This document shows, one piece after another, positions 1 to 64,000 of a stretch of DNA of 64,000 nt (its first letter is position 1; each line of letters opens with the position of its first letter). The position numbers and the translations under genes are program-made. Under the pieces are notes generated by a model, which had not been told where the DNA came from, made no database searches, and saw only the letters and a program-made list of their open reading frames with translations. This stretch comes from an uncultured Bacteroidales bacterium (GTDB lineage: Bacteria > Bacteroidota > Bacteroidia > Bacteroidales > Paludibacteraceae). Location of the stretch: contig CALUNA010000003.1 in NCBI GenBank assembly GCA_944321895.1, positions 62,001 through 126,000 on the forward strand. Reading direction: 5' to 3'.

Positions 1-510
1 AACCAAGGCCGAGCCGGTTTCTTTTTGCGGAACCATAATCAGGAAGAACGGGATAAAAATAAGCAGGGCAGGGATGAACAGATCTTTCAGAGAACGCACT
101 TTGTAGCCGTAGGAGTTCATGAAGCGTGCAATTGCCAGTGCGGTAGCTACTTTTGCGAATTCGGCAGGTTGCAGACTGACCGGTCCCAGGGATAGCCACG
201 AGCGCGAACCTTTTACATCTTCCGCCAGGAACGGTGTTATTATCAGTAGTGCAACGACGATGCCGTAAATGACATATGCAAAAAAGTTGTACATTTTTGA
301 ATCAATGAGCAGGAGTATTCCTCCTATTCCGATGGCAGTCAGGATCCATACAAACTGTTTGCCGGCACGATGCCCGAAATCAAGGATATTGGTTTGGTCA
401 AAGGTATAGCTTGCCCCGTAAATATTAAGCCATCCGAACAGGACCAGGGCTAAAAACATGATTATAGTGGTCCAGTCGAGTGCATATGTTATGCTAACGT
501 TTCTTGACAT
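1..510 (-). CDS. rodA: RodA, lipid II polymerase of the elongasome (N-terminal part, cut by window edge)
   Basis: The first 170 residues of a SEDS-family protein are visible and the reading frame leaves the window at base 1. RodA is the membrane glycosyltransferase that polymerizes lipid II during rod-shaped growth, working with PBP2. Several hydrophobic segments can be read, followed by the family-typical region around residues 100-125 (LAEDVKGSRSWLSLG, then LQPAEFAK). The ATG at 510 overlaps the last 17 bases of the PBP2 gene, so translation is probably coupled. It is the last visible gene of the purH-mreBCD-mrdA-rodA operon. Confidence 0.93.
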   Translation of the reverse strand, partial: MSRNVSITYALDWTTIIMFLALVLFGWLNIYGASYTFDQTNILDFGHRAGKQFVWILTAIGIGGILLLIDSKMYNFFAYVIYGIVVALLIITPFLAEDVKGSRSWLSLGPVSLQPAEFAKVATALAIARFMNSYGYKVRSLKDLFIPALLIFIPFFLIMVPQKETGSALV

Positions 511-2332
511 CTGGATTGATAACTGTTGTTGATATGCGGTTAAATAGATCTTTCCGTTTAATGGTTCCGTACATGTACTGTTCTATTAGCAAACTGGCTA
601 TCGGTGCGGCCCATGTGGCACCAAATCCGGCATTTTCGACAACGACGGCCAGTACAATCCGAGGGTTTTCTTTGGGTGCGAATCCTACGAACAGGGAATG
701 GTCCTTGCCCTGGCTGTTCTGTACGGTTCCTGTTTTTCCGCACATGGAAATGTCTGGCAGTTTATAATAGCGGCCTGTTCCATATTCAAACACGTGATAC
801 ATGCCTTCCTTGACGATGGAAAAGTGTTGTGATTCCACATTTGTCAAATGCTTGTGTTGTAGTAGTGAGTCGCATTTGTTCAGGTGTGGTGTGATGTAAT
901 AACCATCATTGGCGATGGCTGCAATGGCGTTGGCCAGCTGTAATGGTGTAACCAGAATCTCACCTTGACCAATTGACAGGGAACGGATTGTCAGCGCGCG
1001 CCAACCGGTTTCACCATAGTATTTTGTATAGAAATCCTTGGTCGGGATATAGCCTCTGGATTGTTCGTACAAGTCGGTGTCGCTGAATTTTTGTCCGAAG
1101 CCGAAACTCATTACATCCTTGCGCCATTGTTCATACTGCGCCTTGAAAAGGGCGTTTTTCTCTCCGTATCCGTTTTTTTCAAGTGTTTCCCGGAAGGCTC
1201 CCCAGAAATAAGGGTTGCAACTTTGTTCTATGGCGTTGAGCAAGGTAATTTTTGAGCCGTGGTGATGCGTGCATTTAATGGGTGTCGAGGCGGGGCCGTT
1301 GCACGGGAAAACGGATTTCTCCGTGATTCCTCCTTCCTGCAGGCATACCAATGCCTGAATGGTCTTGAATGTGGAGCCAGGAGAATATTGGGCCTGGGTT
1401 GCTCTGTTCATCAAGGGTTTGGTCTTGTCATGCACCAGATCAGCGTAATTTTCGGAGCGTGGCCGTCCGACAAGCAACGCCGGATTCCATGTCGGATTGG
1501 AGGCCAATGCCAGAATTTCGCCGGTTGCGGGTTCTATGGCAACAACGCTGCCGATTTTACCGCTTAGCAGTTCTTCCGCTGTAATCTGCAATTGTATGTC
1601 CAGCGTCAGTGTCAGGTCAGTGCCGGCATGCGGTTCTATGTCTTGTGCGCCGTTTTCATACCTGCCGATAATCCGCCCGCGGACATCGCGCAACATGATT
1701 TCCGTACCTTTTTCTCCGCGCAAGGCTTTTTCATAAGTGTATTCTATGCCGTCGCGGCCAGCATAATCTCCGCTCTGGTAATAAGGATCATCATCAAGCA
1801 TTTTTTGCGAAACCTCGCCGATACTTCCGAGAACATGTGCTGCATTCGGGTATGTGTAGTCGCGCAAGGTCCTGTTTTGTATGTATACGCCGGGATACAT
1901 GTATAGTGTTTCCTGTAAGGTCGCAATCTCTTCCGGACGTAGTTGTGTCATGAATATCTGTGGCGTATAACGAGAATAGCCGCGATTTTTCCGGCGGTCT
2001 TTGATACTGGCCATCCGTTCGTTGAAAAAGCCGGTATCTATGTTCAGGGCTTTGCAGAAGCCGGTTGTATCGAATTTATCGGACATTTCCCGCAGAATCA
2101 GGGTGATGTCGTAGGCTGGCTGGTTGAACACGAGCAGTTCGCCGTTGCGGTCGTAGATCAATCCGCGTGGCGGATATTGCGTTTTGCGCAACAGGGCGTT
2201 GCTGTCGGCACGCTCGGCATATTTGTCGTTCAAGATTTGCAGGGAAAACAATCGTATGATGTAGATGACAATGACGGTTGTCATGATAGCTGCTATGATA
2301 TATCTGCGTTTATATAGCGTGTCGTTGATCAT
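494..2332 (-). CDS. mrdA: Penicillin-binding protein 2, peptidoglycan transpeptidase
   Basis: A class B PBP of 612 residues that cross-links peptidoglycan in the periplasm as the partner of RodA. It has one N-terminal membrane anchor (about residues 11-31), a pedestal domain, and a transpeptidase domain. All three penicilloyl-serine transferase motifs are present: SxxK at S320-K323, SCN at 371-373 and KTG at 533-535. The length is normal for the family. It starts 6 bases after mreD and overlaps rodA, as expected for a tightly coupled morphogenesis operon. Confidence 0.95.
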   Translation of the reverse strand: MINDTLYKRRYIIAAIMTTVIVIYIIRLFSLQILNDKYAERADSNALLRKTQYPPRGLIYDRNGELLVFNQPAYDITLILREMSDKFDTTGFCKALNIDTGFFNERMASIKDRRKNRGYSRYTPQIFMTQLRPEEIATLQETLYMYPGVYIQNRTLRDYTYPNAAHVLGSIGEVSQKMLDDDPYYQSGDYAGRDGIEYTYEKALRGEKGTEIMLRDVRGRIIGRYENGAQDIEPHAGTDLTLTLDIQLQITAEELLSGKIGSVVAIEPATGEILALASNPTWNPALLVGRPRSENYADLVHDKTKPLMNRATQAQYSPGSTFKTIQALVCLQEGGITEKSVFPCNGPASTPIKCTHHHGSKITLLNAIEQSCNPYFWGAFRETLEKNGYGEKNALFKAQYEQWRKDVMSFGFGQKFSDTDLYEQSRGYIPTKDFYTKYYGETGWRALTIRSLSIGQGEILVTPLQLANAIAAIANDGYYITPHLNKCDSLLQHKHLTNVESQHFSIVKEGMYHVFEYGTGRYYKLPDISMCGKTGTVQNSQGKDHSLFVGFAPKENPRIVLAVVVENAGFGATWAAPIASLLIEQYMYGTIKRKDLFNRISTTVINPDVKKR

Positions 2333-2338
2333 ACGGGT

Positions 2339-2833
2339 TTAGTTTCTTTTAAGGAATTGCAGGGCTATGATTATTGCGATGGATACGGCAGAACTGATGA
2401 CGATGCGCAAGAGCGTAATCCACCAGTTCACAAAAGTCATTGTTTCCAGTGCCAGCAGTGCGGTGTGATGTATAACGGTTAACAAGACTACATATTTGAT
2501 ATAGGGCATGACACCGAACGAATGGAATGAAGGTATGTTTGTTATGCGGTTTTCTTCGGAAACGAACAGTTTGATGGCAAAATAGCGCAGATAGGCAATC
2601 AGCACGCATGCAAAGGTGTGTAACCCCAGTGTATTTGAGAACATGTCAATGGTCAATCCGAGTACGAAGCCGGCTATCAGGTCAAGCCACCGCGGGCATG
2701 AAACCGGAAGACTCAGGATGAACAAAATGTAAATATAGGGTGTGCAGAAGGTGAATTGCAGGTTGTTCAGGAACAGAACCTGCACGATAACCAGCAGTAA
2801 GAACCTCAGTATGTTTTCCGTAATTATTCTCAT
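2339..2833 (-). CDS. mreD: Rod shape-determining protein MreD
   Basis: A 164-residue, almost wholly hydrophobic protein with about five predicted membrane segments. MreD is the least conserved Mre component and links MreC to the elongasome in the inner membrane. Recognition rests mostly on size, topology and position between mreC and mrdA. The gene follows mreC by 9 bases. Confidence 0.88.
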   Translation of the reverse strand: MRIITENILRFLLLVIVQVLFLNNLQFTFCTPYIYILFILSLPVSCPRWLDLIAGFVLGLTIDMFSNTLGLHTFACVLIAYLRYFAIKLFVSEENRITNIPSFHSFGVMPYIKYVVLLTVIHHTALLALETMTFVNWWITLLRIVISSAVSIAIIIALQFLKRN

Positions 2834-2842
2834 GGATGTCAG

Positions 2843-3688
2843 TTAGTTTGGATTGTCGTTGGCCGTATTTTCCAGTGATTCCCATTCAGGGCGGTTGTTG
2901 TTCCGGATAACCCGCACATAGGAAAGTGTCCGGAAATTGACAGCAAGCCGTAGCTGGATGTTATAATAGGCATCATTCTCGCCCAGGCTGAATTCCTCTA
3001 CCGTGCCGACCGGAATGCCTTCCGGAAAAACGGAAGTTAAGCCGCTGGTGATTATGCTGTCGCCTTTGTTAACGTGCACATGGCGGGCTATGTCCATCAG
3101 GTTGGCGAATCGGTAGTCCTTGCCCTGCCATTCCACCGGTCCAATGTAGTTGTTGGATTTGAATTTGGAGTTGATGGAGATTTCCGGATTCAGGATGGGG
3201 ATTATGACTGCGAATTTTTCAGAAACGGTCTTGACGATGCCGACAACGCCATCTGTGGCAATTACGCCCATTCCGGGCATGATACCATCGCGTTTGCCTT
3301 TGTTTATGGTTATGTAGTTCTTGTATTTGTTGGTTGAATTGTTGATGATTTTTGCCGGTATGTATTGCAGGTCATTTTCAGCCGGAATATAGGTCGTGTC
3401 ATTTTGTTGGTTTCTGATTCGCCCCAGTTCGTTTTGCAGTTCCACAATTTGGTTGCGCAAGTCGGCATTTTCTTCGTTCAGCTTTATGTTGGCCTGTTTC
3501 AGTTTGAAAAAATCAATGACACTTCCGCTGACCTGGTACATGCGTGCGGCGATTGAATTTGCCGAAGATAAGAGCACGATGCGCTGATAGCCCGTGTTGT
3601 GTACAATCAGCAGAAAAGCCGTTGTTTCCAGTAGCAGGAACAGGAAAAAAATGCTGTAACGGATAAAGAATTGAATCAGATTTTTCAT
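2843..3688 (-). CDS. mreC: Rod shape-determining protein MreC
   Basis: A bitopic protein of 281 residues: a hydrophobic segment at about residues 9-30, a coiled coil near 65-95 (KLNEENADLRNQIVELQNEL), then the MreC beta-barrel domain with the typical GVVGIVKTVS and SGLTSVFPEGIPVGTV stretches. MreC activates PBP2 and RodA from the periplasmic side. An 80-base gap with an inverted repeat separates it from mreB upstream. Confidence 0.95.
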   Translation of the reverse strand: MKNLIQFFIRYSIFFLFLLLETTAFLLIVHNTGYQRIVLLSSANSIAARMYQVSGSVIDFFKLKQANIKLNEENADLRNQIVELQNELGRIRNQQNDTTYIPAENDLQYIPAKIINNSTNKYKNYITINKGKRDGIMPGMGVIATDGVVGIVKTVSEKFAVIIPILNPEISINSKFKSNNYIGPVEWQGKDYRFANLMDIARHVHVNKGDSIITSGLTSVFPEGIPVGTVEEFSLGENDAYYNIQLRLAVNFRTLSYVRVIRNNNRPEWESLENTANDNPN

Positions 3689-3705
3689 AAGTCAATGATA
3701 TGCCA

Positions 3706-3745
3706 CGAGCTACAAGTTGCTTTTTGGGGCATAACTTGCAGCTCG
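3706..3745 (-). promoter_or_regulatory. Inverted repeat between mreB and mreC
   Basis: Two 13-base arms (3706-3718 and 3733-3745) are complementary apart from one position and are separated by a 14-base loop. On the transcribed strand the stem is not followed by a T run, so it does not look like a full terminator. It could be a processing or partial-termination site that allows mreB to be expressed above mreC. That role is inferred. Confidence 0.4.
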
Positions 3746-3768
3746 CAATTAGACATTGGAACGTCTTA

Positions 3769-4788
3769 TTACCGGATCAGGAACGAGAACTTGTCCGTAT
3801 TTTTCAGGGCAATTCCCGTTCCACGGGCTACAGCCCGCAGAGGATCGTCCGCCACATAGAACGGAATGTTGATTTTGGTTGTCAGACGTTTGTCCAGTCC
3901 GCGGAGCAACGCACCTCCACCAGCCAGATAAATGCCGCGTTGGACAATATCCGCATACAATTCGGGCGGCGTCTGTTCCAGTGCGCTGAGTATGGCGTTT
4001 TCGATTTTCGCAATTGATTTTTCCAGGCAGTGGGCTATTTCCTGATAGGAAACCGGCACTTGCATGGGCAGTGCGGTCATTCGGTTCGGGCCGCTTACGA
4101 TATAGTCTTCGGGAGCGTCTTCCAGTTCCGTCAATGCGGAGCCGACCTCGATTTTGATGCGTTCCGCGGTCGATTCGCCGACTTTCATGTTGTGCATGCG
4201 CCCCATGTATTCAATGATGTCATCCGTCAGGTCATCTCCGGCAATCTTGATGGATTTGTTGCACACGATGCCGCCCAACGAGATAACCGCGATTTCAGTT
4301 GTTCCGCCGCCAATGTCGACAATCATGCAGCCTTCCGGGGCCTCCACGTCAATACCGATGCCGATAGCGGCAGCCATTGGCTCATAAATCATGTAGACTT
4401 CGCGGCCGCCGGCATGTTCCGAGGAGTCACGGACGGCACGTATTTCAACTTCCGTGCTTCCGGAAGGAATGCAGACAACCATTTTCAGCGATGGCGTGAA
4501 CATGCGGCTTTTCTGCGGAATCATTTTTATCATGCCGCGCATCATCATCTCGCAGGCGTAAAAGTCGGCAATAACACCGTCGCGGAGCGGGCGTATGGTG
4601 CGTATGCCTTCGTTTTCGCGTCCACGCATTTGGTGCGCTTTCTTGCCGATGGCAAGCAACTTGTCGGACCGCTTGTCCAATGCGACGACGGATGGTTCAT
4701 CTACAACGACTTTGTCGTTGCAAATCACAATGGTATTGGCTGTACCCAAATCCATTGCTATTTCTTGTGTGAAAGTGAATAGTCCCAT
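3769..4788 (-). CDS. mreB: Rod shape-determining protein MreB, bacterial actin
   Basis: A 339-residue actin-like ATPase that polymerizes under the inner membrane and positions the elongation machinery. The phosphate-1 motif (DLGTANTIV, residues 14-22), the phosphate-2 region (DIGGGTTEIAV) and the adenosine motif (GGGALLRGLDKRL) are all readable. Length is typical. It starts 33 bases after purH, so it is transcribed with that gene unless a promoter is hidden inside purH. Confidence 0.97.
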   Translation of the reverse strand: MGLFTFTQEIAMDLGTANTIVICNDKVVVDEPSVVALDKRSDKLLAIGKKAHQMRGRENEGIRTIRPLRDGVIADFYACEMMMRGMIKMIPQKSRMFTPSLKMVVCIPSGSTEVEIRAVRDSSEHAGGREVYMIYEPMAAAIGIGIDVEAPEGCMIVDIGGGTTEIAVISLGGIVCNKSIKIAGDDLTDDIIEYMGRMHNMKVGESTAERIKIEVGSALTELEDAPEDYIVSGPNRMTALPMQVPVSYQEIAHCLEKSIAKIENAILSALEQTPPELYADIVQRGIYLAGGGALLRGLDKRLTTKINIPFYVADDPLRAVARGTGIALKNTDKFSFLIR

Positions 4789-4821
4789 GTTATTGTGTTT
4801 TTGATTTTTGCTGTTGCTGTT

Positions 4822-6342
4822 TTAGTGTTTGAAATGTCTGAATCCGGTTGTTGCCATGGCAATGCCCAGTTCGTTGCATTTGTCAATGGATTTTTGGTCG
4901 TTGATGGAACCGCCTGGCTGTACAACGGCCGTGATGCCGGCTTGTGCGGCTATTTCCACGCAATCGGGGAACGGGAAGAATGCATCGGAAGCCATGACTG
5001 CGCCGTTCAGGTCGAAGTTGAAACTGTGTGCTTTTTCCACGGCTTGTTTCAGCGCGTCCACACGCGATGTCTGGCCAATGCCGCTTGCGCAAAGCTGTTT
5101 GTTCCTGGCCAGTACAATGGCGTTTGATTTGGAATGTTTGACTATCTTGTTGGCAAACAGCAGGTCTTCCTTTTCGGTTTCTGTCAGGTCTTTGTCCGTG
5201 ACTGTTTTCAGTTCGGAAACCTCTTCCACTTTCAAGTCCTTGTCTTGAACCAGCACGCCGTTCAAGACGGATCTGAACTGCATGGTTGCATCGGGATTCT
5301 TTTTTTGTATCAGAATGATTCTGTTTTTCTTTTGTGTCAGTATTTCCAGGGCATCCATGTCGTAGTCGGGTGCAATAACCACTTCGAAGAATATTTTGTT
5401 CATTTCCTCGGCTGTGGCTTTGTCTATGGCTGCGTTTGCAATGATAATGCCTCCGAATGCGGAAACAGGATCGCCGGCCAATGCATCTTTCCATGCGTCG
5501 CAAAGCGTGGGGCGCGATGCAAGTCCGCAGGCGTTGTTGTGTTTCAGTATGGCAACTGTTATGTCGTCAAAATCATTCATCAGGTTCACGGCTGCATCAA
5601 TGTCCAGCAGGTTGTTGTAGGAGATTTCCTTGCCATGGATTTGTTCGAACATTTCATCGAAATTGCCGAAGAAGAATCCTTTCTGGTGTGGGTTTTCGCC
5701 ATAGCGCAATGGTTTCGATTCGTCGAATGCGATTCTGAATGCCGATTTGTTGTCTCCGTCAAAGTAGTTGAAGATGGCACTGTCGTAATGGCTTGAAACG
5801 GCAAATGCTTCTTTGGCAAACCAGCGGCGTTCTTCCAGTGTGGTGTTTGCTCCGTGTTCGTTCAGCACATCCAGAAGCGGTTGATATTGTGCTTTGGATG
5901 CCACTATGACGACATCCTTGTAATTCTTGGCGGCAGCGCGTATGAGCGAAATGCCGCCGATGTCTATTTTTTCGATAATGGCCTGCTCGTCGGCGCCGGA
6001 AGCAACTGTTTCTTCAAACGGATATAAATCTACAATGACCAGGTCTATTTCCGGAATTTCATATTGGGCGATTTGTCGTTGGTCCTCTTCGTTGTCGCGC
6101 CGGCAAAGTATGCCGCCGAACACTTTCGGATGCAGGGTTTTGACGCGTCCGCCCAAGATGGATGGATATGTGGTCAGGTCTTCTACGGCTTGGCATGGAA
6201 TGCCGAGTGATTCGATAAACGATTGTGTCCCGCCCGTAGATAAAAATTCAACACCCTCTTCATGCAGTTTTCGGATAATCGTGTCCAGATTGTCCTTGTG
6301 ATAGACAGAAATTAAAGCTCGCTTGATTTTTTTTGTTGCCAT
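4822..6342 (-). CDS. purH: Bifunctional AICAR formyltransferase / IMP cyclohydrolase
   Basis: Catalyses the last two steps of de novo purine synthesis, AICAR to FAICAR to IMP. An N-terminal MGS-like cyclohydrolase domain (ALISVYHKDNL, then STGGTQSF) is followed by the formyltransferase domain (LRYGENPHQKGFF, KHNNACGLAS, DAFFPFPD, QPGGSINDQ). The reading frame is open ten codons upstream. The ATG at 6342 is chosen because it has an AGGA-like ribosome site and gives the family's usual 506 residues. Placement of purH before mreB is, from memory, common in Bacteroidales. Confidence 0.96.
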   Translation of the reverse strand: MATKKIKRALISVYHKDNLDTIIRKLHEEGVEFLSTGGTQSFIESLGIPCQAVEDLTTYPSILGGRVKTLHPKVFGGILCRRDNEEDQRQIAQYEIPEIDLVIVDLYPFEETVASGADEQAIIEKIDIGGISLIRAAAKNYKDVVIVASKAQYQPLLDVLNEHGANTTLEERRWFAKEAFAVSSHYDSAIFNYFDGDNKSAFRIAFDESKPLRYGENPHQKGFFFGNFDEMFEQIHGKEISYNNLLDIDAAVNLMNDFDDITVAILKHNNACGLASRPTLCDAWKDALAGDPVSAFGGIIIANAAIDKATAEEMNKIFFEVVIAPDYDMDALEILTQKKNRIILIQKKNPDATMQFRSVLNGVLVQDKDLKVEEVSELKTVTDKDLTETEKEDLLFANKIVKHSKSNAIVLARNKQLCASGIGQTSRVDALKQAVEKAHSFNFDLNGAVMASDAFFPFPDCVEIAAQAGITAVVQPGGSINDQKSIDKCNELGIAMATTGFRHFKH

Positions 6343-6369
6343 GAGTCCTACTATAAAAATTTGAGTAGG

Positions 6370-6401
6370 CAAAATTATAAAAAAATGTTCTTGGATGCAA
6401 T
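6370..6401 (-). promoter_or_regulatory. Promoter of the purH-mre operon
   Basis: A -7 box TAATTTTG (6377-6370 on the minus strand) lies 20 bases downstream of ATTG (6401-6398), close to the Bacteroidota consensus TTTG-N19/21-TAnnTTTG. The purH ATG lies 28 bases downstream of the -7 box. Confidence 0.6.
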
Positions 6402-6426
6402 AATTAAATTGTGGCGATGTGGAGAT

Positions 6427-7053
6427 TTATTTATCCGTGTTTTTGCTTTCTTCTCCTTTCAGTGTAGGCAAGCTGATGTGGTATTTTACGGCAATGATGC
6501 GTATCAGAATTACGGTAACAGCGGTTGCTGTGCCGGTCAGTGCGGTATGAAGCCCGATGAAATCGCATAAATAGTATACAAATCCGCCCAAAATGCATGC
6601 TATGGCATAAATGTCCTTGCGGAAAATCAGCGGTTCTTCGTTGATGAGTGTGTCCCGGAAAACGCCTCCGGCCGCACCGGTAAGTGTGCCCATGATAATA
6701 CCGACAAACATGGGGAAACCGGCTGCATTGCTTTTTTCAATGCCGACTACCGTAAACAATGCGAGCCCGATGGCATCGAAAATAAAAATGGTGTTGTGCA
6801 TGTGTATCACCTTGTCTCCCAGAATAAGGACAGCGATCAATGCAAATCCTGTCACAATCAGGTAGGATGGCTGTGTCATCCAGAAGGGTGTACAGCCCAG
6901 CAACAGGTCGCGCAGTGTTCCGCCGCCGACGGCTGTTACCAGCCCTATGACATAAGCTCCGAACCAGTCGAAGTGTTTGGCGGATGCAAGCCGGATTCCG
7001 CTGATGGCAAAGGCAAATGTTCCGATGTAATCGAGGATTGTTATGAATGTCAT
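6427..7053 (-). CDS. TRIC-family (YicG/UPF0126) cation channel-like membrane protein
   Basis: A 208-residue protein of about seven membrane segments made of two tandem repeats, each with a glycine-rich kink followed by an arginine: VGGGTLRDLLLG near residue 47 and AAGGVFRDTLIN near 132. Prokaryotic members form trimeric monovalent cation channels, but the physiological role is poorly known. It starts 12 bases after porX, so it is the last gene of the porW-porX unit. A functional link to secretion is not shown. Confidence 0.85.
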   Translation of the reverse strand: MTFITILDYIGTFAFAISGIRLASAKHFDWFGAYVIGLVTAVGGGTLRDLLLGCTPFWMTQPSYLIVTGFALIAVLILGDKVIHMHNTIFIFDAIGLALFTVVGIEKSNAAGFPMFVGIIMGTLTGAAGGVFRDTLINEEPLIFRKDIYAIACILGGFVYYLCDFIGLHTALTGTATAVTVILIRIIAVKYHISLPTLKGEESKNTDK

Positions 7054-7065
7054 GTCTGTAGACGT

Positions 7066-8613
7066 TTATTTCGGTGCCAGGGTAACGAGCGGCACCAGCA
7101 TTTCTTCCATGGAAACTCCACCGTGCTGCAGGGTGTTTTTGTAGTAGCTTACGTAGTAGTTGTAATTGTTCGGGTAGGCAAAAAAGTCGTTTTGTGTCGC
7201 GAAAATATAGGTGGAGCTGACGTTGGGACATGGTAACCCTATTTTCCTGGGTTGGGTGACTTCATAGACTTTCTGTGCGTTGTAGCTTAATGATTTGCCT
7301 ATTTTGTAACGCAAGTTCACGTTGGTGTTTTTGTCGCCGATGACTTTGACCGGGTCGGTGATTTTTACGGTGCCGTGATCGGTTGTTACAACTACCTTGC
7401 ATCTCATTCCGGCAATTGATTTGAATAGTTCGTATGTCGGCGAGTGCTTGAACCATGATTTTGTCAGCGATAGGTAGGCCGGTTCATCGTTGGCCAGTTC
7501 GCGCATCATTTTGCTTTCCGTGCGGGAATGGCTCAGCATGTCAATGAAATTGAGTACGATGACATTCAGTTGTTTCTGGCGGAGCTGGGGTAGCCTGCCG
7601 ATAAGTTTCTCACAATAGTCTGATTCGTTTACTTTGTTGTATGAAAAACTGTAATGTTTTCTGAAGCGGTCCAGTTGTGTCTGAATCAGCCGGTCTTCCA
7701 TGAGGTTCTTGCCCGTTTCCTCTTCCTCTTCGACCCATAGTTCTGGATACATTTGCTGGATTTGCAGTGGCATCAGGCCGGAAAAGATGGCGTTCCGTGC
7801 ATATTGTGTGGCTGTAGGCAGGATGCTGCAATACATGCTGTCATCTACGACATTGTAGAACTCGTTCAGGAGTGTTTGTATTACTTTCCACTGGTCGTAT
7901 CTGAAGTTGTCTATCAGGATAAAGAAAACACTTTCATTGTTGTCCAACAGCGGGAATATCCTTTTCTTGAAAATGTCGGGGCTGAGCATTGGACGTTCAC
8001 TGGTTTGTTCGAACCATGTTTCGTAGTTGTTACGGATGAATCTGGCAAATGCTTTGTTTGCATCGGCTTTTTGCGATTCCAACAGTTCCCGCATGCTTTT
8101 GTCGCTTTCCTGCAATTCGAGTTCCCAGTAGACAAGTGTTTTGTGTATGCCCATGAACTCATTCAGGGTGGTTGCCTTGTCTATGACAAAGCTGAGATCC
8201 TGGTATTCCTGCCGGTATGTGGTTGTCGTATGTTCGTTTATAATGTCTTTTTTGTGTATGTGTTTTTTCAGGGTCATTAGAATCTGGTTCGGGTTTACCG
8301 GTTTGATCAGGTAGTCGGCTATCTTGTTGCCGATGGCCATGTCCATGATGTTTTCTTCTTCGCTTTTCGTGATCATCACTATGGGTGTGGATGGATTTAT
8401 GGCCTTGATGTCTGACAGGGTTTCCAGTCCGCTTAGTCCCGGCATGTTTTCATCAAGGAAAACGATATCGAAGTTTTCCTGCTGGCATAGTTCCACGGCA
8501 TCCTTGCCGTTTGTGGTTGTGATAACTTCATAGCCTTTTTCTTCCAGAAAAATGATGTATGGGCGCAGCAAATCGATTTCATCATCAGCCCAAAGTATGC
8601 GCTCGGATTTCAT
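7066..8613 (-). CDS. porX: PorX, T9SS response regulator with PglZ phosphodiesterase domain
   Basis: A 515-residue protein with an N-terminal receiver domain (acidic pocket ADDE; phospho-acceptor Asp in FLDENMPG near residue 54; conserved Lys in LIKPVNP near 104), a helical linker, and a C-terminal PglZ / alkaline-phosphatase-like domain (LIDNFRYDQW near residue 240, TTDHGT near 412). PorX works with the histidine kinase PorY in the regulation of type IX secretion and has zinc-dependent phosphodiesterase activity in studied members. Its location next to porW supports the assignment. Confidence 0.93.
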   Translation of the reverse strand: MKSERILWADDEIDLLRPYIIFLEEKGYEVITTTNGKDAVELCQQENFDIVFLDENMPGLSGLETLSDIKAINPSTPIVMITKSEEENIMDMAIGNKIADYLIKPVNPNQILMTLKKHIHKKDIINEHTTTTYRQEYQDLSFVIDKATTLNEFMGIHKTLVYWELELQESDKSMRELLESQKADANKAFARFIRNNYETWFEQTSERPMLSPDIFKKRIFPLLDNNESVFFILIDNFRYDQWKVIQTLLNEFYNVVDDSMYCSILPTATQYARNAIFSGLMPLQIQQMYPELWVEEEEETGKNLMEDRLIQTQLDRFRKHYSFSYNKVNESDYCEKLIGRLPQLRQKQLNVIVLNFIDMLSHSRTESKMMRELANDEPAYLSLTKSWFKHSPTYELFKSIAGMRCKVVVTTDHGTVKITDPVKVIGDKNTNVNLRYKIGKSLSYNAQKVYEVTQPRKIGLPCPNVSSTYIFATQNDFFAYPNNYNYYVSYYKNTLQHGGVSMEEMLVPLVTLAPK

Positions 8614-8666
8614 AGTTTATGAGATTGAATTTGTTTTTGTGGCCATGCAATAATGGTGCCGCTTGC

Positions 8667-11393
8667 TCAGGATTCTGTTTTCTGGCTCCGGCCGCTTCCG
8701 GTTGCCCGCCACAGTTTGTATTCATCGATATCTTTGATTCCAGCCGTAATCAGGTCCAGATTTTCCTTGCCTATGCCGAGAATATCGGCTTTCAGTTCGT
8801 GCAGCAACAGGTTCATTTCCGTGTTGTTGTGCAACAGGTCAATATACCATTGCGTTTCTTTTTCCGAGTCCATGTAGTTTATTTTCAGGGCGGATGTGCC
8901 GTCCGTGAAATTGGTCATGGCCGTCATGTCAAAGTCTTTGATGAGGAATTGCGAAAAGTTGAACAGGGCTACATTGTAGAGCAGTTTGTTCAGGTTGTCT
9001 GCATTTTCCGGAATAATGATAAGGACTATGTGTTGCATGTTGTCTTCTGCCATGAATGTCTTGTTGGCATTTTCTTCGGTTTCCGTTTCGGCTAATTCGG
9101 TTTCACGGCGTGTCAGCAGTGTTCCGTGCGATTCGCCTGTTTGTGATTCCATTCCCTGGTTCATCAATGCGAGCATGTCTTTGGCCATTGCGCTGACATC
9201 GCTTTCCGGAAAACGGTTTATCATGTCGCGCAATGCATCGCCGAAAGCTTGTGGGTTTTGGGTTTTTGCTGTTGCCAGAGCGTTCAGGAACAGATATTTG
9301 GGCATTAACGGCGACAGTGGAAAATTCTGTTCCGCATATTGTGTGTTTTCAAAGACGGTCTGGTAGCGGCTTTGTGAATATGCCTGATAGGTGGCGGCGT
9401 ACAATGAGTCTTGTTCTGCGTTCATTTTACGCATGCGTTCGGCATAGTTTGGGTCGGCAAGCATTTGTGCGTATTTGCTGTCGGGGAATTTTGCCAGCAG
9501 GGCCATGCGGTGTGTTTCTGCTTCCGCGGCATTGCCTTGTTGCAGGAAAATCAGGTAGCGCGTGTAATAAACGTCCGGCATGCGGTTGTCGGCAGGGAAT
9601 CGTTTTTCGAATTCATCGAATGTTTCCAGTGACATGTTGATGTCTTCCACCCGGTCCTTGTAGATGAATCCCATGTTGAACAAGGCGGTTGCTATGAGTT
9701 CATCAGACAGTTTGAGTTGTTCCTCGGTTTTGGGAATCTGGTTCAGGTAGAATTCCGGTTTTTTTGTATCGCTTATGGCATCGGTGGCGGCAATGCTGTC
9801 GTTGCCCTCAATGGTTTCACCTGTTCCGTCGCCTGTTTCATCGGCAAACAGTGTGGTCACACTTTTGCTTGCCCGGCGCCAGTTGTCTTCCAGTTTGCGC
9901 TGTCCCCATTTGCGTGTAAACTCTGTTTTGCCGTTTTTCATCAGGTTTGAATTGTAAAAATACCAGTCGGCAGGTCCCATGTTTCCGCCACCGAGCATAT
10001 TGGTCGTGTTGACGCTTGTCAGCCCTTCTTCTTCCAGGAGCCGTGCGGCTTCTTCTGCCGCTTTTTCGGCGGCTTCCAGGTCTGCTATTATTTTTTCCGC
10101 TACGGCCATTTGTTCTTCGGGGGTCATTTTGGAAAGCCGTTGCAGGCTGTCCTGCAGAACGACTACGTTGTATTCTACAATCAGTTCACCCAAGGTTTGT
10201 GCGCGTTGGGTAATCCGGGCATAGTCATCGCTGCTGCTGGAAATTATCTGGCTGGCTTCTTCGTAGCAGGGCTGGGCTTTGACGTAGTCTTTTTTGTCAT
10301 AATACAAATCGCCGAGTTGTATGAGCACGACTGCTTTTTCAACACCGCTTTGTGTGCTTTTTTCCGTTGCGGTAACATAGTTTTCCATGGCTTTCAGCGT
10401 ATCTTTCTGTGCCATGTATATATTGCCAATCGCACCGTAAATCTGGTCGAGGTTGTCTTTGTATTTGTATTTTTTTGCCATTTTGCCGAGTGCTTTCAAT
10501 GTTGCGGCATGGTTTGAGGACATTTCGGCCTGGTTGATGCGCGCGTTGAAGTCCATCTCGAAGGAAGGGTTTGCCTTGATGACTTTTGTGTAGGCGGCTT
10601 CTGCGGCATGGGTGTTGCCTGTCAGTTGATAGAGTTGTCCCAAAATGAACTGGAAACGGGTCTTTGTTTCCTTGTCTTTTTCGGCTTCGAGCGCTATTTG
10701 CAGGAAAGGTATGGCTTCCTTGTATTGTTTTTTCTTGAGCAGCAGGTCGGCTTGTACTGCGGCATAAAGATGTGCATTGGATTGTTTCAGTTCATCTTGC
10801 TTGATTTTCAGCAGGACTTCTTCGGCTTCGTATATCCAGCCGGTTTCCGCATAAGCGCGTGCAATCCACAATTGGCATTGTGCAACGACATCTTTGTCGT
10901 AGGAATAGTGTTTCTCTATGTAGAGGAATGTACCGATGGATCCGAGAAACTCGCCTTTGTGGAATTCTGCTTTTGCAAGCAGGAGCCATGCTTCTGCCAG
11001 TGCAGTATTGAATTCTTCCTGATTGTACCAGGACTGGTATCTTGGGTCTTGGGCTTTTTTGTAGTTATATTGTGGTTTTTTCTTGATGGAATGGAGCTTA
11101 ATGCTTTTGCGGCATTTTTCAATGGCATTGTCCATGTCGCCGATGGCGGCCGATGCATTTTCGTGGTTGCTGATGGGATACATGGGCAGCACTTCGGAAA
11201 AATTGTCCGTATTGGCATCGGCTATGCTTTGAAGTCCTTTTTGGTAGCTTTCGTTACCGTTGTAGTAGACGTTGTATTTTGTGTTTATGATGTGGTGCGT
11301 CCTGCTGAGCCACGTGTTTTTCTGTGTGGAGCATGAACAAACTGTGCATATGGCCAGCAACAGCAGGGAACGGTATGTTTTTGAAAGAACCAC
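8667..11393 (-). CDS. porW: PorW/SprE, T9SS-associated TPR lipoprotein
   Basis: A 908-residue protein with a lipoprotein signal (lipobox LAICTVCSC, Cys near residue 21) and the family-typical mature start (NTWLSRTHHIINTKYNVYYNG). Long arrays of tetratricopeptide-like helices and a charged Glu/Ala-rich coiled segment near residues 425-450 follow. PorW (SprE in gliding bacteria) is needed for type IX secretion and links the motor ring to the translocon. It is followed by porX after 53 bases and preceded by rbfA. Confidence 0.92.
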   Translation of the reverse strand: MVLSKTYRSLLLLAICTVCSCSTQKNTWLSRTHHIINTKYNVYYNGNESYQKGLQSIADANTDNFSEVLPMYPISNHENASAAIGDMDNAIEKCRKSIKLHSIKKKPQYNYKKAQDPRYQSWYNQEEFNTALAEAWLLLAKAEFHKGEFLGSIGTFLYIEKHYSYDKDVVAQCQLWIARAYAETGWIYEAEEVLLKIKQDELKQSNAHLYAAVQADLLLKKKQYKEAIPFLQIALEAEKDKETKTRFQFILGQLYQLTGNTHAAEAAYTKVIKANPSFEMDFNARINQAEMSSNHAATLKALGKMAKKYKYKDNLDQIYGAIGNIYMAQKDTLKAMENYVTATEKSTQSGVEKAVVLIQLGDLYYDKKDYVKAQPCYEEASQIISSSSDDYARITQRAQTLGELIVEYNVVVLQDSLQRLSKMTPEEQMAVAEKIIADLEAAEKAAEEAARLLEEEGLTSVNTTNMLGGGNMGPADWYFYNSNLMKNGKTEFTRKWGQRKLEDNWRRASKSVTTLFADETGDGTGETIEGNDSIAATDAISDTKKPEFYLNQIPKTEEQLKLSDELIATALFNMGFIYKDRVEDINMSLETFDEFEKRFPADNRMPDVYYTRYLIFLQQGNAAEAETHRMALLAKFPDSKYAQMLADPNYAERMRKMNAEQDSLYAATYQAYSQSRYQTVFENTQYAEQNFPLSPLMPKYLFLNALATAKTQNPQAFGDALRDMINRFPESDVSAMAKDMLALMNQGMESQTGESHGTLLTRRETELAETETEENANKTFMAEDNMQHIVLIIIPENADNLNKLLYNVALFNFSQFLIKDFDMTAMTNFTDGTSALKINYMDSEKETQWYIDLLHNNTEMNLLLHELKADILGIGKENLDLITAGIKDIDEYKLWRATGSGRSQKTES

Positions 11394-11474
11394 TTGACTT
11401 TGTCTTTTTTATGATATTGTAATAAACTCTGAAATCTTGAAAAAAGTATGTTTTCCGGTTGGAAAGGTCCAGAT

Positions 11475-11810
11475 TTATTGTTTCAACAGCTGGTCAATGT
11501 GTTCTAATTGGTCGAGCGTTTCGTCTATGTGGAAGTTCAGTTCCGGTATGATGCGCAACTGGAAACGGACACGGTTGCCCAGTTCAAAGCGGATGGATTT
11601 GTTGTCCGCGTTGATTTGCCCGATGACTTCAGCTCCCCGTTCGCTGGGGAAAATGCTCAGATAGACATGTGCGATGCTTAAATCGGGGCTTATGCGAACC
11701 TCGCTGACCGAGATGAGCAGTCCCTGATATTTGCGTGCATATGTCAGAAAAATGTCGCCTAATTCCTTTTGCAGCAACCGTGCAATTTTTTGCATGCGTG
11801 TGGTTTCCAT
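11475..11810 (-). CDS. rbfA: Ribosome-binding factor A
   Basis: A 111-residue KH-like protein that binds the 30S subunit and helps 16S rRNA 5'-end maturation. Typical features are the N-terminal helix with MQKIARLLQKELGDIF, the SEVRISPDLSIAHVYLS stretch and the C-terminal RIIPELNFHIDETLD. It lies 81 bases upstream of porW and is probably transcribed with it. Confidence 0.95.
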   Translation of the reverse strand: METTRMQKIARLLQKELGDIFLTYARKYQGLLISVSEVRISPDLSIAHVYLSIFPSERGAEVIGQINADNKSIRFELGNRVRFQLRIIPELNFHIDETLDQLEHIDQLLKQ

Positions 11811-11842
11811 AAAATACGTATGTAAGTAGATGTTCCAATCGG

Positions 11843-11850
11843 CAAAGGTA
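11843..11850 (-). promoter_or_regulatory. -7 promoter element upstream of rbfA
   Basis: TACCTTTG on the minus strand, 33 bases from the rbfA start, fits TAnnTTTG. The nearest TTTG upstream is 25 bases away, longer than the usual 19-21, so the -33 box is uncertain. Confidence 0.4.
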
Positions 11851-11967
11851 CGATAAATCGTTGAACAAACTGCTAATTCGGCATGAGTTTTTTGTTATGA
11901 TTAGCAACTATTTGTTGTTTGACTTTGTGGTCTTTGTCTTTTCATCGTGTTTTTGATATGGGGAATA

Positions 11968-12003
11968 ATGAAAGAACGCTGCCGGTCCGGCAGCGTTCTT
12001 TCA
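11968..12003 (-). terminator. Hairpin downstream of cysS
   Basis: An almost perfect palindrome: arms of about 16 bases around a minimal loop, GC-rich at the centre. It lies 19 bases past the cysS stop codon. There is no long T run, but stem strength and position suggest transcription termination. Confidence 0.65.
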
Positions 12004-12021
12004 TTTGTCTTTTTTGTTTTT

Positions 12022-13485
12022 TCAGGGTGCCATCCATTCAAATCCGTCTTTGGTGTCTTTTATGGTGAATCCCATGGCTGTCAGTTCATCGCGGATTTTA
12101 TCCGAGGTTGCCCAATCTTTGTTGCGTTTGGCTTCCAGCCTGATGTTGAGCAACAAATCTACAGCTTTTTTGTAGGCTTCGTTGCTGGCGTTGTCGTCGT
12201 TTTCCGTTCGTAATCCCAGGATGTCTTCAGCAAACAGTTTCCATGTGTCTTTCAGTTCATCAAGGTCATTGGCGGAAATGGTTCCTTTGCCATCGAATAC
12301 GGTGTTGATGGCTTTGGCGCTTTCGAATAAATGTGCGATAACCATTGGCGAGTTCAGGTCGTCGGACATGGCATTTTCACACAATTCACGTAATCCGGCC
12401 GTTTTTACCGTACTTTTTTCCGACGGTTGCAGTTTTTGCAGTCTTTGGAAGGCTTCCATCAGGCGTTCCAGTCCTTTTTCAGAGGCTTTGAGAGCTTCGT
12501 CGCTGAAATCGACTGTGCTGCGATAGTGTGCCTGCAAAATGAAGAACCGTATTGTCATGGGGCTGAAGGCTTGGCTCAGCAATTTGTTCGTGCCGGTGAA
12601 AAATTCGTGCAGCGTAATGAAATTGCCGAGTGATTTTCCCATTTTCTGTCCGTTGATGGTAATCATGTTGTTATGCATCCAGTATTTTACGGTGTCATGT
12701 CCGAGGGCAGCGCAACTTTGGGCTATTTCGCATTCGTGGTGCGGGAACATGAGGTCCATGCCGCCTCCGTGTATGTCAAATTCCTCGCCAAGGTATTTGG
12801 TGCTCATGGTGGAACATTCGAGATGCCATCCGGGAAAGCCTTCGCTCCATGGGCTTGGCCAGTGCATGATGTGTTCGGGTGCCGCTTTTTTCCACAGTGC
12901 GAAATCAATGCTGCGGTGTTTTTCGTTTTGCCCGTCAAGTTCGCGGGTTGCTTCGAGCAGTTCGTCTATGTTGCGTCCGGACAGTTTGCCGTAATGGAAT
13001 TTTTGGTTGTATTTTTCTACGTCGAAATATACGGAACCTTCGCTTTCGTAGGCATATCCGGCGGCAAGTATTTTTTTGATAAATTCGATTTGTTCGATGA
13101 TGTGTCCTGATGCATGCGGTTCTATGCTGGGTGGCAGCACATTCAGCATTTCCATTTCCTTGTGGTAGTTGTTCAGATAGCGTTGCACAACTTCCATGGG
13201 TTCCAACTTTTCAAGTCGTGCCTTTTTGGCTATTTTGTCTTCGCCTTCATCTGCATCGTGTTCCAGGTGTCCTACATCGGTAATGTTGCGCACATAGCGC
13301 ACCTTGTAGCCGAGATGGGTCAGGTAGCGGAACAGCAGGTCAAAGGTGATGGCCGGACGTGCATGTCCCAGGTGAGCATCGCCATATACGGTCGGACCGC
13401 AGACATACAAACCCACGTGTGGTGCATGCAGTGGAACAAACTCTTCTTTTTTTCGGGTCAGCGTGTTGTAAATAAGTAAGCTCAT
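12022..13485 (-). CDS. cysS: Cysteinyl-tRNA synthetase
   Basis: A class I aminoacyl-tRNA synthetase of 487 residues that charges tRNA-Cys. The HIGH motif is HLGH at 38-41 and the KMSKS motif is KMGKS at 281-285. Zinc ligands are visible at C29 (CGPTV), C224 (LECSTMS), H250 and E251 (PHHECEIA). Length is normal. The upstream TerB/DnaJ-like gene ends 12 bases before it, so the two are probably co-transcribed. Confidence 0.97.
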
Positions 13486-13497
13486 ATTTTTGTTTTA

Positions 13498-14226
13498 TTA
13501 ATTGATTCCCCGTTGTTTTTTTATGGCTTCGTAGGCTTCGTTTATGGAGCGGAATTTTTCTGTCGCTGTTTTTTTGGCTTCTTCGCCGGCACCGGCAACT
13601 TTGTCCGGATGATATTTCATGGCCATCCGCCGGTAGGCTTTCTTGATTTCATCGTTTGTGGCAGTCGGTTCTATTTCAAGTGCCTTGTACATCCAGTTCT
13701 GGTCTGTCTGTTTGAAGTAAGGCGCCTTGAGTGATGCAAGGTCGGCCGGTGAAATGCGGAAGATGGCGGCGATGTGCTCGATAATATTCAGTTCGGCCTG
13801 CACAATAACGCCGTCTGCGTTGGCTATTTCCAGCATCAGGTGTGTCAGTTCCAGCTTGGTGGAGTAGTTCATGTATTCGTTGATTTGCATGGCTACTTTT
13901 GTTTCGTTGATAGGCTGTTCGAGCAGTTTTTTGAGTATCTGCAAGGCTTCCAGCGCGCCGTTTTCACCGAAGTTTGTAACCAGAAAGCGTTTCACGATGC
14001 CCAGTTCTGACTTGACGACACGTCCGTCTGCCTTCATGACGCATGCCATCAGTACGAGCAGGCTCATTTTGAAGTCGCCTTCGTTGACACGGTAGGTTCC
14101 TGACTGTTTTTGTTTTTCCGGTATTTCATCGAATACTGAACTTAGTACAAACCCGAGGAGTGCTCCAATGTAGCCGCCCAGTACGAATCCCAGACCGGTA
14201 GCGAATATTTTAGTAAAAATGCCCAT
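13498..14226 (-). CDS. TerB / DnaJ-domain protein (DjlA-like)
   Basis: A 242-residue protein with a hydrophobic N-terminus rich in glycine (residues 1-30, a probable membrane anchor), a TerB-like helical domain (about 55-155, containing DGRVVKSELGIVKRFL and ADGVIVQAELNIIEHIA), and a C-terminal J domain with the HPD motif (MKYHPDKV). This order matches DjlA, a membrane co-chaperone of DnaK. The frame is open 20 codons further up. The ATG at 14226 is preferred because it puts the anchor at the very N-terminus. Confidence 0.85.
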   Translation of the reverse strand: MGIFTKIFATGLGFVLGGYIGALLGFVLSSVFDEIPEKQKQSGTYRVNEGDFKMSLLVLMACVMKADGRVVKSELGIVKRFLVTNFGENGALEALQILKKLLEQPINETKVAMQINEYMNYSTKLELTHLMLEIANADGVIVQAELNIIEHIAAIFRISPADLASLKAPYFKQTDQNWMYKALEIEPTATNDEIKKAYRRMAMKYHPDKVAGAGEEAKKTATEKFRSINEAYEAIKKQRGIN

Positions 14227-14249
14227 ATTTAGTTGTTGAGAAAACGTTG

Positions 14250-14257
14250 CAAAGGTA
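14250..14257 (-). promoter_or_regulatory. -7 promoter element of the DjlA-like gene
   Basis: TACCTTTG on the minus strand, 23 bases upstream of the ATG at 14226. No well-spaced TTTG was found, so the promoter is only partly supported. Confidence 0.35.
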
Positions 14258-14285
14258 CGAAAAATATTCTCATTTGTGCGGAACA

Positions 14286-14314
14286 CAAAAAAAGCCGGTA
14301 CTGATACCGGCTCT
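14286..14314 (-). terminator. Rho-independent terminator of the outer-membrane barrel gene
   Basis: An 8-9 bp stem (AGCCGGTA paired with TACCGGCT) with a 3-4 base loop is followed on the minus strand by seven T residues. It lies 28 bases after the stop codon at 14343. Confidence 0.85.
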
Positions 14315-14342
14315 TCATGTTTTATGGTTCTGTTTCCTTGTC

Positions 14343-15023
14343 TTAAAGTTTGAATGATATGCCAATACTGATTCCGCCAAGTGTACCGATGGCATTTTCG
14401 GTGGTTGCTGCAAAGCTGAAACTGTTCTGGGCAGTCGTTGTGGTTATGGTTTGTTCGTTTACTGTTGTTTTGTTTGTCGTTGCGTTACCGTTGAAGCCGA
14501 GGCCCAAAATGTTCAGACCGGTTTCCAGAGTCAGTCGGTCGGTCAGGTCATAGGTGAGCACCGGGTAAAAGTTGATGCCGTAGTAAGTGGTGTATGGCTG
14601 TTTGGCTGTAGTGTTTCCTGTTGTTTCTTTGCTGGTGGAACCGCCAATGTTTATGGCTCCTTCAATCCATACTCCGAATTTTTGCAGTCCGGCACATTTG
14701 TAGCGGGCGTAAGGCACGATTGTCCAATCGAAACTTGATGTTTTGGCAGCTGTTCCTCCATCGTTGTTGAAGGTTGTTTCGCTTTTGGTTCCGATACCTA
14801 CTCTGCCTCCAATCAGGAATTTGTCGGTAATGTAGTAGCCAAGTGAAGGGGCTATCTGGAATGATGTGGTTCTTGGACTTTTGGATTCAATGCTTGTGTT
14901 CTGGTCTTTGGTGGTTGTTTTGCCTCCGCTGACATCAAAGCCGATGGAACCTGCTACATACATCTGTGCATGCATGGCGGTTGCTGCAACTGCCAATGCA
15001 AATGTGAAAAATAGTTTTTTCAT
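14343..15023 (-). CDS. Outer membrane beta-barrel protein
   Basis: A 226-residue protein with a signal peptide (cleavage likely after MHA, near residue 19) and alternating hydrophobic/polar strands, ending in a strand with C-terminal aromatic and hydrophobic residues (GGISIGISFKL) typical of barrel proteins. Thr- and Asn-rich loops (for example residues 170-200) suggest surface-exposed segments. It resembles the generic OmpX/OprF-like porin-family proteins of Bacteroidota. No specific function can be assigned. Confidence 0.8.
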   Translation of the reverse strand: MKKLFFTFALAVAATAMHAQMYVAGSIGFDVSGGKTTTKDQNTSIESKSPRTTSFQIAPSLGYYITDKFLIGGRVGIGTKSETTFNNDGGTAAKTSSFDWTIVPYARYKCAGLQKFGVWIEGAINIGGSTSKETTGNTTAKQPYTTYYGINFYPVLTYDLTDRLTLETGLNILGLGFNGNATTNKTTVNEQTITTTTAQNSFSFAATTENAIGTLGGISIGISFKL

Positions 15024-15079
15024 TGTTTTGTGGTTTTATTGCCTTGTGGCAAGAAATTAAGATAATTGTCTTTCTCCGG

Positions 15080-15110
15080 CAAATGTATGTTTTTTTTCTT
15101 GTTATGCAAA
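15080..15110 (-). promoter_or_regulatory. Promoter of the outer-membrane barrel gene
   Basis: TTTG (15110-15107) and TACATTTG (15087-15080) on the minus strand are separated by 19 bases, an exact match to the Bacteroidota sigma-ABfr promoter consensus. The start codon is 57 bases downstream of the -7 box. Confidence 0.75.
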
Positions 15111-15190
15111 ATTATTCCTTTTAAACAAGTGTTTTTATGTCTTCCGGAATTTGATTAATTTACCATGTAATAAATATTATTAATTTGTAT

Positions 15191-15222
15191 ATTGTTTATA
15201 TTGATTATATGTTTTATTTTTG
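15191..15222 (+). promoter_or_regulatory. Promoter of the DUF2089 gene
   Basis: TATTTTTG at 15215-15222 with ATTG at 15191-15194, spacing 20. It lies 33 bases upstream of the chosen ATG at 15255, which argues against the longer reading frame starting at 15192. Confidence 0.55.
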
Positions 15223-15254
15223 CAACTGTTTTAATGGAAATATTTTTTATAGTT

Positions 15255-15521
15255 ATGTTACCAGTTTATTGTCCGAGTTGCCATGCGCAGCTCCATGTGC
15301 GTAAAATGCAGTGTGAACAGTGTGGGACGGAAGTTTCCGGCAACTATGAATTGCCTGAACTTGCTCTTTTGTCGCCAGATGAGCAGTTGTTTGTCTTGCA
15401 GTTTGTCAAGAACAGCGGCAGCCTGAAGGAAATGGCCGCTTTGCGCCGGTTGAGTTATCCTACTGTCCGGAATATGTTGAATGAAATAATTCTTAAACTC
15501 AATGCTTATGAAACGAAATGA
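15255..15521 (+). CDS. DUF2089-type zinc-ribbon / helix-turn-helix small protein
   Basis: An 88-residue protein with an N-terminal zinc ribbon (CPSC near residues 5-8, CEQC near 20-23) followed by a helical region with a helix-turn-helix look (LKEMAALRRLSYPTVRNMLN). It resembles the DUF2089 family of putative DNA-binding regulators. The frame extends 21 codons upstream, but that part overlaps the promoter and is untypical, so the ATG at 15255 is chosen. The end overlaps the next gene, suggesting translational coupling with a membrane protein. Confidence 0.75.
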   Translation: MLPVYCPSCHAQLHVRKMQCEQCGTEVSGNYELPELALLSPDEQLFVLQFVKNSGSLKEMAALRRLSYPTVRNMLNEIILKLNAYETK

Positions 15522-16086
15522 TTTTGCCCGTTTGTTGTTGAATCCCTTCAGCCGGTTGGCTGGTTGGCCGGCATTGTTGTCCGGTTTGTGTGTGATGGTT
15601 TTGACGGCAGTTGTCGGCTATTATGCCGGTGCTTTGTCCGATGGCGTGCTTGATGTGCATTTTGTCGACGACCCGGCAGATCTGACCTGGCGCAAGGCGT
15701 TGTTGTTCCCCTTGGTGTCGCAAGCTTGCCTTGTGTTTGTCTGTGCTCTGTTGTCGCTGATTTTTACGCGTAATTTCCGTTTGTTGGATTTGGCCGGCAC
15801 GCTTACTTTTGCGCGTGTGCCTTTTTTGCTCAGCATGTTGGCCGGTTTGGCTGTCAGTTTGCCTTCCATGGCGGATATTGCGGCAGATCCGTTTGTGTTG
15901 TTCCGCAATTTCGGATTTGTCCTGTTTTTGATTGTAAATGTTATTGTCGTTATCTGGGTTGTTGTTTGGATGGTGTATGCGGTTCGCGTATCCTGCGACC
16001 TGAAAAGCGGCAAACTGGCAATGGTGCTTATCTTGTCCATTGTGGTGGGGGAGGTTCTTGCCAAATATCTATTATTGAAGATATGA
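15508..16086 (+). CDS. Yip1-like five-helix membrane protein
   Basis: About 192 residues with five predicted membrane segments (about 20-42, 68-88, 98-120, 132-155, 168-188). The N-terminal amphipathic stretch (RLLLNPFSRLAGWPAL) is typical of Yip1-domain proteins. Two ATGs are possible, 15502 and 15508, and both overlap the 3' end of the zinc-ribbon gene. Bacterial members have no established function. The pairing with a putative DNA-binding protein could be a membrane-linked regulatory pair, which is inference. Confidence 0.65.
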   Translation: MKRNDFARLLLNPFSRLAGWPALLSGLCVMVLTAVVGYYAGALSDGVLDVHFVDDPADLTWRKALLFPLVSQACLVFVCALLSLIFTRNFRLLDLAGTLTFARVPFLLSMLAGLAVSLPSMADIAADPFVLFRNFGFVLFLIVNVIVVIWVVVWMVYAVRVSCDLKSGKLAMVLILSIVVGEVLAKYLLLKI

Positions 16087-16095
16087 TGCATGTAA

Positions 16096-16129
16096 ACAGA
16101 GAGCGGCCGCTTCTGCGGCCGCTCTCTGT
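16096..16129. terminator. Perfect inverted repeat between convergent genes
   Basis: Two 15-base arms are exactly complementary with a 4-base loop, very GC-rich (each arm contains an 8-base NotI-type palindrome). It lies between the convergent ends of the Yip1-like gene and the cytidylate-kinase-like gene, so it can act as a bidirectional terminator. Confidence 0.8.
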
Positions 16130-16148
16130 TTCTGTTCGTTGGGCAGTT

Positions 16149-16763
16149 CTATTCCATCAGTTTGCCGACGATGGTTTTCAGTAGCCTTACGGTTCCATCT
16201 ATGCCGAGCAGTGAAGAATTGATGCAAAGGTGGTAGCTGTCGGCTCTGCCCCAGTTTTTGCCGGAATAGAAGTTGTAGTATTCGGCGCGTTCCTTGTCTT
16301 TTGTTTCCATCATTTCAGTGGCTTGCCGGATGCTTATGTTTTCTTCATAGTCCATCAATCGTTTTATTCTTTGTCGAGTATCGGCCGAAATAAATATGTT
16401 CAGGCAGTCGGTCCGTTCGCGCAATATGTAGTCCGCACATCTTCCCACGAAGATGCAGTTTCCTTTTTCGGCGAGGTTACGTATGGTGTCGCTTTGCAGC
16501 CGGAACAAGCTGTCGTTGTCAAGTCCTGTGGCAAATGGCATTAGTCCGTTGGTGTAGGGGAGATGCATTCCCCAATATGCACCGGGAAATTTGTTTTGTC
16601 CGTTTTCATCGGCTTTTGTGAACAACTCCGGTGCAATGCCGCTCTGTTTGGCTGCTATGTAGATGAGTTCTTTGTCATAATAGGCATAATTTAACTCTGC
16701 AGCCAGTTTTTCACCTATTTCACGGCCTCCACTGCCCAATTGTCTTCCGATATTGATAATCAT
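16149..16763 (-). CDS. Cytidylate kinase-like family protein
   Basis: A 204-residue P-loop kinase-like protein. The N-terminal GRQLGSGGREIGEKLA is the nucleotide-binding loop of the cytidylate kinase-like family (PF13189), followed by YYDKELIYIAAKQSG and the CIFVGRCADYIL segment. This family is distinct from Cmk and its substrate is unknown in most cases. The frame is open 47 codons further upstream, but the ATG at 16763 begins the conserved domain and overlaps the MATE stop codon by 4 bases (ATGA), which supports this start. Confidence 0.8.
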   Translation of the reverse strand: MIINIGRQLGSGGREIGEKLAAELNYAYYDKELIYIAAKQSGIAPELFTKADENGQNKFPGAYWGMHLPYTNGLMPFATGLDNDSLFRLQSDTIRNLAEKGNCIFVGRCADYILRERTDCLNIFISADTRQRIKRLMDYEENISIRQATEMMETKDKERAEYYNFYSGKNWGRADSYHLCINSSLLGIDGTVRLLKTIVGKLME

Positions 16764-18151
16764 AATGTGTTGGTTTTTATGGTTTCTTGTTGGTTGTCTT
16801 TTTCTGGCATGATACCGGCTTTTTTCCATTTCCTGATTTGCCGCGTAATCATGATGGCAGATGTGATGGCGGCAATGGCATCCGCACTTGGCATGCTGGC
16901 CCACACACCGGTGATTCCGAACAGGTTCGGGAATATGATAAGGAACGGAATCAGGAAAAGGACTTGCCGTGTCAACGAAAGGAAAATAGCACTTCTTGCC
17001 ATGCCTATGCTTTGGAAGAAGTTGGAGATGACCATTTGGTAGCCGACAATGGGGAAAGCCAGGAAGCTGATTCGCAGGCCGTATTTGGCCAGTGCAATAA
17101 GTTCTTCATCGTGGGTGAAAATGCGCGCCACCAGTCCCGGGGCAAGTTCGGCCAGCAGAAAACCGCTTGTCGTGACCATAGTTGCATAAAGACAGGCCTT
17201 TTTCAAAACTTCCAGCAGACGTGAAATCTGCCTTGCTCCATAGTTATATCCTGCAATTGGTTGCATCCCCTGGTTTATGCCCATGACGAACATGCCGAAC
17301 AGGAACATGATCCGGTTTACGATTCCGTATGCTCCTATGGCCAAGTCTCCGCCGTGTTTCTTCAGACTGTTGTTTATCAGGATAACGATGAAACATGAAG
17401 CGACATTCATCAGGAAAGGAGACAGGCCTATGGCAAATGTGTCGGATACGATGCGCTTCTTCAGCGTGAAAATCCCTTTATGGAAATGCAGCAGTTCCTG
17501 CTTGTTTGAGAAAAGCCGTATTTGCCACACGAGCGATACGATTTGTGCCAGAACGGTGGCCCATGCGGCACCTTGTATTCCCCAACCGAATCCGAATATG
17601 AACAAAGGGTCCAGTATGGAATTAAGAACTACGGTAAGTATGGTAGTATACATGGACTTGCGGGGATGACCAGCCGAGCGCAATACACTGTTCAGTCCTA
17701 AATAGAGGTGGGTTACCACGTTGCCGCATAAGATGATTCCCATGTATTCCGTTGCATAGCCAATGGTTTGCTCGCTTGCGCCGAAAAAGAACAGAATAGG
17801 TTTGAGGAAAATCAGTGATACGAAAGTAAAGGCAATGCCAATGAGGGTATTCAGGATAACCACATTTCCCAGGACAAGCTGCGCAACTTTATAGTCTTTC
17901 TGGCCCAGTTTTACGGAAACAAGCGTGCTGGCACCCACGCCAACCATGGACCCGAATGCTGCTGCCAGATTCTGGAACGGGAAACACACTGCTAATGCCG
18001 AGATGGCTAACGCGCCGACACCCTGGCCAATGAAGATACTGTCAACAATGTTGTAAAGCGATGATGCCGTCATGGCAATGATGGCCGGAACAGCATAACG
18101 CCGTAACAATACGCTGACTTTTTCGGTTCCCAATTCGGTAGGTATGTTCAT
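16760..18151 (-). CDS. MATE-family multidrug/metabolite exporter
   Basis: A 463-residue inner-membrane antiporter with about twelve hydrophobic segments in two similar halves. The first half shows the family pattern near residues 20-60 (RRYAVPAIIAMTASSLYNIVDSIFIGQGVGALAISALAVCFP). MATE proteins export cationic or aromatic compounds using Na+ or H+ gradients; the substrate here is unknown. It is coupled by a 4-base overlap to the kinase-like gene downstream. Confidence 0.92.
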   Translation of the reverse strand: MNIPTELGTEKVSVLLRRYAVPAIIAMTASSLYNIVDSIFIGQGVGALAISALAVCFPFQNLAAAFGSMVGVGASTLVSVKLGQKDYKVAQLVLGNVVILNTLIGIAFTFVSLIFLKPILFFFGASEQTIGYATEYMGIILCGNVVTHLYLGLNSVLRSAGHPRKSMYTTILTVVLNSILDPLFIFGFGWGIQGAAWATVLAQIVSLVWQIRLFSNKQELLHFHKGIFTLKKRIVSDTFAIGLSPFLMNVASCFIVILINNSLKKHGGDLAIGAYGIVNRIMFLFGMFVMGINQGMQPIAGYNYGARQISRLLEVLKKACLYATMVTTSGFLLAELAPGLVARIFTHDEELIALAKYGLRISFLAFPIVGYQMVISNFFQSIGMARSAIFLSLTRQVLFLIPFLIIFPNLFGITGVWASMPSADAIAAITSAIMITRQIRKWKKAGIMPEKDNQQETIKTNTL

Positions 18152-18189
18152 ATATGTCAGTTTTTATATAAATTACAAACTCTGAGTCC

Positions 18190-19839
18190 TTACATGGTCA
18201 TCAGTACGAACATTTGCGCAAGCATTACACGCAGGAACATGGTAAGCGGATATACGGTTGCGTAAGCGGTGGATTGTGCCTGCACGGGTGCTATGCCATT
18301 GGCAAATTCCAGCGCAGGCGGGTCTGTCATGGCTCCGGCAACGCAACCGCATATTTTCAGATAGTTTATTTTCAGGAAACGGGCTATTGTTGCGGCCAGC
18401 ATGACCGGAATGAATGTAATGGCAGCACCGTAGGCAAGCCATATCCAGCCTCCATTTGTCAGGGTGGTCCAGAAGGTCCGTCCTGCAATCAGGCCGACAC
18501 TTGCCAGAAACATGATGATACCCATTTCGCGCAGCATCAGGTTGGCTCCGGGGGTCATGTAAAAATTCATTTTCCCGATACGTCCTTTGTATCCCAGCAG
18601 TATGGCAACAACAAGCGGGCCTCCTGCAAGTCCCAGTTTGGCAGGTGCCGGCAATCCCGGAATAAAAATGGGAATACTGCCGAGGATAATTCCGATGAAG
18701 ATTCCCATAAAGATAGGCACGATGTTTGGCACTGCCAGCTCCTTGACGGAATCGCCCAACTCGTTTTTGACATCATTCAGTATTTCACGTTTACCCACAA
18801 CTTTCAGCGTGTCGCCCAGTTCAATGGTTGTTTTCAAGGTGGGCAGGATTTCCATTCCGGACCGGTATATGCGGGTAATGTTGGCCGGATATCGTCTGTA
18901 GATACCTACTTGTTCTATCGTTTTTCCGGCCAGTTTGCGGTTGGTCAGCAGAATGTTGTGGATGCCGAGCATTCCCTCTATCTCCTTGCGCCCTCCGATG
19001 GTAACTGGACCAATCTTGATTTGCAGGTTGCGTATGCAATTTCGGGCGGAAACGCCGTAGAGCACATCTCCTTCTTGCAGCACTTCGTTTTCTGCGGCAA
19101 AGATGTATTGTCCGTTCCTGTATATGCGTGACACGGCCAGTTCCGAATCGACGGCCTCACGTATGTAGCTTATTTTTTGCCCGATAATGTTCGGGTTGGT
19201 TATGGTGATTTCTACACTTTCCAATTTGTTGTTTTTCCCGCCCAGGCTTTTGGAATAGTTTTTTTCTTCATCATCTATTTTGATACGGAAGAGCCAGCGC
19301 ACGAGCAACATGGCCAGAATCAGTCCGATAACGCCAAAAGGATAGGCTATTGCATAGCCGGTAGCGGCAGTGTCCGCGCTGATGCCCATGTCAGTCAATA
19401 CCTGTTGCGCCGCACCTAATCCCGGGGTGTTGGTTACGGCCCCGCACATGATTCCCGTTACGATTTCAGAGGGTAGCCCGGTCAGGGCGTATATGAGAAA
19501 TGCAATACCGAATCCGGCAAGAACAATGCCCACGGCCAGCAGATTCAGTGTAAGTCCATCTTTTTTGAATGAGGTGAAGAACCGCGGTCCCATATCTATG
19601 CCAATGCTGTAGACAAAAAGTATGAGTCCGAAGTCGCGGACGAAAACCAGAATGTCATGATCAAATGCAGCACCGCAATGTCCAATAATGATCCCGGTAA
19701 AAAGAACGCCGGCGACTCCCAGTTTGATATGAAGGAAACGGAACTTGCCGAGCAGCACGCCCGAGAATGCGGCCAGGCATAGATACAACAAGGTTGAAAC
19801 AATTCCAGGCTGTGTAAATATGTCAGAAAGGAACTCCAT
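18190..19839 (-). CDS. AspT/YidE-family putative transporter with TrkA-C domains
   Basis: A 549-residue protein: five or six N-terminal membrane helices, a central cytoplasmic part (about residues 190-370) with two TrkA-C/RCK-like domains, and a second helical block with GLAGGPLVVAILLGYKGRIG. The repeated membrane duplication is that of the aspartate:alanine exchanger family and the E. coli YidE/YbjL proteins. Substrate cannot be predicted. It has its own promoter at 19898-19929. Confidence 0.85.
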   Translation of the reverse strand: MEFLSDIFTQPGIVSTLLYLCLAAFSGVLLGKFRFLHIKLGVAGVLFTGIIIGHCGAAFDHDILVFVRDFGLILFVYSIGIDMGPRFFTSFKKDGLTLNLLAVGIVLAGFGIAFLIYALTGLPSEIVTGIMCGAVTNTPGLGAAQQVLTDMGISADTAATGYAIAYPFGVIGLILAMLLVRWLFRIKIDDEEKNYSKSLGGKNNKLESVEITITNPNIIGQKISYIREAVDSELAVSRIYRNGQYIFAAENEVLQEGDVLYGVSARNCIRNLQIKIGPVTIGGRKEIEGMLGIHNILLTNRKLAGKTIEQVGIYRRYPANITRIYRSGMEILPTLKTTIELGDTLKVVGKREILNDVKNELGDSVKELAVPNIVPIFMGIFIGIILGSIPIFIPGLPAPAKLGLAGGPLVVAILLGYKGRIGKMNFYMTPGANLMLREMGIIMFLASVGLIAGRTFWTTLTNGGWIWLAYGAAITFIPVMLAATIARFLKINYLKICGCVAGAMTDPPALEFANGIAPVQAQSTAYATVYPLTMFLRVMLAQMFVLMTM

Positions 19840-19897
19840 GTCTATAAGGTGTTTACACGTTCTTTACGCAAAATGATTATGGTTAGGAAATCGGCCG

Positions 19898-19929
19898 CAA
19901 ATGTACAAAAATCAAAATGAACCGGCAAA
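19898..19929 (-). promoter_or_regulatory. Promoter of the AspT-like transporter gene
   Basis: TTTG (19929-19926) and TACATTTG (19905-19898) on the minus strand with 20 bases between them, an exact Bacteroidota-type promoter. The -7 box is 58 bases upstream of the ATG at 19839. Confidence 0.75.
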
Positions 19930-19956
19930 CATTTTTCCGAGTCAGCGACGGGCAAT

Positions 19957-19991
19957 AAAAAGCCGCATGGCGTTTTGCTCCATGCGGCTTG
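19957..19991 (-). terminator. Rho-independent terminator of fba
   Basis: An 11-bp stem (AAGCCGCATGG with its complement) with a 9-base loop, followed on the minus strand by a T run. It begins 27 bases after the fba stop codon. Confidence 0.85.
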
Positions 19992-20017
19992 ATTATTTGG
20001 GGCGGATGTGCTTTTTT

Positions 20018-21016
20018 TTACAAAGCTTTTCCTGCACTTCCGAGCACGTCGATGATTTTGTGCTTGTATAGTTTTTCCATATTGTCGCGTGCCGGGCCAA
20101 GGTATTTGCGCGGGTCGAATTCAGCCGGTTTTTCAGCAAATACTTTGCGGATGGCGGCAGTCATGGCAAGACGGCTGTCGGAGTCGATGTTGATCTTGCA
20201 AACGGCCGATCTGGCTGCTTTGCGCAGTTGCTCTTCCGGAATGCCGATGGCATCGGGCAGTTTGCCGCCGTATTTGTTGATGGTTTCCACTTCTTCTTCC
20301 GGAACGGAGGAAGAACCATGCAGGACGATGGGGAAGCCGGGCAGTTTTTCCATAACGGCATCCAAAACATCAAATGCCAAAGGAGGAGGAACCAGTTTGC
20401 CTTCGGCGTTGCGTGTGCACTGTTCAGGTGTGAATTTGTATGCGCCGTGGCTTGTTCCAATAGAGATGGCCAGTGAGTCGCAACCGGTTTTGGTTGTGAA
20501 GTCGATAACTTCTTCTGGCTTGGTGTAGGTGTGATGGTCGGATGAAACCTCATCTTCCACACCGGCAAGTACGCCAAGCTCACCTTCTACGGTTACATCG
20601 AACTGATGTGCATAGTCCACAACCTTTTTTGTCAGAGCGACGTTTTCATCGTATGGCAGGTGTGATCCGTCAATCATTACGGACGAAAAGCCCATGTCTA
20701 TACAGCTTTTGCATAATTCAAACGTGTCACCGTGGTCCAGGTGCAAAACGATTTGCGGGTGTTCCCAGCCCAGTTCCTTGGCGTATGCCACGGCTCCTTC
20801 GGCCATGTAGCGCAGCAAGGTCTGGTTTGCGTATGCACGCGCACCTTTGGATACTTGGAGGATTACGGGCGATTTGGTGTCGGCTGCAGCCTTGATGATG
20901 GCCTGCAATTGCTCCATGTTGTTGAAGTTGAAAGCGGGAACAGCGTAGCCGCCTTCAATGGCTTTCTTGAACATCTCACGTGTGTTCACCAAGCCTAAGT
21001 CTTTGTAGTTAATCAT
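20018..21016 (-). CDS. fba: Class II fructose-bisphosphate aldolase
   Basis: A 332-residue zinc-dependent aldolase that splits fructose-1,6-bisphosphate in glycolysis. Visible signatures: AVPAFNFNNMEQ near residue 25, the zinc/active-site stretch HLDHGDTFELC (about 92-102), SVMIDGSHLPYDENV, the EGELG zinc-ligand region, GTSHGAYKF and VLHGSSSVP. The length fits the longer class IIB type. It is single-gene, with its own promoter and terminator. It would act downstream of fructose taken up by the fructan locus next door. Confidence 0.95.
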   Translation of the reverse strand: MINYKDLGLVNTREMFKKAIEGGYAVPAFNFNNMEQLQAIIKAAADTKSPVILQVSKGARAYANQTLLRYMAEGAVAYAKELGWEHPQIVLHLDHGDTFELCKSCIDMGFSSVMIDGSHLPYDENVALTKKVVDYAHQFDVTVEGELGVLAGVEDEVSSDHHTYTKPEEVIDFTTKTGCDSLAISIGTSHGAYKFTPEQCTRNAEGKLVPPPLAFDVLDAVMEKLPGFPIVLHGSSSVPEEEVETINKYGGKLPDAIGIPEEQLRKAARSAVCKINIDSDSRLAMTAAIRKVFAEKPAEFDPRKYLGPARDNMEKLYKHKIIDVLGSAGKAL

Positions 21017-21387
21017 AATGTATAATTTGTTTATATGAAATCCGACGGCAAAATTAATACATTTGCATTAAATGGGAAAACTAAAATAGAGAAGTTACGT
21101 TTTTATTTTCTGATTTTTTATTGTCCTGCCTTTGGTTTGCCTGTCCTGCCCGCTGGGAAAACGGAAGTGTTTTGTGTGAAAATTGGCGGTAGATATGGCT
21201 TGTTTTCATCGCTGGCAGACGGTTTCCGGCATTTTTCCGTCTATTTTCCGCTAAATTTCCGTTGAACGTAACAAAATTGCAATACGATGAAACGATTTTT
21301 ATATTTCTCCATCGTTCTTCCCGCCTATTTTTGCACCGTGGAAAACAAAATTTATCTTTATTGCTAACGTTTAAAATTGGATTTGCC
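21017..21387. other. Intergenic region between fba and the fructan locus
   Basis: 371 bases with divergent control signals. On the minus strand the fba promoter is TAATTTTG (21056-21049) with TTTT/TTTC about 20 bases further up. On the plus strand TATTTTTG at 21326-21333 is a -7 box for the DUF4960 gene, with only a weak TTTC 18 bases upstream. A weak -33 box would suit a promoter that needs an activator such as the hybrid sensor at 36474. The remaining sequence holds no convincing gene. Confidence 0.5.
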
Positions 21388-22560
21388 ATGAAAAAAATTA
21401 TGATTCTTGGATTTTTTATCCTTTCAGTATGTGTTGTTAATGCCCAAAGCAAGGCGGCTTTTTTGAGTACATTTGAATCTATCTCTGATTTAAGGGCAAA
21501 CGGCGACGATGATGAAGTTGCTGCTGCTAACTGGTTCACAGATGAATTTGGTGGGGATTTTCTTTCTACCAAAGATGTTGAAACGACGGATTTGAGCCAA
21601 TATAATGTAATTTGGTTGGCGATTGAGCGTCCGTGGGGATTTACAAATTTTCCCATAGAACTATGTGGAAATGTTCAAAATGCCATAGCTGAGTTTTATA
21701 AAAATGGAGGGAATTTATTGCTTACTAATTATGCCGTTAAATATTTGGCTGACATGGGGCGTTGCAACAATAGTTTTAGTGAATTGTGGGAAGATGGGAG
21801 TAATGTCCCGGATGATAATTTAGTTGCATGGGGGCCGATTTCCACTTTCGGAAGGTTTTTTGCCAACCACCCTACAAAACAAGTAATTGACCGTTCAGAT
21901 GACAGATTGTTTGAAGGGCTTATTTCGGAAGTCCGGGTTACAACAGAAACTTGGGATTTGAGTGAAACCACGTATCTGATTTACCCTTTAATTGGTGCGG
22001 GGCAAAAGGAAGTACATAGGGTAACTTGGACGATGGATTGTGATTTGAATACTGGAATTGAAGGTGGTATAGACAATCCTGATTTTCTAACTTTATTTGA
22101 GGAAGCATATAATGTAGAGGCTGTTGCTGCTTATGAATATGCGCTTGGATACCATAGAATGTCTATTGCACGCTGGTGGCCGTGGGGAGAATTCCAAGGT
22201 AAGGCGATTACGATCATGGATACAGGTTATGAATGGAATCAAAATTCTGGTGAAAACATGTATCAGTCAAATATTGAGTGGCTCACTATAAATGCTTTGA
22301 CCGAATTGGGCGGATTACCAAGTGGGTTGGATAACACCATATCAGCAAAACCTGCTTTTGTAATCGAAAAAGATAGGATTGTTATTACTGATGATCGAAT
22401 ACAGGCGGCTGATATATTCAATTTGAATGGACAAATGCTGAATTGCCTGAATAATGTAGGATCTATTATTGACATTGCAGGTTTAAATCAAGGTTTGTAT
22501 TTGCTTCGTTTGACTACAAAGGACGGAAAAAAGACTACTGCGAAATTTATCAAGTGGTAA
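21388..22560 (+). CDS. DUF4960-type fructan-locus surface protein with T9SS type A sorting domain
   Basis: A 390-residue secreted protein. It has a Sec signal peptide (MKKIMILGFFILSVCVVNAQ), a body resembling the DUF4960 proteins found next to susCD in Bacteroides fructan loci, and a C-terminal domain of about 75 residues ending DGKKTTAKFIKW, typical of type IX sorting domains. It probably binds fructan at the cell surface. The frame is open 42 codons upstream, but the ATG at 21388 gives a proper signal peptide. First gene of the locus. The DUF4960 match is by memory of the family and should be searched. Confidence 0.7.
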   Translation: MKKIMILGFFILSVCVVNAQSKAAFLSTFESISDLRANGDDDEVAAANWFTDEFGGDFLSTKDVETTDLSQYNVIWLAIERPWGFTNFPIELCGNVQNAIAEFYKNGGNLLLTNYAVKYLADMGRCNNSFSELWEDGSNVPDDNLVAWGPISTFGRFFANHPTKQVIDRSDDRLFEGLISEVRVTTETWDLSETTYLIYPLIGAGQKEVHRVTWTMDCDLNTGIEGGIDNPDFLTLFEEAYNVEAVAAYEYALGYHRMSIARWWPWGEFQGKAITIMDTGYEWNQNSGENMYQSNIEWLTINALTELGGLPSGLDNTISAKPAFVIEKDRIVITDDRIQAADIFNLNGQMLNCLNNVGSIIDIAGLNQGLYLLRLTTKDGKKTTAKFIKW

Positions 22561-22616
22561 ATGGTGACAAACTATTTTTGTCGTAACTTTTATTTTATTA
22601 AACTAATACCGTGGTT

Positions 22617-25600
22617 ATGGAAAAAAAGTTTTTGTTTCTGCTTTTATTTGTTGTTCATGCAATGGTTTCCTTGCCAGCATCTATCAGAGGAATAGTTGTG
22701 GATGTAAATGGGGAGCCTTTGATTGGGGTGACTATCGCAGTGCCTGATACGGATCAAGGTACAATTACGGATGTGGATGGACATTATGTGTTGAATGTTG
22801 ATGAGAAGGAAAGATATTTGTCGTTTTCTTATGTCGGGTACCAAACACAGAAAATCGAGATACAGGGAAGAAAGGTTATCAATGTTGTATTGCGTGAAGC
22901 GACAGAAGTGTTGGAAGATGTGGTTGTTGTAGGATATGGACATCAGAAAAAAGCCTCTATAACTGGATCTATATCGACGGTTCCTGTTAAAAATATATTG
23001 TCAGTTCCTGTTGTGACATTGTCAAATGCAATTGGAGGTTTGTTGCAAGGTGTCGTAACTCAGCAAAGTTCAGGGGAACCGGGTTCCAATGCAAGTATAC
23101 TTATTCGTGGACAAGGAACTTGGAGTGATTCACAGCCTTTGGTTTTAGTTGATGGTATAGAACGGGATATAAATCTTGTAAATCCGCACGATGTGGAGTC
23201 TTTGTCGGTATTGAAAGATGCTTCGGCTACCGCTATCTATGGTGTTCGTGGAGCCAACGGTGTCATTTTGATTAACACGAAGAAAGGAAAAGCTGGTAAG
23301 CCACAAGTTACATTTAGGACTGAAGTGGCTGAATTGATAGGTACGAGGTTCCCTGATTACATAGAAGGTTGGGAATTTGCATCACTAATGAATGAGGCTT
23401 CGTATAACTCAGGAAATCCAAATCCTTGGACAGAAGAAGAAATTCAGAAATTTAAGGATGGTTCTGAACCGTATTTTTATCCCAATGTCAATTGGACGGA
23501 TGCAGTATATCGGAAAACGGCGAACCAAACAATTAATACATTGAGTATAAGCGGAGGTAGTGAGGTGGTTCGGTATTATCTTAGCGCACGGCATACCAGT
23601 GAAAGCGGGCTTTACCAACGTGATAAAAGTTTGGATTACAATACAAATACAAGATTGAATCGTTTCAATTTGTTGTCAAATATAGATGTTAATGTGTATA
23701 AGGATTTGGTTGTAACGTTGGGACTAAGTTCTTCTATTCAGAATCGCGTATATCCCGGTACGGACGCAACGACAATCCATAATCAAACTAAATATACTTC
23801 ACCGATTGATATGCCGTTGCGTAATCCAGATGGTTCTGTAAGTGCAACGGCTACTGTAGATAATCCATGGGGTATGGCAACCCAAAGTGGTTATAGGACA
23901 ATGTATTTGAATACTTTACAGGGAACATTCAGTGCAAAATGGGATTTGTCCCGATTAGTGACGGAAGGTTTGTCTATTTCAGGAAAATTCTCGTTTGATA
24001 ACTATAATGAAGCATGGACAATTCGGAATATTGATTTTATTCGGAAACAGTATTTAGGTACGGACCCTCTTACTGGAGAAGAACAATATAAGGATGTGCA
24101 AGTACGTGAAGGGCAAGGAATTATGAATTCGTCAACAGCTTCTTTGGCAAATCGTTCCATTTATATGGATGCAGGCCTTAATTACAATAGGACTTTTGGA
24201 CGGCATACGGTGAGCGGACTTTTTATTTTTAATCGAAGGGAATTTGTCAATATGTTGGCAACGAGCGAATTGGATAACATTCCAAACCGTTGGCAAGGTT
24301 TGGCCGGACGTTTTACGTATAATTTTGATAATCGTTATTTTACCGAATTTAATTTTGGGTATAATGGTTCTGAAAACTTCCCCAAAGGAAGCCGTTATGG
24401 CTTTTTCCCATCTGTTTCTGTGGGTTGGCTTGTTTCCAATGAACCTTTTTGGCATGTTGATGTCATAAGCAATTTAAAGTTGAGGGGTTCTTATGGACAA
24501 GTAGGAAATGACAGAATACAAGGAACTCGTTTTGCCTATTTGACAACTATTAATAAGGTCGCAAATGGTTATCCATGGGGTAGTGCTGCAACGTGGGATA
24601 GTGGATTGCAGGAATATAAAATCGGGACAGAAAACGTAACCTGGGAAACGGCTAATAAGGCTAACATTGGTTTGGATTTGGGATTGTTTAACGATTTGGT
24701 AGCATTGTCTGTTGATGTTTTCCATGAAATGCGGGATAATATATTCCTTCAGCGACAGAGTGTTCCTCTGTTCAGCGGTTATTTGTCAGAATCTATCCCA
24801 TGGGCTAATTTAGGAAAAGTTGAAAACAAAGGTATTGATGCCAAATTGGAAATTAAACGTACAATGGCATCGGGTTTATATTATTCGTTCCATGGAACTT
24901 TCTCGTTTGCGCGTAATAAGATTTTGGAAAATGACATACCTCCACAAAAGTATGATTATTTGAATGAGTGTGGACATCGTATGGGACAAGTATGGGGTCT
25001 TGAGGCTCTTGGGTTGTTCCAGAGCGAGGAAGAAATTGCGGAAAGTCCGGTACAAATATTCCAAAGCGTGGTGAAACCGGGTGACATTAAATATAAAGAC
25101 CAGAATAACGATGGAAAAATAGATGACGATGACCGCGTGGCTATTGGTTATGGAAACATTCCTGAGATTATGTATGGTTTTGGTGGTTCTGTCGGTTATA
25201 AGGGTTGGGATCTGACAATTCTGTTCAATGGTGCTGCAAATCGTTCTGTCTTTTTGGATGGTGCCGGCATGATGCCTTATGCATTGGAATATCCTGCTTA
25301 TAATGTTTTCAGAGAATATTATGACAATCGTTACATTCCTTACCCAGATGCGGATAATAGCAATGCGAAATATCCGGCTGTTATAGCGGGTAAAAATTCA
25401 AATAATTACAGGACTTCTACACTTTATATGCGTGATGCTGGTTATTTGCGTTTGCAAAATGTGGAAATTGGATATTCATTCCCGCAAAAATGGATGGAAA
25501 GAATCAAAATACGGAATATCCGCTTGTTTGTCAATGGCAGCAATTTGTGTGTGTTCGATAAAATCAAAATTATGGATCCGGAAATGGGACAAACCGGGAC

Positions 25601-25649
25601 TTATCCAAAACAAATAACTTTAAACTGTGGTGCCCAAATAGATTTTTAA
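22617..25649 (+). CDS. SusC-like TonB-dependent outer-membrane transporter
   Basis: About 1,010 residues: a signal peptide, a CarboxypepD_reg-like domain (about residues 20-100, GIVVDVNGEPLIGVTIAV), the SusC/RagA plug start (DVVVVGYGHQKKASITGSIS), and a 22-strand barrel with a C-terminal barrel strand ending in QIDF. It imports oligosaccharides, here presumably fructo-oligosaccharides, powered by TonB, with SusD as the lid. A GTG at 22611 is also in frame; the ATG at 22617 is preferred because the hydrophobic signal follows it directly. Confidence 0.95.
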   Translation: MEKKFLFLLLFVVHAMVSLPASIRGIVVDVNGEPLIGVTIAVPDTDQGTITDVDGHYVLNVDEKERYLSFSYVGYQTQKIEIQGRKVINVVLREATEVLEDVVVVGYGHQKKASITGSISTVPVKNILSVPVVTLSNAIGGLLQGVVTQQSSGEPGSNASILIRGQGTWSDSQPLVLVDGIERDINLVNPHDVESLSVLKDASATAIYGVRGANGVILINTKKGKAGKPQVTFRTEVAELIGTRFPDYIEGWEFASLMNEASYNSGNPNPWTEEEIQKFKDGSEPYFYPNVNWTDAVYRKTANQTINTLSISGGSEVVRYYLSARHTSESGLYQRDKSLDYNTNTRLNRFNLLSNIDVNVYKDLVVTLGLSSSIQNRVYPGTDATTIHNQTKYTSPIDMPLRNPDGSVSATATVDNPWGMATQSGYRTMYLNTLQGTFSAKWDLSRLVTEGLSISGKFSFDNYNEAWTIRNIDFIRKQYLGTDPLTGEEQYKDVQVREGQGIMNSSTASLANRSIYMDAGLNYNRTFGRHTVSGLFIFNRREFVNMLATSELDNIPNRWQGLAGRFTYNFDNRYFTEFNFGYNGSENFPKGSRYGFFPSVSVGWLVSNEPFWHVDVISNLKLRGSYGQVGNDRIQGTRFAYLTTINKVANGYPWGSAATWDSGLQEYKIGTENVTWETANKANIGLDLGLFNDLVALSVDVFHEMRDNIFLQRQSVPLFSGYLSESIPWANLGKVENKGIDAKLEIKRTMASGLYYSFHGTFSFARNKILENDIPPQKYDYLNECGHRMGQVWGLEALGLFQSEEEIAESPVQIFQSVVKPGDIKYKDQNNDGKIDDDDRVAIGYGNIPEIMYGFGGSVGYKGWDLTILFNGAANRSVFLDGAGMMPYALEYPAYNVFREYYDNRYIPYPDADNSNAKYPAVIAGKNSNNYRTSTLYMRDAGYLRLQNVEIGYSFPQKWMERIKIRNIRLFVNGSNLCVFDKIKIMDPEMGQTGTYPKQITLNCGAQIDF

Positions 25650-25667
25650 TCTTTAAAGGATAGCATT

Positions 25668-27485
25668 ATGAGACTCAAAATATTTAAAAGTGTTTTTCCT
25701 ATCTTGTGCGTGCTTGCACTGTTTTCGTGTGAAGATTGGTTGGACAAACAGCCGACAGGAGACATGACCTTGGATGATGTATTTGCTGATCGTATATATA
25801 CACAACGGTTTTTGTCCAATATATATTCAAGATTGCCGGTGGAATCGGATTTTGCCGATATCTATCAAGGTATCTGGTTTTGTGGTAATCCATTTGTCGG
25901 AGGTTGCGATGAAATGGAAATAGCTTTTGGAGGGGCATATTCTCATGAGATAAATCAAGGAAGTTGGAATTCAACGAATGTACTTCCTATCTGGACAGAA
26001 TCATATAATGCCATTCGTGAATGCAATATTTTTTTGGAACGTATAAACAATGTTCCTACGACACAGGAAGAAAAGGATGAATGGTCAGGAGAGGCTTATT
26101 TTTTAAGGGCTTTTTATCATTTCATGTTGATGCGTACGCATGGACCGATAATCATTTTAGATCATACAGTGAAAACGGATGCCGATTTTAAAACTTATAA
26201 ACGTTCTCCTATACAGAAAGTCGCTTCGTTCATAGCCGCAGATTGCGATAGGGCGGCTGGATTGCTTGAACCGAAAAAAGGTGCAACGGAATATGGTAGG
26301 GCAACTTCAATAGCTGCTCTTGCATTGAAATCACGTGTATTATTATATGCAGCCAGTCCTTTATACAATGGTAATAGTGATTATGCCGGTTTTAAAAATC
26401 CTGATGGTGAACAACTCATACCATCTGGGGAGCCGGATTTGTCTTTATGGCAAAAAGCTGCTGATGCAGCATTGTTTTGTATGGAGGAAGCCAAGAAAAA
26501 TGGGTATGGATTGTATTATTCTTCAACGGGTGACCCTTATGATAATTATGCTGATGTTTGGCAGGTACATTATAATGAAGAATGGATATTTTGGCGTCAA
26601 TGTGGGGATTTTCGTCATCCAGACCAATGTGCCGATCCGATAAGTTTTAGAAATTCAGCATCTATTATCAATCCTACGCAAGAAATTGTGGATGCATACG
26701 AAATGGCAGATGGTTCTACTCCGATTGTGGGCTATCAACTGGATGGTGATGTGTACAAACCGATTATCAATCAGGAATCAGGCTATTCTGAGGATCATTT
26801 TGTTACAGAACCACATCCTCAAGGTTATCATCCTGCCGGTGTCTGGAGTATGTATGCTAATCGTGAGCCTCGTTTCTATGCAAGTATTAACTTCTGTTTG
26901 CAAGAATGGAAAGAGTCGACGTTGCAGTTTTACTATTCTGGTAAAGATGGGAAATCGCGTGCAGGTTCAGATTATTGCAAAACTGGATATTTGATGCGGA
27001 AATTGGTTGATGCAAGTTATCGGAGTTCGCCACCAGTTCAAGTAAGGAATCATCATTGGGTATATTTTCGAGTAGGGGAATTGTATTTGAATTATGCAGA
27101 GGCTTTGAATGAAGCACAAGGGCCGGTAGCTGATGTATATACATATGTAAATGAAATTAGGAAACGTGCTGGTTTGCCGGATTTGCCAGATGGATTAAGT
27201 AAAGAGGAAATGCGTGCCAAAATACATCATGAACGCAGGATAGAATTGGCTTTTGAAACACATCGTTTCTTTGATGTCCGGCGTTGGAAAGAAGCAGAAA
27301 ATACGGAAAACAGGCAAATACATAGCATGAATATCTATGCTGGTGCAAATGCGACAGACCCGGCTTATTATGAACGGAAAAAAGTAGAAGACAGAGTGTT
27401 TGAGCGTAAGCATTATTTGTTCCCTATTCCACAGGATGAGATAAATATGAATATAGATAATTTGGTACAAAATCCAGATTGGTAA
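25668..27485 (+). CDS. SusD/RagB-family nutrient-binding lipoprotein
   Basis: A 605-residue outer-membrane lipoprotein with lipobox ALFSC followed by the family-typical EDWLDKQPTGD. The SusD TPR scaffold and C-terminal SusD signature are visible (YLNYAEALNEAQG, KIHHERRIELAFETHRFFDVRRWKEAE). It forms the glycan-binding lid on the SusC barrel. It lies 18 bases after susC, so they are translated from one message. Sequence is AT-rich compared with the right end of the locus. Confidence 0.95.
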   Translation: MRLKIFKSVFPILCVLALFSCEDWLDKQPTGDMTLDDVFADRIYTQRFLSNIYSRLPVESDFADIYQGIWFCGNPFVGGCDEMEIAFGGAYSHEINQGSWNSTNVLPIWTESYNAIRECNIFLERINNVPTTQEEKDEWSGEAYFLRAFYHFMLMRTHGPIIILDHTVKTDADFKTYKRSPIQKVASFIAADCDRAAGLLEPKKGATEYGRATSIAALALKSRVLLYAASPLYNGNSDYAGFKNPDGEQLIPSGEPDLSLWQKAADAALFCMEEAKKNGYGLYYSSTGDPYDNYADVWQVHYNEEWIFWRQCGDFRHPDQCADPISFRNSASIINPTQEIVDAYEMADGSTPIVGYQLDGDVYKPIINQESGYSEDHFVTEPHPQGYHPAGVWSMYANREPRFYASINFCLQEWKESTLQFYYSGKDGKSRAGSDYCKTGYLMRKLVDASYRSSPPVQVRNHHWVYFRVGELYLNYAEALNEAQGPVADVYTYVNEIRKRAGLPDLPDGLSKEEMRAKIHHERRIELAFETHRFFDVRRWKEAENTENRQIHSMNIYAGANATDPAYYERKKVEDRVFERKHYLFPIPQDEINMNIDNLVQNPDW

Positions 27486-27494
27486 AATGATTTT

Positions 27495-29681
27495 ATGAAA
27501 CGATACGTAAAAATAGGGAGTTGGTTGTTCTTTGTGATTTTTATTTTGTCTCTTATAACCTGCAGTGAAAAACTCTCGCCACAACCATGCCCAGAACAAA
27601 CCAAAAATGTTTTGATAGAGGACTTTGAAACGCAAACGTTTCGGAATTGGATTGCGACCGGTGATGCTTTTGGCCAATATCCGTATCTTGTTCCTACACA
27701 AACTTTACGTGAATGGGGCAATGTGGGATTTGAGGGGAATTACATGATTTCAAGTTATGTAAATGGTGACAAGGGAACAGGAACATTGACCTCTCCTGTT
27801 TTTACGATAAACAGGAAATATCTGAATTTTCTGATTAGTGGAGGCTTTGAAGATGTATATGTGGCGTTGATAATAGATGGTGAGGAAATTTTTCGCGAGG
27901 CAGGTTTGAAAACTCGTAAAATGTCATGGGTTTCCAAGGATGTTTCTGCTTACATGGGACAAAAAGCACAAATTCGTATTATAGATAATTCCACTTCTGG
28001 TTGGGGATTTGTAGATGCTGATTATTTTTGTTTGTCTGATAATCCGATAGGGGTCATTAAACGTAAATCAATTAAAATAGAAAAGAAGTATTTAAATCTT
28101 CCGGTTGCTTATTATATTGATGCAGAACAAGTAAATATTTTTTGTAATTCAAACAAGGTATATGAGTTTGATATACGGATTTCATCACGACCAGATTATT
28201 GGGTGTATTTGGATTGTGAACAGTGGTATGGTCAGACTATTGACCTGGAAATCAGTAGCAATCCATTGCATAGTGAGGCGAATGTAGCTGCCGCTGCGAT
28301 TGATTTGATATATCAATCGGATGAACCAGCAGAAAAAGATTTGTTTTATACAGAACCATATCGTCCTTATTATCATTATACAGTTGCCCGGGCATGGCTA
28401 ACTGATGTTTGTGGTATATTTTATTATAACGGGAAATGGCATTTGCAATACCAACGTAACCCATTTGGAATAGATTGGGGGAATATGCATTGGGGACATG
28501 CTGTGAGCGATGATTTGTTGCATTGGCAGGAACTGGATAATTCTATTTTACCGGATTCATTGGGGCCAATATTTGCCGGAATGAGTGTCATTGATGATCA
28601 AAATTTATTAGGTTTACAGCAGGACGCTGAACATACAATAGTGTCTTTTTATACGGCTGCGGGTGGGTTTTCTAATATGTCCAAAGGTAAAAAGCATACA
28701 CAGTGTATTGCATACAGCACAGATGGAGGATATAATTGGAAAAAATATGCAAATAATCCAGTGCTGGAAGAAGTGTGTACTGAAAATCGGGATCCGCATG
28801 TGTTTTGGGATAATGAACATCAACAATGGATCATGGTTCTATTCTTGTTGGGGAATAGTTATGGTTTTTTTCAGTCTCAGGATTTGGTAAATTGGCAACT
28901 GATAAGCACATATACATTACCTGGCGAGTTTGAATGTCCAGATTTTTATAAAATTCCTGTAACGGGGAGTAGTGAATACAAATGGGTTTTTTCTGGTGTT
29001 CATGGCTATTATCAAGTTGGTCAATGGAATGGCCGGAATTTTATTCCGGAAACAAATGTCAAAGATTTGGACTTCGGGGCTATGACTTTTGTGCCACGGA
29101 CATTTGGCAATGTGCCGGACTGCAGGATAATCCAAATATGGAATACCGGAGAGCAGTTTGGATATATTCCGTTTAGGAATCAAATGACTTTTCCGCGTGA
29201 ACTGGAATTGCGCAAGAAAGGTGATGATTATATTTTATACAGTTTACCTGTACGGGAAATAAACCAATTACATTCTACAGAATACCAATTTGGAAATCTT
29301 CCGGTGTCGCATTCTGTCCCATCTTCTGCTTGTCACTTGAAAGTGCAATTCGCCGTAGCTGATGCAACAGGAAAGATTTCTTTGTCGATGAATAACATGT
29401 TGTTTCAATATGACATTGGAAAACAAAATTTGATCATAGCAAATAATGGTTCTGTTGTCCATGACTTATCTATTGCACTGGAAAATGGTTTGCTTACCTT
29501 GGAATTATTGTCTGATATAGGTTTTATGGAGTTGTTTTTGAATAGTGGTGAGATAGTGGGGACATTATTCCAGCCGGTGAATATGGGTTCAATAAGTATT
29601 AATATCAATGCTTCTGATGGAAATGTGTTGTTGAATGATTGCAGAATTTATGAAATGAAAAATATTTGGAGGGATAAATGA
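27495..29681 (+). CDS. GH32-like lipoprotein with degenerate nucleophile motif
   Basis: A 728-residue probable lipoprotein (signal followed by LITC) with an N-terminal beta-rich domain of about 150 residues (contains NWIATGDAFG), a second short domain shared with the next GH32, then a GH32 five-bladed propeller and beta-sandwich. The nucleophile motif, normally WMNDPNG, reads WLTDVCG (Asp304 kept, Asn, Pro and Asn lost). RDP (Asp433) and the acid/base EC motif (Glu480) are intact. It may bind fructan rather than cut it, or have altered activity. It has the same domain layout as the third GH32 at 32049. Confidence 0.8.
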   Translation: MKRYVKIGSWLFFVIFILSLITCSEKLSPQPCPEQTKNVLIEDFETQTFRNWIATGDAFGQYPYLVPTQTLREWGNVGFEGNYMISSYVNGDKGTGTLTSPVFTINRKYLNFLISGGFEDVYVALIIDGEEIFREAGLKTRKMSWVSKDVSAYMGQKAQIRIIDNSTSGWGFVDADYFCLSDNPIGVIKRKSIKIEKKYLNLPVAYYIDAEQVNIFCNSNKVYEFDIRISSRPDYWVYLDCEQWYGQTIDLEISSNPLHSEANVAAAAIDLIYQSDEPAEKDLFYTEPYRPYYHYTVARAWLTDVCGIFYYNGKWHLQYQRNPFGIDWGNMHWGHAVSDDLLHWQELDNSILPDSLGPIFAGMSVIDDQNLLGLQQDAEHTIVSFYTAAGGFSNMSKGKKHTQCIAYSTDGGYNWKKYANNPVLEEVCTENRDPHVFWDNEHQQWIMVLFLLGNSYGFFQSQDLVNWQLISTYTLPGEFECPDFYKIPVTGSSEYKWVFSGVHGYYQVGQWNGRNFIPETNVKDLDFGAMTFVPRTFGNVPDCRIIQIWNTGEQFGYIPFRNQMTFPRELELRKKGDDYILYSLPVREINQLHSTEYQFGNLPVSHSVPSSACHLKVQFAVADATGKISLSMNNMLFQYDIGKQNLIIANNGSVVHDLSIALENGLLTLELLSDIGFMELFLNSGEIVGTLFQPVNMGSISININASDGNVLLNDCRIYEMKNIWRDK

Positions 29682-29682
29682 T

Positions 29683-31320
29683 ATGAAATGGAATGGTTTG
29701 ATAATAGGAGCATTGATTTGTACGAATCTTTGCTTTGCGGGTGAAATGAAATTGAAAATAACAAAATCATATTTGAATTTTCCTGTTTCACAAATGGTTG
29801 AACGTAAGACCATGTCGTTTTATTTGCATGATAAACTTGAACGGTCATTTGTAATTCGTTTGTCTGCCGAACCGGAATATTGGGTTTTTGCCGATGTAAG
29901 CGAATTTAAAAACAAAGAAATTAGAATCGTTTATGATGGTGATTCTGCTGCTTTGGCTAAAATCCAGCTTACGGATGAGCCAATAGGCTCAGAGACCATG
30001 TATAAAGAATCTAATCGGCCTCAACTGCATTTTACGACAAAACGTGGTTGGACAAACGACCCCAATGGTTTGATTTATTATGATGGTGAATATCATCTGT
30101 TTTATCAACACAATCCCTATGAAAAAGAATGGGAGAATATGCACTGGGGACATGCCGTTAGTGAGGATCTAATTCATTGGACGGAGTTGCCTACGGCATT
30201 ATATCCAGATGAACAAGGTCGGGCTTTTTCAGGGACGGCTGTGATTGATTATGGGAACACATCTGGATTTGGTTCAAAAAAGAATCCGCCAATGGTGGCA
30301 ATTTATACGGCAGATGGTATTGATCGTCAAGTCCAATGTATTGCTTTCAGCATGGATAAGGGACGCACTTGGACCAAATATCCAGGAAACCCGGTTCTGG
30401 ATACAAAAGAAAATTGGAATAGCCGGGATACGCGTGACCCCAAAGTGTTTTGGTACGAACCAAGTGAACGCTGGATTATGGTTTTGAATGAAAAAGATGG
30501 CCATTCTATTTACAGTTCGGAAAATTTGAAGACGTGGAACTTTGAAAGCCATATAGTTGGTTTTTGGGAGTGTCCTGAATTGTTTGAGCTTTCCGTCGAT
30601 GGCAATGACGATGATAAATTATGGGTGATGTATGGTGCCTCTGGAACTTATATGTTGGGAAATTTTGATGGTAAAGAGTTTAGACCTGTTACCGGCAAAT
30701 TAGCATGTAGTTTCGGGGCCATTTACGCGGGGCAGACTTATAATAATATTCCTGCTACAGATGGACGGCGCATACAGATAGGATGGGATCGGATTGAACA
30801 TCAAGGTATGCCGTTTAAGGGTCAAATGAGTATTCCTATGGAATTGACGTTAAGGACAACTCCATCTGGTGTACGTCTATTTTGTAATCCGATAAAAGAA
30901 TTGGATGATTTGCAAAATGAACTTGTTGTTGCGGCTAAAGACCTTTCCGCAGAAGAGGCGAACCGATTATTGAATGAGTATAAAGATTTTGAAACCTTAC
31001 GAATCAAAACAACGATAAGATTTACACATAGCACGCCTATCGGATTGGATTTATATGGGCAACATATCATAGATTATGATTTGAATTTTAACCGGATAAA
31101 TGGTTTCTTTTATTCTCAGACAGATTTTGAATCTAAAGAGATTTCAACTGATATTTTGATTGACAAAACATCTATTCAAGTGTTTTTTGATGATGGAGGG
31201 ATGTCATTTTGTTTGCAACGTGAACCTAATAAAAATAACCATCAAGGTTTTCTTTTTTGGGGGCATTTGGAAATCGGAGTTAAAGAGCTGGAGGTTTATA
31301 CAATGAAATCTATATGGTAA
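29683..31320 (+). CDS. GH32 exo-fructanase / levanase-like enzyme (complete catalytic set)
   Basis: A 545-residue protein starting one base after the previous stop codon. Signal peptide (cleavage near CFA, residue 19), a short N-terminal domain (about 25-105) shared with the other two GH32 proteins, then the catalytic propeller with WTNDPNG (nucleophile Asp126), RDP (Asp252) and EC (Glu296). There is no lipobox and no T9SS domain, so a periplasmic location is likely. GH32 enzymes hydrolyse beta-fructosides such as levan, inulin or sucrose. This is the only one of the three with all motifs. Confidence 0.88.
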   Translation: MKWNGLIIGALICTNLCFAGEMKLKITKSYLNFPVSQMVERKTMSFYLHDKLERSFVIRLSAEPEYWVFADVSEFKNKEIRIVYDGDSAALAKIQLTDEPIGSETMYKESNRPQLHFTTKRGWTNDPNGLIYYDGEYHLFYQHNPYEKEWENMHWGHAVSEDLIHWTELPTALYPDEQGRAFSGTAVIDYGNTSGFGSKKNPPMVAIYTADGIDRQVQCIAFSMDKGRTWTKYPGNPVLDTKENWNSRDTRDPKVFWYEPSERWIMVLNEKDGHSIYSSENLKTWNFESHIVGFWECPELFELSVDGNDDDKLWVMYGASGTYMLGNFDGKEFRPVTGKLACSFGAIYAGQTYNNIPATDGRRIQIGWDRIEHQGMPFKGQMSIPMELTLRTTPSGVRLFCNPIKELDDLQNELVVAAKDLSAEEANRLLNEYKDFETLRIKTTIRFTHSTPIGLDLYGQHIIDYDLNFNRINGFFYSQTDFESKEISTDILIDKTSIQVFFDDGGMSFCLQREPNKNNHQGFLFWGHLEIGVKELEVYTMKSIW

Positions 31321-31348
31321 AACATTAAACTAAATTAAATTTATTCCA

Positions 31349-32032
31349 ATGAAACAAGTATTGATTGTAATGTTGTTGGGCTTTATGTTGGTTAATTGGA
31401 CGGCTTGTGCTCAAGTAAAAGATCCGGCAGATTCTTGGCCGATAAATCAGGAGAATACCATTAAGGCTGTCTTCATAGGTAATTCTATAACGGAAATATG
31501 GAGAATGGATCACCCAGAGTTTTTTATGCGGAATAATTATGTCAATGTTGGGGTCGGAGGACAGACGACATGGCAAATGTTGAATCGTTTTCAACAAGAT
31601 GTTGTGGATTTGTTGCCTTTATGTGTGGTTATTATGGGAGGAATTAATGATATTGCCCACAATCCAAGTTTTGCTCCGACATTAGAAGGTATCAAGAACA
31701 ATATTGCTTCTATGACAGAGTTGGCGCAGAAGAATGGTATTCAAGTTATTATATGTTCTACACCGCCAGCTCAAAATGTGAATTGGAATATTCCTGTGTC
31801 AGATGCGACTCAGCAAGTTGTCGATTTGAACGTTTTATTGAAACAATATGCAGATTCAAATAATGCAACTTTTGTAGATGTTCATGCCCTGCTCAGAGCA
31901 AATGATAACAAATTGAGACCGGAATATTGCAGGGGAAATGGAGATAGTGTCCACTTGTCCCCGCAGGCATATTCCGTAATTGAACCTGTAATCAAACATC
32001 AGATAGATGCCCTATTAAAGCAAAATAAATAA
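31349..32032 (+). CDS. SGNH/GDSL-family esterase
   Basis: A 227-residue putative lipoprotein (signal ending WTAC) with all SGNH blocks: nucleophile Ser in FIGNSITEIW (about residue 49), the block II Gly in VGVGGQTTW, the Asn in MGGINDIAHN, and the Asp-His pair in DSVHLSPQAY. Such enzymes remove acyl groups from sugars or lipids. Its position between two GH32 genes suggests that it acts on the same glycan or its breakdown products; the substrate is unknown. Confidence 0.85.
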   Translation: MKQVLIVMLLGFMLVNWTACAQVKDPADSWPINQENTIKAVFIGNSITEIWRMDHPEFFMRNNYVNVGVGGQTTWQMLNRFQQDVVDLLPLCVVIMGGINDIAHNPSFAPTLEGIKNNIASMTELAQKNGIQVIICSTPPAQNVNWNIPVSDATQQVVDLNVLLKQYADSNNATFVDVHALLRANDNKLRPEYCRGNGDSVHLSPQAYSVIEPVIKHQIDALLKQNK

Positions 32033-32048
32033 GTGTTTCAGGTTTTCT

Positions 32049-34283
32049 ATGTATATAAGTAAACACATAAAAACAATAAAATTTGGCTGTTGGTTTTATT
32101 GCTTATCGGTTTGTTTTATTGCATGTAAACCATCTGTTGTCCCGATTGCGACTTTTGAGAGTGGTGATTATACGGGTTGGATTGTCAATGGCGATGCATT
32201 TGGTTTAGTGCCTTCTGCTGGTGCTCTTGATAGGCAAAATGTTGTGTCAGGATATGATGGAATATATTTGGTCAACAGTTTCCACGGAGGCGATGACACA
32301 AGAGGCGAGATGCTTTCTCCAGAGTTTGTTATTGAACGCGATTATATCAACTTTTTGCTGGGTGGCGGCATGGGAGCCGGTGTTTTTATCGCATTGGAAG
32401 TGGGTGGAAAGCGCGTGTTTGAAACTCGTCCGATAGTGGAGAGTGAGATGTTGCAATGGTATTCATGGAATGTGGAGGATTTTTGTGGACAGAAGGCGGT
32501 GATACGCATTGCAGACAATCAATGCGGTTCATGGGGACATATCCTTGTGGATCAAATAGAAATGGGCAATCGCGCCAAAAGTGATTTTTTATTTGATTAT
32601 GAGGTAGTTGTGGACATTACAAAACCCTATGTGTTGATTCCTGTGGAAGACAATGTTCCTGAATTGAAAGTTGCTGTTTGCCATGAAGATAAAAAGCTTA
32701 TGGAAGATATGTTTATCCGTATGGCGCAGACAAAAATAGATTATTGGATACCGATAAACGTTGAACGCTACATGGGACAACGCATAATATTCCGATGTAA
32801 TCATATAAAAAGGTCATCGGTTGGTTATAAGCAAATAAAGCAATCTTCTACCTTCTCTCCGGCTTCGTCCGAGCCTTATCGTCCGGCCTATCATTTTACT
32901 CCGCCGTATGGCTGGATGAATGACCCGAACGGGATGGTTTATAGCAATGGTAAATGGCATTTGTTTTATCAATATAATCCGTATGGCGCCATGTGGGGGA
33001 ACATGCATTGGGGACATGCTGTAAGTGAAGATTTGCTCCATTGGGAACACTTGCCCGTTGCCCTTGCTCCTGATTCGTTGGGAAGTATTTTTTCCGGCAG
33101 TGCCGTCATTGATGAAAATAACACGGCAAGTTTTGGTGAGAATGCCATGGTTGCGGTTTATACTTCGGCGGGCAGGTGGCAGACACAATCGCTGGCATAT
33201 AGCCTGGATGATGGGCGCACGTTTGCCAAGTATGCGGGAAATCCGGTGTTGGCCGATTCAACTTGTGTTGATTTCCGCGACCCGAAAGTGTTTTGGCATG
33301 CGGCATCAGGGAAATGGATTATGTCGTTAGCCAAATCACAGACAATTACATTCTATGCTTCCCGGAATTTGACCGATTGGGAGAAATTGAGCTCTTTTGG
33401 TGAAGGAATCGGTGAACATGGCGGAGTGTGGAAATGTCCGGATTTATTCCCGATGAAAACGGACGATGGACAGGGAAAATGGGTCTTGTTGGTCAGTATC
33501 AATCCGGGAGGCCCGAATGAAGGTAGTGCCACGCAGTATTTCATTGGTGATTTTGATGGGAAGGAATTCAAGGCAGATAACCTGCCTTATCCGCTGTGGA
33601 TAGATTACGGCCGTGACAATTATGCGGGTGTTACGTGGAACAATGTTCCTGATGGCCGGCGGGTGTTCATCGGGTGGATGAGCAATTGGGATTATGCAAA
33701 CCAGGTGCCTACGGTCTGTTTTCGCAACGGAATGACTTTGCCGCGTGAGTTGAGCCTGAAACACAACGGAAAGAATTTTGTGTTGTCCTCTTGCCCTGTG
33801 GCGGAATGTCTGGCTTTGCGCGGCAAGCCGGCCGTTTATCCTACGCAGCGTATCGAGCATGATGATGTGGCGATTGATGAGCTGCTTCAGGACAACGATG
33901 GGTGTTTCGAGGTGGAGATGGTCATCAAACCGAACGGGGCATCGGTTTTTGGCTTCGGGTTCACCAACAACAAAGGCGACTATTTGAACTATATGTTCGA
34001 TAAGACGCGGCAGATCTTGTCTGTTAATCGGCAAGAAGCTGGATTGGCACATTTTAGCGACAAGTTTGCCTGTATTTCGGAAGCTCCGCTGCCGGATGCG
34101 GAAGAATATGCGGTTCGTTTGTTGTTTGACAAAGCATCTACGGAATTGTTTGTCAACGAGGGTGAAGTGGTTGTTACTTCCTTGGTTTTTCCGCGTGATG
34201 TATTTAATCGGATGACATTTTTTTCTCCAGACTCCAATTGGACGGTAAAGGATCTTCGGGTTTATAGGTTGGGTTTGGATTAG
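32049..34283 (+). CDS. GH32-family lipoprotein with acid/base Glu replaced by Lys
   Basis: A 744-residue lipoprotein (lipobox CFIAC) with the same N-terminal domain as the first GH32 (GWIVNGDAFG near residue 38), the shared linker domain and a GH32 catalytic region. The nucleophile motif is perfect (WMNDPNG, Asp292) and RDP is present (Asp411), but the acid/base motif reads WKCPDLF, with Lys462 where GH32 has Glu. The codon is AAA, one base from GAA. Family knowledge says loss of this Glu strongly reduces hydrolysis. The base composition becomes richer in GC in the second half of the gene. Confidence 0.85.
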   Translation: MYISKHIKTIKFGCWFYCLSVCFIACKPSVVPIATFESGDYTGWIVNGDAFGLVPSAGALDRQNVVSGYDGIYLVNSFHGGDDTRGEMLSPEFVIERDYINFLLGGGMGAGVFIALEVGGKRVFETRPIVESEMLQWYSWNVEDFCGQKAVIRIADNQCGSWGHILVDQIEMGNRAKSDFLFDYEVVVDITKPYVLIPVEDNVPELKVAVCHEDKKLMEDMFIRMAQTKIDYWIPINVERYMGQRIIFRCNHIKRSSVGYKQIKQSSTFSPASSEPYRPAYHFTPPYGWMNDPNGMVYSNGKWHLFYQYNPYGAMWGNMHWGHAVSEDLLHWEHLPVALAPDSLGSIFSGSAVIDENNTASFGENAMVAVYTSAGRWQTQSLAYSLDDGRTFAKYAGNPVLADSTCVDFRDPKVFWHAASGKWIMSLAKSQTITFYASRNLTDWEKLSSFGEGIGEHGGVWKCPDLFPMKTDDGQGKWVLLVSINPGGPNEGSATQYFIGDFDGKEFKADNLPYPLWIDYGRDNYAGVTWNNVPDGRRVFIGWMSNWDYANQVPTVCFRNGMTLPRELSLKHNGKNFVLSSCPVAECLALRGKPAVYPTQRIEHDDVAIDELLQDNDGCFEVEMVIKPNGASVFGFGFTNNKGDYLNYMFDKTRQILSVNRQEAGLAHFSDKFACISEAPLPDAEEYAVRLLFDKASTELFVNEGEVVVTSLVFPRDVFNRMTFFSPDSNWTVKDLRVYRLGLD

Positions 34284-34307
34284 TAAAGTTTTGATATTGA
34301 TTTTTTT

Positions 34308-35495
34308 ATGGATTTTGTTATGATGGACAGGAAAATAAGTAAGATTGCCCCTGTGATGCTGGCGTTTTTTTGCATGGGGTTTGTGGACATGGTTGGCATT
34401 GCAACCAATTATGTAAAAACGGATTTTCATCTAAATGATACGTTTGCTAACTTGCTGCCTTCAATGGTGTTTTTCTGGTTTTTGATATTTTCGGTGCCGA
34501 CGGGGATGTTGATGAACCGTATCGGCCGGCGTAAGACGGTCGTTTGGAGCTTGGTTATAACCGCTTTGTCGCTCGTCGTGCCGTTGTTCAGTTATTCGTT
34601 CGCATCCATGTTGGTTTCATTCTCGTTGCTTGGCATAGGCAATGCCTTGATGCAAGTTTCGGTCAATCCGCTTTTGTCCAATATCGTGAAAGGCGACAAA
34701 TTGGCCAGTTCGCTTACATTTGGCCAGTTCGTCAAAGCCATTGCATCGTTTATCGCACCGATTTTGGCCACATGGGCGGCAACGTCCTTAGGCAACTGGC
34801 GGTTGTTATATCCGATATTTATGGCTGTTTCTGTCATAGCCGTATTGTGGCTTGGGTTTGCTGAAATCAGCGATGAAAACGGGGAAGAGAAGCAGAAATC
34901 ATCGACTTTCGCGCAATGTTTTGCCTTGCTTGGCGATGGGATAGTCTTGCTTTCGTTCTTGGGCATAATGTGCCATGTCGGCATAGATGTCGGCCTGAAT
35001 GTTACGGCTCCGAAAATCTTGCAGGAACGTTTGGATATGTCGTTGGCCGATGCAGGTTTTGCCACCAGCGTTTATTTCCTGTTCCGTACGGTCGGTTGCC
35101 TCAGTGGGACGTTTATTTTGAGCCGTTGGTCGGCGGGGAAGTTTTTCGCATTAAGCGTTGCCGCAATGATTTTGTCCATGTTGGGGCTGTTTTTCGGGAA
35201 CTCATTGGCTGTTCTTTATGTTGCCATAGCATTGGCTGGTTTCGGCAATTCGAATATTTTCCCGATTATCCTTTCGCAAGTCATGTTGTACAAGCCTGAT
35301 AAAAAGAATGAAATATCTGGTTTGATGATAATGGGGCTTTTTGGTGGAACGGTATTCCCGTTTTTGATGGGCTTGTTTTCCGATGCTGTGCAGACTCAGC
35401 TCGGTGCGGTAATTGTGATAACCTTGGCCGTAATTTATTTATTTTTCTTTTCTTTGTGTCTGAAAAAGCATAAACTTAAAGAAGATTTATTATGA
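34308..35495 (+). CDS. FucP-like MFS sugar:proton symporter (probable fructose importer)
   Basis: A 395-residue, twelve-helix major facilitator protein of the FHS/FucP group. Family stretches are readable: ANLLPSMVFFWFLIFSVPTG, the RIGRRK loop after helix 2, and the C-terminal GLMIMGLFGGTVFPFLMG. Located between fructanases and a fructokinase, it most likely carries fructose across the inner membrane. Its 3' end overlaps the kinase gene by 4 bases (ATGA). An alternative start is the Met at codon 5 or 6. Confidence 0.9.
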   Translation: MDFVMMDRKISKIAPVMLAFFCMGFVDMVGIATNYVKTDFHLNDTFANLLPSMVFFWFLIFSVPTGMLMNRIGRRKTVVWSLVITALSLVVPLFSYSFASMLVSFSLLGIGNALMQVSVNPLLSNIVKGDKLASSLTFGQFVKAIASFIAPILATWAATSLGNWRLLYPIFMAVSVIAVLWLGFAEISDENGEEKQKSSTFAQCFALLGDGIVLLSFLGIMCHVGIDVGLNVTAPKILQERLDMSLADAGFATSVYFLFRTVGCLSGTFILSRWSAGKFFALSVAAMILSMLGLFFGNSLAVLYVAIALAGFGNSNIFPIILSQVMLYKPDKKNEISGLMIMGLFGGTVFPFLMGLFSDAVQTQLGAVIVITLAVIYLFFFSLCLKKHKLKEDLL

Positions 35496-36373
35496 AAGCT
35501 GATACGATTGTCGGAATTGGTGAGATATTGTGGGATGTTTTGCCGGAAGGAAAAGTCTTGGGCGGTGCGCCGGCCAATTTTGCCTACCATGTTTCACAAT
35601 TTGGTTTTAAGAGTTGCGCTGTCAGTGCGGTCGGCAGCGATGAACTGGGGCAGGAAATCCGTCGTGTCCTGGATGAAAAAAGGATGGATTATGTGCTGGA
35701 AGATGTGCCTTTCCCTACGGGCACTGTTCAGGTTACACTGGATTCCGGCGGGATACCCCAATATGAAATATGTGAAAACGTGGCGTGGGACAATATCATT
35801 TTCACCGATGAATTAGCAGATTTGGCAGCCCGGACCAGAGTGGTTTGCTTCGGTTCGCTGGCACAGCGGAATCAGGTTTCGCGCGCTGCGATAAAACGGT
35901 TTATTGCCGCTTTGCCAGCTGATGCACTGAAGGTGTTTGACATAAATATCCGGCAGCATTTTTACAACAAGGAATTGATAGAAGAATCGTTGCGCAGTGC
36001 CAATATCTTGAAAATAAACGACGATGAAGTACTAATTGTCGCTGATTTGTTCGGCTGGGAAGGCCGTTCGGAAATGGAAATCTGCCAGCTTCTGCGGCAC
36101 AATTATGCCTTGGACATGCTCGTTTTGACCAAGGGCACGAAAGGGAGTTATGTGTTGTCTGCCGATAAAACCTTGTTCAGGCCGACACCTGTCGTGCAAG
36201 TGGCCGATACGGTCGGTGCCGGCGATTCGTTTACGGCCGGCTTTGTGTCTGCGTTGCTTCGTGGCTATAGTCTGGAAGAGGCTCACCGGCTTGCAGTGGA
36301 TGTTTCCGCTTATGTCTGTACGTGCCGTGGAGCCATGCCGGTGTTGCCCGATAATCTGAAAAATAGGTTATGA
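35492..36373 (+). CDS. PfkB-family fructokinase
   Basis: A 293-residue ribokinase-fold sugar kinase with the N-terminal signature GGAPANFAYHV and the C-terminal catalytic motif DTVGAGDSFTAGF (Asp base near residue 244). Given its coupling to a sugar importer in a fructan locus, fructose is the likely substrate, giving fructose-6-phosphate for glycolysis. Last gene of the enzymatic part of the locus. The sensor gene follows with its own promoter. Confidence 0.9.
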   Translation: MKADTIVGIGEILWDVLPEGKVLGGAPANFAYHVSQFGFKSCAVSAVGSDELGQEIRRVLDEKRMDYVLEDVPFPTGTVQVTLDSGGIPQYEICENVAWDNIIFTDELADLAARTRVVCFGSLAQRNQVSRAAIKRFIAALPADALKVFDINIRQHFYNKELIEESLRSANILKINDDEVLIVADLFGWEGRSEMEICQLLRHNYALDMLVLTKGTKGSYVLSADKTLFRPTPVVQVADTVGAGDSFTAGFVSALLRGYSLEEAHRLAVDVSAYVCTCRGAMPVLPDNLKNRL

Positions 36374-36418
36374 GCCTGTCGCGTTTTAACCTATTTGTTG
36401 TTAAACAAAAAGAAAACA

Positions 36419-36450
36419 TTTGGCTGCTCGTTTTTTCGAATCTAATTTTG
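36419..36450 (+). promoter_or_regulatory. Promoter of the hybrid sensor gene
   Basis: TTTG at 36419-36422 and TAATTTTG at 36443-36450 with 20 bases between them, an exact Bacteroidota-type promoter. It lies 23 bases upstream of the chosen ATG at 36474, giving a very short leader and excluding the longer frame that begins at 36420. Confidence 0.7.
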
Positions 36451-36473
36451 TGTGGGGAAAGGAAGACTATTCT

Positions 36474-39251
36474 ATGAAAAAATATCTGTTTGCTGTTGTT
36501 TTCATGCCGTTGTTTTTCTGCTTTTTTTCCTGCAATTGCGGGCACGACAAGAAAATCATCGCATTTTCGCAGTGCAGTGAGGATGAATGGCGCACGGCCA
36601 TGAATAACGAGGTTTTGCAGGAAGTATCGTTTCATCCCAATATTGAAATACGCATTAAAAGCGTCAAAGATGATACGCAGCAGCAAATTCGCGATGTGGA
36701 ACAGTTCATTGCGGACAAAGTCGATTTGATTGTACTTGCGCCGAACGAGGCGATTCCGCTGACTTCGGTGGTGGAAAAAGCGATGGATGCAGGTATTCCC
36801 GTCGTGTTGGCCGACCGTAAGATAGCCTCAAAACGCTATACGGCGTTTGTTGGAGCGGACAACTATGAAGTCGGGCGCGATGCGGGCATTTACATAGCGG
36901 AACGTCTGAAAGATGGTGGCCAGATTTTGGAGGTCAGGGGATTGGACGGCTCTACTCCTGCAACCGAACGTCATAATGGTTTTATGAATGTTATCGCTAT
37001 GCATCCTGAAATAGAAGTGGTTTCGTCGGTTGATGGAGCCTGGTTCCGCGATGTGGCCAAGAAAAAAACAGAGCAATTCCTTGCAGGGAACCAGTCTGTC
37101 GATTTGATATTTGCCCATAACGACCAAATGGCTCTGGGCGCCTATGAAGCCTACCGTGATGCAGGTTTGGAGCGTCCGGATATTATCGGCATTGATGCTT
37201 TGCCTGGGCCGAGCGGCGGCATACAAATGGTTTTGGACGATGTGATTGATGCCACATTCTTTTATCCGACCGGTGGCGAACGTGTTGTGCAAACAGCCCT
37301 GCGCATTTTAAACGGGGAATCATATAGCCGCGATAACAGGCTTTATACGGCAGTCGTGGACAAAACCAACGCCCGTGTCTTGAAGTTGCAGACCGACCAA
37401 GTTACAGCCAAGCAAAACCAGCTTCAGCGTCTGAACGAAATATTGAACGAGAGTCTGATGCAGTATTCTGTACAACGTTTTCTACTTTTGGGGTCGCTGT
37501 TGGTTTTGCTGATAATCTGTGTATTGTTGGTTTTGCTGATACGGGCCTATCGCAAATCAAATAGTACCAACAAGTTGCTTGAAACACAGAACACGGCTAT
37601 TAACAAACAGAAAGCCGAATTGGCTGAACAGCGTGATCAGTTGATGGTACTTTCCAAAAATCTGGAAGAAGCTACACAAGCCAAATTGGTGTTCTTTACC
37701 AATATATCGCATGAATTCCGCACGCCGCTGACTTTGATTTCCGGCCCGCTTGACACTTTGATGGAACGTGAGCAACTGAGTCCGGAAGGCCGGCAACTGG
37801 CATTTCTGATACAGAAAAATGTGCAGATATTGCAGCGACTTATCAATCAGATTATCGATTTCCGTAAAGTTGAAAACGGAAAGATGAACATGTCTTTTGT
37901 GCCGGGCGATTTCAAGCAATTTCTTTGCAATATAACCGAATCATTCCGTAATTTGGCCGTTACCAAACATTTGCATTTGAGTTTTATAGCGTCCGACGAT
38001 GATTTTTTGTGTTGGTATGATGCGGAAAAGGTGGAAAAGATATTTTTCAATTTATTGTCCAACGCTTTTAAATATACGCCGGAAAATGGTAAGATAACGT
38101 TGGAGCTTAAAAAAAGACTTTGTGAGAATGGCTCTATGCTTCAGGTCCGGGTTATGGACACCGGCATAGGCATAAAAGCGGAGCATGTGCCGCATATTTT
38201 CGAACGCTTCTACAAGGCAGATGAGGTTGCTTCTGGTTCGGGTATTGGCCTTGCCTTGACCAAGATGCTTGTTGAGCTTCATGGCGGCACAATTTCCGTA
38301 CAGAGTGAACTGGGCAAAGGCAGCACGTTTGTTGTGTTGCTGCCGTTTCTGCAATCAGATAGTCTCCCGATGGAATCGGTGAATATGTCCAGGGCATCTG
38401 CCGGAACATCCGTTCCGGGTACGGCTTCGTTGAAAGATGAGGCCGTTTCTGACAGGACCGCTGCCGGAGATTCCGAAAGACCGCTTGTCCTTGTCGTGGA
38501 AGACAATGCGGATGTACGCCTATACGTAAAAACTTTTTTGTCGGATGAATATGAACTGGTAGAGGCGGCCGATGGGTTGGATGGCTTCCAAAAGGCCGTG
38601 CAGTACATGCCTGACCTTATTATAAGCGATGTGATGATGGATGGCATGGATGGTTTTGAGTTGTGTCGTCAATTGAAAGGCGACATCTCGACTTGCCATA
38701 TACCTGTTGTGTTACTCACGGCTTGCTCGCTCGATGAGCAACGTGCGCAAGGGTTTGAAAATGGAGCGGATGCATATATCCCCAAGCCGTTTAACGAGAA
38801 TTTGCTGAAAGTCCGCATACGCAGCATGATAGCCAACCGGAAACGTTTGAAAGAATATTTCAACCGGAATCTGACTTTCGGGGATGGCAAGACGCGGATA
38901 ACAGAGATGGACAAGAGTTTTATGGACAAGTTCAGGAAAATCGTCATGGATAATTTGTCGGACAATGGGCTGAATGTCGATGAAATCGGACGTAATCTGG
39001 GCATGTCGCGCATACAGCTCTATCGGAAAATCAAGGCTCTCACCAACTATGCACCCAATGAGCTGGTACGTGCAATTCGTTTGAAGGAAGCTGGGCGGAT
39101 ATTGATAAGTTCCGGATTGACAGTTGCTGAAATTGCTTATGATACGGGTTTTTCATCGCCATCTTATTTTACCAAATGCTTTAAGGAATATTTCAATGAA
39201 AGCCCGACAGAATATCAAAACCGCTTGAAACACAGCCGTGGCGATAGTTGA
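36474..39251 (+). CDS. Hybrid two-component sensor with periplasmic sugar-binding domain and AraC output
   Basis: A single-chain regulator of 925 residues. Order: signal/lipoprotein-like leader; periplasmic-binding-protein domain of the ribose/fructose type (about 30-310); one membrane helix (about 336-360); coiled coil; histidine kinase with phospho-acceptor His413 (NISHEFRTPL) and an ATPase domain (NLLSNAFKYT, DTGIGI); receiver with Asp719 (SDVMMDG); AraC-type DNA-binding domain at the C-terminus. The architecture matches the fructose-sensing regulator of Bacteroides levan loci (BT1754 type), so fructose is the likely signal and the locus upstream the target. Confidence 0.92.
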   Translation: MKKYLFAVVFMPLFFCFFSCNCGHDKKIIAFSQCSEDEWRTAMNNEVLQEVSFHPNIEIRIKSVKDDTQQQIRDVEQFIADKVDLIVLAPNEAIPLTSVVEKAMDAGIPVVLADRKIASKRYTAFVGADNYEVGRDAGIYIAERLKDGGQILEVRGLDGSTPATERHNGFMNVIAMHPEIEVVSSVDGAWFRDVAKKKTEQFLAGNQSVDLIFAHNDQMALGAYEAYRDAGLERPDIIGIDALPGPSGGIQMVLDDVIDATFFYPTGGERVVQTALRILNGESYSRDNRLYTAVVDKTNARVLKLQTDQVTAKQNQLQRLNEILNESLMQYSVQRFLLLGSLLVLLIICVLLVLLIRAYRKSNSTNKLLETQNTAINKQKAELAEQRDQLMVLSKNLEEATQAKLVFFTNISHEFRTPLTLISGPLDTLMEREQLSPEGRQLAFLIQKNVQILQRLINQIIDFRKVENGKMNMSFVPGDFKQFLCNITESFRNLAVTKHLHLSFIASDDDFLCWYDAEKVEKIFFNLLSNAFKYTPENGKITLELKKRLCENGSMLQVRVMDTGIGIKAEHVPHIFERFYKADEVASGSGIGLALTKMLVELHGGTISVQSELGKGSTFVVLLPFLQSDSLPMESVNMSRASAGTSVPGTASLKDEAVSDRTAAGDSERPLVLVVEDNADVRLYVKTFLSDEYELVEAADGLDGFQKAVQYMPDLIISDVMMDGMDGFELCRQLKGDISTCHIPVVLLTACSLDEQRAQGFENGADAYIPKPFNENLLKVRIRSMIANRKRLKEYFNRNLTFGDGKTRITEMDKSFMDKFRKIVMDNLSDNGLNVDEIGRNLGMSRIQLYRKIKALTNYAPNELVRAIRLKEAGRILISSGLTVAEIAYDTGFSSPSYFTKCFKEYFNESPTEYQNRLKHSRGDS

Positions 39252-39256
39252 AGATG

Positions 39257-39301
39257 CAAAAAAAGCGGAACGGCATGACAATTATATGCTGTTCCGCTTT
39301 T
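39257..39301. terminator. Bidirectional terminator between the sensor gene and guaD
   Basis: A 15-bp stem with one mismatch and a 9-base loop, flanked by A residues on the left and a T run on the right. It sits between the convergent ends at 39251 and 39318. Confidence 0.8.
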
Positions 39302-39317
39302 TGGCCTTTTCTGCTAC

Positions 39318-39785
39318 TCAATAAGGTGTTTTTTCTTCGTTGTTTTCCCATTCCTGGAATGCCTTGATGGCTTCTTCCGGCAGCAACTGGATGGCTTTGA
39401 TGCGTCTTTCTTCAAGTGGCAGGTCCATTTCCTTGTAGATGAATGAATCGTCAAAGCCTATATTGCCGGCATCGGCTTTTGTATTTCCGTAGAAAATCTT
39501 GTCTATGTGTGCCCAATAAATCGCAGCCAGGCACATGGGGCAGGGCTCGCATGATGTGTAGATGGTGCAACCGGACAGATTGAAAGTCTTCAGTACTTTG
39601 CACGCTTGTCTTATGGCGGAAACTTCCGCATGGGCGGTCGGGTCACAATTTGCTGTTACGCGGTTAGTGCCGGTGGCTACAACCTGGCCGTTTTTTACAA
39701 TAACTGCACCGAAAGGGCCTCCGCCGTTTTTTACATTCTTGCTTGACAAATTGATGGCCATGCGCATGAAATCCTGATCGTTCAT
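39318..39785 (-). CDS. guaD: Guanine deaminase (cytidine-deaminase-fold type)
   Basis: A 155-residue zinc deaminase with the HAE catalytic motif (PTAHAEVSAI) and PCxxC zinc ligands (CEPCPMC). The downstream FDDSFIYKE segment and overall length closely resemble Bacillus subtilis GuaD, which converts guanine to xanthine; this is stronger than for a tRNA adenosine deaminase. The frame is open about 87 codons upstream, but that extension lacks domain features and covers a promoter, so the ATG at 39785 is used. Confidence 0.87.
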   Translation of the reverse strand: MNDQDFMRMAINLSSKNVKNGGGPFGAVIVKNGQVVATGTNRVTANCDPTAHAEVSAIRQACKVLKTFNLSGCTIYTSCEPCPMCLAAIYWAHIDKIFYGNTKADAGNIGFDDSFIYKEMDLPLEERRIKAIQLLPEEAIKAFQEWENNEEKTPY

Positions 39786-40435
39786 ATGATATTGTTTTTT
39801 TTTGTTGTTACGTAGTTTGTTTTCCGTGAAGTTGCTGATTTGGCATTGCTTGTCTGCACCTGTTGCCGGGTCGGCAAGCAGGCAACAGCAAAGATAAAGC
39901 AAAAAAGTCGGAAAAGAAAAACTAAAGTGCAATGTTTTTTTGTGCGCTCGGAAATGGGCGGCCGGCGTGCAGCTTGTGCATTCTTGTGTTTGGAACATCA
40001 TGTCTGCTTGTGGTTTCCTGAACAGGATGGTGCAAAAGGATGGCATGTCACCTGGGTTTTAACAAAAAAGAACAAATCAGGGGCTTGGAATCAATACGGA
40101 CCAGACATGGCGCAAGTGGTAGTTCGAATACATGGCGATAAATTATGCTTTTTGACAATTATATTGTTGAAACGTATTTTCCCTTTGGTGGCGTAGCTGT
40201 GTGTCGGGGCATGTAATTGAAGCGATGGCCAAATGCTTTTGGGTAAATCAGTCTGTTTTTTTTGGTTTGTAACGGTTTTGTTTTTTGTATAACAGACAAA
40301 AGTTTGTACATTTGCCGTAATATTCTTTCCCACTCAGGAATGGGTGCCGAGGATGTTTTTGTGGTGCTGTTTTCAAAGCCCACGGTTTTTGTTAAGGATA
40401 CGTTTTTAATTTGAACAACACTAATCTAATTTATT
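39786..40435. other. Intergenic region between guaD and the phosphohexomutase gene
   Basis: 650 bases between divergent genes. On the minus strand TATCTTTG (39896-39889) with TTTC 19 bases upstream (39919-39916) is a probable guaD promoter. On the plus strand the mutase promoter lies at 40284-40314. Between about 39920 and 40280 nothing convincing was found; open frames there have no family features. Confidence 0.55.
40284..40314 (+). promoter_or_regulatory. Promoter of the phosphohexomutase gene
   Basis: TTTG at 40284-40287 and TACATTTG at 40307-40314 with 19 bases between, an exact Bacteroidota consensus. The start codon is 121 bases downstream of the -7 box, leaving a leader of more than 100 bases. 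Confidence 0.75.
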
Positions 40436-42184
40436 ATGAACGACAAAGAATTATTGCAAGAAGTCATGCAACGAGCCCAAATGTGGCTTGATGGCAATTA
40501 TGATGCAGAAACAAAGGATGCCGTACGGAAGTTGATGTCAGCCGAGGACAAGACAGAGCTTATCGAGTCTTTTTACAAGAATCTGGAGTTCGGTACCGGT
40601 GGGCTTCGCGGAATCATGGGTGTAGGCACGAACCGTATGAATATCTACACGGTAGGATCAGCCACACAGGGATTAAGCAATTATTTGAAGAAACAGTTTG
40701 CCGGTTTGCCCCAAATCAGCGTATGCATAGGGCATGATTGCCGGAACAACAGCCGCAAATTTGCGGAAATATCCGCCGATATTTTTTCGGCAAACGGAAT
40801 CAAGGTTTATTTGTTTGAGGACTTGCGTCCGACTCCGGAGATGTCTTTTGCGATACGGCATTTGGGTTGCCAGAGCGGCATTATTCTGACCGCCAGCCAT
40901 AATCCGAAAGAATATAACGGTTATAAGGCCTATTGGAACGATGGCGCCCAGATGATTGCGCCTCATGATACGGCCGTTATAGCCGAAGTGAACCGGATAC
41001 AGTCGGTTGATGATATCAAGTTTGAGGGAAACAAGGCCCTGATAAAGATTATAGGTGAGGAAATAGACAAATTGTATATTGAAAAGATTAAGACGCTGAC
41101 ATTGTCTCCTGACAGCATAGCCCGTCACAAGGACATGAAAATTGTTTATACGCCGATTCATGGTACGGGTGTCCGCATTATTCCGCGTTGTTTGAAGGAA
41201 TTCGGTTTTACAAACATAATTCCCGTGCCGGAGCAGAACGTAGTGAGCGGTGATTTTCCGACCGTGGTATCTCCGAATCCGGAAGAGCCGGCCGCATTGT
41301 CAATGGCGGTGGCCAAGGCCAGGGAAACCGATGCCGATATTGTTATGGCTTCCGATCCGGATTCCGACCGTTTGGGTATTGCCGTCAAGAATGATGCCGG
41401 TGAGTGGGTTCTTTGCAACGGCAACCAGACATGTGTTCTTTTCACATATTATATTCTGCGCCGCTGGAAAGAGCTTGGCAGATTGACCGGTAAGGAATTT
41501 TGCGTGAAAACCATCGTTACCACCGAGGTGATGAAAGATGTGGCAGACAAGATGGGTGTGGAAATTTTTGATTGCTACACCGGTTTCAAATGGATTGCCG
41601 CCATTATCCGCGAGCTGGAGGGAAAGCGCAAATACATAGGCGGCGGTGAAGAGAGTTACGGCTATCTGGCGGAAGATTTTGTCCGTGACAAGGATGCCGT
41701 TTCGGCATGCGCCCTGATGGCGGAGATTACTGCCTGGGCCAAGGATAACGGCAAGACCCTGTTCGAGTTGCTGCAGGATATTTATGTGGAGGTCGGTTTT
41801 GGAAAGGAAAAAGGCATCTCCGTTGTCCGCAAGGGCAAATCGGGTGCAGAAGAGATTCAGCAGATGATGCGCGATTATCGTGCCAATCCGCCGAAGGAGA
41901 TAGCTGGTTCGAGGGTGGCCGTTGTCAAGGACTACCAGACGTTGACGGCAACCGAGACCGCCACCGGCAAGACAAGCAAGCTGGATTTCCCGTGCACAAG
42001 CAATGTATTGCAGTTTTTCACGGAAGATGGTACGAAAATTTCCGTACGTCCTTCAGGTACGGAGCCTAAAATCAAGTTCTATATCGAGGTCCGCGGCACG
42101 ATGCACAGCCGTGCCGATTATGCGGCAGCCGACAAGGCCGCAAGCGAGAAAATAGATGCCGTACGTGCCTCGTTGGGTGTGTAA
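40436..42184 (+). CDS. Phosphoglucomutase / phosphomannomutase
   Basis: A 582-residue alpha-D-phosphohexomutase that interconverts hexose-1- and hexose-6-phosphates. All four active-site loops are visible: phosphoserine loop TASHNPKEYNGYK, metal loop DPDSDRLG, sugar loop GGEESYGY and phosphate loop RPSGTEPKIKFY. The length matches the PgcA-like group rather than ManB. Stand-alone gene with its own promoter and terminator. Confidence 0.94.
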   Translation: MNDKELLQEVMQRAQMWLDGNYDAETKDAVRKLMSAEDKTELIESFYKNLEFGTGGLRGIMGVGTNRMNIYTVGSATQGLSNYLKKQFAGLPQISVCIGHDCRNNSRKFAEISADIFSANGIKVYLFEDLRPTPEMSFAIRHLGCQSGIILTASHNPKEYNGYKAYWNDGAQMIAPHDTAVIAEVNRIQSVDDIKFEGNKALIKIIGEEIDKLYIEKIKTLTLSPDSIARHKDMKIVYTPIHGTGVRIIPRCLKEFGFTNIIPVPEQNVVSGDFPTVVSPNPEEPAALSMAVAKARETDADIVMASDPDSDRLGIAVKNDAGEWVLCNGNQTCVLFTYYILRRWKELGRLTGKEFCVKTIVTTEVMKDVADKMGVEIFDCYTGFKWIAAIIRELEGKRKYIGGGEESYGYLAEDFVRDKDAVSACALMAEITAWAKDNGKTLFELLQDIYVEVGFGKEKGISVVRKGKSGAEEIQQMMRDYRANPPKEIAGSRVAVVKDYQTLTATETATGKTSKLDFPCTSNVLQFFTEDGTKISVRPSGTEPKIKFYIEVRGTMHSRADYAAADKAASEKIDAVRASLGV

Positions 42185-42204
42185 GAGTTGCTGAACAATA
42201 AGTA

Positions 42205-42252
42205 TAAACCACAACGTCAAAACATCTATCGGGATGTTGCGTTGTGGTTTTG
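42205..42252 (+). terminator. Terminator after the phosphohexomutase gene
   Basis: Outer stem AAACCACAACG with its complement and an inner stem AACATC/GATGTT, followed by TTTT. It starts 21 bases after the stop codon. Confidence 0.75.
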
Positions 42253-42347
42253 CCCGTTTTTCGGCACATTTGATTTTCGAGTGTGCAATTTGACAAATAA
42301 CATTCTTATTTTCTTTCCAAAGTGAATGTTTTTTGGAATAAATGCGT

Positions 42348-42355
42348 TACTTTTG
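42348..42355 (+). promoter_or_regulatory. -7 promoter element of the oxoamine synthase gene
   Basis: TACTTTTG fits TAnnTTTG and is 72 bases upstream of the ATG at 42428. The only nearby TTTG is 12 bases upstream, so the -33 box is not convincing. Confidence 0.45.
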
Positions 42356-42427
42356 CAAACGGTTTCACAAAAAAATTATTTTATAACCCGTACAAAGATA
42401 AAAAGTTGTACCAATTTTTAGCAGAAA

Positions 42428-43702
42428 ATGAAAGATATTTTTGAAACAATCAAGTCAATTCCCGGTCCGTTAGGACAATATCAGGGTAATGCCGATGGTT
42501 ATTTTATGTTTCCGAAGCTTGAAGGTGAGATCGGTCCGGAAATGGTTTTCAACGGCAAGAAGGTTTTAAACTGGAGTTTGAACAATTATTTGGGACTGGC
42601 CAATCATCCGGAAGTGAGAAAGGCCGATGCGGAAGGCGCAGCCAAGTTTGGCCTGGCCGCTCCGATGGGAGCCCGCATGATGTCGGGTGACACGGTATAT
42701 CACAAAAAGCTGGAGCAGGATTTGGCAGATTTTGTCGGCAAGCCGGCCGCTTATCTGTTGAACTTCGGTTATCAGGGCATGGTATCCATTATTGATGTAA
42801 TGTGCAGCCGTTTTGATGTCATTGTATATGATTCTGAGGCGCATGCATGTATCATGGATGGCATATTCCTGCACAAGGCCAAGGGAGGCAAGAGTTTCGT
42901 TTATCCCCACAATGATATCGACCGTTGCGAGAAAATGCTGAAGATGGCCGAGAACTACATTGACAAGGAAGGCGGGAAAGGCGGTATTCTGGTTGTAACG
43001 GAAGGCGTGTTTGGCATGGCCGGCGACCTTGGCGCTCTGGACAAAATCGTTGCCTTGAAGAAGGACCACTGTTTCCGTATTCTGGTGGATGATGCACATG
43101 GTTTCGGAACCATGGGCAAAACCGGTGCCGGGACTCCGGAGCATTTCGGCTGCCAGGCTGGAATTGACCTGCATTTCTGCACGTTTGCCAAGAGTATGGC
43201 CGGCATAGGTGCTTTCATAGCTTCCGAGCGTGAGATAGTGGATCATTTGCGTTTCAACATGCGTTCCCAGATTTTTGCCAAATCCTTGCCGATGCCTATG
43301 GTTATCGGTGCCATGAAGCGTTTGGAACTGCTGAAGACGGAAAACTCCTTGCGTGACAAGCTCTGGACTATTACACGCACCCTTCAGGAAGGTTTGCGGA
43401 GCAAGGGCTTCGATTTGGGTCACACGCAGTCGCCGGTTACGCCGGTTTATTTCAAGGGCGGTGTGGGCGAAGGCACCAATATTGTGGTTGACTTGCGTGA
43501 GAACTACGGCATATTCTGTTCCATCGTTGTTTATCCGGTTGTGCCGAAAGGTGTTTTGATGCTTCGCATTATACCGACGGCAGCCCATACGCTGGAACAT
43601 GTGGAACGTACCATCAGCGTATTCAGCGAAGTCAAGGAAAAACTTGCCGCTGGATACTATGACCACGAGATGCCCAATATGAACCTGATAAACAAAGGTT
43701 AA
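42428..43702 (+). CDS. Alpha-oxoamine synthase, probable cysteate C-fatty acyltransferase (sulfonolipid synthesis)
   Basis: A 424-residue PLP enzyme of the serine palmitoyltransferase/KBL/BioF family. Readable motifs: LNNYLGLANHPEV, the PLP-stacking His in DSEAHACIMDG, VDDAHGFGTMG and the Schiff-base Lys255 in TFAKSMAG. Family members join an amino acid and an acyl thioester with loss of CO2. The adjacent cysteate synthase gene and the downstream short-chain reductase point to cysteate as substrate, giving 3-ketocapnine, the first committed step of sulfonolipids. Serine palmitoyltransferase is the main alternative; BioF is unlikely because no biotin gene is near. Confidence 0.72.
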   Translation: MKDIFETIKSIPGPLGQYQGNADGYFMFPKLEGEIGPEMVFNGKKVLNWSLNNYLGLANHPEVRKADAEGAAKFGLAAPMGARMMSGDTVYHKKLEQDLADFVGKPAAYLLNFGYQGMVSIIDVMCSRFDVIVYDSEAHACIMDGIFLHKAKGGKSFVYPHNDIDRCEKMLKMAENYIDKEGGKGGILVVTEGVFGMAGDLGALDKIVALKKDHCFRILVDDAHGFGTMGKTGAGTPEHFGCQAGIDLHFCTFAKSMAGIGAFIASEREIVDHLRFNMRSQIFAKSLPMPMVIGAMKRLELLKTENSLRDKLWTITRTLQEGLRSKGFDLGHTQSPVTPVYFKGGVGEGTNIVVDLRENYGIFCSIVVYPVVPKGVLMLRIIPTAAHTLEHVERTISVFSEVKEKLAAGYYDHEMPNMNLINKG

Positions 43703-43712
43703 TATTTCCTTA

Positions 43713-43748
43713 CGGGACGACATGTGCTACACATGCCGTCTCGTTTTC
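43713..43748 (+). terminator. Terminator after the oxoamine synthase gene
   Basis: A 13-bp stem with one wobble and one mismatch and a short loop, followed by TTTT, beginning 11 bases after the stop codon. It separates the oxoamine synthase from the following long operon. No clear TAnnTTTG box was seen in 43749-43849. Confidence 0.7.
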
Positions 43749-43849
43749 TGCTGCAAGTGCATGGTTGGGCAAGCGGCGTTGTCCGTTTCCGGTTTTTTCC
43801 GTAGCCGTGTCCATGTGTTTGCGGGAAACGTTATCGTAAAGACAAGCTT

Positions 43850-45082
43850 ATGAAGTATCAACTCAAATGTAAGAAATGCGGCTATGTTACGCCGGATTTT
43901 GCCACCTGGTTCAGACAAAATCAGGCGTGCCCCCAATGTGGCAGTAAACATTCGGAAGCAGAATACACTACCGACTATGCCAAGCTGAGGGATGTTTTTA
44001 AAACTAAGCCGGAAAATTTCTGGGCTTATTTTGATTTTCTGCCGCTCATGGACAGGAAAAACATAATTACCTGCAATGAAGGAACACCGGACCTTGAGCG
44101 CTGGGGTTTTCTGGAGAAACATGCATCGGAACGTTATGGTGTTGATTGCAAAGTCTTTGTTTGTCGTAATGACCTGAACGGTGGAACGCAGACATTTAAA
44201 GATGTGGCCGGTGCGCTTGGAGCTTCCATTTTCCTGGAAAACGGTGTCCGTGAGTATTGTGTGGCTTCGACGGGCAATACGGCGACGGCTTTTGCCAAAT
44301 ATCTGGCGCTTGCCGGTATTAAATTCACCAATTTTGCTCCTTCTGACATCAATCCGGATTCGGTTGAGGAAATCCGCGCTCTGGGTCAGGAGGTAGTTTT
44401 GTCGAAAGGCAATTATGCGCAGGCCAAAAAGGAGGCTGCAGATTTTGCGGCGCAAAACCATGTGCTTATTTCTACCGGCAATATTGATCCGATCCGTGTG
44501 GAGGCCAAGAAGACGATGGCCTTTGATTTCATGCGTCAGTTGGGGCAGTTGCCTGATGTGTACATGCAGGCGGTTGGCGGTGGAACCGGTCCCATAGCGT
44601 TGGATAAGGGCGTACGTGAGCTTCAGAGCCATTTTAGCGGTTTGAAGACTCCCCGGATGCTCCTTGTGCAGCAGGATTTGTGTGATCCGATGGTGCAGGG
44701 TTGGGAGTCTGCACGTGCCAACGGTTTTCCGGAGGGCTTTGAAAACGACTATCCGACGATAGCAAATCCTCTGACAAAAGTATCTATCTTGTCGGCTGGT
44801 GTTCCGGCCATGTTTCCCGTGGTGGCTCCGATAGTACGGAAGACGAATGGTGATTTTCTGCGGGTAAAGGAAGCCGAATTGCCTTCTTATGCCCGTAAGG
44901 TGTATGATGAGATGAAAGTTTATCTTGGCCCGGCATCCATTGTATGCATAGCCGGTTTTTATCAGGCGCTTGCAGAGGGCAAGATTCATGGTGGCGAAAC
45001 GGTATTGCTCAACATAGGTGAGGGTGCGGGCCGTGCATCCGCTTTTGTAGAGGAGACCAAGAAGGCGTGTCCCATTGATTGA
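43850..45082 (+). CDS. Cysteate synthase (threonine-synthase-like, PLP)
   Basis: A 410-residue fold-type II PLP enzyme. An N-terminal zinc ribbon (CKKCGY near residue 8, CPQCGS near 28) precedes the catalytic domain with the PLP Lys in GGTQTFKDVAGA and the phosphate loop ASTGNTATAF. A glycine-rich VGGGTGPIALDKG stretch follows. It resembles cysteate synthase of Methanosarcina, which makes L-cysteate from phosphoserine and sulfite, more than true threonine synthase. Cysteate is the head-group precursor of capnine, and the neighbours support that use. It is probably the first gene of an operon running to 53667. Confidence 0.78.
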   Translation: MKYQLKCKKCGYVTPDFATWFRQNQACPQCGSKHSEAEYTTDYAKLRDVFKTKPENFWAYFDFLPLMDRKNIITCNEGTPDLERWGFLEKHASERYGVDCKVFVCRNDLNGGTQTFKDVAGALGASIFLENGVREYCVASTGNTATAFAKYLALAGIKFTNFAPSDINPDSVEEIRALGQEVVLSKGNYAQAKKEAADFAAQNHVLISTGNIDPIRVEAKKTMAFDFMRQLGQLPDVYMQAVGGGTGPIALDKGVRELQSHFSGLKTPRMLLVQQDLCDPMVQGWESARANGFPEGFENDYPTIANPLTKVSILSAGVPAMFPVVAPIVRKTNGDFLRVKEAELPSYARKVYDEMKVYLGPASIVCIAGFYQALAEGKIHGGETVLLNIGEGAGRASAFVEETKKACPID

Positions 45083-45122
45083 CCGCCGAGTCCCTGTAAA
45101 TCAATATGAAAATCATTACCTT

Positions 45123-45764
45123 ATGGGAAATTTGTATAACTTGTTAATGCAGGATGTCCGTTTTGAAGAAGCGTTGAAAGCCTGCATGAATTGCGGTGTA
45201 TGTACGGCGATATGTCCGGCAGCGGAATTTTATCCGTATGATCCCCGCAAGATATGCGATATTGTTCAGAGGCAGAATGAGGAGGAGATAGAAAGTCTGC
45301 TCCGTTCCGACACGATATGGTATTGCGGGCAGTGCATGTCTTGTAAGACGCGTTGTCCCCGTGGCAACATACCCGGTTCGCTGATAAACATATTGCGCAA
45401 AGTGTCGCAGGAGCTGGGTTATTTTGCGGACAGCCGGATGGGGCGTCAGCAGTGCAGTATTGTAGATGGTGTTGGTCGGAATATACTGGAAATCGGCTAT
45501 TGCGTACATCCCGACCGTATTGATCCGGATAAGCATGTTGAACAAGGTCCAATCTGGCGTTGGTATCGTGAGAATATTGAAGAGATAGCCCCCAAGCTGG
45601 GGGCCAATTATCATGGTGATGGCCCGGGTGCATTGCGTACGGTGCGTAAAGAAAATCTGGAGGAGATACGTAAGATATTTGAAGCTACCGGTGGAATGGA
45701 GTTGTTGGAGCAAATCAAGCGTGAGGAGCCGGCAAGTGAAAAATCCGACAAACACAAGATCTGA
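45123..45764 (+). CDS. HdrC-like protein with two [4Fe-4S] clusters
   Basis: A 213-residue soluble electron carrier with two ferredoxin-type motifs CxxCxxCxxxCP: Cys21/24/27/31 and Cys68/71/74/78. The C-terminal half (residues 100-213) is helical and charged and lacks further Cys motifs. In heterodisulfide reductases HdrC passes electrons between HdrA and HdrB. The frame is open from a TTG at 45075 that overlaps the cysteate synthase gene; the ATG at 45123 is preferred as it begins just before the first cluster, as in other HdrC proteins. Four bases separate it from the HdrB-like gene. Confidence 0.85.
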   Translation: MGNLYNLLMQDVRFEEALKACMNCGVCTAICPAAEFYPYDPRKICDIVQRQNEEEIESLLRSDTIWYCGQCMSCKTRCPRGNIPGSLINILRKVSQELGYFADSRMGRQQCSIVDGVGRNILEIGYCVHPDRIDPDKHVEQGPIWRWYRENIEEIAPKLGANYHGDGPGALRTVRKENLEEIRKIFEATGGMELLEQIKREEPASEKSDKHKI

Positions 45765-45768
45765 TTGA

Positions 45769-46824
45769 ATGATGAAACGTTATTGGAACGAATATCAGAA
45801 AGAAATAGCCGATGACAAGTTTTTTTATGAACGCAGTTGCATCAGGCAGACCTTTTTTCCGGGTTCGGAGGCGGCATTTCTGAAAATGCTCCGCGAAGAA
45901 TTGGGTAAGGATATTTATGATGAGGCCAACCAGCATACGTGTACAGGCATAGGCTATCATTCGGATATTGTGCCCTTGCAGACGACCATGACAGTGGTTG
46001 CGCGGCTTTTTGCGCTGATGACCGAGGCCGGTTATGAGAATTATGTACCTTCTTGCGTGACCTCATTCGGTGTTTTCACGGAGATGGTGGAAATGTGGAA
46101 GCATAATCCGGAATTACTGGAAAAGACGCGTAAGATTTTGTATGATACGACGGGGCGCACATTTGAGATTCCGAAAAATATCGCGCATCCATCGGATATT
46201 ATCTACAAGTTCCGTTATGACTTGAAGCAGAAAATGAAGTACCAGCTGGTGAACCGTTTTACGGGTAAGCCGTTGCGTGTGGTTGAGCATATCGGTTGCC
46301 ATTATGCGAAGATATTTCCGAAAGCCGGTGTGGGCAACGCGGAGTTTCCGTATGTGTTGGCCGGCATGATTGAGGCATGGGGCGGTGAAGTGATAGACTA
46401 TCCGGAGCGCCGTCATTGTTGCGGTTTTGGTTTCCGGCAATATCTGGTTCAGGAGAACCGCGGTTACTCGATAGCGAACTCCAAGAAGAAATTTGAATCC
46501 ATGGAACCCTATGAGCCCGATTTCATCGTGGCAAACTGTCCGGGTTGTACCATGTTTCTTGATAAATGGCAGTATACGATAGCCGAGATGGAGAACAAGA
46601 CTTATGACAAAAACGGCTATGGCATACCGGTTCTTTCGTATGAGGAAATGGCCGGTCTGTTGCTTGGTTATGATCCGTGGAAATTGGGCTTGCAGCTGCA
46701 TCAGGTCCAGGCGGAGCCGTTGCTGAACAAGATAGGCATAGCCTACGATCCGAATGAGAAGTTTACGGGTGTTTCCGGGAAAATTCTTCCGAGGCCGGAG
46801 AAGCCTCATAATTTATTGGTGTGA
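45769..46824 (+). CDS. HdrB-like protein with one intact CCG domain
   Basis: A 351-residue protein related to the heterodisulfide reductase catalytic subunit. Its C-terminal CCG domain is complete (Cys177, Cys217-Cys218-Gly, Cys257, Cys260), enough to ligate a noncubane or [4Fe-4S] cluster. The N-terminal CCG domain is degraded: Cys24 remains, CCG reads CTG (58-60) and the last CxxC reads CVTS (96-99). Related HdrB-like proteins act on disulfides or lipoyl-bound sulfur. The substrate here is unknown. Confidence 0.82.
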   Translation: MMKRYWNEYQKEIADDKFFYERSCIRQTFFPGSEAAFLKMLREELGKDIYDEANQHTCTGIGYHSDIVPLQTTMTVVARLFALMTEAGYENYVPSCVTSFGVFTEMVEMWKHNPELLEKTRKILYDTTGRTFEIPKNIAHPSDIIYKFRYDLKQKMKYQLVNRFTGKPLRVVEHIGCHYAKIFPKAGVGNAEFPYVLAGMIEAWGGEVIDYPERRHCCGFGFRQYLVQENRGYSIANSKKKFESMEPYEPDFIVANCPGCTMFLDKWQYTIAEMENKTYDKNGYGIPVLSYEEMAGLLLGYDPWKLGLQLHQVQAEPLLNKIGIAYDPNEKFTGVSGKILPRPEKPHNLLV

Positions 46825-46840
46825 TTAAAGAGAAAAGAGA

Positions 46841-47884
46841 ATGAGCGACAGAACAACGACAGCGCAGGTGGCGGTAATCGGTGGCGGTCCCGCCGGCATA
46901 GAGGCGGCTTGTGCATTGAGCAATAACGGTATCCGGGTATCTCTTTTTGAGAGCGAACCGGTTCTTGCCCATAATGTAGGTAACAAGTTCAAATTGTTTC
47001 CCGATTTTTCATCGGCATCGGAGCTGGTTGCGACATTATCGCATAAACTGTCAGGCAGTCATGTATCCGTTCATTTGGATACGGAGATTGTTTCCATGGA
47101 ACAGAAGGGCGGTTTATGGTTTCTTACGGACAATTACGGGCACACTCATGAGGCTGTTGCCGTTTTGCTGGCAACCGGTTATGATGTGTTTGATGCCAGG
47201 CGCAAGGAAGAGCTGGGTTATGGCATTTACAAAGGCGTTGTGACATCCATAGATCTGGAGAGTATGCTGAAGGCCGGCAAGCTTGTGAATGTATTGGGCG
47301 AACAGCCTCAGTGCGTTACCTTTTTGCAGTGCGTAGGTTCACGCGATGAAAAGATAGGGAATCATTATTGTTCCAAGGTTTGCTGTGTGACGGCAGTCAA
47401 GCAGGCGATAGAGGTGAAAAAGCTGTCTCCGAGAACCGATGTATTTTTATTTTACATGGATTTGCGCATGTGGGGTCAAGGTTTTGAGGAGTTGTATCGC
47501 GAAGCGCAGGAGCAGTACGGGATTCGTTTTGTCCGCGGTCGCATTTCGGAGGCCGCGTCGACGTTTGATGACCGTGTGCAGATCAAGGCAGAAGACACGC
47601 TGGTGGGTCAGCCGTTGAAGATGAGTACGGATTTGCTGGTTCTGATGGTAGGCATGGAAGCCTCGTGCGGTACCAAAAAACTGGCTTCATGTTGCGGTGT
47701 AGAGGGAGCCTATGGATTTGCTCACAGTTGTTCTCCCTATTTGTCCGATAACATGACGGATCGTCAAGGTTTGTTTTTGGCTGGTTCCTGCAAACGTCCG
47801 ATGAGCGTGTCGGATACCGTGAACGATGCACGCTCGGCTGCGGTTGGAATAGCCGACTATCTGAAAACAGCTTTGTCTAACTAA
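46841..47884 (+). CDS. HdrA/QmoA-like flavoprotein
   Basis: A 347-residue FAD protein with a Rossmann dinucleotide loop GGGPAGIEAA (from residue 14) and a second FAD segment near the C-terminus (GLFLAGSCKRP). The unusual iron-sulfur motif of HdrA is present (Cys164, Cys177, Cys181, Cys182 within QCVGSRD...HYCSKVCC). It lacks the extra ferredoxin domains of methanogen HdrA, so it resembles the compact QmoA and sHdrA forms. It probably accepts or bifurcates electrons between the HdrB/C proteins and another carrier. Confidence 0.85.
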   Translation: MSDRTTTAQVAVIGGGPAGIEAACALSNNGIRVSLFESEPVLAHNVGNKFKLFPDFSSASELVATLSHKLSGSHVSVHLDTEIVSMEQKGGLWFLTDNYGHTHEAVAVLLATGYDVFDARRKEELGYGIYKGVVTSIDLESMLKAGKLVNVLGEQPQCVTFLQCVGSRDEKIGNHYCSKVCCVTAVKQAIEVKKLSPRTDVFLFYMDLRMWGQGFEELYREAQEQYGIRFVRGRISEAASTFDDRVQIKAEDTLVGQPLKMSTDLLVLMVGMEASCGTKKLASCCGVEGAYGFAHSCSPYLSDNMTDRQGLFLAGSCKRPMSVSDTVNDARSAAVGIADYLKTALSN

Positions 47885-47894
47885 GACTTGAATT

Positions 47895-48266
47895 ATGGAT
47901 TTTGGATTTACCATATCAAAACCGCGTTCCATTGAGCCGACGGAAGCCGGCAGGGAACAGCTGTTACAGTTGGAAGAGCAGGTTCCTACATTCAGGCGGT
48001 GCATGAATTGCGGAGGTTGCACGGCGACATGTTCTGCCGGACAGTTCACCGATTTCAACATCCGGAAGGTACACAACCTGTACCGCTGGGGACAATACAA
48101 GGAGCTGGATGAAGAATTACAGAAGTGCATGTTGTGCGGCAAGTGCACGCTGGTTTGTCCGCGTGGGGTCAATCTGCGTTCGCTGATAATTCATTTGCGC
48201 AAGGCCCTAAACAAGGATCACCAGCCCGGCGATTACCAACATTTTATACGAAACAACAACCGGTAG
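47895..48266 (+). CDS. Second HdrC-like [4Fe-4S] protein
   Basis: A 123-residue small protein with two clusters: Cys36/39/42/46 and Cys78/81/84/88 (CMNCGGCTATCS and CMLCGKCTLVCP). It is compact and ends soon after the second cluster, unlike the first HdrC-like protein. It would shuttle electrons to the membrane-bound subunit encoded next. It follows the HdrA-like gene by 10 bases. Confidence 0.85.
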   Translation: MDFGFTISKPRSIEPTEAGREQLLQLEEQVPTFRRCMNCGGCTATCSAGQFTDFNIRKVHNLYRWGQYKELDEELQKCMLCGKCTLVCPRGVNLRSLIIHLRKALNKDHQPGDYQHFIRNNNR

Positions 48267-48299
48267 GAACGGTTTAAACCATAACCAGTAAGCTATTTT

Positions 48300-50081
48300 A
48301 TGTCATCATACTTTCATCCTTTCATTCTTCCTTTCTGTATAGGCACATTGGTTTTGTTTGCGGTGATAGCTGTAAAGTTCTATCGTTGGATAAGCGGGCT
48401 TGACCGCAAGCAAAAGAAGAATGTGTGGATGTCCCTGCTGACAGTCCGCATTTTTCCTTCCTTGTGGCGTATTTTCAAGGAAATAGTCAAGGAAGTGTTG
48501 TTGCATGTGAACATAACCAGATACAACTGGCGTATGGGCTACATGCACAGGAGCATTGCCCTGGGTTGGTTTTTGCTGATTGTTACCGGATTTGTGGAAA
48601 CGTTGTTTCATTTCAGGGGTAGCGGTCATCCTCCGTGGTTGGGCATCTTTTTCCGTTTTTTTGTGCGTGACTACACCTATGGCATATCTCGTGTGTGGGC
48701 CGATGTCATGGATTTGCTGTTGCTTTACGTGCTTTCCGGTGTTTCCATCGCCATATTCAAGTCTATTTATTCGCGGATTGTGGGCATGCGCAAGAACACC
48801 CGGTTGCGTTGGTTCGATATCTGTCTGCGGTATTCCCTGTGGCTGATATTTCCCATGCGTTTGTTGTCGGAAAGCGCTACGGCCGCTTTGACTGGAAATG
48901 GCGGTTTTCTGACCCAGGGAATCGGTGACATGATGCCCACCGAGTTTGCCCAAGTCATGGAAGTTCCTTTCTGGACGGCCTATTCCACCTGTCTGTGTGT
49001 ATTTTTTGTGCTGTTTCCGTTCTCCCGCTACATGCATATATTCACCGAACCGCTTTTGATTGTATTCAGGAGTCTTGGAGTCCGTGAGGGCAGCCAACCC
49101 ACGGGTTATACGCGCATGGAATTGAATGCCTGTTCGCGTTGCGGCATTTGCATAGATGGTTGTCCGCTTGACAAGGATTTGAATATAAATGACATACAGG
49201 GCGTTTATTTGTTGCGTGATGTACGTCACGGCCTTCCGCACCGCAATGCAACGGAAAACTGCCTGATGTGCGACCAGTGCGTTGTGGATTGTCCGGTAGG
49301 TATAGAAATCAACGAGATACGCAAGCAGGAGCGCAACAAAGGCACGTTGGATACGCACGACAACTACCGTTTTCTGGATTCGGTAAAATCGTTCAATGCC
49401 ATTGGACGTATTGCCTACTTTGGCGGTTGCATGTCGCATTTGACTCCGGGTGTAACCGAATCGATGAAAAAGATTTTCGATGCGGTCGGGCAGAAGTACT
49501 GGCTGATGGACGAGGACAAGACCATTTGCTGCGGTCGGCCGTTGCTGCAACAAGGTTTCATAGCCCAAGCCGCGGAGTTGCGCCGGAAGAACGCCCGTCT
49601 GATTGTGGAAAGCCATGCGCAATACTTGGTCACATCCTGTCCGATTTGCTATCAGTCGTTCAAGAAAGAATATAATTTGCCGATAAAGGTCATTCATCAC
49701 ACCGAATATCTGGCGGTCCTGATACGTCTGGGCAAGTTGAAACCGCATAAAACCGGTTTGAAAGTGGCCTATCATGATCCGTGCGAGTTGGGGCGCGGCT
49801 GCAATATTTACGATGAGCCGCGTGAGGTGTTGCAGGCCGTGGCCGATCTGGTCCGTGTTCAGAAAGAACGGGAGCACAGCATTTGTTGCGGCCATAGTCT
49901 TGGTAACACGGCCCTGGATGTGGAAAAGCAGGACAAGGTGCGTGATGCGGCTTTGCGGAATCTGACGGCAGACCATCCGGACTTGATAGCGACGGCCTGC
50001 CCGATGTGCAAGAAAGCCTTCCAGCATGGCCAGCCGACCCATGTGAAGGATGTAGCGGAACTTATAGCAGAACAATTATGA
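48300..50081 (+). CDS. Membrane-anchored HdrD/DsrK-like oxidoreductase (quinone-linked)
   Basis: A 593-residue fusion. The N-terminal third has about five or six membrane helices resembling NarI/HdrE/DsrM cytochrome-like anchors, with several conserved-looking His residues. Then come two ferredoxin motifs (from Cys278 and Cys321) and two complete CCG domains (around Cys377/Cys410-411 and Cys529-530). This corresponds to HdrE+HdrD or DsrM+DsrK in one chain. It should exchange electrons with menaquinone. Its stop codon overlaps the reductase gene by 4 bases (ATGA), so the redox and lipid genes are translationally coupled. Confidence 0.83.
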   Translation: MSSYFHPFILPFCIGTLVLFAVIAVKFYRWISGLDRKQKKNVWMSLLTVRIFPSLWRIFKEIVKEVLLHVNITRYNWRMGYMHRSIALGWFLLIVTGFVETLFHFRGSGHPPWLGIFFRFFVRDYTYGISRVWADVMDLLLLYVLSGVSIAIFKSIYSRIVGMRKNTRLRWFDICLRYSLWLIFPMRLLSESATAALTGNGGFLTQGIGDMMPTEFAQVMEVPFWTAYSTCLCVFFVLFPFSRYMHIFTEPLLIVFRSLGVREGSQPTGYTRMELNACSRCGICIDGCPLDKDLNINDIQGVYLLRDVRHGLPHRNATENCLMCDQCVVDCPVGIEINEIRKQERNKGTLDTHDNYRFLDSVKSFNAIGRIAYFGGCMSHLTPGVTESMKKIFDAVGQKYWLMDEDKTICCGRPLLQQGFIAQAAELRRKNARLIVESHAQYLVTSCPICYQSFKKEYNLPIKVIHHTEYLAVLIRLGKLKPHKTGLKVAYHDPCELGRGCNIYDEPREVLQAVADLVRVQKEREHSICCGHSLGNTALDVEKQDKVRDAALRNLTADHPDLIATACPMCKKAFQHGQPTHVKDVAELIAEQL

Positions 50082-50863
50082 AAAAATTCGAATCCATATT
50101 GATTACGGGCGCCGGTTCCGGTATCGGTGAAGCCATTGCGTATTGTTTTGCGCGGCAGGGCTGCCGTCTGATGCTGGTGGGACGTAATACGGAACGTCTG
50201 GAAGCGGTTACGAAGCAGTGTGTCGCTTTGGGCGGGAAAGCCGAGTGGCGACAGGTAGACATGTCGAATGCCGATTCCATCGATGTTTTTGTGAATGAAC
50301 AACGGGAACAGGAACGTGTTTTTGACTGTCTGGTATTGAATGCCGGCATTTCGCAGCGCGCGCTGACACTGGACACCGATATCCTTGTGGACCGCAAAAT
50401 CATGGAAACGAATTATTTCGGTCCGGTCTGTCTGACCAAAAAGTTGGGTTATATGCTGAAAAGCAATCCTTATACGGCCATTGCGGTCACCAATTCCATA
50501 TCCGGACTGTTCGGATTTCCGCTACGCTCTGCATATTGTGCATCCAAACATGCGCTGTTCGGTTTTTTTGAGACGCTGGAGCTTGAGAATGACAATATCC
50601 GCGTAACATTCCTTATTCCGGGACGCATCAACACGCCTATCAGCAAAAGCGCGGTTCTGGGCAACGGCGAGACATACGGGCAGATGGACAGCGGCCAGGC
50701 TCATGGCCTTGATGTGGGAAAATGTGCGGAGATAGCTGTCCGTGCCATTGAAAAAGGCAAGCACCGTCAGCTCATTGGCGGCAAGGAACTGCTGATGGTA
50801 TATTTCAAGAAATGGGTGCCGCCATTGTTCCGCCATTTGGCACGCAAGGTGAGTGCGACCTGA
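50078..50863 (+). CDS. Short-chain dehydrogenase, probable 3-ketocapnine / 3-ketosphinganine reductase
   Basis: A 261-residue SDR with the NAD(P) loop TGAGSGIGE (residues 10-18), the NAG motif (88-90) and the catalytic Ser140 or Ser142, Tyr153 and Lys157 (SAYCASK). It ends in a hydrophobic/basic tail (KKWVPPLFRHLARKV), as is common for SDRs acting on lipid substrates. In the context of cysteate synthase and an oxoamine synthase it probably reduces the 3-keto group of capnine. The frame is open upstream to 50006; the ATG at 50078 gives the correct Rossmann start. Confidence 0.78.
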   Translation: MKKFESILITGAGSGIGEAIAYCFARQGCRLMLVGRNTERLEAVTKQCVALGGKAEWRQVDMSNADSIDVFVNEQREQERVFDCLVLNAGISQRALTLDTDILVDRKIMETNYFGPVCLTKKLGYMLKSNPYTAIAVTNSISGLFGFPLRSAYCASKHALFGFFETLELENDNIRVTFLIPGRINTPISKSAVLGNGETYGQMDSGQAHGLDVGKCAEIAVRAIEKGKHRQLIGGKELLMVYFKKWVPPLFRHLARKVSAT

Positions 50864-50900
50864 TGCCGGATAAGTTTGGATATTCTAAAACCAGATAATT

Positions 50901-51965
50901 ATGAGAGAAAAAGTTATTTGCGGAATGCAACAGGTGGGTATTGGCGTCGAGAACGTACATGAAGCCTTCAAATGGTACATGGAAGCCTTCGGGTGCAATG
51001 CCAAAATCCTGGATGCGGAAGGTACAGCCGAACGCATGTTGCCCTACACGGGCGGTAAGCCTCAGGACAGGTGGGCCATTCTGGCCTATAACCTGCGCGG
51101 TGGCGGCGGTTTTGAAATATGGCAGCCTCAGGGTCGTGCCCTGCGTTACCTGCAGGAACCGGTGCGTTTGGGCGACCTGGGAATTTTGTGTGCTAAAATC
51201 AAGGCTACGGACATTCAGCGTGCCTACAATCATTTGAAACAGGTTATCGGAGCAAAAATCCTTTGCGAACCGCGGATTTCCCTGTCGGGCCGGAAACATT
51301 TCTTCCTGCTGGATGTGTATGGCAATTTGTTTCAAGTGGAAGAAGACAATTACGTTTTCATCGACCAGAACAAGGCAACCGGCGGTGCCAACGGTGCAAT
51401 TATCGGAGTTTCTGACATGGAAAAATCCATGGCTTTTTATGGCAAGTTGCTGGGATTTGACCGTGTGGAATACGATGAAACCGGTATTTTTGAGGATTTG
51501 CAGGGTGTTGAGGGCGGTGACAAACGCTTGCGGCGTGTCATGCTGAACCGCACCAAACCCATGCAGGGACCGCTCAGCGAAATCATGGGCACTGCCCACA
51601 TAGAGCTTGTACAGGCTCTGGAAGGTACGCCCAAAAAACTGTATGAAGGCCGCTGGTGGGGCGACCCCGGATTTATTCATTTGTGCTTTGATGTGCGCAA
51701 CATGGATGCCGTGAAAGCCGATGCCGAAGCACTCGGCCATCCGTTCGTATGCGACAGTGGTGCCGACTTCAAAATGGGCGAGGCCGACGGGCATTTCACC
51801 TATGTGGAAGACCCGGATGGAACCTTGATTGAATTTGTGGAGACATTCAAGATTCCAGTCCTGAGAAAGCTGGGCATTTATTTGCATTTGTCAGGAAGGG
51901 ATGACAAGAAGCCGTTGCCGCGCTACATAACCAAAGCATTGCGTTTTCTGGAAGTAAAAGGTTAA
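50901..51965 (+). CDS. Two-domain VOC-superfamily protein (dioxygenase/glyoxalase-like)
   Basis: A 354-residue protein with two vicinal-oxygen-chelate domains: about residues 10-155 (VGIGVENVHEAFKWYMEAFGC) and 165-320 (GVSDMEKSMAFYGKLLGFD). Candidate metal ligands lie in the second half: His-Glu in AHIELVQAL, His in FIHLCFDV and Glu in GTLIEFVET. The layout resembles 4-hydroxyphenylpyruvate dioxygenase-type enzymes, but the substrate is unknown. It lies between the sulfonolipid reductase and lptB in one operon, so a role in lipid modification is possible but unproven. Confidence 0.75.
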   Translation: MREKVICGMQQVGIGVENVHEAFKWYMEAFGCNAKILDAEGTAERMLPYTGGKPQDRWAILAYNLRGGGGFEIWQPQGRALRYLQEPVRLGDLGILCAKIKATDIQRAYNHLKQVIGAKILCEPRISLSGRKHFFLLDVYGNLFQVEEDNYVFIDQNKATGGANGAIIGVSDMEKSMAFYGKLLGFDRVEYDETGIFEDLQGVEGGDKRLRRVMLNRTKPMQGPLSEIMGTAHIELVQALEGTPKKLYEGRWWGDPGFIHLCFDVRNMDAVKADAEALGHPFVCDSGADFKMGEADGHFTYVEDPDGTLIEFVETFKIPVLRKLGIYLHLSGRDDKKPLPRYITKALRFLEVKG

Positions 51966-51974
51966 TTTTCAGTT

Positions 51975-52736
51975 ATGGGAAACGACAATATCGTACTCCG
52001 GACGGAGCATTTGGTGAAGAAATACGGCAAACGTACCGTCGTGAATGATGTCAGCATTGAGTTGCATCAGGGGGAGATTGTGGGGCTGCTCGGTCCGAAC
52101 GGTGCCGGCAAAACGACAACATTCTACATGACAACCGGCCTGATAACGCCCAATGAAGGCAGAATCTTTCTGGATGAGACGGATATTACCGATTTTCCCA
52201 TGTACAAGCGCGCCCAGAACGGAATCGGATATCTGCCTCAGGAAGCCTCCGTTTTCCGCAAGATGTCCGTGGAAGACAACCTGAAAGCCGTGCTTGAGAT
52301 GACCTCCTTTTCAAAGGCCTATCAGGCGGAGAAGCTGGAGCAACTAATCAAGGAGTTCAATCTTGGACATGTGCGCAAGAACCTTGGCGACCGCCTGTCC
52401 GGCGGCGAACGGCGGCGTACCGAGATTGCGCGCTGCCTGGCCATAGAGCCGCGCTACATTATGCTGGATGAGCCCTTTGCTGGTGTGGATCCGATAGCCG
52501 TGCAGGAAATACAGGATGTTGTCTGGAAACTGAAAGACAAAAATATCGGCATTCTGATTACCGACCACAACGTGGATGAAACGCTGATGATTACCGACCG
52601 CGCCTACCTGCTGTTTGAAGGCAAAATCCTTTTCCACGGGACGCCCGAGGAGCTGGCCGCCAACCCGATTGTACGGAAAAACTATCTTGGGCGCGATTTC
52701 GAGTTGAAACGTAAAAGCCGGCCGACTGACGAATGA
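51975..52736 (+). CDS. lptB: LptB, ATPase of the lipopolysaccharide export ABC transporter
   Basis: A 253-residue ABC ATPase with Walker [10 protein letters not shown], the signature [16 protein letters not shown] typical of LptB, Walker B with [13 protein letters not shown] and the switch His in LITDHNVDE. It powers extraction of lipopolysaccharide from the inner membrane by LptFG. It follows the VOC gene by 9 bases. Confidence 0.92.
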
Positions 52737-52740
52737 TGGC

Positions 52741-53667
52741 ATGAACAATACGGTTACCATATTCGGGTGTGGCTCCTCATTGCCTACGCGCACCAATTTT
52801 CCGAGCTGCCAGGTGCTGGAGCTGCGCAACAAGCAGTTTATGATTGATTGCGGCGAGGGCGCCCAAATCCGCATGCGGCAGATGAATTTCCGGACGGCGC
52901 GCCTGGGACATATCTTCATTTCGCATTTGCACGGGGACCATTGTTTTGGGCTGATGGGGCTTATATCCTCGTGGGGAATGCTCGGGCGCACTGCCGAACT
53001 GCACATACATGCACACCGTGATCTGGAATTGCTGCTCGGTGCTCAGTTGCGCTATTTCTGCGACAAGATGCCGTACAGCGTTATTTTCCATGCCATTGAC
53101 CCCGCAAGGCACGAACTTGTTTACGAAGACCGCACCGTGTGCGTATATTCCCTGCCGCTGAAACACCGCGTGCCTTGTTGCGGCTTCCTGTTCGAGGAAA
53201 AAATGCAGGACAGGCATATCCTGCGCGAAATGATTGATGCCTACCAGATTCCGATTGCATACATCCCGCGCATAAAAAAGGGCGAGGACTATGTGTTGCC
53301 GGACGGCACGCGCATCCCGAACGGACGGCTGACCACACCGCCCACGCCTCCGATCCGTTATGCCTACTGTTCGGACACGGCCTACAACGAAGACCTTGTT
53401 CCGCTGATTCAGGGCGTGGATTGCCTCTACCACGAGGCGACGTTTGAGGAAGAGTTCCTGAAGCGCGCGCAGGAAACACAGCACAGTACGGCATCGCAGG
53501 CGGCAACCATTGCACGCAAGGCCGGTGTGAAAAAGCTGATTATCGGGCATTTCTCCGCCCGGCACAGCAACCAGGAAAATTTATTGAAGGAAGCGCGCGC
53601 CATTTTCCCGAACACGGTGCTCGGCACGGACAAGGGCGTTTATCCTATTGCAGGTGAGGTGAAGTGA
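52741..53667 (+). CDS. rnz: Ribonuclease Z
   Basis: A 308-residue metallo-beta-lactamase-fold nuclease that trims tRNA 3' ends. The zinc motif HLHGDHCFGLMGL (from about residue 61), the SDTAYNED region and GHFSARH near the C-terminus are all present. It starts 4 bases after lptB, the last gene of the operon. Confidence 0.95.
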   Translation: MNNTVTIFGCGSSLPTRTNFPSCQVLELRNKQFMIDCGEGAQIRMRQMNFRTARLGHIFISHLHGDHCFGLMGLISSWGMLGRTAELHIHAHRDLELLLGAQLRYFCDKMPYSVIFHAIDPARHELVYEDRTVCVYSLPLKHRVPCCGFLFEEKMQDRHILREMIDAYQIPIAYIPRIKKGEDYVLPDGTRIPNGRLTTPPTPPIRYAYCSDTAYNEDLVPLIQGVDCLYHEATFEEEFLKRAQETQHSTASQAATIARKAGVKKLIIGHFSARHSNQENLLKEARAIFPNTVLGTDKGVYPIAGEVK

Positions 53668-53693
53668 GTGAACCGGCATGGCCGGAAACTCCC

Positions 53694-54047
53694 TCAGAAA
53701 GGAAGTCCCGAACCATCGTCGGTGTTGTCGGCTGCGCCATCGAACGGCTCCATGTTGGAAACGGGTGCGGCAGGCTGTTGCGGCGCGTCCTTCTCCACTT
53801 TCCACGCGCGGATGGAAGTGAACCAGCGGCCGTTCCACTCGCGGCTTTCAATGTCGAAATGAACGGTTACAATATCGTCGATAGCCATTGGGTATTGGTC
53901 TATCTTGTCGCCGAAAAGGTTGAAGCACACCTTGCGCGGATACTGTTCCATTGTTTCCAGCACGTAGTCTTGTGAACGCCAGGGACCGTTGCGGCCTTCG
54001 CCTGTTGCTAATGGCGGTATAGCAATGATTTTTCCTTTTATTTCCAT
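53694..54047 (-). CDS. DUF3127 protein with SSB-like acidic C-terminus
   Basis: A 117-residue protein: an OB-fold-like domain of the DUF3127 type (IKGKIIAIPPLATGEGRNGPW...SQDYVLET...VCFNLFGDKID) followed by a Pro/Ala-rich linker and a tail ending DDGSGLPF. That tail resembles the acidic tip of single-strand DNA-binding proteins that recruits partner enzymes. Function is not established. A minus-strand -7 box TATCTTTG (54080-54073) is 26 bases upstream of the start. Confidence 0.75.
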   Translation of the reverse strand: MEIKGKIIAIPPLATGEGRNGPWRSQDYVLETMEQYPRKVCFNLFGDKIDQYPMAIDDIVTVHFDIESREWNGRWFTSIRAWKVEKDAPQQPAAPVSNMEPFDGAADNTDDGSGLPF

Positions 54048-54396
54048 AATCTTCTGTCTTAATTTAGTCCGGCAAAGATAGCGAAAGCCGGGCGATTTCG
54101 GATGGATTTAAGAAGAATAATGTAAACTATTGGACTTTCAGGGAGATATGCGGCTTTATTCGATATTCCTTAATATATGTCTTTAAGCCGATTTTTGAAT
54201 AGTTAAGCAGTAAAATTGCTACCTATCCGCTGTCTTACAGTCTTTACTCCATAAACATATTATCATACCCTACTTTGTCTTAGCGAGAGATAAGAAATAC
54301 ACATTTGTTAGAATAGCCCCATACATTTTTTATTATCACTAATGCTATTACGAAATAAGTTTTATATCTTTGCTTTGAAATTAAAATATCATCACC
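54048..54396. other. AT-rich intergenic region before the restriction-modification genes
   Basis: 349 bases. The left end holds the DUF3127 promoter element at 54073-54080, part of a 16-base repeat (54073-54088). The right end holds TATCTTTG at 54365-54372, a -7 box for the endonuclease gene without a clear -33 box. No gene or stable hairpin was recognised between them. The sequence becomes clearly richer in A and T from about 54100. Confidence 0.5.
54073..54088. repeat. 16-base direct repeat, left copy
   Basis: The 16-mer beginning CAAAGATAGCG is repeated exactly at 56304-56319, on the other side of the restriction-modification genes. Read on the minus strand it contains the -7 box TATCTTTG of the DUF3127 gene. 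Confidence 0.6.
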
Positions 54397-55194
54397 ATGA
54401 CCAAAGAAGAATTTTTCACCCTTCTAACTAAAGAGGTAAAAACATATAAACAATTCCTTGAAACAGGCAATAATGAGTGGATTGTAAAAGGCTTCATTGA
54501 TATTGATAAAAATGTTTATACCATTACGAATGATACAAAAGTCGTATCTAAGATAATCGAGATTCTACTTATTCCGAAATTGGATAGATTTGCTCGGAAT
54601 CACGACATGAAGCTTGAACTTCCTTCAAAACAAAATTATTATCCAGACTTAACCTTCAAAGATAACGAAGGTCACTTATTTGCAGTTGATTTTAAATCAA
54701 GCTACTATAATTCGGATTCTGTTAATGGCTTAACTCTTGGTTCATACTGGGGTTATTTTAGAAATCGGGATAAAAAGATGAGTATGGATTATACCTATAA
54801 TTCATATTCTGCTCACATTGTGCTTGGCATGTTATACAAACAAAGCGATGAAACTGCGAATGAGAAAAACGTCTTTAAGGTGGATGAATTAGATATTATT
54901 CATTCTGTTATAGAGAATTTTATATTCTTTGTACAACCCAAATGGAAGATTGCCAACGATATTCCAGGAAGTGGCAATACAAGAAATATTGGAGGTATAA
55001 CAAATATTCAAAAACTATTAAATGGAGAAGGTCCTTTTGCAACATTGGGTGAGGATGTCTTCGATGATTATTGGATGGGGTACTCCAATAAAGATGATGC
55101 TAAGAAAGCTGGTATTGGAGCCCCACACTACAACAATTTAGAAACCTACAAAGATTATTTGAAATCACAAGCTAATAAATTATCAAGACTCTAA
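54397..55194 (+). CDS. EcoRV-like type II restriction endonuclease
   Basis: A 265-residue PD-(D/E)xK nuclease. The active site is Asp84 (YYPDLTF), Asp98 and Lys100 (VDFK), matching EcoRV Asp74, Asp90 and Lys92. The recognition loop GSGNTRNIGG (191-200) mirrors GSGNTTNIGS of EcoRV. Both ends also align (SNDTKV-like and DYW near the C-terminus). Expected target GATATC, blunt cut; this is inferred from similarity. It is co-oriented with the methylase, which starts 2 bases after its stop codon. The gene is AT-rich compared with its neighbours, suggesting recent transfer. Confidence 0.9.
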   Translation: MTKEEFFTLLTKEVKTYKQFLETGNNEWIVKGFIDIDKNVYTITNDTKVVSKIIEILLIPKLDRFARNHDMKLELPSKQNYYPDLTFKDNEGHLFAVDFKSSYYNSDSVNGLTLGSYWGYFRNRDKKMSMDYTYNSYSAHIVLGMLYKQSDETANEKNVFKVDELDIIHSVIENFIFFVQPKWKIANDIPGSGNTRNIGGITNIQKLLNGEGPFATLGEDVFDDYWMGYSNKDDAKKAGIGAPHYNNLETYKDYLKSQANKLSRL

Positions 55195-55196
55195 CC

Positions 55197-56132
55197 ATGC
55201 CAGTAATAGTACCTCCAATAAAATCACAAGGAATTAAGACAAAGCTTGTTCCTTGGATAAACGATTTAATTGCCAAGTCAGGCTTAGATTTAGCCAATAC
55301 CAATTGGATTGAACCCTTTTTCGGTACTGGAGTTGTTGGACTCAATGCTCCAGTAGGCGGGAACAGATATGTTGGTGATAGTAATCCTCACATTATAAAC
55401 TTCTATAATGGGATTCTAATTGGTGAAATTACCCCTCAAAACATGCGTCAATATTTAGAATATGAAGGGGCTCTATTAGCAACTGCCGATGAAGAAGGTT
55501 ATGCACACTACAGAACTATAAAAGACAGATTTAATACAGAACATAGTCCGTTCGATTTCATTTTTCTATCTCGTGCGGGTTTTAATGGTATGATGAGGTT
55601 TAATCGTCAAGGGCAGTGGAATATTCCCTTCTGCAAAAAGCCAGAACGGTTTGCTCCTGCCTATGTCACAAAGATATGCAACCAGATTGCCGCGGCTCAA
55701 CGTGTAATTTTAGCAAATCATTGGGAGTTTCACAATCAAAACTTCATAGAAACAATAAATCATGCACAAGCTGGTGATTTAATCTACTGTGATCCACCAT
55801 ATTTTGGCAGATACGTAGATTATTATAATGGATGGTCAGAGAATGACGAGGAAACACTGTTCAATGCTCTTCTGCATACTCCTGCTCATTTTATACTTTC
55901 AACTTGGCATCATAATGAATTTCGATCTAATGAAATGATAGAAAGATTTTGGAATCATTTTAATATTGAAACTCAAGAGCATTTTTATCATAGTGGAGCC
56001 CATATTGAGAATAGGCATACTATGATAGAAGCTTTAGTATTCAATTTTGAACTATATGAGCCTAATCAAATGAATATTGTTGAATTACAGCAAGAAGAGC
56101 AACAACTTCAATTACAATTGAATATTGTTTAA
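55197..56132 (+). CDS. EcoRV-like DNA adenine methyltransferase (Dam/D12 class)
   Basis: A 311-residue N6-adenine methylase. SAM-binding motif EPFFGTG (39-45), catalytic motif DPPY (199-202) and the N-terminal VPPIKSQGIKTKLVP that closely matches M.EcoRV. It should protect GATATC sites from the nuclease encoded just upstream. Residues 290-311 form a Gln-rich tail (LQQEEQQLQLQLN) that looks like an addition to the usual end of the family. No separate controller protein gene is present. Confidence 0.92.
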   Translation: MPVIVPPIKSQGIKTKLVPWINDLIAKSGLDLANTNWIEPFFGTGVVGLNAPVGGNRYVGDSNPHIINFYNGILIGEITPQNMRQYLEYEGALLATADEEGYAHYRTIKDRFNTEHSPFDFIFLSRAGFNGMMRFNRQGQWNIPFCKKPERFAPAYVTKICNQIAAAQRVILANHWEFHNQNFIETINHAQAGDLIYCDPPYFGRYVDYYNGWSENDEETLFNALLHTPAHFILSTWHHNEFRSNEMIERFWNHFNIETQEHFYHSGAHIENRHTMIEALVFNFELYEPNQMNIVELQQEEQQLQLQLNIV

Positions 56133-56622
56133 ATGAGACCTTTTTTTCAAGAAATGCTATCTTTGCAACTGAGATTAAGAGTTATTTGAAAGCATGAGAA
56201 ATATGGCGGTTCGGAACAGTCCGGCTTTTTCTTATCCATTGCCCGTTCTCGTGCGAGTTTTATCCAATCTGTTGATAGCCAAATAAAACCTGCCTGATTA
56301 CAACAAAGATAGCGAAAGCTGAGCGGAGAGGCAAATGGAAAATGGAGTTTTTAACGTTGGTTGTTGGCTTTGTTTTGTTTTCGTGTGTTCCTTTTTCCGG
56401 CGGTCAGTTCGTATTTTTCGGCATTCGAATCTGTGGGCGTTGGCAAGCTTGGAACGCACGCTCGCCAGAAGCTCACGCATACGCCTTTTCACGGGTATCT
56501 GTTACCCTTATTCCACCGTGGGACTGTCAATCGCGGCAGTAGCTGCAGGAATGACAGGGAGAGGATACGGCATGACACAGTTGCGGTATGTGCGACAGTA
56601 AAAAACAGACGCAAAATAGCGT
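56133..56622. other. Intergenic region after the restriction-modification genes
   Basis: 490 bases without a convincing gene. A plus-strand TATCTTTG (56158-56165) is followed by a weak hairpin and T run at 56213-56230, which may end the methylase transcript. The right copy of the 16-base repeat lies at 56304-56319. Open frames between 56335 and 56740 have no family features and look like debris. Confidence 0.45.
56304..56319. repeat. 16-base direct repeat, right copy
   Basis: Exact copy of 54073-54088. On the minus strand it carries the -7 box TATCTTTG, but no minus-strand gene begins to its left, so here the promoter-like element is an orphan. Confidence 0.6.
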
Positions 56623-56853
56623 TCAGTCCTTATTGGGCAGGTTGTCCAGAATGTCGTTGGCCCGTTCCGTGTCCTCTTCGAAAATATGTAGGTGCACGCC
56701 TCCGAACGATGAACCGAAAACGGGATACATCTGGTTAATGCTTTCGTTGCTCAAGAAGCAGGGAACTCCGTTCTGTTCAAGTGCATCTCTGGCAAAGACG
56801 GCTTCCGGCAAGGTGTCGAAAACGCGGAGCAGGATGGTTTTCTGTTGTTTCAT
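56623..56853 (-). CDS. DUF2007-family small protein
   Basis: A 76-residue protein with the ferredoxin-like pattern of the DUF2007 (putative signal-transducing, PII-like fold) family: LLRVFDTLPEAVFARDALEQNGVPCFLSN, then a C-terminal helix with DILDNLP. The function is unknown. It starts 12 bases after sufB, so it is probably in the same transcript. Confidence 0.8.
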   Translation of the reverse strand: MKQQKTILLRVFDTLPEAVFARDALEQNGVPCFLSNESINQMYPVFGSSFGGVHLHIFEEDTERANDILDNLPNKD

Positions 56854-56865
56854 GATGTTTGGTGT

Positions 56866-58302
56866 TTATCCGACGCTGCCTTCCAGCGAGATTTGCAACA
56901 GTTTTTGCGCCTCGACGGCAAATTCCATCGGTAGTTTGTTGATGACTTCTTTGGCGTAGCCGTTGATAATCAGTCCGACTGCATCTTCGGTGTCTATGCC
57001 GCGTTGCTGGCAATAGAACAGTTGGTCTTCGCTGATTTTGGAGGTTGTGGCTTCGTGTTCCACAATGGCGGTTTCGTTCTCTATTTGCATGTCCGGGAAG
57101 GTGTGCGCGCCGCACTGGTTGCCGAGCAGGAGGCTGTCGCATTGTGAGAAGTTCCGGCAGCCATCGGCGTTGGCGGCCACATGCACCAGTCCGCGGTAGC
57201 TGTTCTGGCTCTTGCCTGCCGAGATGCCTTTGGAAACGATGCGGCTACGCGTGTTCCGTCCCAAATGAATCATCTTGGTGCCGGTGTCGGCCTGCTGGTA
57301 GTTGTTTGTTACGGCCACCGAATAAAACTCGGCGGTGGAGTTGTTCCCTTTCAGAATGCAGCTCGGGTATTTCCACGTAATGGCGGAACCTGTTTCCACC
57401 TGCGTCCACGACAGTTTGGCGTTTTCGCCCTTGCAGATGCCGCGTTTGGTAACGAAGTTGTAGATGCCGCCTTTGCCGTCCTTGTCGCCGGGGTACCAGT
57501 TTTGCACGGTGCTGTACTTGACCTCCGCGTCTTTCATGACTACGATTTCCACGATGGCGGCGTGCAACTGGTTTTCATCGCGCATGGGTGCCGTGCAACC
57601 TTCCAGATAGGAAACGTAGCTGCCCTCGTCGGCCACAATCAGCGTGCGCTCAAACTGGCCGGTGTTGTTCGCGTTGATGCGGAAATAGGTGCTCAGTTCC
57701 ATCGGGCAACGCACGCCTTTTGGGATATAGACGAACGAGCCGTCGGAGAAAACGGCACAGTTCAGCGCCGCGAAAAAGTTGTCGGTGTAGGGCACGACCG
57801 AACCCAGGTATTTTTGCACGAGGTCGGGATGGTCCTTCACCGCCTCGCTGAACGAGCAGAAGATGATGCCCAGTTCGGCCAGGTTCTCGCGGAAGGTTGT
57901 CTTTACGGAAATGCTGTCCATGACGGCATCGACGGCCATGCCTGACAGGGCTTTCTGCTCTTCGAGCGGTATGCCTAACTTGTCGAAGGTCTTGAGCAGT
58001 TCCGGGTCAACTTCGTCCAGGCTTTTCGGGCTGTTTTTCCGCGGCGCGGCATAGTAGGAAATAGCCTGGTAGTCTATTTCCGGAATGTCCAGATGTGCCC
58101 ATGTGGGCATTTGCATGGTTTGCCAGTGGCGGAAGGCTTTCAGCCGGAAATCAAGCAGCCACTCCGGCTCGTTTTTCTTGGCCGAAATCAGCCGGATAAT
58201 GTCCTCGTTGATGCCAGTCGGGATGACATCGGTTTCTATGTCGGTTGTGAACCCGTATTTGTAATCACCTGTTGTCAGGTCGTTGATAATATCATTTTTC
58301 AT
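56866..58302 (-). CDS. sufB: SufB, Fe-S cluster scaffold subunit
   Basis: A 478-residue beta-helix protein of the SufBC2D scaffold. Typical stretches are [37 protein letters not shown], the C-terminal [18 protein letters not shown] and [20 protein letters not shown]. It assembles Fe-S clusters with SufC and SufD. Neither of those genes is adjacent: DUF2007 follows directly and then gene-poor sequence. Many relatives have sufBCD together, so this is a split arrangement. Confidence 0.95.
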
Positions 58303-58318
58303 ATGTCGTGCGTTAATT

Positions 58319-60163
58319 TCAGAATATTTTCCGTACGGTGCTTGTACGGTCGTTGAACGTGATTTTGACTATGTAGAGGCTGTTCCTGTCCGGCAGGGGC
58401 AGTGATAGTTCGGTGCTGTTTCCCGTTTGTTGGTGCAACGTCCGGCCGAGCATGTCGTATAAGGTTACGCCGGTAACCGGAAGGCTTGCCGTTATTTGCA
58501 GGCTGTTCCCGTTCCGGTGCACTGAACATTGGTTTTCCGTCTGTACGGGTGTCTGTATGCCCGTGAGCAGTTCCGGCAGCGAGTTGAGGTAGATTTCCAA
58601 GTTGGAATAGCCGCTTTCGGTGATTTGTGCACCGTCGGCTGCCAGGTTCGGGTCGAGCCCGTGTTCCGTTTCCCATGTGTCGGGGATGCCGTCGCCATCG
58701 GTGTCGGTGTAGGGTTCACCGGTCAGTTCGGGCCAGCCGCCAATCGTGTCCGGCGTGTCGATGATACCTTTTTCCTTGCCGTATTTGCCGGAACCGGAAG
58801 CTGTTCCGTTGCGTACTTCGTCAATCAGGCGCGCATCCTGCCAGTCGCGGCGCATGGCACCGACGTTTTCCAATACGTTTGCATAACTCTCTTCCGCAGT
58901 TTCCAGCAGGGCAGGTTGGATGGCGGCCACTTCGGGCGAATAATCCGCGGCACGGAACAGGGAATTGGCCAGCGTCGAGTCGTTTTTGTAGGGGACTTTT
59001 GAGAATTGCACGCCGTAGTTCCAGTTGTTGCTGCTGACGGTCGGGAATTCGGTAACGTAGTTGCCTGTAATGTAGTGGCGGCTGTGGTAGCCTGCGTTCC
59101 ACGAGGCGGAGTCCTGGTCGATAATGACAATGCGGTGTGCCTTCTCGCTGCTTTTTACGGTGCGTCCCTTGCTGGTGGCCGGTCCTTGTTTGTAGTAATT
59201 GTTGACCATGTTCAGCTCGTTGCGTGTTTCGGGTGTCCTGATTTCCACTTCGGCACCGTAGGCGCTGTTGTTGCTTCCCCAGTTGTAAATAACGTTGTTC
59301 CGGTAATCGATTACCGCGATGGTGTCGTGTGCGCGTGCACCGTTGAAGCGTGCCACGCGGCTGTTCTGGTGTGCAAGCAGGTTGTGGTGGTAGGTGGCGA
59401 ACTGTCCGCCCCATACGCCGCCGTAGGAGCGGTTGCCTTTGGCGTGTCCCGCCGAATAGAGCCCTTCGGCCACGATGCACCATTGCACGGTAGTGTTCTT
59501 GGTGTCGTAAATGGCCAGGCATTCCTCGTTTGCCCAGGTTATGGTGCAGTGGTCAATGATGACATTTTCGTAGTTTTCCACGTCCAGTCCGTAGGTCACG
59601 AAACTGCCGGTGATGTTGCCGTCGGCATCCCTGGGCGGCCCTGGCCGGAAACGCAGGTAACGTATGATTACGTCGCGCCGGCGTGGCCCCCAATGGAACA
59701 TTTCACCGCCTGTGGCCCCGTTCACGATAACGGAGTTACCGGCTATGCAAATGCCATCGCCGGGGGCAGATTGTCCGGCAATAGTCAGATAGTCCCGTTT
59801 TATGCGCAGTTCTTCTTTCAGCCAGATAGTGCCGGAAACATTGAATACAATGGTCAGAGGTTCATAAACGGTAATGGGCTTTTTTACCAGTGAATCGCTG
59901 CCATCCACTTTGGATGCGTATGTTTGGTATGCCGAGTCCGTACGGACATATTGGTTCAACGCCCAGCGCAAACTGCCTTCGATGGCTTCCTCACCGGTGG
60001 CGTAGTCGTCCAGGGTGTTTACGGTGATAACGTGTCCGCCCCTTCCGCCGACGGTGTATTTTCCGAAACCTTCCGCTTCAGGAAAGGCCAACACGGATGT
60101 TTCCGCGCAGATGCCCATTGGTATGGAACACAACAGCAGGATTCCGAGAAGTTGTTTGTTCAT
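58319..60163 (-). CDS. Pectate-lyase-like secreted protein with T9SS type A sorting domain
   Basis: A 614-residue secreted protein. Signal peptide ([20 protein letters not shown]), a right-handed beta-helix of the pectate lyase type ([18 protein letters not shown] at the start, ADYSPEVA near the end), a calcium-binding thrombospondin-3-like loop ([12 protein letters not shown]) and a C-terminal sorting domain ending TSTVRKIF. It probably cleaves polygalacturonate-like glycans outside the cell. The frame is open far upstream inside ispF; the ATG at 60163 overlaps the ispF stop by 4 bases and gives a good signal peptide. Confidence 0.85.
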
Positions 60164-60651
60164 ATCTTGTCGGTTTTTTGTTTTGTTATCAGAACAGTGG
60201 CATATGCCGAAATTCCTTCTTTCCGTCCGGTGAAACCGAGTTTTTCGGTGGTTGTAGCCTTTATGCTGACATTGTCCGCATCGGTTTGCATGACTTGTGC
60301 CAGGCATTGTTGCATGTCTGGGATGTGCGGGTTCAGTTTGGGTGCTTCCGCGCATATCGTGCAGTCGGCGTTGCCGAATTCGTAGCCTTTTTCCCGAACC
60401 AGTTGCATGGTGCGGCGCAACAGGATTTTGCTGTCGATATTTTCGTATTCATCGGCCGTATCTGGAAAGTGAAAGCCAATGTCGCGCAAGTTGGCGGCGC
60501 CGAGGAGCGCATCGCAAAGCGCGTGTATCAGCACATCAGCATCCGAATGTCCGGCCAGTCCCTTGTCGTGGTCAATCCTGATGCCTCCGAGCCACAGTTC
60601 CCTGTTGTCGGCAAAAGCGTGTACGTCATAACCAAAACCAATTCGATACAT
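60160..60651 (-). CDS. ispF: 2-C-methyl-D-erythritol 2,4-cyclodiphosphate synthase
   Basis: A 163-residue enzyme of the non-mevalonate isoprenoid pathway. The N-terminal metal site (GFGYDVHAF), the GHSDADVLIHALCDALLGA stretch and TTTEKLGFTGRKEGI at the C-terminus are diagnostic. Stop codon overlaps the start of the pectate-lyase-like gene (ATGA), an unrelated partner. Confidence 0.96.
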   Translation of the reverse strand: MYRIGFGYDVHAFADNRELWLGGIRIDHDKGLAGHSDADVLIHALCDALLGAANLRDIGFHFPDTADEYENIDSKILLRRTMQLVREKGYEFGNADCTICAEAPKLNPHIPDMQQCLAQVMQTDADNVSIKATTTEKLGFTGRKEGISAYATVLITKQKTDKI

Positions 60652-60666
60652 AGAAGTATAAAGTTA

Positions 60667-60703
60667 CAAAAAGGCGGTTTCGGCCTTGAGCCAAAACCGC
60701 CGT
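60667..60703 (-). terminator. Rho-independent terminator of porV
   Basis: On the minus strand a GGCGGTTT stem with an internal GGC/GCC extension is followed by five T residues. It lies 32-68 bases after the porV stop codon and upstream of ispF. Confidence 0.85.
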
Positions 60704-60734
60704 AAAGTTACGATATTTTTCTTATCTGCAAATC

Positions 60735-61925
60735 TTATTTCACCAGATTCTGCAATCCGAATATGTCGAATGCCAGGGTGAAACGCAGTGTGCGGTCCAG
60801 CGGGTTGGTCTGGTGCAGTGCGATTACATAGCCGGCATCCAGGCTGAATGCGCTGAGTTTGAATCCGGCACCGACGGTGAAATAACGGCGGTTACCTTTG
60901 GTTTCATGTTCGTTGAAATAGCCGGCGCGCACAAAGAACTGTTTGTTGTAGGCATATTCCAGACCGGCTCCCCAAGCTATCTCGCGCAATTCTTCCTTGA
61001 ATCCGCCCGGGGCATCGCAGAAGGACATCCACAAGCCGCGCATGGGCGATATGTCGTAATAGGCATCGCCCAGGTCCCATGTGGTGTCGTCGTTCGGGTC
61101 GAATCCTTCGGCAAAGCGTGATTGTGAACTTGGTACCATTAGCTTGTTCAGGTCGGCATTGATGGACAGGCGGTTGTAATCGTCGAACGGAATGTCGAAC
61201 GAAGCTCCGAAGCGCAAGTTGGTCGGGATAAAGTTGCTGGTTGTGCGTTGGTCGTAAGATATTTTGGAGCCCAGGTTGGAGATGTTCAGACCGAAAGCGA
61301 GGTTAGCGTCGCCGGTGGACAAGGTTATCGGCAGGTTATAATAAGCTGCCACGTCGGCTGCCAGCGACCAGCCCGGATACATTTCCGTGCTGCTGCCGCC
61401 TGCACTTGTATTGATGCCGTTGTTCAGGTCGGAGTAGATGAAGCGGAAAGCGACGGCTGCCGAGAAGTGTTCCGACAGTTTGCGTGAATAGGCAACGTCG
61501 ACAGACAGTTCAAACGGTTGTGCATCGCCAAGATATTCTTCGTTGGCAGTTGTGAGCGGAATGTTTCCCAAGGAAAAATATCGGAACGATGTGCTGATGG
61601 CCTGTAAATCATCAAACTTGTAGTAATAGGACAAATAGCCCAAATCGATGTCGTTCACAATGGCGCTTAACCACGGTGTATAGCTTACGGCCAGCCCCAT
61701 GTTGCTTTCAATGAACGGATATTTGGCCGGATTCCAGTGCTGCGAGTTGATGTCGGGTGCAGTGGCTGCGCCCACGTCGCCCATGCTTCCGCCGCGTGCA
61801 TCGGGCGTGATGGACAAGGACGGTGCGCCTGTCAGGAGCGGGTTAAGTGCGTCTTTTGAGCTATCGGCAAGAACCGGTAATGTGCATGAAACAAGTACTG
61901 CTATGCAAAAAAAGTTTTTTCTCAT
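60735..61925 (-). CDS. porV: PorV, T9SS outer-membrane shuttle/channel protein
   Basis: A 396-residue outer-membrane barrel of the FadL-like PorV/LptO family. Signal peptide ends near LPVLA (residue 20); the mature protein begins with the family-typical LLTGAPSLSITPDARGGSMGDVGAA and NSQHWNPAKYPF. The C-terminus is a barrel strand (FDIFGLQNLVK). PorV receives cargo from the Sov translocon and passes it to the sortase PorU, whose gene lies just upstream, 59 bases away. Confidence 0.96.
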   Translation of the reverse strand: MRKNFFCIAVLVSCTLPVLADSSKDALNPLLTGAPSLSITPDARGGSMGDVGAATAPDINSQHWNPAKYPFIESNMGLAVSYTPWLSAIVNDIDLGYLSYYYKFDDLQAISTSFRYFSLGNIPLTTANEEYLGDAQPFELSVDVAYSRKLSEHFSAAVAFRFIYSDLNNGINTSAGGSSTEMYPGWSLAADVAAYYNLPITLSTGDANLAFGLNISNLGSKISYDQRTTSNFIPTNLRFGASFDIPFDDYNRLSINADLNKLMVPSSQSRFAEGFDPNDDTTWDLGDAYYDISPMRGLWMSFCDAPGGFKEELREIAWGAGLEYAYNKQFFVRAGYFNEHETKGNRRYFTVGAGFKLSAFSLDAGYVIALHQTNPLDRTLRFTLAFDIFGLQNLVK

Positions 61926-61984
61926 TTTGTAGATTCAGTTATAGAGTTGTTTTTTAGTATCCTTAAACGTTGCCGTGCATGTTT

Positions 61985-64000
61985 TTATTGTCCGGCAATA
62001 ATGATTTTATTGCTTTTTGTGGTGAATTCGCTGTCTGTTGTCTTGATGGAAACCTTGTACAGGTACATGCCTGGTGCGAGTCCGGCTTGTCCCGGATTGC
62101 ATGTGATGGTTTCCATTGAGCTGGAGCTGTTGCTTTGCTGATAGACAAGCCGTCCGCTCAGGTCGTAGAAATAGACGTTTGTTTCCAACAGGGTATTGGG
62201 TCTGTCGTGTGTGATGACAATATTAAATGTGTTTCCCTGCATGACGGGGTTCGGATAAGCCTTGATGGAATAGATGGTTACGTCCAGTCCCTTGACGACT
62301 TCGAAATCGAGAATGCTGGTTGTTGAATTGTTCAGCAGATCCCACGCCCGAAACGTAAGGGTGTGTTTTCCTTCGGTCAGTTCGGGCAACTGGTAGTTTA
62401 TGCTTCCTTTTCGGAAATTGCCTTCATCAGCCTCGAAGGCATCGTTCAGCACGTAGTATTGGTTCGGGTCGTTGTCGAGCATCAGCATCAGGTCGTGTCC
62501 TATGCCGGCTCCGGATGTGTTGATTCCGTTTTCATCTTCCAGGAAGGCGATGAAAAGTGGCGTTTCGTTGACCTTGTCTCCCGATGTGAACGATGTTGAG
62601 TTCAGATAGCATGAAACGTCCGGTCCGTCAGTTTCCTCGATGAAATCGTCGCTTCCACCTCCGATGTAGAAGTCTTCGAAGTAGCCTTGTCCTTCTTCAC
62701 CGGTATTGGTGTCCCAGGTGTAATAATTGATGCGTCCGGTGCCGTAGTTGTATTTGATGTCTTTGGGGACCATGAATGTTACGCTGAATTTCCCGTTTTC
62801 CACATTTGTTTTTCCGGAAAAGATGGTGCTTTGGCGGTCTACGAATGTAAATCCGGAGGAAAATCCGTTGTTGTTCAGCGATGGGAAGGTGGATTCCTTG
62901 TCATAAACCGCCAGTTGTACAACACCGTTAAAGTTTTCGGCCAGCTGGTTGTTCTTGTCGGCTATATATCCTGTTATGGTGACGGTAGAGAGCGCTCTCA
63001 TAGTGTCCGGTTCATTGACATGCCTTCCGTTGATGGTTTCCGTGACGATGTTGTATTGGGTCGGATAATTCAGTTTTACGGCAGGGTCGCCTATGTAGTT
63101 GTAGGCCCGTTTGTTGGTTTCTGAAGGGATGCTGTTTTTGGATATTCGCACGGCGTCTCCGATTCTCAAATGTTCACCGTTGGCGTCCGTTATGAAGAGG
63201 CTGTCGCAAAAACATTTTATCAGGTTCAGGTTTTGTGCCGCAAACACGGTTCTTGCCGCGGAGTAAACGCCGATGGCTGCGCCGTTCGGATTCAGCACGG
63301 CTTCTTCACCGGCCGACACGGTGGCCGCATCGAATTTGCTGAAGCTGCATGTCGCGAACGACCATAGCCCCATGTTTTCGTTGGACATGGCTCGTATTGC
63401 GTTTACGTCCAGCATTCCCTCGTTGGTTATTTCGTTGGCTCCTCCATGTCCGGTATAGTTCCAGAGGAGAACGCCGTTGGCGAGCAGGTTGTCCAGTTTG
63501 TTTTTTGCCAGCGGATAGCTTTCACCTGAAGCGGAAACTTCCTGCTGGTACGAGTCCAGCAGTATTTTGTTAATCTGGAATCCTTTGTTTCTTTTTCCGA
63601 CGCTGTTTGCAACCGAGTCGGCTTGCTGCATGTGCGTTATGCCATCGGCGGCCGTGTCTCCATCATCACCCAGGAAACAGAGCTGGTTTTTCCAGATGCC
63701 CTTGGAGGAGTTTTGCATGTATTTGATGGTTTTGTTAACGACGTTGTCGGCTTCAGTGGCTGAATTGACACAAAACCTTCCAATACCGATGTCCACTTTG
63801 TCGGATGCATCGGAGTTTCCTTCGCTGTCGTCCAGAAAGCCGAAATAATCGTCCATGACGTATGCGTTTGTTTCAGAAACGGAGTTGCTGGCCTGGTATG
63901 TCAGTAGCCAGTTTTGCGGTGATGATGAGAGTATTTTTCGGTTGTCGAACGAGCCGTCGCCGAACAGCAGCAGATATCGCGGTGCCCGCAGGTCCGTATT
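61985..64000 (-). CDS. porU: PorU, T9SS C25-family sortase (5' end outside the window)
   Basis: The visible 671 residues contain a gingipain-type cysteine peptidase domain: RYLLLFGDGSFDNR at the start, the catalytic His in NYTGHGGANE and the catalytic Cys in WSFATCSFS. Ig-like beta domains follow, and the protein ends with a type A sorting domain (AYPNPVMQGNTF to NKIIIAGQ). The frame continues without a stop to base 64000. PorU removes sorting domains from cargo and attaches the cargo to A-LPS on the cell surface. It forms a pair with porV. Confidence 0.95.
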   Translation of the reverse strand, partial: NTDLRAPRYLLLFGDGSFDNRKILSSSPQNWLLTYQASNSVSETNAYVMDDYFGFLDDSEGNSDASDKVDIGIGRFCVNSATEADNVVNKTIKYMQNSSKGIWKNQLCFLGDDGDTAADGITHMQQADSVANSVGKRNKGFQINKILLDSYQQEVSASGESYPLAKNKLDNLLANGVLLWNYTGHGGANEITNEGMLDVNAIRAMSNENMGLWSFATCSFSKFDAATVSAGEEAVLNPNGAAIGVYSAARTVFAAQNLNLIKCFCDSLFITDANGEHLRIGDAVRISKNSIPSETNKRAYNYIGDPAVKLNYPTQYNIVTETINGRHVNEPDTMRALSTVTITGYIADKNNQLAENFNGVVQLAVYDKESTFPSLNNNGFSSGFTFVDRQSTIFSGKTNVENGKFSVTFMVPKDIKYNYGTGRINYYTWDTNTGEEGQGYFEDFYIGGGSDDFIEETDGPDVSCYLNSTSFTSGDKVNETPLFIAFLEDENGINTSGAGIGHDLMLMLDNDPNQYYVLNDAFEADEGNFRKGSINYQLPELTEGKHTLTFRAWDLLNNSTTSILDFEVVKGLDVTIYSIKAYPNPVMQGNTFNIVITHDRPNTLLETNVYFYDLSGRLVYQQSNSSSSMETITCNPGQAGLAPGMYLYKVSIKTTDSEFTTKSNKIIIAGQ

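Follow-up and report, generated by a model that had tools for sequence, protein, structure and literature searches.

Among uncultured Bacteroidales of the gut and rumen, many have a five-gene membrane Fe-S complex of the Hdr type that travels with the genes for sulfonolipid synthesis. The case described here comes from the window, a 64,000-nucleotide stretch of contig CALUNA010000003.1 of an uncultured Bacteroidales bacterium. The encoded proteins probably form an anaerobic, menaquinone-linked complex that supplies cysteate synthesis with sulfite by oxidizing sulfide or sulfane sulfur, a role for which we infer both the direction and the substrate. Cysteate synthase requires sulfite, and the sulfonolipids made by gut Bacteroidota affect host immunity.

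Five co-directional ORFs at positions 45126 to 50081 encode an HdrC, an HdrB, a compact HdrA, a second HdrC, and a membrane protein that contains two CCG domains, and this Hdr cassette sits on the forward strand within a putative operon with SulA, a cysteate-synthase-like enzyme, an SDR oxidoreductase, and a VOC protein. The five-gene order given in the preliminary description was borne out, and its recurrence (C-B-A-C-membrane CCG protein) in other Bacteroidota indicates that it is not due to chance. The intergenic gaps from the cysteate-synthase-like gene to the end of the Hdr cassette are 4 to 43 bp, and the mHdrD and SDR genes overlap by 4 bp, so it is plausible that the cysteate-synthase-like gene, the Hdr cassette, and the SDR gene form a single operon. 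The SDR oxidoreductase (50078 to 50863; adh_short, 5e-39), a candidate 3-ketocapnine reductase, is part of a SulA-CYS-SDR-VOC core that also occurs in loci without Hdr. The VOC/glyoxalase-fold protein (50901 to 51965; Glyoxalase, 1e-14) is a conserved member of this sulfonolipid gene core, adjoining it in Hdr-positive loci and in most Hdr-negative loci.

SulA/CFAT (42428 to 43702), a cysteate fatty acyl(-ACP) transferase (3-ketocapnine synthase), matched PDB structure 7u7h, which we infer to be SulA, at an E value of 1e-183 in phmmer searches, and 28eh ("Cysteate-C-fatty acyltransferase") at 1e-160, versus 3e-61 for serine palmitoyltransferase. It carries, within RSQIFAKSLPMP, the diagnostic Lys281, a SulA-specific residue (PMC9304779). 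The cysteate-synthase-like PLP enzyme of the threonine-synthase superfamily (43850 to 45082; PALP) scores 149 bits with PRK08197 and 108.7 bits with TIGR03844, which is below the cutoff of 325, and it is distantly related to the solved cysteate synthase 9K3C. Its QAVGGGTG loop resembles the QAVGSGTG of 9K3C, as opposed to the VGNAGN of threonine synthases, and in many genomes its gene is located between those of SulA and the SDR oxidoreductase.

Cofactor ligands were aligned with 20 to 35 relatives per subunit for HdrC1, HdrB, HdrA, and mHdrD, and the metal-ligand cysteines are invariant in all four. HdrC1 (45126 to 45764, starting with the ATG at 45126; NF041779 HdrC, 2e-25) has ligands for two [4Fe-4S] clusters, C20, C23, C26, and C30 and C67, C70, C73, and C77, that are invariant in 20 relatives. 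HdrB (45769 to 46824; NF041780 HdrB, 1e-43) is the catalytic candidate: its C-terminal CCG site is intact, with C177, C217-C218, C257, and C260 invariant, its N-terminal CCG site is degenerate, with only C24, C58, and C96 kept, and its AF2 model (pLDDT of 85) has methanogen HdrB (7bkb/5odc) as the best fold matches. HdrA (46841 to 47884; 347 amino acids), a compact sHdrA-type FAD/[4Fe-4S] subunit with invariant C164, C177, C181, and C182, is collinear with Hyphomicrobium sHdrA (6TJR) over residues 10 to 336 (327 residues; 32% identity), and its strong alignment with methanogen HdrA is limited to residues 105 to 338. HdrC2 (47895 to 48266; Fer4 matches; HdrC TIGR03290, 8e-12), with two [4Fe-4S] clusters, is conserved in cassettes. 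The EtfD/DsrK/HdrD-like membrane subunit mHdrD (48300 to 50081; 593 amino acids) has about five transmembrane helices, two [4Fe-4S] clusters, and two intact CCG domains, and H69, H83, H246, and every cluster cysteine are invariant. Its best solved fold is Mycobacterium smegmatis EtfD (9ojn; E value of 4.5e-21; TMq of 0.65), and its CCG part matches models of TfrB and DsrK. The fifth protein had been described as HdrB/D-like; its two CCG domains and membrane part stand, and its identity is HdrD/EtfD-like rather than HdrB. The quinone linkage suggested earlier gains from this resemblance to a menaquinone oxidoreductase, which makes menaquinone the putative acceptor.

The Hdr cassette is genuinely associated with sulfonolipid synthesis. 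SulA and the cassette are neighbors in several gene orders across Bacteroidales, and the linkage state changes at least five times on the HdrB tree. A family sample of 150 genomes contained 10 that are Hdr positive and 16 with Lys-type SulA, and Lys281 SulA is present in all 10 Hdr-positive genomes (Fisher P of 7e-12, uncorrected for kinship); at the genus level, SulA with Lys281 was counted in 5/5 versus 9/33 (P of 5e-4). Since SulA and Hdr share lineages, these statistics overstate independence. The cassette lies away from SulA in many genomes and is split in some, and SulA is present elsewhere in 47 of the 50 genomes in which the fetched HdrB locus was without it. One genome (G544) has SulA, SDR, and Hdr together with a TIGR03844 cysteate synthase (427 bits; cutoff, 325) that abuts the cassette, takes the place of the window's enzyme, and is not orthologous to it. 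The recurrent linkage, the co-occurrence with Lys-type SulA, and this pairing with a second kind of cysteate synthase uphold the tie to cysteate synthesis that had been proposed. No additional partner shared among loci emerged when the recurrent neighbors of the cassette were clustered; neighbors such as TatC and a biotin-type carboxylase were set aside as genomic context only.

The window's genome is 99.9% complete, and family searches of it found neither the PAPS-reductase/CysD family (PF01507) nor the siroheme sulfite reductase NIR_SIR (PF01077). A rhodanese forming sulfite from thiosulfate was ruled out, as the genome has no rhodanese family. Thus, no ordinary sulfite source was found in this genome, and the earlier remark that no other source was visible holds genome-wide for these three families. 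Hdr and the window-type cysteate synthase occur together in seven genomes, none of which has a strong CysD/CysH pair. Four Hdr-positive genomes with unlinked cassettes (G131, G221, G424, and G450) have strong CysD and CysH matches, so sulfite from sulfate is possible there. Three SulA-positive genomes (G513, G521, and G524) lack both Hdr and CysH, which indicates that another source exists or that these MAGs are incomplete. A simple rule that Hdr replaces PAPS reductase fails because some Hdr-positive genomes have CysD/H and some SulA-positive genomes have neither.

In the proposed mechanism, HdrB, with its one intact noncubane CCG site, would act with HdrC1 and HdrA to oxidize reduced sulfur (sulfide, persulfide, or the sulfane sulfur of a carrier) to sulfite, and the electrons would pass through HdrC2 and the EtfD-like mHdrD to menaquinone. 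Cysteate synthase would convert the sulfite and phosphoserine to cysteate at once, and SulA would condense cysteate with acyl-ACP. The HSO3-/HS- potential lies near -116 mV, and electron transfer to menaquinone is feasible when sulfite is drained. The potential of menaquinone is -74 mV (PMC10734219). The chances are about even that Bacteroidota have, in this cassette, a dedicated biosynthetic sulfite factory: an LbpA-independent Hdr-like complex, joined to menaquinone by an EtfD-like subunit, that forms sulfite anaerobically from sulfide or sulfane sulfur and solely feeds cysteate (sulfonate) synthesis.

The fold of mHdrD could also fit a role in lipid chemistry. EtfD connects acyl-CoA dehydrogenases with the quinone pool, and the best match of mHdrD is the EtfD of mycobacterial β-oxidation; the complex might serve another redox step of sulfonolipid synthesis, carrying electrons from or to a lipid intermediate without any relation to sulfite. 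The association is equally strong with SulA (the lipid step) and with cysteate synthase, and the four Hdr-positive genomes with CysD and CysH have another possible route to sulfite. However, genes for ETF or an acyl dehydrogenase are not recurrent neighbors of the cassette, characterized HdrB-type CCG sites act on thiols and disulfides, and no lipid step besides the SDR step is known to require such a complex, which makes this role unlikely. It is quite unlikely, too, that the complex works reductively in a Dsr/Hdr-like manner, using menaquinol to reduce a disulfide, persulfide, or polysulfide and so to provide sulfide or reduced thiols. The reducing power of menaquinol is weak, neither DsrC nor any sulfite reductase family turns up recurrently, and this mode would leave unexplained why the cassette is tied to SulA and cysteate synthase, both of which need oxidized sulfur, even though most characterized HdrABC and DsrMK enzymes work in the reductive direction and the CCG part of mHdrD resembles DsrK and TfrB.

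Oxidation of sulfur by a true lithotrophic-type sHdr-LbpA system, with LbpA encoded elsewhere (e.g., as GcvH), would fit the C-B-A-C-x gene order, the collinearity of HdrA with 6TJR, and the one GCV_H protein in the genome. lbpA accompanied hdr-like genes in 56/56 genomes surveyed (PMC6067878). The preliminary description had noted that the window has no gene for a lipoate-binding protein, which was confirmed: the sole GCV_H gene of the genome lies on another contig, beside purE. The search for LbpA-like proteins that it had called for came out negative at the cassette; among 17 genomes, GCV_H was found in at most one copy each, with none at all in the Hdr-positive G424 and G450, which indicates that the known sHdr chemistry is not directly transferable. 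In addition, LipS1/S2, sLpl, TusA, DsrE, rhodanese, sHdrH, and EtfAB do not recur near the cassette in the recurrent-neighbor analysis, and a membrane subunit takes the place of HdrB2, so an sHdr-LbpA system is improbable here. There is very little likelihood that the cassette encodes a respiratory module unrelated to sulfonolipid synthesis, with lineages and neighborhoods shared with the sulfonolipid genes by descent or chance. Its frequent separation from SulA, its occasional splitting, and the inflation of the association by kinship would agree with such a module, but the several independent gene orders, the non-orthologous cysteate synthases that adjoin the cassette, and the presence of SulA in nearly all genomes whose HdrB locus is without it do not.

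Among the papers searched, none connects sulfonolipid synthesis with an Hdr complex or with any source of sulfite, and none names the sulfite source in anaerobes without sulfate assimilation. A parallel gap exists in methanogen coenzyme M synthesis, for which the source of in situ sulfite is unclear (PMC6286981). A membrane-bound, genetically linked Hdr-like complex is a concrete candidate for such a source. If sulfite is indeed its product, Hdr-type chemistry would extend from energy metabolism to lipid biosynthesis, the sulfur of sulfonolipids would likely be drawn from reduced sulfur in the gut, and the new route to sulfite could be a general answer for anaerobes that build sulfonates out of reduced sulfur.

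HdrB and the HdrA core resemble methanogen HdrABC (5ODC, 7BKB, and 8RVU) in fold and cluster motifs, but the window's HdrA is without the additional domains of its methanogen counterpart, its HdrB has lost two of the five cysteines of the N-terminal CCG site, a membrane HdrD-like subunit is present, and there are no CoM/CoB substrates. No window protein reaches the QmoC cutoff (49 versus 300 bits), and Apr/Sat families, the context of QmoABC (AprBA/Sat), are not among the recurrent neighbors of the cassette. mHdrD shares its helices, Fer4 domain, and two CCG domains with EtfD (ETF:menaquinone oxidoreductase; M. smegmatis 9OJN) and DsrK/HdrD-type proteins; it is 18% identical to EtfD and, unlike EtfD, is shorter, has no ETF partner gene, and is paired with HdrABC-like subunits. 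sHdr gene sets lie in one cluster, arranged as shdrC1-B1-A-H-C2-B2 (type I) or C1-B1-A-H-B3 plus etfAB (type II) (PMC11582611). The window cassette has in common with sHdr-LbpA the order HdrC-HdrB-HdrA-HdrC-CCG protein, the compact single-FAD HdrA, and the proposed product, sulfite. It differs in having no LbpA, sHdrH, EtfAB, or lipoate-assembly genes, in the replacement of the soluble B2 or B3 by an integral-membrane EtfD-like subunit, and in its biosynthetic context in heterotrophic anaerobes. In an HdrA tree built from a set without QmoA sequences, the window's HdrA is apart from methanogen-type HdrA (99/97) and groups with that of Picosynechococcus sp. PCC 7003 (83/86), with 6TJR on a very long branch. 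The gene order noted at the outset as resembling sHdr stands, and the HdrA is likewise compact. Membership in the sHdr family is not supported, HdrA does not fall clearly with sHdrA, and the cassette is not a canonical sHdr system. Plasmid searches for tree references yielded only PCC 7003 and Ilyobacter; HdrB matches on an Acidithiobacillus plasmid were dropped because they belong to a hemerythrin/GcvH locus with no sHdr cluster. The C-B-A-C-B cluster on the PCC 7003 plasmid (NZ_CP016476.1) holds the closest non-Bacteroidota relatives among those found (46% identity for HdrC1, 43% for HdrB, and 42% for HdrA). Unlike in the window, its second HdrB is soluble (SdhE/HdrB-like) and no sulfonolipid genes are nearby. 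A type-III-SQR-like flavoprotein follows, and its position beside these relatives counts for a sulfur-oxidation reading. Like the sulfonolipid pathway of Alistipes and Chryseobacterium (Cys, SulA/CFAT, and KCR), the window encodes a Lys281 SulA, a cysteate synthase-like enzyme, and an SDR oxidoreductase.

The window lies at G000:C3:62001-126000 in a Bacteroidales genome of 2.63 Mb that is 99.9% complete; a same-genus relative is G413 (CASDOZ010000001.1, uncultured Bacteroidales bacterium). Nine genes, all in one direction, occupy positions 42428 to 51965 and encode SulA (cysteate fatty acyltransferase), CYS (a cysteate-synthase-like PLP enzyme), HdrC1, HdrB, HdrA, HdrC2, mHdrD, an SDR protein, and a VOC-fold protein. 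Intergenic gaps from CYS through mHdrD are 4 to 43 bp, and mHdrD and the SDR gene overlap by 4 bp. The five-gene Hdr-like order given in the preliminary description is borne out by the ORFs and cluster motifs, with the fifth product being a membrane HdrD-like protein. The closest solved structures to SulA are 7u7h, which we take to be A. finegoldii SulA, and 28eh (named cysteate-C-fatty acyltransferase). The SulA assignment rests on these structures and on Lys at position 281, a SulA-specific residue (PMC9304779). The VOC/glyoxalase-fold protein (50901 to 51965) is part of a SulA-CYS-SDR-VOC core conserved in Hdr-positive and most Hdr-negative genomes, matches none of the curated NCBIfam models at its cut-off, and so is an uncharacterized sulfonolipid gene.

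HdrC1 has eight cluster cysteines that are invariant among aligned relatives, HdrC2 has a ferredoxin fold with two clusters, and HdrA has an FAD domain and four invariant cysteines. HdrB has one intact CCG site (C177, C217-C218, C257, and C260), and three of the five cysteines are left at its N-terminal CCG site (C24, C58, and C96). mHdrD contains two cubane motifs, both of its CCG domains are intact, and H69, H83, and H246 are invariant and near its helices. AlphaFold2 models, built from alignments of window proteins and proteins of related loci, are confident for HdrB (pLDDT 85) and mHdrD (pLDDT 88), which structurally match methanogen HdrB and mycobacterial EtfD (ETF:menaquinone oxidoreductase), respectively. 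HdrA (46841 to 47884) shares 74% identity with its counterpart in a same-genus relative (L028, 10440 to 11489), whereas HdrB and SulA each share 99%; judged from these identities, HdrA is apparently evolving much faster than its neighbor genes.

An HdrB profile scan of genome contigs yielded 578 confirmed relatives, the best 80 of which, all from Bacteroidota, were kept; SulA or CYS occurs in the same stretch as HdrB in 24 of these 80 loci. The linked orders take the forms SulA-CYS-SDR-VOC-C1-C2-mD-B-A, C1-B-A-C2-mD-SulA-CYS-SDR-VOC, and SulA-CYS-C1-B-A-C2-mD, with a further divergent form, and linkage is gained or lost at least five times along the HdrB tree. SulA is found elsewhere in 47 of the 50 genomes lacking it in the fetched HdrB locus, part of these loci ending at contig ends. 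Lys-type SulA is carried by 16 of 150 evenly drawn genomes of the family, and these 16 include every one of the 10 that have Hdr (Fisher P = 7e-12 with kinship ignored; P = 5e-4 at genus level). Fourteen more SulA-like matches, a count that leaves out five of the lowest matches, have Glu at position 281 and no Hdr. The Hdr-like membrane-linked complex almost certainly recurs as a partner of sulfonolipid synthesis in Bacteroidales, and no earlier report of this link was found in the literature searched.

The SulA-like enzymes of family members without Hdr (L197 to L210; 46 to 50% identity) carry a Glu (RSQTFSE) that differs from both the Lys of SulA and the Ala reported for Spt, and they may represent a third condensing-enzyme class. 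In many rumen and gut Bacteroidales MAGs, the fetched stretch has an HdrB-HdrA pair but no HdrC1, HdrC2, or mHdrD (L072, L073, L074, L078, L087, L089 to L091, L094, L097, L099, and L112).

In genome G544, the order VOC-SulA-SDR-C1-B-A-C2-mD is followed by a PLP enzyme gene overlapping mHdrD. Against the cysteate synthase model TIGR03844 (cut-off, 325), this enzyme scores 427 bits and the window CYS 109 bits; against 9k3c, a cysteate synthase of solved structure, they score 507 and 61 bits, respectively. The window CYS and 9k3c have a QAVGxGTG loop in common; threonine synthases have VGNAGN. Therefore, the cassette remains linked to the pathway even where the cysteate synthase is a different one. 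This constancy is the strongest argument for Hdr serving cysteate and sulfonolipid synthesis and for CYS being a cysteate synthase.

The cassette had been proposed to supply sulfite in an organism with no other visible source. PAPS_reduct (CysD/CysH), NIR_SIR, and rhodanese had no match in the window's genome, with control genomes positive in the same searches, and none of the seven genomes of the family that combine Hdr with CYS has a strong CysD/CysH pair (one 68-bit match in G426 and weak partial matches in others). CysD and CysH are both present in Hdr-positive genomes with an unlinked cassette (G131, G221, G424, and G450), and among CYS-only genomes, CysH occurs in two and in none of three others. 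The proposal therefore fits the window's genome well but does not hold as a strict rule. SulA and CYS occur with neither the cassette nor PAPS reductase in G513 (L040), G521 (L041), and G524 (L039). The sulfite source for methanogen coenzyme M synthesis is stated to be unclear (PMC6286981).

In the proposed model, reduced sulfur would be oxidized anaerobically to sulfite with menaquinone as the putative electron acceptor, and cysteate synthase would draw off the sulfite. The E0' for sulfite formation from sulfide is near -116 mV. Since menaquinone lies at about -74 mV (PMC10734219), the oxidation would be feasible when sulfite is removed. Sulfite supply by this route is probably the best explanation of the association, for which we infer the substrate, the direction, and the formation of a complex.

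We rejected filing the cassette as sHdr because LbpA, sHdrH, soluble B2/B3, and EtfAB are all absent from it, whereas lbpA accompanied every hdr-like locus in one survey (PMC6067878). The search for a lipoate-binding protein that the preliminary description called for found no LbpA with the cassette; the sole GCV_H gene of the window's genome adjoins purE, and Hdr-positive G424 and G450 have none. Of the sHdr-based reading, the recurrent tie to cysteate and sulfonolipid genes is supported and sHdr membership is not supported. In an HdrA tree from a set without QmoA, Bacteroidota and Picosynechococcus proteins are apart from methanogen-type HdrA, and Hyphomicrobium sHdrA (6TJR) is unplaced. The window HdrA is collinear with 6TJR across 327 residues, whereas its strong alignment to methanogen HdrA is limited to the second half. 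The closest non-Bacteroidota relatives found form an HdrC-HdrB-HdrA-HdrC-HdrB cluster on a Picosynechococcus sp. PCC 7003 plasmid (NZ_CP016476.1; L005, 11221 to 16961), with no LbpA-like gene annotated in the stretch seen and a neighboring flavoprotein that matches the type III sulfide:quinone reductase family best, at a score far below the cut-off. In the proposed model, the cassette would work in the manner of sHdr.
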